From the NCBI GenBank assembly GCA_007693955.1, contig RECR01000111.1:1-36334 (forward strand): 36,334 nt of DNA, read 5' to 3'. How positions within the stretch are numbered: the first letter of the stretch is position 1; the number at the start of each line of letters is the position of its first letter. Source of the stretch: Gloeocapsa sp. DLM2.Bin57 (GTDB lineage: Bacteria; Cyanobacteriota; Cyanobacteriia; Cyanobacteriales; Gloeocapsaceae). Shown here piece by piece: positions 1 to 36,334 of the stretch. The translations under genes were made by a program, and so were the position numbers. The notes beneath the pieces are model-generated. The model searched no databases. It saw only the letters and a program-made list of their open reading frames with translations, and was not told where the DNA came from.

Positions 1-585
1 AAAATCTCTACTTATGTAAGTAATTTGGTTTCTGATACCGTTGAGTTTTATTTTGATATAGAAGCTGAACCAGAACGTGAGTTAGATTATTTATTAGGGG
101 TTTTAGTAGTAGATCGTCGCAGCAACACAGAGAGATTTTATCCTTTTTTAGCTGAGTTTCCTGAACAAGAGGGGGAAATTTGGCAAGAGTTTTTAGATTT
201 GGTCAATCTTCATCCTCACGCGCCAATTTTCCATTACTCTGAATATGAAGTAGAGACGATTAAACGTCTATCTCAACTATATCATACTCCTAGAAAACAA
301 CAACAGGCGCTCGTCTCTCGGTTAGTTGATTTACATCGTTATGTGATTAATTCGGTGATTTTTCCTGTAGAAAGTTATTCTCTTAAGTCTTTAGCTAATT
401 GGTTAGGGTTTAAATGGCGTAATCCTACAGCTAGTGGGGAACAATCGGTATATTGGTACGATCAATGGTTAATAACCCGCGATCGCCAATTATTAGAATT
501 AATCGTTAATTATAATGAAGACGATTGTCGCGCTACTCGTCATCTTAAAGATTGGTTAGTAGATCATTTTCCTAGAGTTATTTAA
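1..585 (+). CDS. RecB-like/RNase H-like nuclease of the TM0106 type, C-terminal part only
   Basis: The reading frame is open to the left edge, so this is the 3' end of a longer gene; the TTG at 25 is not a convincing start. The visible 190 or so residues look like an RNase_H_2/YprB-type DEDD exonuclease domain. They carry an F-D-I-E acidic motif near the start, an H-Y-S-x-Y-E motif in the middle and a terminal Y-N-E-D-D-C-R-A-T motif, which are the usual metal-binding acidic motifs. In the family this domain follows a RecB-like nuclease domain, which would lie outside the window. The product is probably a cytoplasmic DNA or RNA nuclease of unknown physiological role. The next gene is convergent and starts 17 nt after the stop. 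The family call is fairly sure; the substrate is unknown. Confidence 0.8.
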   Translation, partial: KISTYVSNLVSDTVEFYFDIEAEPERELDYLLGVLVVDRRSNTERFYPFLAEFPEQEGEIWQEFLDLVNLHPHAPIFHYSEYEVETIKRLSQLYHTPRKQQQALVSRLVDLHRYVINSVIFPVESYSLKSLANWLGFKWRNPTASGEQSVYWYDQWLITRDRQLLELIVNYNEDDCRATRHLKDWLVDHFPRVI

Positions 586-602
586 CTAAATTATATCTTT
601 GC

Positions 603-1091
603 TTACCAACTCATTACTCTAACTTGATCTCTGTATAAAGTTGTTTCAATCACATCAGGAGAACTCATCTCTACTCCTTCGATTAAGTCTTCTTGAGTTA
701 CTCCCGCTTGTTCCATACAACTAGGACAAATAATTACTCTTCCACCTTGACTGATAAAATCCTTTAACATTTCTTGTAAATTTTGACCATTATGACTATT
801 GATTGGTTGGGGTATTTTGGCTGAAGCTAAATTAACCCCTTGGATATTTAAATAGATTACCACTTCATGACCTTTGTTTAAGCTGTTTTGGGCAAAATTA
901 ATCGCCATTCCTGCTCGCCAAGGGTCATTACTAGTTAAATTAACAAATAAACTAGGGGTTTCTGTGATAGCTTCTGCTGTTTGTTGGGCTTGTGTAGTTT
1001 GTGCCACATTATGGGCTACAGTAGCAGAGGTTGTGACTAACAAAAATCCTAACAGAGATGAACATAAAACTAGATTACTGAATTTGAACAT
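603..1091 (-). CDS. secreted DsrE/DsrF-like family protein
   Basis: The 162-residue product has an N-terminal hydrophobic segment (about residues 6-24) that looks like a signal peptide, followed by a Gln/Thr-rich linker to about residue 45. From residue 46 the sequence fits a DsrE-fold domain: a beta strand with L-F-V-N-L-T, a G-H-E-V-V-I-Y-L-N strand, and a C-P-S-C motif (C122, C125) late in the domain. DsrE proteins elsewhere act in sulfur transfer or as small redox proteins, and the CxxC would suit a thiol role in the periplasm. That function is inference from the fold and the cysteines. The gene lies 118 nt downstream of the radical SAM gene on the same strand, so co-transcription is possible but not shown. 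Confidence 0.75.
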   Translation of the reverse strand: MFKFSNLVLCSSLLGFLLVTTSATVAHNVAQTTQAQQTAEAITETPSLFVNLTSNDPWRAGMAINFAQNSLNKGHEVVIYLNIQGVNLASAKIPQPINSHNGQNLQEMLKDFISQGGRVIICPSCMEQAGVTQEDLIEGVEMSSPDVIETTLYRDQVRVMSW

Positions 1092-1209
1092 GATTAATCA
1101 TTGAGACTTTTTTTCAATCTAGTCAGACTTGCTCTAAAAAGTCAAAAGACAATCTGTCAAAATAATTAATTCTTAATTTTTAATTCAGAATAACCCCTAA
1201 CACCTCATC

Positions 1210-2766
1210 TTAAAAACTAGCTAGTACAGCATTTTGCTTAGAGTTATAGTCGTTTAATTGTTGTTCAATTTCTCTTTTAACGATTTGACGATATGCTAAG
1301 AAATGTTCATTATGGGCACAAATAGTTAAATAATGTTCCCAGACAGCAGGATTATGTCTAATAATGCTAAATAAGTGATGCCAAAATTGCCAACGGGTTT
1401 GACGTTTAACACCTTGACGCCAGATTACGATAGCTAAAGCCTTAATATCGATCCAATTGGGTATTTTAAAAGGTGTTTTACATTTAGGGGCCCCTAGCTT
1501 CAGAAAACAACGATAGGTGCGATCTAAAAATACCTGTGGCTCATATAATTGCCAAAAAGCAGTAATATACTCTTCGGCGATATCTTCTACGGGACGAGTA
1601 GGAATAAAATTAATTAAGGTAGTCTGATTAATATCTTGTTTCACATCATTACGCAGACGACCTTCTTTTTCTAGACGAGTCCACAGAGCAGTATTAGGCA
1701 ATACCTGTAACATACTAACCATGGCTGTAGGTATAGCAGCTTCTTCCACAAAATTAACAATCCGAGTAGCTGCGTCTTTTTTCTCACCGTCAAAACCAAT
1801 GATAAAACCCGCCATGGGACGCAATCCTGTCGTAATAATTTTTTCGACACTCTCACTTAGAGAATTACGGTTATTTTGAAATTTTTTGGTCAATTCTAAA
1901 CTTTCTTGATCAGGTGTCTCAATACCTAAAAACACCGCATCAAAGTTACACTCTACCATTAACTCCATTAATTCTGGATCTTCAGCTAAATCAATAGAAG
2001 CCTCTGTGTTAAATTTAAATGGATATCCATGGTTAGCTTGCCAGATTTTTAACTCTTTGAGTAATAACCTGACGTTACGTTTATTACCGATAAAGTTATC
2101 ATCTACCATAAATACACCCCTTCTCCAACCGAGTTGGTAGAGATAATCTAATTCTTGGAGTAGTTGACTAGGGGTTTTGGTGCGCGGTTTACGACCATAG
2201 AGAACGATAATATCGCAAAATTCGCATTGAAAGGGACAACCACGGGAAAATTGTACCGACATAGAGTCATAAGCGTCTAACTCTAATAAGTCATAACGAG
2301 GGATAGGGGTTTCGGTAACTGCTGGTTTTTCTGTAGTGCGAAAAATACCACTAGTTTCACCCTTATTTAAAGCTTCTACAAATAGCGGTAAGGTTATTTC
2401 TCCTTCGTCTAAAACTAAAAAGTCTGCACCTGCTTCTTGTAGTTCATGGGGAACAGATGTAGCGTATGGTCCACCTACCGCGACTAGTTTCCCTTTTTGT
2501 TTAGCTTGCTGAATTTGGGTGATTAAATCTTGTTGTTGCACAATCATTGCTGAGAAGATAACAATGTCAGCCCATTGCCATTCCGCTTCTGTTACACTAC
2601 GAATATTGCGATCTACTAGTTTAAATTCCCAGTCTTGGGGTAAAATCCCAGCGACGGTGATTAATCCTAAAGGGGGTAACAACACTTGGCGATCGACTAG
2701 TTCGAGGATTTTCTCATAAGACCAAAACGTAGGAGGAAATAAAGGGTAAATTAGTAAAGCTTTCAT
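1210..2766 (-). CDS. B12-binding domain radical SAM protein (DUF4070/HpnP-like family)
   Basis: The 518-residue product has an N-terminal cobalamin-binding-like Rossmann domain (about 1-145), then a radical SAM core. The core carries C177-x3-C181-x2-C184 inside S-R-G-C-P-F-Q-C-E-F-C, which binds the 4Fe-4S cluster that cleaves S-adenosylmethionine. The C-terminal third, from about residue 370, matches the layout of DUF4070 proteins. The N-terminus (K-A-L-L-I-Y-P-L-F-P-P-T-F-W-S-Y) resembles HpnP, the hopanoid C2-methylase, and related methylases, but paralogues of this kind are common in cyanobacteria. No hopanoid genes are visible here, so I do not assign HpnP. The likely role is a cobalamin-dependent radical methylase or another C-C bond-forming enzyme. 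It is divergent from the VOC gene, with 38 nt between the starts. Confidence 0.85.
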   Translation of the reverse strand: MKALLIYPLFPPTFWSYEKILELVDRQVLLPPLGLITVAGILPQDWEFKLVDRNIRSVTEAEWQWADIVIFSAMIVQQQDLITQIQQAKQKGKLVAVGGPYATSVPHELQEAGADFLVLDEGEITLPLFVEALNKGETSGIFRTTEKPAVTETPIPRYDLLELDAYDSMSVQFSRGCPFQCEFCDIIVLYGRKPRTKTPSQLLQELDYLYQLGWRRGVFMVDDNFIGNKRNVRLLLKELKIWQANHGYPFKFNTEASIDLAEDPELMELMVECNFDAVFLGIETPDQESLELTKKFQNNRNSLSESVEKIITTGLRPMAGFIIGFDGEKKDAATRIVNFVEEAAIPTAMVSMLQVLPNTALWTRLEKEGRLRNDVKQDINQTTLINFIPTRPVEDIAEEYITAFWQLYEPQVFLDRTYRCFLKLGAPKCKTPFKIPNWIDIKALAIVIWRQGVKRQTRWQFWHHLFSIIRHNPAVWEHYLTICAHNEHFLAYRQIVKREIEQQLNDYNSKQNAVLASF

Positions 2767-2804
2767 TAAAATGTCTAATTAGTTATTAGCGATGATTATA
2801 GCTT

Positions 2805-3266
2805 ATGTTTACAAACTCTAGTATATCTCAACCAATTTTTACTCCTGGTACACTTAAAAAAGTACATCATATCGCTTTTAATGTACGTGATTTACAAGCT
2901 TCTCGTTATTTTTATGGTCAAATCTTGGGGTTACAGGAGTTAACGGGATCTGCTGTTCCTTCTACTTTAAAAACTTTAGTTGAACAAGGAAAAGTAAGTA
3001 ACTTTAAAACTCCTGATGGAACAGTAATTGACCTATTTTATACACCAGATTTAAATCCACCAGATAACGATCCTCGCCAAGAATTTACTCGCGCTAATCA
3101 TTTAGCTTTTGATATTGCTCCTGAGTTATTTGAGCAAGCTGTAGAATTATTAAAAACTCATCAAATTCCTATTGCTCATGGTCCTGTAACTCGTCCTACA
3201 GGGAAAGGTATTTATTTTTATGATCCTGATGGTTTTCTCTTAGAAATTCGTTGTGATCCTCTTTAA
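2805..3266 (+). CDS. VOC (glyoxalase/dioxygenase superfamily) protein
   Basis: The product is 153 residues long and contains one full VOC fold built from two beta-alpha-beta-beta-beta modules. The first begins at K-V-H-H-I-A-F-N-V with metal-ligand candidates H21/H22, the second at N-H-L-A-F-D-I, and the protein ends with the usual D-P-D-G-F-L-L-E-I-R, whose Glu is the last metal ligand. The family includes glyoxalase I, fosfomycin-resistance proteins and extradiol dioxygenases; the sequence does not tell which reaction is catalysed. It is probably a cytoplasmic dimer binding one divalent metal. Only 3 nt separate its stop from the ATG of a broken DUF29 gene, so the two were probably co-transcribed. 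Confidence 0.85.
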   Translation: MFTNSSISQPIFTPGTLKKVHHIAFNVRDLQASRYFYGQILGLQELTGSAVPSTLKTLVEQGKVSNFKTPDGTVIDLFYTPDLNPPDNDPRQEFTRANHLAFDIAPELFEQAVELLKTHQIPIAHGPVTRPTGKGIYFYDPDGFLLEIRCDPL

Positions 3267-3269
3267 AAG

Positions 3270-3601
3270 ATGGAAGAATTAATCAAACTTAAAGAAATTC
3301 TCCAAGAAGGTAATATTCCAGAAGCTTTAGATTTAGTTGAAGAATTAACAGAAATGGGTAAGTCTGATAGGGAATTATTTTATTACTTCATTTAATCAAA
3401 CAAGCAGCAGAAAAACGCTCTACTAAATCTTGGGAAGTCTCTATAGGTAATACTGTCAAACAAATCCCAAAAATTAACCAAAGACCTAAAAATAAGGGAC
3501 AATATTTAACTAGTACTGAATTGTTAGAAACTTTAGAGGAGGTTTATAAATCAAGTATAATTAATCAAGCAATTGTCTTAATTAGTCATAATCCTTATTA
3601 A
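3270..3601 (+). pseudogene. DUF29 family gene disrupted by an internal deletion/frameshift
   Basis: From the ATG at 3270 the frame encodes an N-terminus typical of DUF29 proteins (M-E-E-L-I-K-L-K-E-I-L-Q-E-G-N-I-P-E-A-L), but it stops at 3393-3395 after 41 codons. From about 3371 another frame reads G-I-I-L-L-L-H-L-I-K-Q-A-A-E-K-R-S-T and then K-S-W-E-V-S-I, the conserved middle of DUF29, and runs to a stop at 3599-3601. Relative to the usual DUF29 layout, the short stretch joining the two parts (normally a K-I-N-K-I-R/K-S-Y-like piece) is missing and the frame has shifted. The tail after L-E-E-V-Y-K-S-S-I also looks worn. DUF29 genes are abundant in cyanobacteria and of unknown function; the reading as a decayed copy is an inference from family memory. 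Confidence 0.75.
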
Positions 3602-3620
3602 ACTACAATTGTGAGTTAAC

Positions 3621-3650
3621 AAAAAAACTCGCTAGAATAACTCTAGCGAG
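3621..3650 (-). terminator. rho-independent terminator of the aldolase gene
   Basis: A perfect 9-bp stem (3628-3636 with 3642-3650) encloses the 5-nt loop ATAAC. Read on the minus strand, the hairpin is followed directly by seven T residues (complement of 3621-3627). It starts 24 nt past the aldolase stop codon, so it should end that transcript. Confidence 0.9.
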
Positions 3651-3673
3651 GAAGTAAAACAGAGGTAGTGATT

Positions 3674-4753
3674 CTATGCGGTTACTACTTTTTTGCTGGT
3701 AGCAGCTAGTTCACCTTTAGCGTATTTAGCTGCATATTCATCAACACCAAGTTGTTTGATTTTGCTAGCATTACCTGCAGTTCCAAACGCTTCATAACGT
3801 TCTAGACATACTTTTTGCATATAGGTAATAGAAGGCTTGAGGAAGTGGCGAGGATCAAAGTTAGAAGGATCTTTCGCTGCTGCTTCACGAATAGCTGCTG
3901 TAATCGCTAGACGGTTATCGGTATCGATATTAACTTTACGTACTCCACTCTTGATACCTTTTTGGATTTCTTCGATAGGGACTCCATAAGTTTCAGGAAT
4001 ACTACCACCGTACTTGTTAATTAAGTCGATTAAGTCTTGAGGTACAGAAGAAGAACCGTGCATTACTAAGTGAGTATTAGGAAGACGACGGTGGATTTCT
4101 TCGATACGGCTAATAGCGAGAATTTCTCCTGTAGGTTTACGGCTAAATTTATAAGCACCATGACTTGTACCGATCGCTACTGCTAGAGCATCTACTTGAG
4201 TTGCTTCTACGAATTGAACAGCCTCATCAGGATCGGTGAGAAGTTGTTCTCTGGTTAAAACTCCTTCTGCACCGTGTCCATCTTCTTTGTCACCTTTCAT
4301 GGTTTCAAGAGAGCCTAGACAACCTAATTCACCTTCTACACTGACACCGATGGAGTGAGCTACTTTTACTACTTCTGCGGTTACAGCTACGTTGTACTCA
4401 AAGCTAGCGGGGGTTTTGGCATCTGCTTCTAATGAACCATCCATCATAACGCTGGTAAAGCCGTTACGAATTGCCGAATAGCAAGTAGCAGGGCTATTAC
4501 CGTGGTCTTGGTGCATAGCGATGGGAATATGGGGATAAGTTTCTACCGCTGCTAAAATTAAGTGACGGAGGAAATTTTCACCTGCATAACTACGAGCACC
4601 ACGAGAAGCCTGTAAGATTACGGGACTATCAGACTCTGCAGCTGCTCGCATGATTGATTGGATTTGCTCCATGTTGTTAACATTATAAGCAGGTATCCCG
4701 TAGTCGTTTTCTGCTGCGTGATCTAAAAGTAACCGCATTGGTACTAGCGCCAT
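3674..4753 (-). CDS. fba: fructose-bisphosphate aldolase class II (Calvin cycle type)
   Basis: The enzyme joins or cleaves fructose-1,6-bisphosphate from dihydroxyacetone phosphate and glyceraldehyde-3-phosphate. In the Calvin-cycle subtype it also makes sedoheptulose-1,7-bisphosphate. The 359-residue product shows the class II signatures: A-M-H-Q-D-H-G (D83 and zinc ligand H84), an E-G-E-L-G-C-L-G segment near 140, [10 protein letters not shown] for phosphate binding, and V-M-H-G-S-S-S-V-P. The length and the long [10 protein letters not shown] region fit the cyanobacterial cbbA-like group. The start is supported by a strong AGGAGG Shine-Dalgarno sequence 5 nt upstream of the ATG. The gene is monocistronic by layout, with its own terminator and a candidate promoter overlapping the end of the CHAT-FHA gene. 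Confidence 0.97.
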
Positions 4754-4881
4754 ATGTTTCCTCCTAAAATTATTCTTATCTTTTGTCTTTTACTTGTGCA
4801 GAAATTTAATTCTCTTACTTGTTAATCTTAAGGTAATTTTTACATTTTGACTAAATTGTTTTTGCGAGTTTATTTGGTTTT

Positions 4882-4910
4882 TATCTATCATATAAATAGC
4901 TTTTTGTCAA
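4882..4910 (-). promoter_or_regulatory. candidate aldolase promoter
   Basis: On the minus strand a perfect TTGACA (4905-4910) is followed after 17 nt by TAGATA (4882-4887), a partial -10 match. The -35 box overlaps the stop codon of the upstream CHAT-FHA gene. It would give a leader of roughly 120 nt before the aldolase ATG. The evidence is sequence match only. Confidence 0.4.
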
Positions 4911-6430
4911 TATATGTTGGGATTTTCTAATCTAAATTCTAAAATTTGACCATTAATCGCTCCAAAACGGATTTTTGTGCCATGTTGTAGGGGTATATCT
5001 TGATGGTGAAATAATTCCCATTCACCAGAAATGTTGACATAAGTTCCGTAACGAGAAATATCTTTAAGAACATAGTGAGAACCATCGTCATTCTCTCGAT
5101 GTATGATTAAGGCGTGTTCTGAACTAATCCAGGGTTCTGTAATCACTACATCATTAGTCTCACCACTTCTACCGACGGGATGACGTCCAATCCTAATTAG
5201 ACCTTGAATTTTCCAGGTAGTCCTTTCTCCCTCTAATAAACATAAATAAGCCAATGGTGCAGATGGTAAAATAGTCGTCTCTACGGGGGGTTTGAGTATC
5301 ACTCCATCAAATTGAGGGTGCAGATAGAGGATAGGAAGAGTCCAAGTGGGTTGATTAAATTTATAGATAGTCAGTAATTGCTGTCTGGCTATTCTGACTC
5401 CCTCATCAATCGTCTTTCCTATGGCGATCGCCCCACTAAAAGCCTCAATAAAAGTTAAAGCCTCCTCATTAGTGATAGTATCTCGCATACCTAATACCGC
5501 TGGTATGCCATAATGTAATAAAACTTCTGCTAGACTACTGCGCTCAATCATCACCCCTTCTTCTTGATCAGGTTGAGCACTCCAACAAGCGTTAAACACA
5601 GTTAAGGTAACCTGGTTACGTACCAAAACTTGAGCTAATTCAATACCATTAATCGTAGTGTCACTTCTGAGGTATAACAAGCCTCCCTCGGGAGTTTTTT
5701 CTCCATGACCACCATAGAAAAATAGATTATAATCGCCATTATCTAAAGTTCTGATTAATTTTTTTGTACTTGGTTGTAGTAATATATCTATTTCAGCGGT
5801 TGAAGATGCTGCTTGAAAAATGTTTTTGAGGATTTCTGCTTCGTCTTCCTGAAGAGAAAAAGTTTCTTTTTCACCCAAAACTAACAAAATTTTCAGTTTT
5901 TCGGGTATTTTATCCTTTAATCTTAAGATACCCACATCACTACTAATCCTACTAAACAAAATCTGCTGATTTACCGATATAGCAGGTCTAGATGTACTAG
6001 GTAGCATAATCTCCCAGGGGATAGGAATCAAATCGGGATCGCGAATATCTAGACGAATCCGTAAACTAGCTTGTAACCCTAAAGCAAAAGATTGATTTTG
6101 TTCTAAACTACGTCGAATATCCCCACTCCACAACCATTCCCAGAGATTTACTCCGAATTGCTGCATCAATCTAGTGCTATAAGGAGTTTTATGATTCGGT
6201 AAAAGGTTTAACTCCTCAAAAGGAGTATTTTCCACGCCGGTAATATTATACCGTTGTCCTGGTGAAAACATTTCTTGCCAAGCTAACCAAATGGTAGTCA
6301 ATTCTGGAGACCAGGCTAAATGATGATGGGTAAAACCTTCTGGTAGAGGTGAATCAATTACCCAAACAGCAAAAATGACATTATCTGAGCTATTGAGTCG
6401 AGAAATAACTATAGTAAGATTGGGGTTCAT
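4907..6430 (-). CDS. CHAT-domain caspase-like protease fused to an FHA domain
   Basis: The 507-residue product has an N-terminal region (about 1-170) that leads into a caspase-like CHAT domain (about 175-375). The catalytic pair is visible: H242 in F-F-Y-G-G-H-G-E and C282 in F-N-A-C-W-S-A. After a Pro-rich linker (about 380-400), a C-terminal FHA domain (about 405-500) carries G415-R416, the S-x-x-H motif at 436-439 and a Y-G-T-Y-V-N turn, which are the phosphothreonine-binding core positions. CHAT proteases act as effectors or processing enzymes in several bacterial systems. Here the FHA domain would recruit a phosphorylated partner, implying Ser/Thr kinase input; that link is inference. 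No signal peptide or membrane segment is seen. No kinase or clear substrate gene is adjacent. Domain calls are confident; function is unknown. Confidence 0.9.
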   Translation of the reverse strand: MNPNLTIVISRLNSSDNVIFAVWVIDSPLPEGFTHHHLAWSPELTTIWLAWQEMFSPGQRYNITGVENTPFEELNLLPNHKTPYSTRLMQQFGVNLWEWLWSGDIRRSLEQNQSFALGLQASLRIRLDIRDPDLIPIPWEIMLPSTSRPAISVNQQILFSRISSDVGILRLKDKIPEKLKILLVLGEKETFSLQEDEAEILKNIFQAASSTAEIDILLQPSTKKLIRTLDNGDYNLFFYGGHGEKTPEGGLLYLRSDTTINGIELAQVLVRNQVTLTVFNACWSAQPDQEEGVMIERSSLAEVLLHYGIPAVLGMRDTITNEEALTFIEAFSGAIAIGKTIDEGVRIARQQLLTIYKFNQPTWTLPILYLHPQFDGVILKPPVETTILPSAPLAYLCLLEGERTTWKIQGLIRIGRHPVGRSGETNDVVITEPWISSEHALIIHRENDDGSHYVLKDISRYGTYVNISGEWELFHHQDIPLQHGTKIRFGAINGQILEFRLENPNIY

Positions 6431-6536
6431 AAAGATTTAGCTAAAATTGCTCTAGATAATCTTAATATATATCAACTCTTTATGTATTTTGTTAAGTTGT
6501 GTAAACTAAAAATAAGCAATTATTTAATGACTAAAG

Positions 6537-7427
6537 ATGACAACTGAACTAATTGGGTCTGACAACATCGTAAAATCAACCTGGCAATGGGGAGAGCACC
6601 AAATAACCTATACTGAACAAGGAGTAGGAAAACCAGTAGTCTTGATTCATGGTTTTGGTGCTTGTTTAGGTCATTGGCGCAAAAATATCCCTATCTTAGC
6701 GGCTAAAGGTTATCGAGTTTTTGCCTTAGACTTACTAGGATTTGGGGATTCGGATAAACCAATACTAGACTATGACTTAGAATTATGGCAAAGACAAATT
6801 AGAGAGTTTCAACAAGCCAAAATTCAAGAACCAACGATTTTTATCGGTAATTCCATCGGAGGGTTACTAACCCTGATGTTGTTAGCGAACAATCCCGAGA
6901 TTAGTAAAGCAGGAGTAATTATAAACGCAGCAGGAGGTTTAAACCATCGTCCCGAAGAATTAAATTTTCCCCTAGGATTGATTATGACTGCTTTTACTAA
7001 ATTAGTTAGTTCTCCTGTGACGGGTAAATTTATCTTTGATCGAGTTCGACAAAAAAACCGCATCAAAAGTACCCTCTATCAGGTATATAAAGATAAACAA
7101 GCGGTGACAGAAGAATTAGTGGAGATGCTATATCAACCCTCCTGTGATCCTAACGCTCAAAAGGTATTCGCTTCAGTATTAACCGCACCTCCTGGACCTC
7201 CACCAAGTACCTTATTACCACAAGTAACTCAACCATTATTAGTCTTATGGGGAGAAGCAGATCCCTGGACACCGATTCAAGGTGCTAAAATCTATCAACA
7301 AAGAGTGACACAAGGGTTAAACACAGAATTTAAAACCATCCCACAAGCCGGTCATTGTCCTCACGATGAAAAACCAGAAATAGTTAACGACTTGATTTTA
7401 GCATGGTTAGAAAAGACCAAATTATAG
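6537..7427 (+). CDS. alpha/beta-fold hydrolase
   Basis: The 296-residue product has the full alpha/beta hydrolase layout: the oxyanion-hole loop V-V-L-I-H-G-F-G-A, the nucleophile elbow G-N-S-I-G-G (Ser near residue 108), the acid in L-V-L-W-G-E-A-D-P-W and the catalytic His in A-G-H-C-P-H-D-E. A Pro-rich cap segment (P-P-G-P-P-P-S) precedes the acid. The overall look is that of cyanobacterial and chloroplast hydrolases related to haloalkane dehalogenase-like or pheophytinase-like proteins, but the substrate cannot be told from sequence. It has no signal peptide. The 3' end overlaps the start of the NAD(P)HX repair gene by 25 nt, so the pair is probably translated from one mRNA. Confidence 0.85.
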   Translation: MTTELIGSDNIVKSTWQWGEHQITYTEQGVGKPVVLIHGFGACLGHWRKNIPILAAKGYRVFALDLLGFGDSDKPILDYDLELWQRQIREFQQAKIQEPTIFIGNSIGGLLTLMLLANNPEISKAGVIINAAGGLNHRPEELNFPLGLIMTAFTKLVSSPVTGKFIFDRVRQKNRIKSTLYQVYKDKQAVTEELVEMLYQPSCDPNAQKVFASVLTAPPGPPPSTLLPQVTQPLLVLWGEADPWTPIQGAKIYQQRVTQGLNTEFKTIPQAGHCPHDEKPEIVNDLILAWLEKTKL

Positions 7428-8929
7428 TCACAGCTGCCCAAATGCAGCAAATTGAGGCGGAAATCTTCGCTAAGGGTATGCCTATACCTGCTTTAATGGA
7501 AAAGGCTGCCCTATTAGTGGCTAATCAGGTACAGCAACTCTATCCTGTCAGTGAATATCAACAGGTGGGAGTATTAGTTGGTCCTGGTCATAATGGAGGA
7601 GATGGGTTAGTGGTAGCTCGTGAGTTACACTTAGCAGGTTACCAAGTTAAACTCTATTCTCCTTTCAATCAGGCTAAAGATTTAACCCGTCAACATTGGC
7701 AATACGCCCAAGAGTTATTAAATATACCAGTTGTTGCAGAACTTGAGGATTTACAAAACACAGATTTATTAATTGACGCTTGGTTTGGTTTTGGTTTAAC
7801 CCGTACTCTCGGTGGTGAGTTAGTTAAACAAGTTAACTTGATTAATCAATGGAGTCAACCAGTAGTTAGTATTGACCTTCCCTCTGGTATCCATACCGAT
7901 TCAGGAGAGGTATTGGGTACAGCTATTAAAGCTAGTCAAACTTTTTGTTTGGGTTTATGGAAACAAGCTTTTTTTCAAGACCAAGCTTTACCCTATCTCG
8001 GTCAAACTACTCTGATTGATTTTGGTATCCCTCCCCAACTGATTAATCAAGTCTTGGGAGATACCCCTAAAGTCCAACAGTTAGATAAAACTACTGCTAA
8101 AGAGTATCTCTCTCAACCCCGTCATCTGTTAACTCATAAGTATCAACAGGGACATTTATTATTGATTTGTGGTTCTCAAAGTTATGTTGGTGCTGCTATA
8201 CTCAGCGGTTTAGGGGCAAGAGCTACAGGTGTAGGGATGTTGTCTATTGCCGTGCCTGAGTCTATTAAACCCATAGTCTTAAACCATCTTCCCGAAGCTT
8301 TAGTAATTGGTTGTCCAGAAACCCACTCAGGGGCGATCGCTTCTCTACCCGTTGACTTAGCTAAGTATCAGGCGATCGCCTGTGGACCTGGTTTAACCGT
8401 TGCTGTATCTTCTTTAGTAAAATCCTTACTATACGAGGTAAATTCTCCCCTCATCCTCGATGCTGATGCTCTCAATATTATTGCCCAAGACAAGTTAATT
8501 AATACTCTGTCTCAACGTCAATTCCCTACTATTATCACACCCCATTTAGGTGAATTTAGACGTCTTTTCCCTGAGATTAGCAATCCTGAGAGTGATAGAA
8601 TTAGTGCAGTTAGACAAGCAGCTCACCTAAGTAACTGTATAGTATTATTAAAAGGTGCAAGAACAGCGATCGCCTCTCCCCATCAAGAAGTTTATCTAGT
8701 TGGTGAAAGTTCCCCCGCATTAGCTAGGGGTGGTAGTGGAGACGTTTTAACGGGTTTATTAGGTGGATTAATAGCTCAAAACCCCACAGCAAAACCACTA
8801 GAAGAACTTGTAGCTATAGGTGCTTGTTGGCATAGTCAGGGAGCTATTCTCGCGGCTACTGCTAAAACTGAATTAGGGGTTGATCCTGTAACTTTATCTA
8901 AGTATCTCTATCGTTTGATCAATGATTAA
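7403..8929 (+). CDS. nnr: bifunctional NAD(P)H-hydrate epimerase / ADP-dependent NAD(P)H-hydrate dehydratase
   Basis: This enzyme repairs damaged (hydrated) NADH and NADPH: the N-terminal half epimerises R- and S-NAD(P)HX, and the C-terminal half dehydrates the S form using ADP. The 508-residue product shows the YjeF_N domain (about 10-215) with V-G-P-G-H-N-G-G-D-G and S-I-D-L-P-S-G-I. It is followed by a ribokinase-like domain (about 225-505) with A-C-G-P-G-L, T-P-H-L-G-E-F and the catalytic G-G-S-G-D (D447). Length fits the fused bacterial form. The ATG at 7403 lies inside the preceding hydrolase gene and the stop overlaps the queE start by 8 nt, so translational coupling through the three genes is likely. 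Confidence 0.95.
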   Translation: MVRKDQIIVTAAQMQQIEAEIFAKGMPIPALMEKAALLVANQVQQLYPVSEYQQVGVLVGPGHNGGDGLVVARELHLAGYQVKLYSPFNQAKDLTRQHWQYAQELLNIPVVAELEDLQNTDLLIDAWFGFGLTRTLGGELVKQVNLINQWSQPVVSIDLPSGIHTDSGEVLGTAIKASQTFCLGLWKQAFFQDQALPYLGQTTLIDFGIPPQLINQVLGDTPKVQQLDKTTAKEYLSQPRHLLTHKYQQGHLLLICGSQSYVGAAILSGLGARATGVGMLSIAVPESIKPIVLNHLPEALVIGCPETHSGAIASLPVDLAKYQAIACGPGLTVAVSSLVKSLLYEVNSPLILDADALNIIAQDKLINTLSQRQFPTIITPHLGEFRRLFPEISNPESDRISAVRQAAHLSNCIVLLKGARTAIASPHQEVYLVGESSPALARGGSGDVLTGLLGGLIAQNPTAKPLEELVAIGACWHSQGAILAATAKTELGVDPVTLSKYLYRLIND

Positions 8930-9521
8930 TAGTTATCCCATTGTCGAAACATTTCACTCTCTCCAAGGTGAGGGTTATTGGAGTGGTGTCAACGCTTTTT
9001 TTATTCGTTTAGCAGGATGTGATGTACATTGTCCTTGGTGCGATCAAAAAGAGTCCTGGAGTCAACACAATCACCCCCATTTATCCTGTCAACTCCTAAC
9101 CCAACAAGTAGCCGAAACTAAGCCGAAAATTGTGATTATCACTGGTGGTGAACCACTGATGCACAATCTCGAACCTTTAACCACCGAATTAGCTAGGATA
9201 GGAATACCCATTCATTTAGAAACTTCTGGTGCTTATCCTTTAACTGGTAACTTTGATTGGATAACCTTCTCTCCTAAACCTTATAAACTTCCCCATCAGA
9301 GTATTTATCCGGAGGTTAAAGAACTTAAAGTAGTAATTGCTACCCCAGAAGACTTAGAATGGGCTCAATTACAATCCGAAAAAGTCCCCCCCACCGCTAT
9401 TAAATATCTTCAACCCGAATGGCAAAGTAAAAAAAGCTTTAAAATCGTTTATAACTACGTCCTCAAAAACCCTCAATGGCGAGTTAGTTTACAAACCCAC
9501 AAGTATATTGGGGTGAGATGA
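8922..9521 (+). CDS. queE: 7-carboxy-7-deazaguanine synthase QueE (radical SAM)
   Basis: QueE converts 6-carboxy-5,6,7,8-tetrahydropterin to 7-carboxy-7-deazaguanine, the step before QueC in the preQ0/queuosine pathway. The 199-residue product has the conserved start F-H-S-L-Q-G-E-G, then the cluster motif C33-x3-C37-x2-C40 (A-G-C-D-V-H-C-P-W-C-D), the SAM-binding I-I-T-G-G-E-P-L and L-E-T-S-G-A-Y. It ends in R-V-S-L-Q-T-H-K-Y-I-G-V-R, as complete family members do. The ATG overlaps the end of the nnr gene by 8 nt. The pathway partner queC is in the same window at 26649-27368 on the other strand. Confidence 0.95.
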   Translation: MINSYPIVETFHSLQGEGYWSGVNAFFIRLAGCDVHCPWCDQKESWSQHNHPHLSCQLLTQQVAETKPKIVIITGGEPLMHNLEPLTTELARIGIPIHLETSGAYPLTGNFDWITFSPKPYKLPHQSIYPEVKELKVVIATPEDLEWAQLQSEKVPPTAIKYLQPEWQSKKSFKIVYNYVLKNPQWRVSLQTHKYIGVR

Positions 9522-9841
9522 TCAGGATATAGAAGTACTTCGCGGTGTTGGACATTTTCAAGTTATGAAACCGAGTACTAATCTACTTTTGCATGAATGT
9601 ATGAACGCAAAATGGCCTTGCACCTAGTGCTATATATCCGATTTATACTAAATCCGGTTTTCACTCACCCCTTTTTAAAATTTAGCAAAAATGGCTTGAA
9701 AACCTCTTGCCTTACCTCACAAATAAGTATGTTTTCAGAACAGGATCTGGTATTATCTTAGCATTAAGAGCGGAGAGTGCGATCGCAGTAACTCGTATCA
9801 AAAGCTACACTTTCTTCCCAGTCTCGGAGTTCTCGAGTTCC
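9522..9841. other. gene-poor stretch with a possible gene remnant and short repeats
   Basis: No convincing gene is present. From about 9522 to 9628 a plus-strand frame reads like a protein end (E-V-L-R-G-V-G-H-F-Q-V-M-K-P). It begins right after an in-frame stop, so it may be a decayed fragment, perhaps of a hydrolase. A near-perfect hairpin lies at 9637-9656. The right end (about 9805-9863) holds CTCGGAGTTCTCGAGTTCC-like and CCCTATTCCC repeat DNA that continues into the 3' end of the PAP2 gene. Confidence 0.5.
9637..9656. repeat. short palindromic element
   Basis: GATTTA (9640-9645) and TAAATC (9649-9654) form a hairpin around TAC; flanking CC and CGG residues extend it with one missing base. 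AT-rich palindromes of this look are common in cyanobacterial intergenic DNA. No T tract follows, so it is a poor terminator. Confidence 0.5.
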
Positions 9842-10501
9842 CTATTCCCTAGCGCTACGCGCTATATACTTTGGATCAGATATCTTTAAAAAGATAAGTG
9901 AGATAGTAAATAAGATATAACCTAGACAATAACCAGCTAGAATATCTGTTACCCAGTGCACCCGAAGATAAACAGAAGATATTCCCATCATCAATAAGAG
10001 AAATGTTGTGAAAAGATAGAGATAAATTCGTAACTTAGGAAATTGGACAGAGATGATATAAGCTAACAGAAAATATAATAAAATATTGCCCGTAGCGTGA
10101 CCACTAGGAAAACTTCTACCATCTACATCAACTAATCTTCCTAAAGGGCGACGACGAAAAAAAAACGGTTTGATGATTAAATCTATTAACAATAAAACCC
10201 CTAAAGAAGATATCGCTACGACTTTAGCTTCTAACCATTTACGTTTCCAGGCGCAAATAATTAAAGTTACTAAAACCACTGTTCCCGATACTTCAGCATT
10301 ACCAAGAAAATAAAAAAATCTAGCTAAATAAATAAAGTTTTTGGGTAAAACTTCTGGTAGTTCATCGATAAATTTATTATCAAATTCATCTAAACCTTGA
10401 TTTAAAACTTGTGCACCTAACCAGATAAAACAAATGAAGCAAAATAAGGAAAGATAGAGACTTTTTTTTAAATCTGAATCAAATATTTTTTGAATTTTCA
10501 T
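9842..10501 (-). CDS. PAP2-superfamily membrane phosphatase
   Basis: The 219-residue product is a multi-spanning membrane protein with about five or six hydrophobic helices and all three PAP2 motifs: K111-x6-R118-P119, P-S-G-H (H135) and R180-x-H182-x3-D186. These form the vanadium-haloperoxidase-type phosphatase site facing the periplasm. Substrates in the family include phosphatidic acid, undecaprenyl pyrophosphate and sugar or lipid phosphates. Its position directly downstream of two glycosyltransferases (1-nt gap) suggests a role in recycling a lipid carrier for surface glycans, which is inference. The last nine residues (from K-Y-I-A-R-S) are encoded by palindromic repeat DNA at 9842-9868, so the original C-terminus was probably altered. 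Confidence 0.9.
   Translation of the reverse strand: MKIQKIFDSDLKKSLYLSLFCFICFIWLGAQVLNQGLDEFDNKFIDELPEVLPKNFIYLARFFYFLGNAEVSGTVVLVTLIICAWKRKWLEAKVVAISSLGVLLLIDLIIKPFFFRRRPLGRLVDVDGRSFPSGHATGNILLYFLLAYIISVQFPKLRIYLYLFTTFLLLMMGISSVYLRVHWVTDILAGYCLGYILFTISLIFLKISDPKYIARSARE
9851..9863. repeat. small palindrome AGCGC-TAC-GCGCT
   Basis: A 5-bp perfect stem with a TAC loop lies next to CCCTATTCCC repeat sequence and inside the 3' coding end of the PAP2 gene. Its style resembles the hairpin found inside pgsA at 21027-21039. Confidence 0.6.
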
Positions 10502-10502
10502 G

Positions 10503-11378
10503 TTATTTTAAACTTAAATATTTAGTAATATTCCACCATTGTTTAGGAAAACTTTCACCGAGATAACGATAATGTTTCCAGATATGCCAATAAGGACAAC
10601 CTGGTTTAATTGCTATACCCGCCCAATGTAAATATCTCAGTCTTTTCTCTTGGTCATAAAGTATATAGTCTTTATTAACAAAATGGGTAGAACCAGCCCA
10701 GCTTCCTGGTTCTTTTGGGTTATTTTTAGTTAAATTAATTTTCTTTTTAGTACTTTTTAAAATAACATAATTGAGAATAGGTTGGTCTGTAGTTTTACTA
10801 GAAAAATCAAAATATTCGGGATGTTGTGCACATTCTTCTAGTAATTGATACAGTTCATCTTCGCTAAATAATCCTTGTTGAGAAGCCCAAAAACCACTAT
10901 TAAAAACATCCCTTAATTCTGTTGAATTAAAAATGTTTTGTTCTTCTACTAAAGGAGAGAAAATATCTTGCAATCTTTTACTTTTATGATGATAGTCACA
11001 ACAGAGGAAGTTGTATTCTGTTAAATAATCTAATATTGTCGATAAAGGCTGAAAGACAACAATATCTGTATCTATATAAATAAATTCTTCTAAAGGTCCA
11101 AACCATTGCACAAATTTGCGCATTTTATTGGGTAAGTTAAGAAAATCTGCTGGGAAAATTGTAGCGACTTGAGTAGTAAATGTCTCAATTAATTGTAAAT
11201 CAGGGAAAAGTTCTACTCGGTGTTTAGTTTGTAAAGTCTTGGCTACTTGTTGATATTCTTGATTAAAGGGAATTAAAATAATCGGCAAATCAGGATCATA
11301 GAGACGAATACTATTAACTAGAGTAATAGCTTGTTCAACAACGCGATCGTTAGCAACTATATAAATACCTCTAGTCAT
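10503..11378 (-). CDS. Npun_R2821/Npun_R2823-type glycosyltransferase-like protein (copy 2)
   Basis: The 291-residue product begins with R-G-I-Y-I-V-A-N-D-R-V and has a nucleotide-sugar-type N-terminal Rossmann region followed by a D-x-D motif (D103-x-D105 in Y-I-D-T-D-I-V-V-F), the hallmark of metal-dependent GT-A glycosyltransferases such as family 8. Later conserved stretches include N-S-G-F-W-A-S, D-Q-P-I-L-N-Y and H-W-A-G. It is paralogous to the next upstream gene, with the same opening, D-x-D, D-Q-x-I-L-N-Y and histidine motifs. No signal peptide is visible. Sugar donor and acceptor are unknown. The start lies 6 nt after the upstream paralogue and the stop 1 nt before the PAP2 gene, so the three form one operon. 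Confidence 0.8.
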   Translation of the reverse strand: MTRGIYIVANDRVVEQAITLVNSIRLYDPDLPIILIPFNQEYQQVAKTLQTKHRVELFPDLQLIETFTTQVATIFPADFLNLPNKMRKFVQWFGPLEEFIYIDTDIVVFQPLSTILDYLTEYNFLCCDYHHKSKRLQDIFSPLVEEQNIFNSTELRDVFNSGFWASQQGLFSEDELYQLLEECAQHPEYFDFSSKTTDQPILNYVILKSTKKKINLTKNNPKEPGSWAGSTHFVNKDYILYDQEKRLRYLHWAGIAIKPGCPYWHIWKHYRYLGESFPKQWWNITKYLSLK

Positions 11379-11384
11379 ATTTAA

Positions 11385-12374
11385 TTATAATCCAATTTTT
11401 CTAGAGATTCTTTGCCATAAATTGGGGGGTTGATTATAGGGTTTTGCTTTTCCCTGGAATTTAGGTTTATTTTCTGGTTCATAAAGATAACGATAGCTTA
11501 AAAAGATCTCCCGATAAGGAAAATCGAGATTTTCACCTCGACAAACCCTAGTAAATAATTGGGAAGGTACGCCAATATAGTGTAAATAAGTTAAGGGATG
11601 ACCGTGATCATAGAGTAACATATCTTTTTGGACAAAATGAGAAGAAGTCACAGAATTACCGGTTTTTACTTGGGTGGGTAGATTAAGAGCGAGATTATAA
11701 ATAGAGTAATTGGACTTCATCATTAAATAATTAAGTATAGTCTGATCTGGTGCCATGGGGTAGAGAATTTCTATATCTCCTGCTTGTAATTGGTTAAATA
11801 GCCATTCTCGTTGGGATGGAGGGAATAAATTTCCTTTAGAAGCGTAAAAACCAGAACAAAAAATCTCTTTTTTAAGACGATTGCTAGCAAAGATAGAAGT
11901 TAAACGAGGAGAATCTACCTGATAAACGTGAGAAGGATCTTTATATTGGAAATCGTAAACTATACAATTATGTTGCTCAAGAAGGGCAAAAATGCTATCA
12001 ACGGGAGAGAGAAGTAGGGTATCTGCATCCATGTAGAGAAAAGACGAGAAAGGACCATCAAAAGCGTAATAGCGGTGATGAGTGCCCAAGCGATGGTATC
12101 CTGTGCTACCTGCTTGTAACCAGCGTTGACGAGCATTAGGGTGAATATCCCAGATAGCTTTAATATAATTATCCCATTCTGCCATGACTAGGGCATCACT
12201 ATATAGCTGTACTTGGGGACGTTTAGCTATGACAGTACTAATTGCTGTAATCTGATCATCGTAGGGATAGACGCAAATAGGGAAATCTTTGCCCATGGTT
12301 GCTTCAATACTGTTAAGTAAGGCGATGAGTTGATCATAGACGCGATCGTTAGCCAGAGTGCAAATTCCTTTCAT
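11385..12374 (-). CDS. Npun_R2821/Npun_R2823-type glycosyltransferase-like protein (copy 1)
   Basis: The 329-residue product opens with K-G-I-C-T-L-A-N-D-R-V and contains a GT-A-type D-x-D motif (D116-x-D118 in L-Y-M-D-A-D-T-L-L-L). It also has C-S-G-F-Y-A-S, D-Q-T-I-L-N-Y and L-H-Y-I-G blocks that it shares with its neighbour at 10503-11378. It is about 40 residues longer, with an insertion before the D-x-D motif (W-L-Q-A-G-S-T-G-Y-H-R-L-G) and a Pro/Lys-rich tail. It is likely a cytoplasmic sugar transferase of unknown donor. It is the first gene of the three-gene set; the chlP hairpin lies just upstream (12391-12417), separating it from chlP. Confidence 0.8.
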   Translation of the reverse strand: MKGICTLANDRVYDQLIALLNSIEATMGKDFPICVYPYDDQITAISTVIAKRPQVQLYSDALVMAEWDNYIKAIWDIHPNARQRWLQAGSTGYHRLGTHHRYYAFDGPFSSFLYMDADTLLLSPVDSIFALLEQHNCIVYDFQYKDPSHVYQVDSPRLTSIFASNRLKKEIFCSGFYASKGNLFPPSQREWLFNQLQAGDIEILYPMAPDQTILNYLMMKSNYSIYNLALNLPTQVKTGNSVTSSHFVQKDMLLYDHGHPLTYLHYIGVPSQLFTRVCRGENLDFPYREIFLSYRYLYEPENKPKFQGKAKPYNQPPNLWQRISRKIGL

Positions 12375-12390
12375 TTTTTCCCAATAATAG

Positions 12391-12417
12391 CCCCCACTAA
12401 GATTAGCTTAGCGGGGG
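12391..12417 (-). terminator. hairpin downstream of chlP
   Basis: An 11-bp stem (12391-12401 with 12407-12417, one G-U pair) has a 5-nt loop and lies 23 nt past the chlP stop. The U-run after it on the minus strand is poor (CTATTATT), so termination may be partial. It may instead protect the chlP mRNA end. Confidence 0.6.
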
Positions 12418-12440
12418 TAAAAATAGCTAAGATGATGAGA

Positions 12441-13661
12441 TTAAGGAGCTAAAGCATGACCACGTAAGAGAGAGCCAATGGTTTTAGCGGTAATTTTCAT
12501 CTGAGTTAGAGGGTTAGCCGGAACTACAGTTTTATAGAGATAGCTATCAAAAGTGAGTTTTTGAACATCTTTATCTGAGCACATTTCTACAAAAGCTTCG
12601 CGAGTAGCGTCAGTGCGATAGAACACTCTTTGGAGGAGATCTAAAACTAGGTAGGTCATACCATATCTTTTATCCCAACGTTTGAGATAAAGTTTGAGAT
12701 CATCTTCGGTAGGAAGACGTTGACCATTTTGAGTGGTTTCTACGATAGTTTCAGCACACATACGAGCAGATTTAGCGGCGAAGTAGATACCTTCTCCAGA
12801 GGATTTGGTAACTGTTCCTGCTGCGTCTCCAACCAGAGCTACACGTCCTACTACACGACGAGGACGGGGATGCTCAGGGATGGGATGGGCTTCTACTTTG
12901 ATAATTTGACCACCCACTAGTTTATGGGCTGCACGAGCGCGAATCCCGGCTTGTAAGTCTTTGATCATACTTTTATTGACTTTCATTGTACCTGTTCCCA
13001 CAGCGACGTGGTCGTATTTGGGGAAAATCCAGGCGTAGAAGTCAGGAGAAACGTCTGTTCCTACGTACATTTCGGCTAAGTCTTCATAGTAAGCCATCAT
13101 GTTTTCAGGAAGACGGATTCTTTCTTGGAAGGCGATCGCGTAGTTGTAGTCTCCGGCGTCGATCGCTTTTGCCACTCTGGAGTTAGCACCATCTGCACCG
13201 ATAATTACATCAGCTTTGAGGGTTTTCATGATCCCTTGGGCTTCCCCAAAGGAGTGATCAGCATAGTGGATTGTATAGGGGTCTGTGTTGTTACTTGGTA
13301 TATCGATTTGATACACTGTACCGTTGATTAGATTTGCTCCCAAAGAAGCGGCGCGATTTCTTAAGAAACCATCTAAGACTTCACGGCGACACATCCCAAT
13401 ATATTCGTCATCATTGATGAGATTGATGTCCACCTCTACGTTAGAAGGTGAGATCATCTTCATTTTTCTGACTTTGCGATCCACGATTTCTGGTGGTAAA
13501 TCGAATTCACTCACCATACATAGAGGAATAGCTCCTCCGCAGGGTTTCGCGTTGTCTAGTTTTCTCTCAAATAAATAAGTTTCTATGCCTGCTTTTACTA
13601 AAGTTTCTGCGGCGGATGAACCCGCAGGACCTGAGCCAATAACAGCAACCCTAATTGCCAA
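12441..13661 (-). CDS. chlP: geranylgeranyl reductase ChlP
   Basis: ChlP reduces the geranylgeranyl chain to phytyl for chlorophyll a, tocopherol and phylloquinone synthesis, acting at the thylakoid membrane with NADPH and FAD. I chose the TTG at 13661 as start. It gives 406 residues, the usual family length, with the FAD-binding G-S-G-P-A-G-S-S-A-A-E at the N-terminus. An AGGAGA Shine-Dalgarno sequence lies 6 nt upstream, and an extended -10 promoter motif about 40 nt upstream. An in-frame ATG at 13772 would add 37 residues not seen in the family. Other markers are the N-A-K-P-C-G-G-A-I-P motif, V-G-D-A-A-G near 300 and C-terminal R-V-F-Y-R-T-D. No truncation is visible. It is monocistronic by layout. 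Confidence 0.95.
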   Translation of the reverse strand: MAIRVAVIGSGPAGSSAAETLVKAGIETYLFERKLDNAKPCGGAIPLCMVSEFDLPPEIVDRKVRKMKMISPSNVEVDINLINDDEYIGMCRREVLDGFLRNRAASLGANLINGTVYQIDIPSNNTDPYTIHYADHSFGEAQGIMKTLKADVIIGADGANSRVAKAIDAGDYNYAIAFQERIRLPENMMAYYEDLAEMYVGTDVSPDFYAWIFPKYDHVAVGTGTMKVNKSMIKDLQAGIRARAAHKLVGGQIIKVEAHPIPEHPRPRRVVGRVALVGDAAGTVTKSSGEGIYFAAKSARMCAETIVETTQNGQRLPTEDDLKLYLKRWDKRYGMTYLVLDLLQRVFYRTDATREAFVEMCSDKDVQKLTFDSYLYKTVVPANPLTQMKITAKTIGSLLRGHALAP

Positions 13662-13698
13662 GGTATTTCTCCTCTTGATAATTGACGCTACGGATCGA

Positions 13699-13707
13699 AT
13701 CATAACA
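13699..13707 (-). promoter_or_regulatory. candidate extended -10 promoter of chlP
   Basis: The minus strand reads TGTTATGAT, a TGn extended -10 element, placing the transcript start near 13692 and giving a short leader of about 30 nt before the TTG start at 13661. It lies downstream of the alternative ATG at 13772, which would be untranscribed from this promoter. Confidence 0.45.
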
Positions 13708-13870
13708 CGGACTTCTACTAGAGCATGAATGTTAGGGCAATAATTTGCAACAGAGCTTAATATTTTCTTCATAAATCTTTACATTTGCTGAAATAGCAAG
13801 GGGCGATCGCTCCTGATCTGCCCAGATCTTGCACCAGCATATAACGCTACTTGACCCAGACATTGTCTCA

Positions 13871-13916
13871 CCTCCGCCGGAATTTAATTGTCAAAAACCT
13901 ACCCGGGCGGTGGAGG
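13871..13916. repeat. imperfect GC-rich inverted repeat
   Basis: CCTCCGCCGG (13871-13880) faces CCGGGCGGTGGAGG (13903-13916) across a 22-nt AT-rich loop. It lies between chlP and the LptF/G gene, 15 nt past the LptF/G stop on the minus strand. Without a T tract it is a weak terminator candidate; it may be a dispersed repeat. Confidence 0.4.
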
Positions 13917-13930
13917 ATACAAGTTGTTGT

Positions 13931-15061
13931 TTAATTACTTTTGATAAGGATAAATATACCGATAATTAAACCTAAAATATTAGGCAACCAACCAGCAATA
14001 AAAGGTGAAACAACGCCAACCAAGCCTAATGCTCCAATTAAAAAACCCAACAAATAGTATAAAAAAACAATGAGAACAGTAATCCCTAAACTTGTGCCTC
14101 TAGCCAAATGTTGAGGACGAATACCTAAAGCTGAACCAATTAAACCAAATACTAAACAAATAAAAGGAAAAGCCATTTTTTGTTGAGTACGAACTTGAAA
14201 CATTAAAATTCTTTTTTCGTCTCCACTATGAGCAATAATTCTTAAATAATCTAGAGACTGAGCTATATTCATTTGAAAAGGATCACGACTTTTTTGAACT
14301 AATTCTAGAGGTGCTGAAGATAAAGACATTTTATAATTATCAAAATTCACAAAATTATTAGTCACATAATCATAATTTAATTGATAAATACCACCATCAA
14401 TAAATATCCATATCTTTTCTTGTTCATTCCAAAAAGCTTGCTGAGCATAAATTATTTGGTTTAATTGTTGTTGATGCCAAATTAAAATAGTCACATCCTG
14501 CATAAATTCCCCATCAAATGCTTGAGCATAGAATAAACTTGTTATGCTTTGTTTTTGATTAATATCTTCATATTGAGGGTAAAAAATATCTTGTTCTTGA
14601 GTAAATTTTTTTTCTTCAGGTATAAAAGTTTCGATAATTTGTGCAGCTTGATAATTAGCTGAAGGTACTACTAACTCATTAAAAATCAGAGTCACCAAAG
14701 CAATGATGAGACTAAAAATGATAGCTGGCGCTACAAGACGATAAATACTAATCCCACAACTACGCCAAGCGATCAACTCGCTGTCACTACTAAAACGTCC
14801 ATAACTAACCAAAGTAGCTAGTAACAGAGAAATGGGTAAAGCATAAGCGACAAACTCAGGAATTTTCCAAAGTAAGACTTGAAAAGCTAGATGTAATGGT
14901 AAATCAAATTCAACAACTTTATGACTTAAATCTGATAGAGTTCCAATTGCTACACCCAAAGATGCTAATATACCTAGACCAAATAGGAAAATTAAGCTTA
15001 TTTCAGTAACAATGTAGCGATCTAACAGGGAATAACCCTTTAAAACTCGGTATTTTCTCAC
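13931..15061 (-). CDS. LptF/LptG family permease
   Basis: The 376-residue membrane protein has the LptF/G (YjgP/YjgQ) layout: two or three N-terminal helices (about 15-35, 60-80, 100-125), a large periplasmic beta-jellyroll-type domain (about 130-270) and three C-terminal helices (about 290-375). The start L-L-D-R-Y-I-V-T-E and the segment G-R-F-S-S-D-S-E-L-I-A-W-R-S-C-G-I-S are diagnostic. Proteins of this family form the inner-membrane part of the lipopolysaccharide transporter with LptB; cyanobacteria often carry one F/G-like gene rather than two. It is divergent from the polysaccharide operon (160 nt between starts), so both may serve outer-envelope glycan export. Whether it works alone as a homodimer is inference. 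Confidence 0.9.
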   Translation of the reverse strand: MRKYRVLKGYSLLDRYIVTEISLIFLFGLGILASLGVAIGTLSDLSHKVVEFDLPLHLAFQVLLWKIPEFVAYALPISLLLATLVSYGRFSSDSELIAWRSCGISIYRLVAPAIIFSLIIALVTLIFNELVVPSANYQAAQIIETFIPEEKKFTQEQDIFYPQYEDINQKQSITSLFYAQAFDGEFMQDVTILIWHQQQLNQIIYAQQAFWNEQEKIWIFIDGGIYQLNYDYVTNNFVNFDNYKMSLSSAPLELVQKSRDPFQMNIAQSLDYLRIIAHSGDEKRILMFQVRTQQKMAFPFICLVFGLIGSALGIRPQHLARGTSLGITVLIVFLYYLLGFLIGALGLVGVVSPFIAGWLPNILGLIIGIFILIKSN

Positions 15062-15221
15062 TTTAAAGGCAATATTGCTATGTGCGAATCTAGTCTGACA
15101 TAATCAACCCAAACAGAGCAACTAAATTTGTTAATATGGCACTTAAAGCAAATCAAGGCATTAAAAGTCTTAAACTGTTGTGATAGGATCGGATAACTTT
15201 AAGAGATTATAGATAAAACTT

Positions 15222-17411
15222 ATGAACGTAGAACTAGCCCAAATCCCCGATGAAGAAATAAAACAGTCCATTTCTCGGAAGACTCAAGTAGATAACTCTG
15301 TCAAATTAGTCTTTAACATTTTTAAGCGTAATTGGCCTATCGTATTATTATTGATGCTGATAGGCGGGTCAATCGGCTGGTTTTCCAGAAGAGAATCTCC
15401 CTATGTGGGAAAATTTAATATTCTAGTAGAGCCAGCTAGCAACGATCGCTTCAGCGATCCTACTGCTCTGATTACTGGTGGACGAAATCCAGGAGATAGG
15501 GTTGACTATCCAACCCAGTTAGAAATTTTAAGAAGTCCTGTAATGCTTAATGCTATAGCAGAGAGATTAACCGCTGAATTTCCTGGTAGTTCCCCTGATG
15601 CTATCACTACCAATTTGAGAAGAAACCTAAGCGCACAAAGACTTCAAGCCGGAGTAAGTCGTTTTGACCAGACTAAGATTATTTCGGTTCGTTATGCAGG
15701 TCGCAATCCTCGGGAAGTGTTGCGGGTTCTTGAGGCTACAGCAGAAACCTTTCTTGAATATAGTTTAGCGGAAAGACAGAATACTATTCAAGCAGGTGTA
15801 TCTTTTATTGATAATCAAGTTCCCGACATTCAGGGAAAAATTTCGGAAATTCAAACTCAGCAACAAGATATTCAAAAGCAACACCAATTGATTAGTCCTG
15901 AGCAAAAAGGTCAAGAATTATTCTTGCGCAATAATCAATTACAAGCCCAAATGCGAGAGGTTGAAGGCAGTATCAAAGAATTAACAGGAATTTTAAATAA
16001 TCTCAGTAATCAAGTTGGTTTAACCGTTGACGAAGTGATGTTATTCATGCAGCTGCGCAAAGATAATGAATTCCAAACGGATTTGCAAACTTTGCAAGAA
16101 TTACAACTACAACTTAGAGAGTTAGATAATGCTATTACAGCTCAATCAGCTCGTTTTAGCGAAGGTAGTCCAATGTTAACCACTTTACAAGAAAGACGTT
16201 CTTTTGTATTCAATCTCGTTGAACAGAGAAAAGAAGATATGCTCATCAAGTATAATCTCGGTATTACTAGTGACTCTAATATCTTGTCTTTACAAAATGA
16301 AACTACAGATAGTTTAATGGCACAAATGCTAAATACCCAAACTCAAATCGAGGTACTAGAGTCACGCTATCAATCTTTATCAGCAACTCAGCAACAAGTT
16401 GAACAACAACTCCTAGGAATTACTCAAGTAATTAAAGATTATAGTGAGTTACAAAGGCAACTTGTGTTGACCACTAATACTCTCAATCAACTAACCTTAG
16501 AAAGAGAAAGATTAAACGTTGCAGGAGCACAACAAGAACAACCTTGGGAACTCATCTCACCTCCTGAAATTATTTCTCACAATATAGATGGTTCACCGCT
16601 AGAATCTCAAATATCAGAAAAAAGAGTAATGGCAGGTGTAGTTGGTGGTTTATTACTAGGGATGTTGTTGGCTACCGTTCTAGAAAAAATGAAAAATACC
16701 TATAACAAAGAGGCAGATTTACTGTTAAATTATAATTTGCCGATTTTAGGAAAAATTCCCTTACCAATTCTCAATAGTCAAGAAACAACAGAAGAGACAG
16801 AAATAAGTGATTTACTCAATGATCCTCAAGCTATAGAAGCTACTAAAGCTTTATACACAGAAATCTATTTTAAATCTAAAGAAAAATCACTTAATTCTTT
16901 AGCAATGTGTGCAGTAGAGCCAGGAGATGGTCAAGCTTTTGTTACCGCTAGTTTAGCTAAAATGGCTGCAGAAGCAGGACAAAAAGTTTTAGTAGTAGAT
17001 ACTAATTTTGCTCAACCTGCTATTCACAAATATTTCTCTATCAATAATGAAAAAGGTTTAGCAGAATTGCTCACTTATTCCCTTAAAGCTGATTCTCTGA
17101 TTCAACAAACAGAATTAAATCCCAATTTATCAATTTTACCCACTGGTACTACGGGAGAAGGAATTAATATTAATTTATCCTCTAATCAGTTTAAGGAATT
17201 AATGAATTCACTAGCTAGACAATATGATTTAGTTATTTACAACACCCCAATGTTTTTGGAATCTTCTGATATTAGTTGTTTAACCAGCAATACTGATGGT
17301 ATATTAATGGTTGTAAGGCTCAAGAGCACTTCTCAATCTATAGTCAGACAAGCTTTCACAAAAATAAATTCTTTCAACTTACCTATTTTAGGGTTTGTCG
17401 CTACTTATTGA
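15222..17411 (+). CDS. Wzc-like polysaccharide co-polymerase with a degenerate tyrosine-kinase domain
   Basis: The 729-residue product has an N-terminal Wzz domain with a membrane helix (about 37-55), a long periplasmic coiled-coil region (about 190-440, many Gln-rich heptads), a second helix (about 468-488) and a cytoplasmic BY-kinase-like ATPase domain (about 540-729). In the kinase domain the Walker A region reads A-V-E-P-G-D-G-Q-A-F (about residue 566) and lacks the Lys and Ser/Thr of G-K-S/T. Walker A' reads V-V-D-T-N-F and Walker B reads V-I-Y-N-T-P with Asn for Asp. No Tyr-rich tail is present. It should act in chain-length control or export of an exopolysaccharide, probably without kinase activity. 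It is first in an operon with Wzy-like and TagA-like genes (11-nt and 5-nt gaps). Confidence 0.88.
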   Translation: MNVELAQIPDEEIKQSISRKTQVDNSVKLVFNIFKRNWPIVLLLMLIGGSIGWFSRRESPYVGKFNILVEPASNDRFSDPTALITGGRNPGDRVDYPTQLEILRSPVMLNAIAERLTAEFPGSSPDAITTNLRRNLSAQRLQAGVSRFDQTKIISVRYAGRNPREVLRVLEATAETFLEYSLAERQNTIQAGVSFIDNQVPDIQGKISEIQTQQQDIQKQHQLISPEQKGQELFLRNNQLQAQMREVEGSIKELTGILNNLSNQVGLTVDEVMLFMQLRKDNEFQTDLQTLQELQLQLRELDNAITAQSARFSEGSPMLTTLQERRSFVFNLVEQRKEDMLIKYNLGITSDSNILSLQNETTDSLMAQMLNTQTQIEVLESRYQSLSATQQQVEQQLLGITQVIKDYSELQRQLVLTTNTLNQLTLERERLNVAGAQQEQPWELISPPEIISHNIDGSPLESQISEKRVMAGVVGGLLLGMLLATVLEKMKNTYNKEADLLLNYNLPILGKIPLPILNSQETTEETEISDLLNDPQAIEATKALYTEIYFKSKEKSLNSLAMCAVEPGDGQAFVTASLAKMAAEAGQKVLVVDTNFAQPAIHKYFSINNEKGLAELLTYSLKADSLIQQTELNPNLSILPTGTTGEGININLSSNQFKELMNSLARQYDLVIYNTPMFLESSDISCLTSNTDGILMVVRLKSTSQSIVRQAFTKINSFNLPILGFVATY

Positions 17412-17422
17412 TAGGATAATTT

Positions 17423-18844
17423 ATGACTTTAATTGCCAAAGCAGTTTTATTACTCTGGCTACCTATAGCCGTTAACTTTTTTAGGTGTTATCCCCCTAGA
17501 AAAGCAATTTTAATCACCTTAATCGTAGGAATATTGTTTTTACCTACGAGAGTGTTATTTAACTTACCTCTTATTCCCAATTATGATAGTGAAACTGCAG
17601 TAGTTTACCCGATTATTATTGGATTATTTATCTATGATACTAAGTGGTTGACTCGCTTAGAACCCTGGTGGTTAGACGTACCTATACTCATTTTTTGCAT
17701 CAGCAGTATTTTCGCTTCTGTACGTAATGATTTAGGGATTTACGATGGTGTTAATGAAAGCCTCAGGATGGTGTGGCTATACGGAGTACCCTATCTAGTA
17801 GGACGTGTCTATTTTAATAACTTAGATAGTATCAGAAATCTAGCAGTAGCAATCGTTAAGGGGGGCTTGGTTTATGTACCTTTTTGTCTTTATGAAGTGC
17901 TGATGAGTCCGCAACTACACCGCATGATTTATGGTTACTTTCCTCATGGTAGCGGTATTACGCAAGCTATTCGTCTGGGAGGATATCGCCCCATGGTATT
18001 TATGAATCATGGTTTAGCTGTAGGACTATTTATGATGACAGCTACACTTATAGCGGTTTGGTTATGGCAATCAAAAGCGGTGGGAGAAATCTGGGGGTTT
18101 GACTTAGTCTATATAGTACCTGTGTTGGTTTTTACGCTTATTTTGGTTCGTTCCACAGGTGCTTACCTTCTTTTTGCCTATGGATTAGTAATTTTAGCTT
18201 TTGCTAAATGGCGCAAATCTATCTGGCCTTTTTTGTTATTAATAATTGGGATAATTACTTATCTATATATTGCTATTCAAGGTAATTTGGATAAACCTAC
18301 TCTAGTATTACCAGTCTTAGAGTTTCTAAGCAACTTTGCCTCTCCAGACAGAATAGGATCTCTAGAGTTTCGTATAGATGAAGAAATACTGCTCATAGAT
18401 AAAGCCAGGGAACAATTTTGGTTTGGTTGGGGAGGATGGGGACGTAGTAGAGTCTTTGAAGAAAATAACTACGGAATTTTTCAAGATGTGTCTATTACAG
18501 ATAGTCTTTGGATTATTGTTTTTGGTACTAAAGGTGTTATAGGTATTGTTAGTATAGCTCTATCCATGTTACTACCTTCTTTATTATTTCCCTATCTACG
18601 TCACCCCGTAAGAACTTGGTTTTATCCTCGGGTTGGTAGTGCAGCAGTTTTTGCTGTTCTTTTACCTTTATTTATGTTGGATAATTTATTGAATTATCAT
18701 TTAACTGTCGTTGGTTGGGTAATGGTTGGCTCACTCACGGGATTAATCCTAAATACTCAAGAGGATTTAAGTATCACTGGAGGAAAAAATGTGCCTAAAA
18801 CTAAATATGTAGAGAAAATACCAGAGAAAGTAGGACAAAAATAG
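17423..18844 (+). CDS. O-antigen ligase/polymerase-like membrane protein (Wzy/WaaL type)
   Basis: The 473-residue product is a polytopic membrane protein with about ten to twelve hydrophobic helices through residue 440 and a short charged cytoplasmic tail. A larger loop between late helices (about 290-370) holds R-I-G-S-L-E-F-R-I-D-E-E and W-F-G-W-G-G-W-G-R, which is the layout of Wzy polymerases and O-antigen ligases. Such proteins polymerise lipid-linked repeat units or attach glycan at the periplasmic face. Its position between a Wzc-like and a WecB/TagA-like gene supports a role as the polymerase of an exopolysaccharide. Sequence alone does not separate polymerase from ligase. Confidence 0.8.
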   Translation: MTLIAKAVLLLWLPIAVNFFRCYPPRKAILITLIVGILFLPTRVLFNLPLIPNYDSETAVVYPIIIGLFIYDTKWLTRLEPWWLDVPILIFCISSIFASVRNDLGIYDGVNESLRMVWLYGVPYLVGRVYFNNLDSIRNLAVAIVKGGLVYVPFCLYEVLMSPQLHRMIYGYFPHGSGITQAIRLGGYRPMVFMNHGLAVGLFMMTATLIAVWLWQSKAVGEIWGFDLVYIVPVLVFTLILVRSTGAYLLFAYGLVILAFAKWRKSIWPFLLLIIGIITYLYIAIQGNLDKPTLVLPVLEFLSNFASPDRIGSLEFRIDEEILLIDKAREQFWFGWGGWGRSRVFEENNYGIFQDVSITDSLWIIVFGTKGVIGIVSIALSMLLPSLLFPYLRHPVRTWFYPRVGSAAVFAVLLPLFMLDNLLNYHLTVVGWVMVGSLTGLILNTQEDLSITGGKNVPKTKYVEKIPEKVGQK

Positions 18845-18849
18845 TTGTC

Positions 18850-19659
18850 ATGAACACAGTGAATTTACTAAACATTTATATAGATAATATTTCCCTGATT
18901 GAACTTTTAGAAAAGTTAACTCAAGGTGGTGGCTTTGTGGTTACTCCCAATGTGGATTATCTAATCAAATTACGTCGAGAACCATCTTTATGGAAAGCTT
19001 ATAAAATCTCTAATTATAGGTTGTGTGATAGTAAAATATTGGAATATACTTTTAAGTTTCTAGGAACTCCTGTTAAGGAAAAAATCTCTGGTTCTGATTT
19101 ATTTCCAGCTTTTTATAACTATAATAAAGATAATGAAAATATCAAAATATATCTATTAGGAGCACAAGAAGGAGTTGCTCAAAAAGCTAAAGAGATAATT
19201 AATCAAAAAGTAGGCAGAGATATTGTAGTTGAAGCTTATTCTCCTAGTTTTGGTTTTGAAAATAATCAAGCTGAATGTGAAAAAATTATTAAAAGCATTA
19301 ATGATTCAGGAGCTAATGTGTTAGCTATAGGTGTGGGTGCGCCTAAACAAGAAAAATGGTTACTTAAATACTCTGAGCAACTTTCTAATGTTAAAACTTT
19401 TTTTGCCATTGGTGCAACTATTGATTTTGAAGCAGGTGTTAAACCTAGATCACCAAAATGGATTAGTAATATAGGTTTAGAATGGTTGTATCGCTTATTG
19501 AGTGAACCTAAACGTCTTTGGAAAAGATATTTAGTTGATAGTTTACCCTTTTTTTGGTTAGTGTTATTTCAAAAGTTTTCTTTATTCTATGACTATCCTA
19601 GTGCTTTTAATGATTATGATCAAATTGCTACTTATGTAGAATTAGATTCAGTGCTATAG
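18850..19659 (+). CDS. WecB/TagA/CpsF family glycosyltransferase
   Basis: The 269-residue product has the GT26 family signatures: V-V-T-P-N-V-D-Y-L near residue 33, Y-L-L-G-A-Q-E-G-V, the conserved V-G-A-P-K-Q-E-K-W-L near 165, and G-A-T-I-D-F-E-A-G-V with P-R-S-P-K-W-I near 195. The family transfers N-acetylmannosamine(uronic acid) or related sugars to a lipid-linked intermediate at the inner membrane face. The C-terminal amphipathic part (R-L-W-K-R-Y-L, then aromatic residues) fits membrane association. It is third in the polysaccharide operon, 5 nt after the Wzy-like gene, and is followed by a hairpin terminator. Donor sugar is unknown. Confidence 0.9.
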   Translation: MNTVNLLNIYIDNISLIELLEKLTQGGGFVVTPNVDYLIKLRREPSLWKAYKISNYRLCDSKILEYTFKFLGTPVKEKISGSDLFPAFYNYNKDNENIKIYLLGAQEGVAQKAKEIINQKVGRDIVVEAYSPSFGFENNQAECEKIIKSINDSGANVLAIGVGAPKQEKWLLKYSEQLSNVKTFFAIGATIDFEAGVKPRSPKWISNIGLEWLYRLLSEPKRLWKRYLVDSLPFFWLVLFQKFSLFYDYPSAFNDYDQIATYVELDSVL

Positions 19660-19668
19660 CTTAAAAGC

Positions 19669-19700
19669 TGGTGGGTAAAAAAATGACTCACCACTTTATT
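19669..19700 (+). terminator. terminator between convergent genes
   Basis: An 8-bp stem (19669-19676 with 19686-19693, one G-U pair) encloses an A-rich 9-nt loop and is followed by a T-rich run on the plus strand. It lies 9 nt past the TagA-like stop and may serve the convergent oxygenase gene weakly as well. Confidence 0.5.
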
Positions 19701-19705
19701 AATTT

Positions 19706-20518
19706 CTATTTTTTAAGGATCATGTTTTTTAGATCGAAAACAATAGGAGGTATTAGTTTTTTGATAAATTGTTGAGATGTTTTTTCTGTTTCTATTTCCT
19801 CATTATCTCTCGCTTTAAAGATAGTTGTATGACCTTCGGAAACCTCTTCTGTTGGACGACCATTACTATAATAATAAAGTGCTAATGACCTGCGAGTTCT
19901 TGTTTCAGGACAAGTTAAGGGATCAGGATGTCCATGATAAGAAAAGTCAGTTGTACTAAAAATAACACAACGATTAAATATGGGCAGAATTTTTTGGTAA
20001 CAAGTTTTCATGTCTCTATCCCAGAGTTGTAAATGACCACCATATTCTTCAGACCAGTCTTTGTTGAGATAAAGTAAAAGATTTAGACGACGATCTAACT
20101 TCAATCGTTCATAAATGTTAAAATCAGCATGAAGTTTTAAATATCCTCCTCTTTCTATTTGATGAAGACCACCACCAACAAAATGAGGATCAGGAATAAG
20201 TCCTTCAATACCCGTTAATTGTTCTAAAAAATTAAGAAAGGTAGATGAATTGAGTTGATAAAGTAAAAGACGGGTCGCTTCTCCCATTTGTAGTTCAGAA
20301 GTTGAAGCCAATTTCTTTTCTGATTTATTATTAAAACTTTGCCAATTAACTTCTCCAGGTTTAGGAAATTCTTCTAATATTTGTTCTAGTATTACTTCGG
20401 GAAGAAAATTATCAATCACAATATGAGGAAAAGGAATAGCATTAGCATAACTGTCTCTATATTGGGTTGCTAAATCATCTAAATAATCAGGGTCAAGGCA
20501 AAACAGTTCTTTAAGCAT
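19706..20518 (-). CDS. 2-oxoglutarate/Fe(II)-dependent oxygenase (prolyl 4-hydroxylase-like)
   Basis: The 270-residue product shows the double-stranded beta-helix iron site: H130-x-D132 in L-K-L-H-A-D-F-N, the distal His in F-S-Y-H-G-H-P (H195 the likely ligand) and a following Arg in R-T-R-R-S-L-A-L-Y-Y-Y that would bind 2-oxoglutarate. The N-terminal P-H-I-V-I-D-N-F-L-P is typical of the SM-20/P4H-like branch. It would hydroxylate a protein, sugar or small-molecule substrate; the position next to a polysaccharide operon does not by itself identify it, since the genes are convergent. No signal peptide is seen. The upstream gap is 65 nt and the gene seems to be transcribed alone or from its own promoter. 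Confidence 0.88.
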   Translation of the reverse strand: MLKELFCLDPDYLDDLATQYRDSYANAIPFPHIVIDNFLPEVILEQILEEFPKPGEVNWQSFNNKSEKKLASTSELQMGEATRLLLYQLNSSTFLNFLEQLTGIEGLIPDPHFVGGGLHQIERGGYLKLHADFNIYERLKLDRRLNLLLYLNKDWSEEYGGHLQLWDRDMKTCYQKILPIFNRCVIFSTTDFSYHGHPDPLTCPETRTRRSLALYYYSNGRPTEEVSEGHTTIFKARDNEEIETEKTSQQFIKKLIPPIVFDLKNMILKK

Positions 20519-20583
20519 AAATTATCATTGGTTAAATTTTTTCTATAATCAATATAGCTAAATTGTGCTGCTTTAGCAAATTA

Positions 20584-21135
20584 TTATTTAGCTAAATGGA
20601 AATCTTGTAAGTAAAGTAATCCAGAAATCAGGGTTAAAGCTACAGCAAGCCAAAAAACAACGATCGCCAGATTAGACCAAAATATAGGTAAAGGTGCGAT
20701 TAATAGGGCGATCGCCCCAATTTGAGTTACTGTTTTCAATTTACCCCAGATACTAGCACCACTAATCTGATTACTATTACTGAGTTGGGGGTTAACTCTC
20801 CACCCGGCGATCGCTATTTCTCTACCGATAATTAAAAATACTCCCCAAGCGGGAATTTGATTTAACTCTACTAAGGCTAACAAGGGTGCGATCACTAGTA
20901 GTTTATCCACCAAAGGATCTAAAAATTTACCCAATTCCGTTACTTGATTCAATTTACGAGCTAAATAACCATCTAACCAATCAGTAGCTGCGGTAACTAA
21001 AAAAATAGCCAAAGCAAAATAGCGTGCTCGCGTAGCGAGATCCTGCGGATCGCTTGAAGTAGGATCATGGAGGAAATAGATAATAAAGGGTATTCCCAAA
21101 AGACGAGACAGGGTAATCGAGTTAGGAAGATTCAT
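20584..21135 (-). CDS. pgsA: CDP-diacylglycerol-glycerol-3-phosphate 3-phosphatidyltransferase PgsA
   Basis: PgsA makes phosphatidylglycerol phosphate, the precursor of phosphatidylglycerol, an essential thylakoid lipid. The 183-residue membrane protein contains the CDP-alcohol phosphatidyltransferase signature, D-x2-D-G-x2-A-R-x8-G-x3-D-x3-D, starting in D-W-L-D-G-Y-L-A-R. About five hydrophobic helices follow the N-terminal N-L-P-N-S-I-T-L-S-R. Residues about 27-37 (S-D-P-Q-D-L-A-T-R-A-R) come from an in-frame palindromic repeat at 21025-21057 and are not expected in the family; they lie in the first loop, before the catalytic motif. The start overlaps the end of the Hsp70-like gene by 14 nt. 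Confidence 0.95.
   Translation of the reverse strand: MNLPNSITLSRLLGIPFIIYFLHDPTSSDPQDLATRARYFALAIFLVTAATDWLDGYLARKLNQVTELGKFLDPLVDKLLVIAPLLALVELNQIPAWGVFLIIGREIAIAGWRVNPQLSNSNQISGASIWGKLKTVTQIGAIALLIAPLPIFWSNLAIVVFWLAVALTLISGLLYLQDFHLAK
21025..21057. repeat. double-hairpin dispersed repeat inserted in frame in pgsA
   Basis: Two adjacent 5-bp hairpins, CTCGC-GTA-GCGAG (21027-21039) and GATCC-TGC-GGATC (21039-21051), share one G. The insert is about 33 nt, a multiple of three, and keeps pgsA open. It has much higher GC than the flanking gene and resembles small dispersed repeats of cyanobacteria. Confidence 0.75.
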
Positions 21136-23062
21136 TGGTTAAAGGAAGATTAATCAGCAATGGTTCAGAAGCTTGCTGTATAGTTTGAGAGAAGAGTTTT
21201 GCTAGTAATTCTTTGAGATGATCACATAAGGGGGTATTAGTACGATAATAACCTTGTTGTTCCGATAAAATCAAAGATTTTTTACCAGAAAAACTCGTAA
21301 CTATTATACCAGAAGGAAATTGACCTTGAAGTAAAGCGAGTAAACGTTTGAGACAAACCCGCGTATTAATACCCCGAGTAGCTAACTGTTGGATTAATTC
21401 TTCTATAGTAAACAACTCTTGAGGAAGGGTATTTAATAACTCTTTTAGCAGGAAATAATCACTATACTGATGTCGAGATTTAGCTAAAACTTGAGGGAAT
21501 AAGGGTAAATAAGCTAAACCACGAGCTACTCTAATACTATTTTCTGCTTCTGTATCTATCATAACCTGAGCTTGGGGGAATTTTCCTGCTAACCAAGTCA
21601 AGAGATGGTTTTTTATTCCTAAGATTAACCCACCATTAGCGACAACTTGTTTAATTTCTCTGTTGCTAATATTTTTCTCAGTCAATAACTGTTGTAGAAG
21701 TTGTTCTAAATTACTTAAAAATGGTTTGAGAATAATTTCTTGTAAATCTTGACTCCTAGCTAAACAATTATAACCCCCTAGAGGAAGATTAAAGACTTCT
21801 TGGTCTTGCAACATTAAACTAATTAATCTAGCTGCTTCTAAAAAAGAATAAGCAAAAGGATAAGTTTGTAAATATTGATCTAATTGATAACGATTCAGTG
21901 AAGCTACTTTACCAGGTGTGGGTAATTCACTATCAATAGGTGGTATTTCTCTACTATAAATAGGATAGATAAACTGACTAAAAATATCTTGTTCTAATGC
22001 ACGTTGACCATAGGATATACTAGTTAGACTAAAATCATGCTCAGACAAATTTTGCCAAGATTCGGGAAGATTAACTAGGGCTATTTCTGTGGTAGAATTA
22101 CCCCCATTAATTACTAATGTCCAACCAGACGTTAACCTATTATCTCCATATCTTCCCAATAGACTAGCTATAGCTTCTTCTAGAAAAAATATTTCTCCTG
22201 ATTCTTCGACTAAATGAGTTTTTAAAATGCTTTCCCGCAAATTAAATTTATAAGTATCACTCCAATTACTCGGAAAACTAACTATGATACCCTGTAATTG
22301 TCCTAATGCTTGTTTAACATCTACATCAGATAAATCTGGTGTTGTTGCTAAATATAATTGAGACAATAATTTAGGTAATAATTCTGCTAAATTTTGGAGT
22401 AATTCTGATTCTATATCTATTACCCAATCTAAATAACATTTATAATTATCAATAACAATATCTGTATCTTGAGGGAATCCTTCTCCTGCTAGTATTAAAA
22501 AATTGTTAATAGTTGAACGATAAATTAAGCTAGGATAACGGGATTGTTGGGTTACTAATCCGTCGAGATTTTTAATTGACCAATAAAGAGGATATTGTTG
22601 TTGTTGGTTAAGATTAAGTAAAACTGCTGCTATACCTAGAGTACCAAAATCTAAACCTAAATACCAGATATCACGTTTTGATTTTACCTGTAATAAGTCT
22701 ATAAGACTATTAATTTTAGTTGATTCTTTTGGGGGAGACGATTCTAGTATTGCAGGTGTAGGGATTTCTGTGGTTGATTGATTTAGTAATAGTTGCTTTA
22801 ATTGGTTGATTTCTTGTTTTAAATCCTCTATTGATTCAGCAATTTCTAGAGTAGGTATTTTATTAACTACCGCTTCACTAATGACTCTCGCTAGTTTTTC
22901 TACTCTATCTTCTGGTTGTGGTTGTTGCTGCATATAGCTAAGGTATTGATGTATTCTTAGCAATATTTCTCGATGTTTTTCGTTATTTAATAAAGAGGTA
23001 TTAGCTTCTTTGAGAAAACGTTCAAAATCATTTAGTAAGGAGTTGAGTTCATCATTATTCAT
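21122..23062 (-). CDS. divergent Hsp70/actin-fold ATPase-like protein with N-terminal coiled coil
   Basis: The 646-residue product has a helical and coiled-coil N-terminal region (about 1-95), a Pro/Ser linker and an actin/Hsp70-type ATPase region (about 130-500). The phosphate-1 loop reads L-G-L-D-F-G-T-L-G-I-A near 134, the phosphate-2 loop V-I-N-G-G-N-S-T-T-E-I near 312, and the adenosine motif V-V-A-N-G-G-L-I-L-G near 470. The phosphate-2 loop has Asn where Hsp70 has Asp (D-x-G-G-G-T), and there is no canonical Hsp70 substrate-binding beta domain; the tail is helical. It may be a specialised chaperone or a non-hydrolysing sensor; this is inference. It sits between tmk (2-nt gap) and pgsA (14-nt overlap), so it is co-translated with housekeeping enzymes. 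Confidence 0.75.
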   Translation of the reverse strand: MNNDELNSLLNDFERFLKEANTSLLNNEKHREILLRIHQYLSYMQQQPQPEDRVEKLARVISEAVVNKIPTLEIAESIEDLKQEINQLKQLLLNQSTTEIPTPAILESSPPKESTKINSLIDLLQVKSKRDIWYLGLDFGTLGIAAVLLNLNQQQQYPLYWSIKNLDGLVTQQSRYPSLIYRSTINNFLILAGEGFPQDTDIVIDNYKCYLDWVIDIESELLQNLAELLPKLLSQLYLATTPDLSDVDVKQALGQLQGIIVSFPSNWSDTYKFNLRESILKTHLVEESGEIFFLEEAIASLLGRYGDNRLTSGWTLVINGGNSTTEIALVNLPESWQNLSEHDFSLTSISYGQRALEQDIFSQFIYPIYSREIPPIDSELPTPGKVASLNRYQLDQYLQTYPFAYSFLEAARLISLMLQDQEVFNLPLGGYNCLARSQDLQEIILKPFLSNLEQLLQQLLTEKNISNREIKQVVANGGLILGIKNHLLTWLAGKFPQAQVMIDTEAENSIRVARGLAYLPLFPQVLAKSRHQYSDYFLLKELLNTLPQELFTIEELIQQLATRGINTRVCLKRLLALLQGQFPSGIIVTSFSGKKSLILSEQQGYYRTNTPLCDHLKELLAKLFSQTIQQASEPLLINLPLTNESS

Positions 23063-23064
23063 AA

Positions 23065-23688
23065 TTAAGAAAAATTTTTTTCGATAAAATGCACAATTTG
23101 CTGATGAATTTCTTCTTGACTTTTTCTAGCGTCTATTACTAATTTTAATCCCGAATATTCTTGAACTATTTGTTGATAATTGGCTTGGACTTTGTTTAAT
23201 TTTTGCTTATTTTCATAAACATCTTTTTGAGATTTATCTTGAAGTCTAGCTAAAGAAACTTCTAGAGGAATATCTAAATAAATTAGTAAATCAGGTTGAG
23301 GAAAATCTTGATTAAGTCTTTTAACTAATTCCTGAATTTTGAGAGAATGACCATGATAAGCTAAAGAAGAGAAGTAATAACGAGTACTGATAATAGTTAT
23401 TTGCTGTTGGAGGAGTGTAAAAACTCCTGATGTTTGGTTGTAGAGATGATAATATCTATCAGCTGCGAACAAATAAGACATTTGTTGCTCAAAATTATCC
23501 TGATTTTGTTCTAGATTAATTTGCTGATGGAGAATATTTCTGATAAATTGACCAATAGGTCCATCGGTAGGTTCAGGACTAAGTATAGCAGGTTGATTAA
23601 CAGATAAATAATAATCTTGTAATAGTTTAGCTTGAGTAGATTTTCCCGAACTATCTATACCTTCAAAAACAATAAATAATGCTTGCAT
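23065..23688 (-). CDS. tmk: thymidylate kinase
   Basis: The enzyme phosphorylates dTMP to dTDP with ATP. The 207-residue product has the P-loop F-E-G-I-D-S-S-G-K-S-T-Q at residues 8-19, the E-P-T-D-G-P-I-G substrate loop, F-A-A-D-R-Y-Y-H and I-I-S-T-R-Y-Y-F-S-S-L-A-Y for the DR-like motif, and Y-L-D-I-P-L-E-V-S-L-A-R before the lid. The length is normal. It lies 3 nt after the flavoprotein gene and 2 nt before the Hsp70-like gene within a compact minus-strand set. One difference is the lid region, which is rich in Lys and Gln (Q-D-K-S-Q-K-D-V-Y-E-N-K) rather than Arg-rich. Confidence 0.95.
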   Translation of the reverse strand: MQALFIVFEGIDSSGKSTQAKLLQDYYLSVNQPAILSPEPTDGPIGQFIRNILHQQINLEQNQDNFEQQMSYLFAADRYYHLYNQTSGVFTLLQQQITIISTRYYFSSLAYHGHSLKIQELVKRLNQDFPQPDLLIYLDIPLEVSLARLQDKSQKDVYENKQKLNKVQANYQQIVQEYSGLKLVIDARKSQEEIHQQIVHFIEKNFS

Positions 23689-23691
23689 TGC

Positions 23692-25041
23692 TTAGGAAAA
23701 CCAGGAACGTCGCCAAGTTAATAAAGTTGTTAAAAGGGGAGATTTTTTAGTTTTATGACTTTTTTGGGTTGACCAATCTAAAGCAGTTTTATGGAGAATT
23801 TCTCCTAGGGTTAAGTAAGGAAATTTAAACGCAAATTGAGAGAGTTTAATGTTAGCTTCCATAGCGGTAGCGATCGCCCCAATCATTTCTCCTGCTGCAA
23901 ATCCCACTAAATCAGCCCCGAGAATTTGTCCATTGGTTGTTACAACCAGTTTGACTAATCCACTCGTTTTATCTTGTATTTGAGCTAAGTCTATATTGTG
24001 ATAATAATTGTGTAAAATGTCAATCTTTTTACCATAAATTTCTCTAGCTGCTGTTTCAGTCAAACCAACTCTAGCTAGGGGGGGGTGGGTAAAGACTATA
24101 GAGGGGATAGTTTGTGTTTGACAGGGAGATCGCCTCCAACCTAGAGCATTACCCACAGCTATTTTAGCTTGATATTGAGCCAATTGTACAGAGGGTTCAG
24201 TGGTTATCAACTCTCCACAAGCATAGATACGACGGTTATCGGTTTGGAGATAGGGATTGACTTTAATTTTATCTTGGCTAAGGTTAACCCCTACGCTAGT
24301 TAAATTTAAACCGTTGATATTGGGATTTCCCATGGGAGTTACTAAGACTTGTTCAGTTTCGATCGCTTGATTTCCCGCTTGTAACCAGGGTTTACCTTCT
24401 ATTTCCCTAATTTGGGAGGGTGGAGAAGCATTATAGATTTTGATTCCTTGACTTTCCAAAATAGCTTGTAAAATTCTTGAGGCTTCAGAATCTGCTTGAG
24501 GGATAATTTGTGCAGATTTAGTGATTAGATTAACTTGTTTACCTCGTTGATGTAATAATTGAGCTAATTCTATGGTGTTGATACTATCACCGATAATGGT
24601 TAATTGCTCAGGAAGTTGACTCCAGTTTTGTTGTTGCCATAGAGAAAGACTGGTTAGATATTTGGTGTTTTCTAAACCATCTAGAGAGGGTAAACAAGGT
24701 TGAGATCCTGTAGCGAGTAAATAGCTATGCGATCGCAATTTTCGTTCTTCTACCACTACAGCTAGAGAGGGTAAGCGGACAAATTCTGCTTGTCCTGTGA
24801 CAATATCTACTCCTTGGGCTGCTAAGATACTTAGGGTATTTTCTCCTTGTAGGCGTAATTCTTTGCCTAAATCAGGGTTAAAGGGGTAACTCAATTGATA
24901 GAGGTGTCTATTCAACCAGAGATCATCTAAATTGTTATACAATACTAAAGCTATACGTCCAGGAAATTTAGTCGCTTCAGAAGCTGCAAATAAAGCCTCT
25001 GGGGTATTGCCAATAATCACTAAATCGTATTCTACTGACAT
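23692..25041 (-). CDS. class I pyridine nucleotide-disulfide oxidoreductase-like flavoprotein lacking the redox disulfide
   Basis: The 449-residue product matches the dihydrolipoamide/mercuric/glutathione reductase fold: FAD-binding N-terminus, NAD(P)-binding domain near 150-270, a Y-A-C-G-E-L segment near 285 and a C-terminal dimerisation domain from P-S-I-V-F-T-H-P-P-L-A-R-V-G-L-T. The usual C-x4-C redox pair near residue 45 is absent (the region reads N-N-L-D-D-L-W-L-N-R-H). The C-terminal H-P-T-x-x-E catalytic block reads Y-L-T-L-G-E, so the acid-base His is replaced by Tyr. Both dinucleotide motifs are worn (I-I-G-N-T-P-E-A and I-I-G-D-S-I-N-T). A basic tail ends in W-R-R-S-W-F-S. It is likely a flavoprotein with altered or no disulfide chemistry. 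It overlaps cobD by 10 nt. Confidence 0.85.
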   Translation of the reverse strand: MSVEYDLVIIGNTPEALFAASEATKFPGRIALVLYNNLDDLWLNRHLYQLSYPFNPDLGKELRLQGENTLSILAAQGVDIVTGQAEFVRLPSLAVVVEERKLRSHSYLLATGSQPCLPSLDGLENTKYLTSLSLWQQQNWSQLPEQLTIIGDSINTIELAQLLHQRGKQVNLITKSAQIIPQADSEASRILQAILESQGIKIYNASPPSQIREIEGKPWLQAGNQAIETEQVLVTPMGNPNINGLNLTSVGVNLSQDKIKVNPYLQTDNRRIYACGELITTEPSVQLAQYQAKIAVGNALGWRRSPCQTQTIPSIVFTHPPLARVGLTETAAREIYGKKIDILHNYYHNIDLAQIQDKTSGLVKLVVTTNGQILGADLVGFAAGEMIGAIATAMEANIKLSQFAFKFPYLTLGEILHKTALDWSTQKSHKTKKSPLLTTLLTWRRSWFS

Positions 25042-26084
25042 TGGGATAAAGCCGTAACTAATCTGTTATTTGACTCAGGAGAGAGTATGGCTACGCGGAA
25101 GTAATCTTCTCCTAATTCTGGAAAACTCAGACAATCACGAATGAAGATTTTATCTTGTAGGAGTAGTTTTTGTTGCAATTGTGAACCAGGTAGAGAGGTT
25201 TTGACGAGAAGAAAATTAGCTAGACTCCCTAGGGGTTGAAATTGAGGTAAAGATGCAATAGCGGTAAATAGTTGTTGACGAGAAGTTGTTAACCAATTCC
25301 ATGTCTGTTGTTGAAACAAGGTATCTTTTAAAGCGGCGATTGTAGCCGTAATAGCTAGACTGTTTACTGTCCAAGGATCGCGCCATTGTTGCCAACGTTG
25401 AATACGTTCGGGATTAGCGATCGCGTATCCTATGCGCAATCCTGCTAGACTATAAAACTTGGTCAAAGAACGTAGAATTACCAAATTAGGGTAATCTTGT
25501 ACCCAATCTATCAAAGTTTGAGATTGAGAGGGTGGTAAGAAATCCATAAAAGCTTCATCCACTACTACTAAACCGAAGTTATCGAGATAGGGTAAAAGGG
25601 TTTCACGAGAGAATAACTTACCGGTGGGATTATGAGGATTAGTAATGATCAGACCTTCAGATTGGGGAGAAATAGTGTTTATTGTCCAATTTTCGGTTAC
25701 TAAATCTAGAGGACAGGTATTAATTTTAACTCCAAAAGTTGTTAAAGCCCGCCAATAGTCCCCAAAAGCGGGAGTTAGTACATAAGTACTAGTTAATTGA
25801 CTTAATTCCCAAGCCGCCCAGGTGAGTAATTCTGCTGAACCATTACCAGGTAAGATATATTCAGATGGTATTTGATGCCATTGTGCTAAGACCTGTTTTA
25901 ATTCTGGATAATTTGGATCAGGATAAGCTTTAATACTGTCTAGATCAGAGGCGATCGCCCTAAGTACACTCAGAGGAGGTCCTAGGGGATTAATACTAGC
26001 GGAAAAATCCAAAATCAAAGAGGGTGGGCAATTTGCTATATTACTTGCCCAGTTTAAATTTCCTCCATGATTTGGTCTTCTCAC
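25032..26084 (-). CDS. cobD: threonine-phosphate decarboxylase-like PLP enzyme CobD
   Basis: CobD decarboxylates L-threonine-O-3-phosphate to (R)-1-amino-2-propanol phosphate, the linker of the cobalamin nucleotide loop. The 350-residue product is a fold-type I PLP aminotransferase-like protein. It opens with N-H-G-G-N-L-N-W-A, a CobD-type start, then D-F-S-A-S-I-N-P-L-G-P-P, and has N-P-H-N-P-T-G near 149, V-V-V-D-E-A-F-M-D, the PLP lysine K209 in R-S-L-T-K-F-Y-S-L-A-G and G-L-R-I-G-Y. Histidinol-phosphate aminotransferase is the nearest alternative, but the H-G-G-N start and D-F-S-x-x-I-N-P-L-G favour CobD. It lies 19 nt downstream of the HU gene and overlaps the flavoprotein gene by 10 nt. 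Confidence 0.88.
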   Translation of the reverse strand: MRRPNHGGNLNWASNIANCPPSLILDFSASINPLGPPLSVLRAIASDLDSIKAYPDPNYPELKQVLAQWHQIPSEYILPGNGSAELLTWAAWELSQLTSTYVLTPAFGDYWRALTTFGVKINTCPLDLVTENWTINTISPQSEGLIITNPHNPTGKLFSRETLLPYLDNFGLVVVDEAFMDFLPPSQSQTLIDWVQDYPNLVILRSLTKFYSLAGLRIGYAIANPERIQRWQQWRDPWTVNSLAITATIAALKDTLFQQQTWNWLTTSRQQLFTAIASLPQFQPLGSLANFLLVKTSLPGSQLQQKLLLQDKIFIRDCLSFPELGEDYFRVAILSPESNNRLVTALSQCQ

Positions 26085-26103
26085 ATTAGTTATTGATTAA
26101 TTA

Positions 26104-26388
26104 CTAGTCTTTGGGTGGGGCTACTTTTTCTCTGAATTGTTTACCCGCAGAAAAGGCGGGAACTTGAGTAGCTGGTATATCCATTTTTTCACCAGTTTTG
26201 GGGTTACGACCTTCTCTGGCTTTGCGTTCTCTGCGTTCAAAAGAACCAAATCCAACTAGAGTTACTTTATCCCCTTCGGAAACTGCTTCCATAATGGCTT
26301 CAAAGGTTGCTGTAATGACTGCATCGGCATTTTTTTTGCTTACTGATGCCATTTTAGCAACTTGATCGACTAATTCACCTTTGTTCAT
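26104..26388 (-). CDS. hup: HU family DNA-binding protein
   Basis: HU is a small dimeric histone-like protein that bends and compacts DNA. The 94-residue product begins M-N-K-G-E-L-V-D-Q-V-A and contains the family signature G-F-G-S-F-E-R-R-E-R-K-A-R-E-G-R-N-P-K-T-G and the DNA-arm end I-P-A-T-Q-V-P-A-F-S-A-G-K. It is complete. A strong AGGAGA Shine-Dalgarno sequence lies 8 nt upstream of the ATG. The gene is the first of a compact minus-strand set (next gene cobD after 19 nt), and no terminator is visible in that gap. The 260-nt upstream region carries a pair of direct repeats. Confidence 0.96.
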   Translation of the reverse strand: MNKGELVDQVAKMASVSKKNADAVITATFEAIMEAVSEGDKVTLVGFGSFERRERKAREGRNPKTGEKMDIPATQVPAFSAGKQFREKVAPPKD

Positions 26389-26420
26389 TTTGTCATCTCC
26401 TGTTTAATTTTTGAGTCTAA

Positions 26421-26511
26421 ATCGCTGAAACTGCGATCAACTCTGTGTTTAACTGCAATATTCTAATCAAAGTCTGACCCTTATGGATCGCTGAAACCTT
26501 GATTTTAACTG
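26421..26511. repeat. pair of direct repeats upstream of the HU gene
   Basis: ATCGCTGAAAC occurs at 26421-26431 and 26487-26497, each followed by TTTAACTG (26448-26455 and 26504-26511) at different spacing. The copies start 66 nt apart, 33 nt upstream of the HU ATG on the minus strand. They could be protein-binding sites or remains of a duplication. Confidence 0.45.
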
Positions 26512-26644
26512 AATTAGAGTCAAAACCCGCTATTTATTACAAATCTTTTACATATTCAAAGGCTCACTATCTCTAGGTTTGAGTCTTTTTATTGATTTCT
26601 GTTAAAAATAGTAAAGTTTAGCTTAATTTTTCTCTAGCTATATA

Positions 26645-26705
26645 GGTTTTAGGGGTTATTCCCTCTCCCCGTCTCTCGATCTCCCCATCTCCCCCTATTC
26701 CCTTT
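26645..26705. repeat. CCCCGTCTC/CCCCATCTC-type low-complexity repeat at the end of queC
   Basis: The stretch begins with GGTTTTAGG and continues into alternating CTCCCC, GTCTC and ATCTC blocks. Similar sequence is found, in the opposite orientation, at 36215-36240. It supplies the queC stop codon and the last codons. Confidence 0.65.
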
Positions 26706-27368
26706 TGCAGTAGCTAACTCGGGATAACCTGCTTTGATTAAAGCTTCATCTCGAATACGACAGGAATCACACAAGCCACAGGGTTCTGGATCACCTTGAT
26801 AACAAGACCAAGTTTCGGAAATAGGTACACCAAGTGCGATCGCCTGATGGACTATTTCTACTTTGCTTAACTCTACTAGGGGGGCGATTAATTGTGGCGC
26901 TTTTGCTTCGATACCTACTTTAGAGGAGAGATTAGCTAAACGTTGATAAGCTTCGAGATATTCTGGGCGACAATCGGGATAACCTGAGTAATCTACCGCG
27001 TTAATTCCTAAGTAAATAGCTTCTGCTTGTTTAGCTTCTGCTAGAGACAGGGCGATGGCTATAAATACCGTATTCCTTCCTGGTACATAAGTTGTGGGGA
27101 TTATCCCTGGTTTGACTCCATCTTGGGGTAAATCTTGTTGATTATCGGTTAAAGCTGATCCACCCCATTGGGCTAAATTAACGTCTATGGTGTAATGTTC
27201 GGTTATGCCCAGGATTTGGGCTATTTTTTGAGCTGCTAGTAATTCTTTATGGTGACGTTGTCCATATCTAAAGGATAGGGCGATCGCTTGATAACCTGCT
27301 TTAAGGGCGATCGCTGCTGCTGTTGCTGAGTCTAAACCTCCTGAGAGTAAAACTACTGCTTTAGTCAT
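26649..27368 (-). CDS. queC: 7-cyano-7-deazaguanine synthase QueC
   Basis: QueC turns 7-carboxy-7-deazaguanine into preQ0 using ATP and ammonia, the step after QueE. The 239-residue product has the PP-loop S-G-G-L-D-S (9-14), [23 protein letters not shown] and the zinc site C189, C197, C200, C203. The last 18 or so residues ([18 protein letters not shown]) are encoded by GGGGAGAC/GGGGAGAT-type repeat DNA at about 26649-26705, so the native C-terminus was replaced or extended. The gene starts 5 nt after galE on the same strand, an apparent two-gene operon. The partner queE is about 17 kb away. Confidence 0.94.
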
Positions 27369-27373
27369 TTTAT

Positions 27374-28375
27374 CTACTGGTTACCGTGTCGGCGCTGATG
27401 CCATTGCCACGCATGAGTTACAATTGTACTTAAATCAGGGTATTGGGGATTCCAACCGAGAAGATCACGGGCTTTGGCGCTACTACCAATCAGAATTGGT
27501 GCATCACCTGCACGGCGATCGCTTTCAATCACTGGTATATCCCGTTGGGTTACCCCTTTAGCGGTTTCGATTACTTCTCGTACAGAAAAACCATTACCAT
27601 TACCTAGATTAAATACCTCACTGTTTCCACCATTTAAGAGATATTCTAAGCCCAAAACGTGAGCACTAGCTAAGTCGTTAACGTGGATATAATCTCGTAT
27701 AGCTGTACCGTCTTCGGTGGGGTAATCTGTACCAAAAATAGATAGAGAGGAACGTTTTTGTAAAGCTGTTAATAAAGCTAAAGGAATTAAATGAGTTTCG
27801 GGTTGGTGATCTTCTCCTAATAAACCGCTGGGATCTGCTCCTGAAGCGTTAAAATAGCGAAAAGCTACTGATTTTAAGCCATAAGCAATATCTAAATCCG
27901 TTAGAATCTGTTCTACCATATTCTTACTACTAGCGTAAGGACTTAGGGGGTTACGGGGGTGATTTTCTGTCATGGGGACTTCTTGAGGCATCCCGTAAAT
28001 TGCACAGGTTGAAGAGAAGACGAATTTTTTGACTTGTGCTTGTAGCATAGCTTCTAACAAGGTTAGAGTCCCAACTACGTTATTGCGATAATATTGGGCT
28101 GGTTTTTGTACCGATTCTCCTACCGCGATATAAGCGGCAAAGTGCATTACTGCTGCTATTTCACGACTAGCGAATAATTGATCTAAAAAAGGGCGATCGT
28201 TAGTATCGCCCACAATTAACTCTACTTTTAAAACTTCTTTGACTATTTCTGGATGTCCATAGGAGAGATTATCTAATACTATCACCTCATATCCGAAATT
28301 TTTCAAAGCCAAAACCACATGAGAGCCAATATATCCCGCACCACCTGTTACTAAAATTGTGGGTTTATTGCTCAC
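27374..28375 (-). CDS. galE: UDP-glucose 4-epimerase
   Basis: GalE interconverts UDP-glucose and UDP-galactose, feeding galactose into glycolipids and surface polysaccharide. The 333-residue product is an extended short-chain dehydrogenase with [10 protein letters not shown] (10-19) for NAD, the catalytic Y147-x3-K151 in P-Y-A-S-S-K, the S-S-T-C-A-I-Y-G active-site loop and R-Y-F-N-A-S-G-A-D near 174-182. These are the GalE-type features among NAD-sugar epimerases. It is full length. It heads the galE-queC pair with only 5 nt between the genes and lies 41 nt downstream of a DUF4278 gene. Confidence 0.95.
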
Positions 28376-28416
28376 TCGCCAATATCTCCTTAGAATTGCT
28401 CTATCTTAAAATAACA

Positions 28417-28830
28417 CTAAAATAGACTTAATTCTCGGGATTCTTTTTCCAACATAGTTACTAATTCTACATCTCCTCTAGCTTGAGCTGCTTGTAACCG
28501 ACGTTCCAGATTTTTACGCATATTTTCCCAGTGAATCTGAGCTGATGTCTGTTTCTGTAACTGTTTTTGAGGTTGAACTGAACAACGATTATCTTGAGCT
28601 GGATTATGAGTATGTGGATTTACTTGTGATTCCTGCAAAGGAGTTGGACAAGTGCTATAAGCTACTCCCCGGTATTGTCGATAGATTTTTGGTTTTAAGT
28701 GTACTATATGTTTAGGATATCTATATTTCCAGTCTTTACCTCTATATTTACCACCTATTTCCCCTTGATCAAATTCGATATTGGCGTTTTCGTAGTCGTA
28801 GCTAATTCCTCTATATGATAGTTGTTTCAT
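28417..28830 (-). CDS. DUF4278 domain protein (longer copy)
   Basis: The 137-residue product has two DUF4278-type modules: L-S-Y-R-G-I-S-Y near the start with G-E-I-G-G-K-Y-R-G, and R-Q-Y-R-G-V-A-Y near residue 54. A Gln-rich linker follows, then a charged C-terminal helix (about 100-137) with R-R-L-Q-A-A-Q-A-R-G-D. DUF4278 proteins are small, cyanobacterial and of unknown function, with repeated Y-R-G-x-x-Y motifs. No signal peptide or membrane segment is present. A second, shorter copy lies 23 nt upstream on the same strand, so this is a tandem pair probably made by duplication. Confidence 0.85.
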   Translation of the reverse strand: MKQLSYRGISYDYENANIEFDQGEIGGKYRGKDWKYRYPKHIVHLKPKIYRQYRGVAYSTCPTPLQESQVNPHTHNPAQDNRCSVQPQKQLQKQTSAQIHWENMRKNLERRLQAAQARGDVELVTMLEKESRELSLF

Positions 28831-28853
28831 CTTTTTAACCTCTTTAATTATTT

Positions 28854-29036
28854 TTAATGTGTATAATGGGCACCACGATAAGTTAACTTAACGGGTTGAC
28901 CTGATCGACGTAATTGTTGTTTATATTGGTGGGTTTTCCAGGGTGAGCCTCTGTATAACCCTCCTGTTTCTCCTTCTTGTACTTCTAGAGTCACAGGGTC
29001 TTTTTCGTATTTAGCTCCTAAAAACAAGAATTTCAT
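28854..29036 (-). CDS. DUF4278 domain protein (short copy)
   Basis: The 60-residue product carries the DUF4278 pattern F-L-G-A-K-Y, G-E-T-G-G-L-Y-R-G-S-P-W and a final L-T-Y-R-G-A-H-Y close to the C-terminus. It corresponds to the N-terminal 62 residues of the neighbouring longer copy and lacks the Gln-rich and helical tail. It ends just after the second Y-R-G-x-x-Y motif, the normal minimal size for this family, so it is not obviously truncated. Function is unknown. Confidence 0.82.
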   Translation of the reverse strand: MKFLFLGAKYEKDPVTLEVQEGETGGLYRGSPWKTHQYKQQLRRSGQPVKLTYRGAHYTH

Positions 29037-29091
29037 AATTTCTGCATTACCTGACTCTCCACCTTCAGATTAACATTTTTCTAGATATTCT

Positions 29092-29124
29092 GTATATATT
29101 GTTACAAAAATTAAGTTAAGTCAA
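29092..29124 (-). promoter_or_regulatory. weak promoter candidate upstream of the DUF4278 pair
   Basis: The minus strand shows TTGACT (29119-29124), a 5/6 match to a -35 box, followed by an AATATATACA region (29091-29100) that could hold a -10 box at long spacing. Poor spacing keeps confidence low. Confidence 0.25.
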
Positions 29125-29165
29125 GAAATGATAACTTACTCAAGGTGAGTAAAGAGTTAGGTTTA

Positions 29166-29228
29166 GGTTTTAGGTGCTATTATTCCTATATATCAGACTC
29201 AGAAGCTCCGAAGCTCCCCTCTCTCGAA
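29166..29228. repeat. dispersed intergenic repeat patch
   Basis: GGTTTTAGG (29166-29174) is followed by TGCTATTATTCC and then CAGACTCAGAAGCTCCGAAGCTCCCC-like sequence. Related patches start with GGTTTTAGG at 26645 and 34788. It lies just past the 3' end of the YraN gene. Confidence 0.5.
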
Positions 29229-29229
29229 C

Positions 29230-29619
29230 CTATTCGAAGCAATCTGACCAAGCTGATTCTAAATATTCTTTTAGTGTAAACTTATATTCTTGGTTTATCT
29301 GAGTATAGATAACTAAGGCAACATCAAAGCGACAAGGCAAATCCGCTAGGTGAGGGTAATCGCTTAAAAAAGCGTTAGCGGTTTGCCAGATTTTGCGCTG
29401 TTTTTGAGGGGTAATCGCCAACAGACCATCGCGATCGCAATTAAACTGTTGACGAGTTTTCACTTCAATAAAGGCTATTTGAGGAGAATTGACCTGAATT
29501 TGGGCGATTAAATCGATTTCTCCCCAAGGACAACGCCAACGTTGCTGTAGGATTGTCCAGCCTTTGTTTTCTAGGTATTGAGCGACAAATTTCTCTCCTA
29601 GTTTACCGATTTGGTGCAT
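29230..29619 (-). CDS. YraN family (UPF0102) protein
   Basis: The 129-residue product has the UPF0102 layout: [12 protein letters not shown] at the start, G-E-I-D-L-I-A and F-I-E-V-K-T-R in the middle. The D and the E-x-K match the restriction-endonuclease-like core seen in this family, and R-F-D-V-A-L-V-I near 95 is also conserved. Such proteins are predicted nucleases or Holliday-junction-resolvase-like proteins with no settled role. It overlaps the 3' end of ndhB by 17 nt, so it is probably translated from the ndhB message. The end of the gene abuts a dispersed repeat. Confidence 0.9.
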
Positions 29620-31162
29620 CTATATTTCTCAAGGACACTTGTTCATTGAGAATAATACTAGACTGCAGTAATTCACTACTACTCACAGAGTTATTAGCTA
29701 AGGTAAACAGAGGATTAGAGAGAATACCCGCTAAAGTGGTTATGACTAAAGAGAGTACTAAACCCACTTGTAGGGGGCGCATTCCTGGTAAAGTCCAGTT
29801 AATCTCGGGATAGTTTTTCACTACTTCAGACATTTCGTGTGGTTCTTTGACCACCATCATTTTAACTACCCGAATATAATAGTATAGGGAGATAACGCTA
29901 GTTACTAAGCCTAATAAGACTAAACTGTATAAACCTGCTTGCCAACCTGCCCAAAATAGGTAAATTTTGCCAAAAAATCCCGCTAAAGGAGGAATACCGC
30001 CTAAAGAGAGTAAACAAATGCTCAAAGCTAGGGTTAAGAGTGGATCTTTTTGATAGAGACCTGAATAATCACTAATTTTATCAGAACCAGTTCTCAAGGA
30101 GAAAAGAATCACACCAGCAAAAGCGCCTAAATTCATGAACAGATAGATGAGCAGGTAAAATACCATACTAGAATAACCAGCAGTATTACCAGCGATTAAA
30201 CCAATCATGACAAAACCCGCTTGGGCGATGGAAGAATAAGCGAGCATCCGTTTCATGCTGGTTTGTGCTAAAGCTACCACATTACCTAATACCATACTCA
30301 GAATCGCTAAAGCGGTAAAGATAAAGTGCCATTCTACACTCACAGGAGAGAAGACGCTAACTAGTAAGCGAATCGCTAAAGCAAAACCTGCAGCTTTTGA
30401 ACCTACGGAGAGAAAAGCGACTACAGGAGTGGGTGATCCTTCGTAAACATCTGGTGTCCATTGGTGAAAAGGAACAGCAGAAATTTTAAAGGCAATACCG
30501 GCAATGACGAAAACCAGGGCGATGGCTAATCCCAGAGATTCCCCCGGACCGTTATTTAATTCTAGGGCGATCGCGTTGAGATTAGTTTCACCACCAGATA
30601 AACCATAGAGTAGAGACACTCCATAGAGGAATATAGCCGAACTAGAAGCACCAATCAAGAGATACTTTAAAGCTGCTTCATTGGAGCGAGGATCGCGCTT
30701 CATGTATCCCGTCATCAGATAAGATGAGATACTGAGCATCTCTAGAGAGATAAACACCATCACCAATTCTGATGCTCCTGAGAGGAACATTCCCCCTAGG
30801 GTAGCAGTAAGCATAATGGCGATAAATTCAGCTAGAGATGTTCCCGTTTCTTCTACATAGCGTATAGACATTAAAATTGTTATCGCAGTAGATAAAGCGA
30901 TGATAGCGCGAAAAATAATACTAAGGTTATCTCCTGTAAACGCGCCTAAAAAGGCGACCGGGTCAACTGTATCCCAACTTAAGATCAGACTTAATACAGA
31001 AACGAGTAAACCAGCTATAGCTACGTAGGGGAGATAACGAGAGAAACTCCTTCCCCCGATTAAATCACCTAGTAAAACCACTATTAAGGTGATTACTACT
31101 ATACCTTCTGGCCAAATCACACCTGCATTGAGTTGAGAGGCAATGTTACTAGAAAAATCCAT
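29603..31162 (-). CDS. ndhB: NAD(P)H-quinone oxidoreductase subunit 2 (NdhB)
   Basis: NdhB is a proton-pumping membrane subunit of the NDH-1 complex in cyanobacterial thylakoids, which serves respiration, cyclic electron flow and CO2 uptake. The 519-residue product has about fourteen hydrophobic helices and the antiporter-like core, with [11 protein letters not shown] near 133, [27 protein letters not shown] near 228 (the conserved Lys and His) and a central [11 protein letters not shown] near 310. The C-terminal [10 protein letters not shown] is typical of the cyanobacterial form. It is full length. It is followed by the overlapping YraN gene, and the YlqF gene ends 38 nt upstream. Confidence 0.97.
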
Positions 31163-31200
31163 ACTTTTTAAGCTTTTTATTGCTGACTTAGATTATTTTG

Positions 31201-32052
31201 TCATAGTTTTTGCTGATTGAGGGGAGGAAATTCTAGGGCGATCGCCCCTAGGTTTCCTGTGCGAAAATCATTGAGTAGCGCCATAGCCGTTTTTTCTTTG
31301 TCTTCTTGATAACGTCTTATGGCTAATTTCTCTAGATATTCTTCCCCTGTCATTGTTTCTAGGGGTAGATTATATCGAGTTGTCAACACTTTTTCTACGT
31401 TTAATTCTGCTAATAAATCAACTAGGGTGATAGCGATGAGTTGATTATCATAAGCTGCTTCGCCAATATCTTCACAGATAGCTAGTTTAACCGCGTCTGT
31501 TTGGTTTTCTAGTTTGACGGGAATTATCCCTGGTGCGTCTAATAGTTCGATACTCTCTGATAGTCTTACCCAACGTAATTGACGGGTTACACCTGCTCTT
31601 CTCGCACTAGCTACTACTTTACGATTGAGTAAGCGATTAATTAGAGCTGATTTTCCGACATTAGGAAATCCAATGACTACAGCTCTGACTGGACGTGGTA
31701 ATAAACCTCGACTGCGTCTTTTCTCGTTGACTTTCACCCCTACTAATTGAGCTGCTTTGGTTACTGCTTTAATTCCTTCTCCTGTTTTACCATTAGTAAA
31801 GTAGGGTTCTTCTCCTTGTTGACGAAACCAGTTTAACCACTGTTGGTGTGCTTTTTCCCCAATCATATCTACACGATTGATTACTAGTAGTTTTGGTTTT
31901 GTTCCTAACCAGTTATTGATTTCGGGGTGATGAGAAGCTAGGGGAATTCTCGCGTCACGTACTTCTAACACAACGTCAACCTGTTTGAGTTGTTCTTTGA
32001 GTTGTTTTTCGGCTTTGGCTATATGTCCAGGATACCACTGGATTAGAGACAT
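31201..32052 (-). CDS. ylqF: ribosome biogenesis GTPase YlqF/RbgA
   Basis: The protein is a circularly permuted GTPase that helps mature the large ribosomal subunit. I chose the ATG at 32052, which gives 283 residues beginning M-S-L-I-Q-W-Y-P-G-H-I-A-K-A-E-K, the invariant family start. An in-frame ATG at 32208 would add 52 Asn/Lys-rich residues and overlap the start of the divergent gene. Motif order is permuted: G4 as N59-R-V-D62 (Arg for the usual Lys), G1 as G-F-P-N-V-G-K-S (128-135), then G3 D-A-P-G. The C-terminal helical domain is present. It lies 38 nt upstream of ndhB and may be co-transcribed with it. Confidence 0.93.
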   Translation of the reverse strand: MSLIQWYPGHIAKAEKQLKEQLKQVDVVLEVRDARIPLASHHPEINNWLGTKPKLLVINRVDMIGEKAHQQWLNWFRQQGEEPYFTNGKTGEGIKAVTKAAQLVGVKVNEKRRSRGLLPRPVRAVVIGFPNVGKSALINRLLNRKVVASARRAGVTRQLRWVRLSESIELLDAPGIIPVKLENQTDAVKLAICEDIGEAAYDNQLIAITLVDLLAELNVEKVLTTRYNLPLETMTGEEYLEKLAIRRYQEDKEKTAMALLNDFRTGNLGAIALEFPPLNQQKL

Positions 32053-32146
32053 TGTTTCTTGTTCCTGCAAACTATAGTTTATTTTAAGATTTTTGGGCGG
32101 GTTTTTATGCTTTACTAATTTTAGGTTATGGTTTTGATTAGTAATT

Positions 32147-34741
32147 ATGAAGTATTTTAAATATTTATTTTTGTTATTTGTTGTTCCTATTTTATTATTA
32201 ATTACCACTAAGTTTTCTGTTACCGCTCAACCTATGAATATAGTAATGATTGACCAGGAAATCGCTCATATTGCTGAACTTTGGACAACTGCTAGTAATG
32301 ACCAAAAAGCTAAGTTAGGCTTAGCGGATATGTTATTATTTAGCGCTAAAGATAGATTAGCACAACAACCAGATTTAGCATCAGAATTTTATAATCAAGC
32401 TAAAACAATTACTAACAATCCTCAAAGTTTAGGTAATCCAGCTTATACTAGGTTTACAGTTAATCAACTGATTTTTTATGCTATTGGTACAGATAAGATA
32501 GCTTATTTATTACGAGGAGAAACAGAAAACGTTAGTTTAGATAGTATCCACTATCCCACTCAACATCATAGTTTTATTAAACCTGCTTTGGGTGCACGTC
32601 CTTTGTGGCAAGCTTCTTTTACCAGAGCGGATCGGGAAGAATTAACCGAAACTTTTATTAATAGTGTCCAAGCTAAATTAACAGCAACTCCTCAACTAAT
32701 TGAAACAAATAGTTATCGAGGTTTGCATTTTAAATGGTTAAATGTACCAATTCCTGATTCAAGAGAACAAGCTAATATTGAAGCTGAATTAAGGCTATAT
32801 CCAAATAGTGAGAAATCCGATTGGTATATCAATGTTATCCCTAAAGGAAACCAGAATCAAGCAACAAAAGTTCTCTATGAGGTAGAGTTTCCGATTATTC
32901 CTAATGTCAGTAAACAAACGGGAAATACTAATCAAGATTATCTGGTTTTTCCTTTTCAATCTGGAGAATTATATATTAATCCTAGTCAAACTTTAGCCAA
33001 ACCTAGAAAAACTCTCTATCCAGGTCACACCAGATGGCAATCACTAGTTTATTACCAGGGTAACCAGGGCATGAATTTTATGGTTACTGATGCTGATGGT
33101 TACGCGAAAACAGCTATAGCACAAAAAGCAGACAATCAAACGATACAACTATCTTGGCTACATCATCCCCCTAGACAAGGTTATCCTAAGAGTAAATTAG
33201 CGATGTTTGGTCCTCATCAAAATGTTAATTATAGTTGTCGTTTAGTGACTTTTACGGGAGATTGGTACGAGGGAGCGCAAGTTTATCGAGATTGGATGTT
33301 ACAACAAGATTTCTTGGGGACAGGAAAACCAAAGAAATTGAGTAGTAATCCTGAAGCTGCAGATTGGGCGAAAAAAATGATCGTTTCTTATCGGACTTTT
33401 TCACCTTTTGGGTGGGAAAATTTGCCCGATTTATTAGGAGATGAAAGTAACCAGGTTAGACAAGTCTATGACTTTCATAAAGCTAATCTACCTAATTATC
33501 CAGGACAAGTGAGTATTTATGCTTGGCGCACTATTGAAGCGGAAACCTCAACCTTTTTCGATCGCCCTGAAGTCGCACCCCCAGGTAGAAATTATATCGG
33601 ACCACGTTTTGGCGAAGCGATCGCCTATCTGAGGGCTAATAACCTCAATGGCAACCCTTTTATTGAATCACCCTTATGGGATGTAAATGGAACAACCTAT
33701 AAACCCGAAAATGGTGGTAAAATAGCGATGCTTTATTACAATCGCCGACCAATTAGAGTAAGATTCGGTAAAGGTAAAAAAGAGACTGTCTTTAGTTGGA
33801 TAGATGTAGGTGAGGAACAATGGATTCAAAAACAAGAAGGTATTGCAGAAGCACTGTTAAAAAGCGCTAAATCTGAACCAGAAAAAATCGACGGTGTTTA
33901 TTTTGACCTATCCCTGACTATTAATCAACTCAATCATCGCAATCCTAACACCGTTGGTGGTCAACACGCTAGTTACGGTTGGAAAAATTTGTTTCAAAGG
34001 GTGAATAATAAAGCTCGTAGAGGTAGTGGAAGTCATAGTAATCCTCGTTATACTCTCTTTACTGAGGGAATGGCTGACTGTTTTCTCAACCTGAACCATT
34101 TTTATTTACATTTTCAACAAGATTTACCCTTTGATATCGCTTTGTGGGGAGATTATAATAAAACCTACGGGATTAAATCTTCTTGGTCACCTTTAGATGA
34201 TGATGCTACTAACGATTGGCAACAAGCTATACCCCAGGGACGTGCTTTAGCTTGGGGTCAACCTATTGGTCGAATTGATAGTACAATGATTCAAGCAGGA
34301 CCAACGGTAAATAATTTTCTGATCAATTTAGCTCATCATCGTTACGTTAATCAGGACTATTTGAGTATGGGTAGAATGCTCAAACCAGTGACTATTAATC
34401 AGATTCAGTGGAGTACTCCTCCTTCTCCTGCTATACCTGCTAATCAATTACCAGACGTGATGATACCTAATGGGGTTTTTGCTCACTCCCAGGAGGGTAA
34501 TAACACCGTTTTATTTATCTTTGTTAATGGTGCAATAGATAGATCAAGCGCCACTGTAGATTTTACGATTAATCCTGCTCAGTATGGTATTCCTAGCAAC
34601 TATCAACTTTATCGTCGCACCGTCAATGGTAATCCCGCAACTGCTACTGATACGGTGGTAGGTAATTTTAGTCAAGGTAGTCTGACTCAAAGTAGGCAAT
34701 TACAACCATTGGAAATCGTTACTTATGTGGCTAAACCGTAA
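32147..34741 (+). CDS. large secreted DUF6259-type putative glycoside hydrolase
   Basis: The 864-residue product starts with a clear signal peptide (hydrophobic 6-22, likely cleavage after V-T-A near 27). A helical N-terminal part (about 30-100) and a beta-rich region (about 130-340) precede Y-P-G-H-T-R-W-Q-S, then a probable (beta/alpha)8 region (about 400-720) and a C-terminal beta domain. The pattern V-Y-F-D-L-S near D587, followed by a G-G-Q-H-A-S-Y-G-W segment and F-T-E-G-M-A-D (E640), resembles DUF6259 proteins, which are glycoside-hydrolase-like. D587 and E640 are candidate catalytic acids by analogy only. The product is probably exported to the periplasm or outside; substrate is unknown. 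It is transcribed alone, divergent from ylqF with 94 nt between starts. Confidence 0.72.
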   Translation: MKYFKYLFLLFVVPILLLITTKFSVTAQPMNIVMIDQEIAHIAELWTTASNDQKAKLGLADMLLFSAKDRLAQQPDLASEFYNQAKTITNNPQSLGNPAYTRFTVNQLIFYAIGTDKIAYLLRGETENVSLDSIHYPTQHHSFIKPALGARPLWQASFTRADREELTETFINSVQAKLTATPQLIETNSYRGLHFKWLNVPIPDSREQANIEAELRLYPNSEKSDWYINVIPKGNQNQATKVLYEVEFPIIPNVSKQTGNTNQDYLVFPFQSGELYINPSQTLAKPRKTLYPGHTRWQSLVYYQGNQGMNFMVTDADGYAKTAIAQKADNQTIQLSWLHHPPRQGYPKSKLAMFGPHQNVNYSCRLVTFTGDWYEGAQVYRDWMLQQDFLGTGKPKKLSSNPEAADWAKKMIVSYRTFSPFGWENLPDLLGDESNQVRQVYDFHKANLPNYPGQVSIYAWRTIEAETSTFFDRPEVAPPGRNYIGPRFGEAIAYLRANNLNGNPFIESPLWDVNGTTYKPENGGKIAMLYYNRRPIRVRFGKGKKETVFSWIDVGEEQWIQKQEGIAEALLKSAKSEPEKIDGVYFDLSLTINQLNHRNPNTVGGQHASYGWKNLFQRVNNKARRGSGSHSNPRYTLFTEGMADCFLNLNHFYLHFQQDLPFDIALWGDYNKTYGIKSSWSPLDDDATNDWQQAIPQGRALAWGQPIGRIDSTMIQAGPTVNNFLINLAHHRYVNQDYLSMGRMLKPVTINQIQWSTPPSPAIPANQLPDVMIPNGVFAHSQEGNNTVLFIFVNGAIDRSSATVDFTINPAQYGIPSNYQLYRRTVNGNPATATDTVVGNFSQGSLTQSRQLQPLEIVTYVAKP

Positions 34742-34962
34742 ATTTAGATCTTGCATCGGAGTTAGGTGGAACGATTTTAGGTTGAATGGTTTTAGGTATT
34801 AGGAGATATTATTTATATATATAATGCGACTTGTGCCTCTTGTATCTCTTGCCTCATTCGCGCATTCGCGCATTCTTCCCTAACCCCTGACTACGAACTC
34901 CTCTTCCCTATTCCCTTTTCGCTATAGTCTAAAAATACTGGTGCAAGATTTGAGTTAAACGT
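34742..34962. other. intergenic repeat-rich stretch
   Basis: No gene is seen. The stretch holds GTTAGGTGGAACGATTTTAGG, GGTTTTAGG (34788-34796), an AT-rich run (34808-34824), tandem ATTCGCGC (34856-34871) and a CTCTTCCCTATTCCC block (about 34902-34916). These patches resemble those at 9820-9850, 26645-26705, 29166-29228 and 36180-36280, so this looks like a site of dispersed-repeat accumulation. Confidence 0.55.
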
Positions 34963-34986
34963 AAAAAGGGCACAAACTTTGCGCCC
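34963..34986 (-). terminator. rho-independent terminator of the isoaspartyl peptidase operon
   Basis: On the minus strand GGGCGCA (34980-34986) pairs with TGTGCCC (34968-34974), one G-U pair, around a 5-nt loop, and is followed by five T residues. It sits 14 nt past the stop codon of the peptidase gene. Confidence 0.85.
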
Positions 34987-35000
34987 ATACAATAAAAATA

Positions 35001-35939
35001 CTAAGCAGAGACAACACCGATAAAGTCAGTACTAGCAGCGTCTAGACTATCGCTAATTGTTTGACCATTATGATAAGCTGCTAAAACTACCTCACAAGTT
35101 TTGCCCCAAACGATGTTACCCTGATGGTCAAGAGCAATAGCCGCTAAATCTCTATTTCTACTTTGAGACTCTTTAATTGATTTTTCCATCGCTTCAGCTA
35201 GGGATAACCCGTCAGTGACTCGGATGACTACTTTAGCTGCGAAACATTCATCAATAATATCTTCACCAATACCTGTACAACTTACCCCAGCTAAACTAGT
35301 AGCATAGTTGCCAGCAGGCATAGCTGAATCACTAACACGTCCTATTTTTTCTAAACCTTTACCTCCAGTAGAAGTAGCCACAGCAATGCGACCTTGCTTA
35401 TCTAAGGCTACCACGCCTATAGTCCCTCTTCTTTCCTCGGCTACGACTGTTGCCATTTTTTTGCTAAAGTTCTCTTTACGCTCTTCGATCCATTCTTTGA
35501 GACGTAAATCAGTAAGGGGATCGTAGGGTGGGATAGCCATTTCTCTAGCTAATTCAGCTGCACCATAATCAGAGATTATGCGATCGGTTTGACTTTGTAA
35601 TTCTTTAGCTAGAAAAATAGGATTTTTGACGCGAGAGACGTTAATTACCCCGCTGAGAGATTGTTTTTCCCCATCCATTAAACTAGCACTCATCCGAATC
35701 TGTCCATCTGATTGTAACACTGAACCTGTACCAGCGTTAAAGCGTGGCTCATCTTCGAGTAGTTGACAACCTTTGATGACAGCATCTACAGCGCTGCTAC
35801 CTGCTAGCAGTGTATCATATATTTCTTGAACGATTCCTTTTAGGGCAGCACGTACCGCATCTTTACCACCTTTATCTTTCAGGGAAAGACCTGCACCACC
35901 ATGTATAATTACTTTAGGTTGTAGCGACTCAGTTGACAT
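35001..35939 (-). CDS. iaaA: isoaspartyl peptidase / plant-type L-asparaginase (Ntn hydrolase)
   Basis: The enzyme cleaves isoaspartyl dipeptides and L-asparagine after autoproteolysis into alpha and beta subunits. The 312-residue precursor has I-H-G-G-A-G (12-17), the F-N-A-G-T-G-S-V-L segment near 68 and the cleavage site R-R-G-T173-I-G-V-V-A-L-D. T173 becomes the N-terminal nucleophile of the beta chain. A-T-S-T-G-G and V-S-C-T-G-I-G-E-D complete the site. The alpha-chain linker (about 140-170) is charged and rich in Lys and Glu. It starts 7 nt after the stop of the small DUF2256 gene on the same strand, so the two form an operon ending at the terminator at 34963-34986. Confidence 0.95.
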   Translation of the reverse strand: MSTESLQPKVIIHGGAGLSLKDKGGKDAVRAALKGIVQEIYDTLLAGSSAVDAVIKGCQLLEDEPRFNAGTGSVLQSDGQIRMSASLMDGEKQSLSGVINVSRVKNPIFLAKELQSQTDRIISDYGAAELAREMAIPPYDPLTDLRLKEWIEERKENFSKKMATVVAEERRGTIGVVALDKQGRIAVATSTGGKGLEKIGRVSDSAMPAGNYATSLAGVSCTGIGEDIIDECFAAKVVIRVTDGLSLAEAMEKSIKESQSRNRDLAAIALDHQGNIVWGKTCEVVLAAYHNGQTISDSLDAASTDFIGVVSA

Positions 35940-35946
35940 AATTTAA

Positions 35947-36102
35947 TTAATCTTTGCTGTTGGATTTGCGTCTTCGACATCTTTCTGAGCAATATTTTAC
36001 ATCATCCCAGCACTTTTCCCATTTTTTTCGCCAAGTGAAGGATAAACCACACACGGGACAAATTTTACTTGGTAATTCAGAAGAAGGTTTATGACGTGGC
36101 AT
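35947..36102 (-). CDS. DUF2256 domain small zinc-ribbon-like protein
   Basis: This 51-residue gene is easily overlooked. It reads [11 protein letters not shown], then [16 protein letters not shown] and [18 protein letters not shown]. The five Cys at C15-P-V-C18, C31, C38 and C42 and the [11 protein letters not shown] core match DUF2256, a short protein family with a likely zinc-binding site and unknown role. The basic tail suggests nucleic-acid contact, which is inference. It precedes the isoaspartyl peptidase by 7 nt and is probably first in the operon. In other bacteria DUF2256 can occur near or fused to photolyase-related proteins, but no such gene is adjacent here. Confidence 0.88.
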
Positions 36103-36149
36103 AATTTTAATTATAGCGCAAAGCAAAAGGGAATAATATCAAGTTCGGA

Positions 36150-36290
36150 TAAATACTTACGATAAAAGTGAGATAAGGCACTCTTGCACTCTTGCAACAG
36201 GCAAGAGCTTCGGAGAGGAAGGAGACGGGGAGATGGGAGAATTCGGAATTCCGAATACCGTTCTACCGTTCTACCTAATTTGACACTCGC
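36150..36290. repeat. cluster of short repeats and palindromes at the right edge
   Basis: The patch includes tandem CACTCTTGCACTCTTGCA, a perfect hairpin CTCTTGC-AACAG-GCAAGAG (36189-36207), GGAGACGGGGAGATGGG (related to the queC tail repeat), a perfect 16-bp palindrome ATTCGGAATTCCGAAT (36241-36256) and tandem ACCGTTCT (36257-36272). No gene is convincing between 36103 and the window end. Confidence 0.65.
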
Positions 36291-36334
36291 ACCGTTAAAT
36301 CAAAGATTGTAACGGGCGATTCTTGCTTCAAAGG

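Follow-up and report, generated by a model that had tools for sequence, protein, structure and literature searches.

A predicted exported, GH129-like alpha-glycosidase of the uncharacterised family DUF6259 in the cyanobacterium Gloeocapsa

To our knowledge, the enzymes with which cyanobacteria edit their sheaths are poorly known. Among the enzymes of solved structure, those that come closest to the protein described here belong to the GH129 group. ZgDagB (ZGAL_3152; PDB 5opq, 8rzg-8rzk) is a GH129-like exo alpha-1,3-(3,6-anhydro)-D-galactosidase, and NagBb (GH129, PDB 5wzn) is an alpha-N-acetylgalactosaminidase. The DagB mutants of D486, E517, E531 and D202' are inactive, and D486 corresponds to NagBb D435; in the view of the same authors, DagB does not conserve the second catalytic residue of NagBb and should form a family of its own (PMC5698469). 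NagBb has a Ca2+ site and a Trp398 platform, and the catalytic domain of GH101 enzymes resembles it (PMC8106489). In the literature searched we have found no paper naming the family DUF6259 (PF19773), and hence no assayed member is known from it.

The gene studied here lies in a 36,334-nucleotide stretch of Gloeocapsa sp. DLM2.Bin57, which we call the window. It is a complete ORF with an ATG start that encodes 864 aa, and its coordinates are exactly those given by an earlier sequence-only reading of the same DNA. The gene, its parts and the adjoining upstream region are as follows:

32147..34741, plus strand: whole gene, DUF6259/GH129-like predicted exported alpha-glycosidase (ORF and PF19773 match)
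32147..32230, plus strand: residues 1-28, hydrophobic helix, probable type I signal peptide (VTA/Q) or membrane anchor (sequence; model helix 2-22)
32240..32422, plus strand: residues 32-92, small helical domain with helices 32-46, 51-70 and 75-90 (model)
32438..33259, plus strand: residues 98-371, N-terminal beta-sandwich, galactose-mutarotase-like (model; GalM rows align with 97-371)
33257..33295, plus strand: residues 371-383, GDWYEGAQVYRDW, strongest family signature, joining sandwich to barrel (~20 bits of the Pfam score)
33362..34381, plus strand: residues ~406-745, TIM barrel (model; aligns to GH129, GH66 and GH13 enzymes)
33905..33907, plus strand: D587 codon, predicted catalytic nucleophile at the end of barrel strand 4 (invariance, alignment with NagBb D435, model)
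34064..34066, plus strand: E640 codon, predicted acid/base at the end of barrel strand 5 (invariance, alignment with NagBb E478/DagB E517, model)
34391..34738, plus strand: residues 749-864, C-terminal beta-sandwich (model; weak GH30C-type matches in 8/33 family members)
32053..32146, no strand: 94-bp intergenic region between the divergent rbgA-like GTPase gene and the DUF6259 gene (sequence; pair kept in L002 and L003)

The N-terminus consists of a hydrophobic helix (residues 2-22) followed by a plausible signal-peptidase-I site, VTA/QPM, assigned by eye, and inspection of the sequence revealed no lipobox Cys there. A hydrophobic N-terminal segment is also found in the protein of a sister species (G121) and in the fragment from a third species; residues 20-27 have low confidence in the AlphaFold2 model. 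Export of the protein via this N-terminal signal is probable. In many other family members ~245-270 residues precede the GDW motif, whereas 370 do so here.

By its sequence, the gene is a member of DUF6259. Residues 359-657 match PF19773 with an E value of 7.3e-16 and 58.6 bits, above the curated gathering cut-off of 28.7, and the sister-species gene matches at 72.1 bits. This bore out the DUF6259 call of the sequence-only reading, which had relied on the spaced motifs V-Y-F-D (584-587), G-G-Q-H (604-607) and F-T-E-G (638-641). The motifs are real and could all be placed, but they contribute few of the bits. We have located the family signal by scanning nested truncations of the protein against Pfam: ~20 bits came from 365-385, which holds GDWYEGAQVYRDW, and ~20 from 480-520, with ~4 bits at VYFD (582-590) and ~8 in 640-650, just past FTEG. 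The signature common to the protein and the PF19773 members is GDW...YR.W.

A plain first scan of genomes returned zero relatives, and searches of plasmids, phages and viral contigs returned none. The query alignment (A2) contained two artificial rows (rows 2 and 3), changed outside the GDW motif and carrying guessed variants within it, whose purpose was to steer the search patterns to this motif; confirmation was done with the native window sequence. This recovered 32 loci, distributed among Planctomycetota, Lentisphaerota, Armatimonadota, Hydrogenedentota, Bacteroidota, Acidobacteriota, Verrucomicrobiota and Chloroflexota. The window protein, its sister and 31 of the 32 loci (L042, a fragment, was omitted) were assembled into an alignment of 33 proteins (A3), every one of which matched PF19773 individually (33/33). 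Some members carry extra domains (CBM4_9, CBM9, SGNH lipase or a GH30C-like sandwich), and there are up to 19 family-profile matches per genome, with 19 in one Victivallales genome. Two of the genomes (G602 and G607, those of L027 and L048) hold separate GH129 (PF11308) genes in addition to 14 and 19 DUF6259 matches, respectively. Two sets of candidates were discarded: L006-L010, from another cyanobacterial family, have PF19773 E values of ~1e-4, below the cut-off, and were judged to show distant barrel similarity, L006, the one whose sequence was inspected, looking like a different type of TIM-barrel hydrolase; and a match in G305 (E 3e-4) covers 49 residues with an internal stop codon and was taken as chance.

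In a 31-row alignment (A4), 13 columns are invariant, including D587 and E640, the residues that the sequence-only reading had named as possible catalytic acids and whose numbering is correct in the translation. The conservation of D587, E640, D315, P249, G273, P478, G605, G704, G742 and N794 is independent of the search patterns, while that of G371, W373 and Y380 is partly by construction, owing to the GDW-region pattern. The invariance of D587 and E640 is not built in, since the search patterns contained neither residue. P249, G273 and D315 fall in the N-terminal beta-sandwich and N794 falls in the C-terminal one.

The AlphaFold2 model computed from the 31-row alignment has a mean pLDDT of 79 and a pTM of 0.85. 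From N- to C-terminus it shows a likely export helix, a helical bundle (32-90), a first beta-sandwich, the TIM barrel and a second beta-sandwich, and its barrel (~406-745) agrees with the TIM-barrel-like middle proposed earlier. The barrel strands are 413-417, 453-457, 500-507, 583-587, 636-640, 652-656, 672-677 and 707-710, which puts D587 and E640 at the ends of the fourth and fifth strands, on the C-terminal face of the barrel, as the sequence-only reading had required of catalytic acids. The pLDDT drops below 50 in the loops 422-431, 461-482 and 680-687; these probably border the pocket, since they come after barrel strands, and being poorly modelled they leave the pocket unreadable for specificity.

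Searches of the PDB with the single sequence or with a three-sequence profile gave no match, and the GH129 link appeared only with the 31-row family profile. This profile, in line with the earlier expectation of a profile match to DUF6259 or glycoside hydrolases, matched ZgDagB (5opq, E 1.1e-14; also 8rzg-8rzk) and NagBb (5wzn, E 2.1e-6). In the resulting alignments, counted by position, the family's YlD lies on NagBb D435 (= D587) and its ttEs on NagBb E478 (= E640), whereas in DagB the family's tTE lies on E517 (= E640). We take NagBb E478 to be the acid/base. DagB D486 would be the counterpart of D587, since it corresponds to NagBb D435, which is aligned with D587. The alignments further suggest that both catalytic residues may be common to DagB and NagBb, E517 and E478 falling in one column through DUF6259, at low identity.

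The model gave the same picture. Foldseek returned DagB as best match (3e-19), with GH101 entries carrying a mutated Asp (D764N) or Glu (E796Q) in its list. VIA-align ranked NagBb entries at the top (Z 22.4 with an rmsd of 3.8 A and 552 residues aligned; rmsd 3.5-3.9 A over ~553 residues across the entries), followed by FpGalNase (Z 20.9) and DagB (Z 20.3); the Z gaps between adjacent rows are small, so that the enzymes after NagBb are close rivals. The NagBb and DagB matches span all three main domains, while the GH66 rows cover the barrel and C-terminal domain only and most GH13-type rows do not extend over the N-terminal sandwich. The predicted succession of beta-sandwich, TIM barrel and C-terminal beta-sandwich (AlphaFold2 model, Foldseek, VIA-align) is the GH129 fold, and an Asp and a Glu are placed after barrel strands 4 and 5 (profile alignment and model strands), which are the GH129 catalytic positions. 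The GH129 sequence model PF11308, searched at E values up to 10, matched neither this genome nor that of the sister species, but did match in other genomes of that search. The protein is thus not classed as GH129 by sequence model, yet it appears GH129-like in fold and in both catalytic positions.

In samples of ~290 genomes from the phylum and 391 from the order, neither of them exhaustive, the gene was found only in the window's own genus, where it occurred in 3/3 species examined of the genus/family, the third (G291) being a fragment at a contig end. The sister-species protein is 70% identical and keeps both catalytic acids; outside the genus, the nearest relative found reaches ~27% identity. 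The dN/dS ratio is ~0.14 against the sister species (with a dS of 1.5, near saturation) and 0.23 against the third species' fragment, and the gene is under purifying selection. In the tree, a branch 2.55 changes per column long leads to the cyanobacterial pair; its placement is weak (79/82), and the letter make-up of the pair is unlike that of the rest of the tree. Gene transfer is possible: the gene is absent from the sampled cyanobacteria outside the genus, but gene and window agree in GC content (0.374 vs. 0.373) and the tree offers no donor. Relative to the family, the pair has lost two residues, the second His of HGH and the Gln that follows D587, and at three positions Tyr is replaced by W667, Asp by H651 and Glu by D644. 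With several family-typical residues lost in the cyanobacterial branch, the pocket differs, and the alterations suggest a changed substrate.

The gene is present in a single copy in the genome and is flanked by genes for a ribosome-assembly-type GTPase and an asparaginase. The rbgA-like GTPase gene starts with the ATG at 32052 on the minus strand, since its homologues begin MPVIQWYPGH or MSLIQWYPGH and an ATG is present there; it is therefore divergent from the DUF6259 gene without the overlap that the ORF listing had shown, a pairing kept in all three species. A consensus scan of the 94-bp intergenic region revealed no convincing promoter. A non-ribosomal peptide synthetase-like ORF (L002, 4541-5605) takes the place of the asparaginase gene after it in the sister species. 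Neither transporters or other hydrolases nor a degradation cluster were found around the gene, and its genome contains no sulfatase; the sister genome has three sulfatase genes (contigs C191 and C138).

The region had been described as otherwise housekeeping. This held in part, but the window also includes glycan-type genes 4-24 kb from the gene, coding for a Wzc/BY-kinase-like protein, a WecG/TagA/CpsF glycosyltransferase, LptF/LptG, weak glycosyltransferase matches and a GalE-like epimerase. At 15222-19659, the Wzc/BY-kinase-like protein, a 473-aa protein without Pfam match and the WecG/TagA/CpsF glycosyltransferase lie in a row; by sequence this is an exopolysaccharide module, with the 473-aa protein as a possible polymerase or flippase. 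Two adjoining proteins at 10503-12374 have glycosyltransferase matches below cut-off (Glyco_transf_8, Mannosyl_trans3), a 646-aa protein at 21122-23062 beside thymidylate kinase has a best Pfam match of E 0.16, and a single protein at 4907-6430 combines CHAT (caspase-like) and FHA domains. A tie between the DUF6259 gene and these exopolysaccharide genes gains no support from position, since they are not near it in the stretch of the sister's contig examined.

Taken together, the protein is probably an exported glycoside hydrolase, DUF6259 being a sister family of GH129 within the GH129/GH101/GH13 group and D587/E640 serving a retaining mechanism. Our best reading, in which we infer activity, stereochemistry, exo mode, sugar and location alike, is a secreted alpha-glycosidase that retains configuration and probably acts in exo mode. 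The N-terminal signal would take the protein out of the cytoplasm, and the beta-sandwich would pack against the TIM barrel and help to form the pocket. D587 would attack the anomeric carbon while E640 protonates the leaving group; an E640-activated water would then free the sugar, so that the alpha configuration would be retained. If NagBb and DagB are a guide, the enzyme probably works from the chain end, and the terminal sugar it removes is alpha-linked and galacto-configured (Gal, GalNAc or a sugar derived from them).

Two other accounts of the protein were weighed. An inactive, lectin-like or structural relative that binds glycan and does not cleave it would suit the long branch to the cyanobacterial pair and the several altered pocket-side residues (second H of HGH, Q after D587, Y667, D651), but both predicted catalytic acids are kept here and in the 70%-identical sister, and the gene evolves under purifying selection; we regard this account as improbable. 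A D-nucleophile/D-acid pair as in GH36/GH31 (clan GH-D), instead of the GH129 D/E pair, is more doubtful still and in our view very unlikely: GH36 and GH31 enzymes with a like sandwich-barrel-sandwich plan are strong fold matches, but the profile-to-sequence matches go to GH129-type enzymes, the second residue aligned is a Glu, invariant and placed after strand 5, and the rmsd is 3.5-3.9 A to NagBb but 6.4-7.0 A to most GH36 alpha-galactosidases.

The role of an active enzyme is harder to assign. We prefer, at about even chances, the reading that it trims the sheath or capsule glycan of its own cell, since the organism is a photoautotroph, the gene is a single stand-alone copy and no degradation genes adjoin it. 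An enzyme turned outward, freeing sugars for uptake from the glycans of mat partners or of algal and plant debris, seems rather unlikely. It would agree with the catabolism of mucin and carrageenan by the solved relatives and with the many copies per genome in Lentisphaerota and Planctomycetota, resembling polysaccharide degraders; the solitary copy, the genome devoid of sulfatases and neighbours that are not transporters or hydrolases speak against it. The own sheath or capsule is accordingly somewhat more likely as target than foreign polysaccharide, and a DagB-like breakdown of sulfated galactan was set aside because of the missing sulfatase. A bolder version of own-glycan trimming, which we offer tentatively and do not expect to hold, is that a deep GH129-like branch proper to the genus, with its helical domain and remodelled pocket, acts on an unusual alpha-linked sugar of the sheath or capsule. 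If true, the substrate would represent a specificity new to the GH129/DUF6259 group, and the enzyme's role would be that of a dedicated cyanobacterial sheath editor.

What is new is a further, deeply separate member of a known, uncharacterised family. DUF6259 is widespread, and the GH129 link with two named residues gives it a testable mechanism; the gene itself is a clean, single-copy candidate for a sheath-editing enzyme in cyanobacteria. GH129-type relatives of DUF6259 trim mucin and seaweed carrageenan, and the gene product most likely would clip alpha-linked sugars off a polysaccharide, as judged from sequence and model. Since the protein and the solved enzymes have only 8-11% of their sequence in common, their substrates are not transferable.

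Compared with ZgDagB, the protein has the same three-domain plan, and the essential E517 is aligned with E640, but identity is 9-11%; DagB also requires E531 and, from its second monomer, D202, and works in a carrageenan cluster with sulfatases, unlike this gene. NagBb has D435/E478 aligned with D587/E640 at 8% identity, and its family model PF11308 does not match the gene. The GH101 endo-alpha-N-acetylgalactosaminidases (5a55-5a59, 2zxq) are among the top Foldseek matches, but are far larger multi-domain endo-enzymes with a low TM-score (~0.36). Within the PF19773 family, the cyanobacterial protein forms a deep separate branch with an extra N-terminal helical domain.
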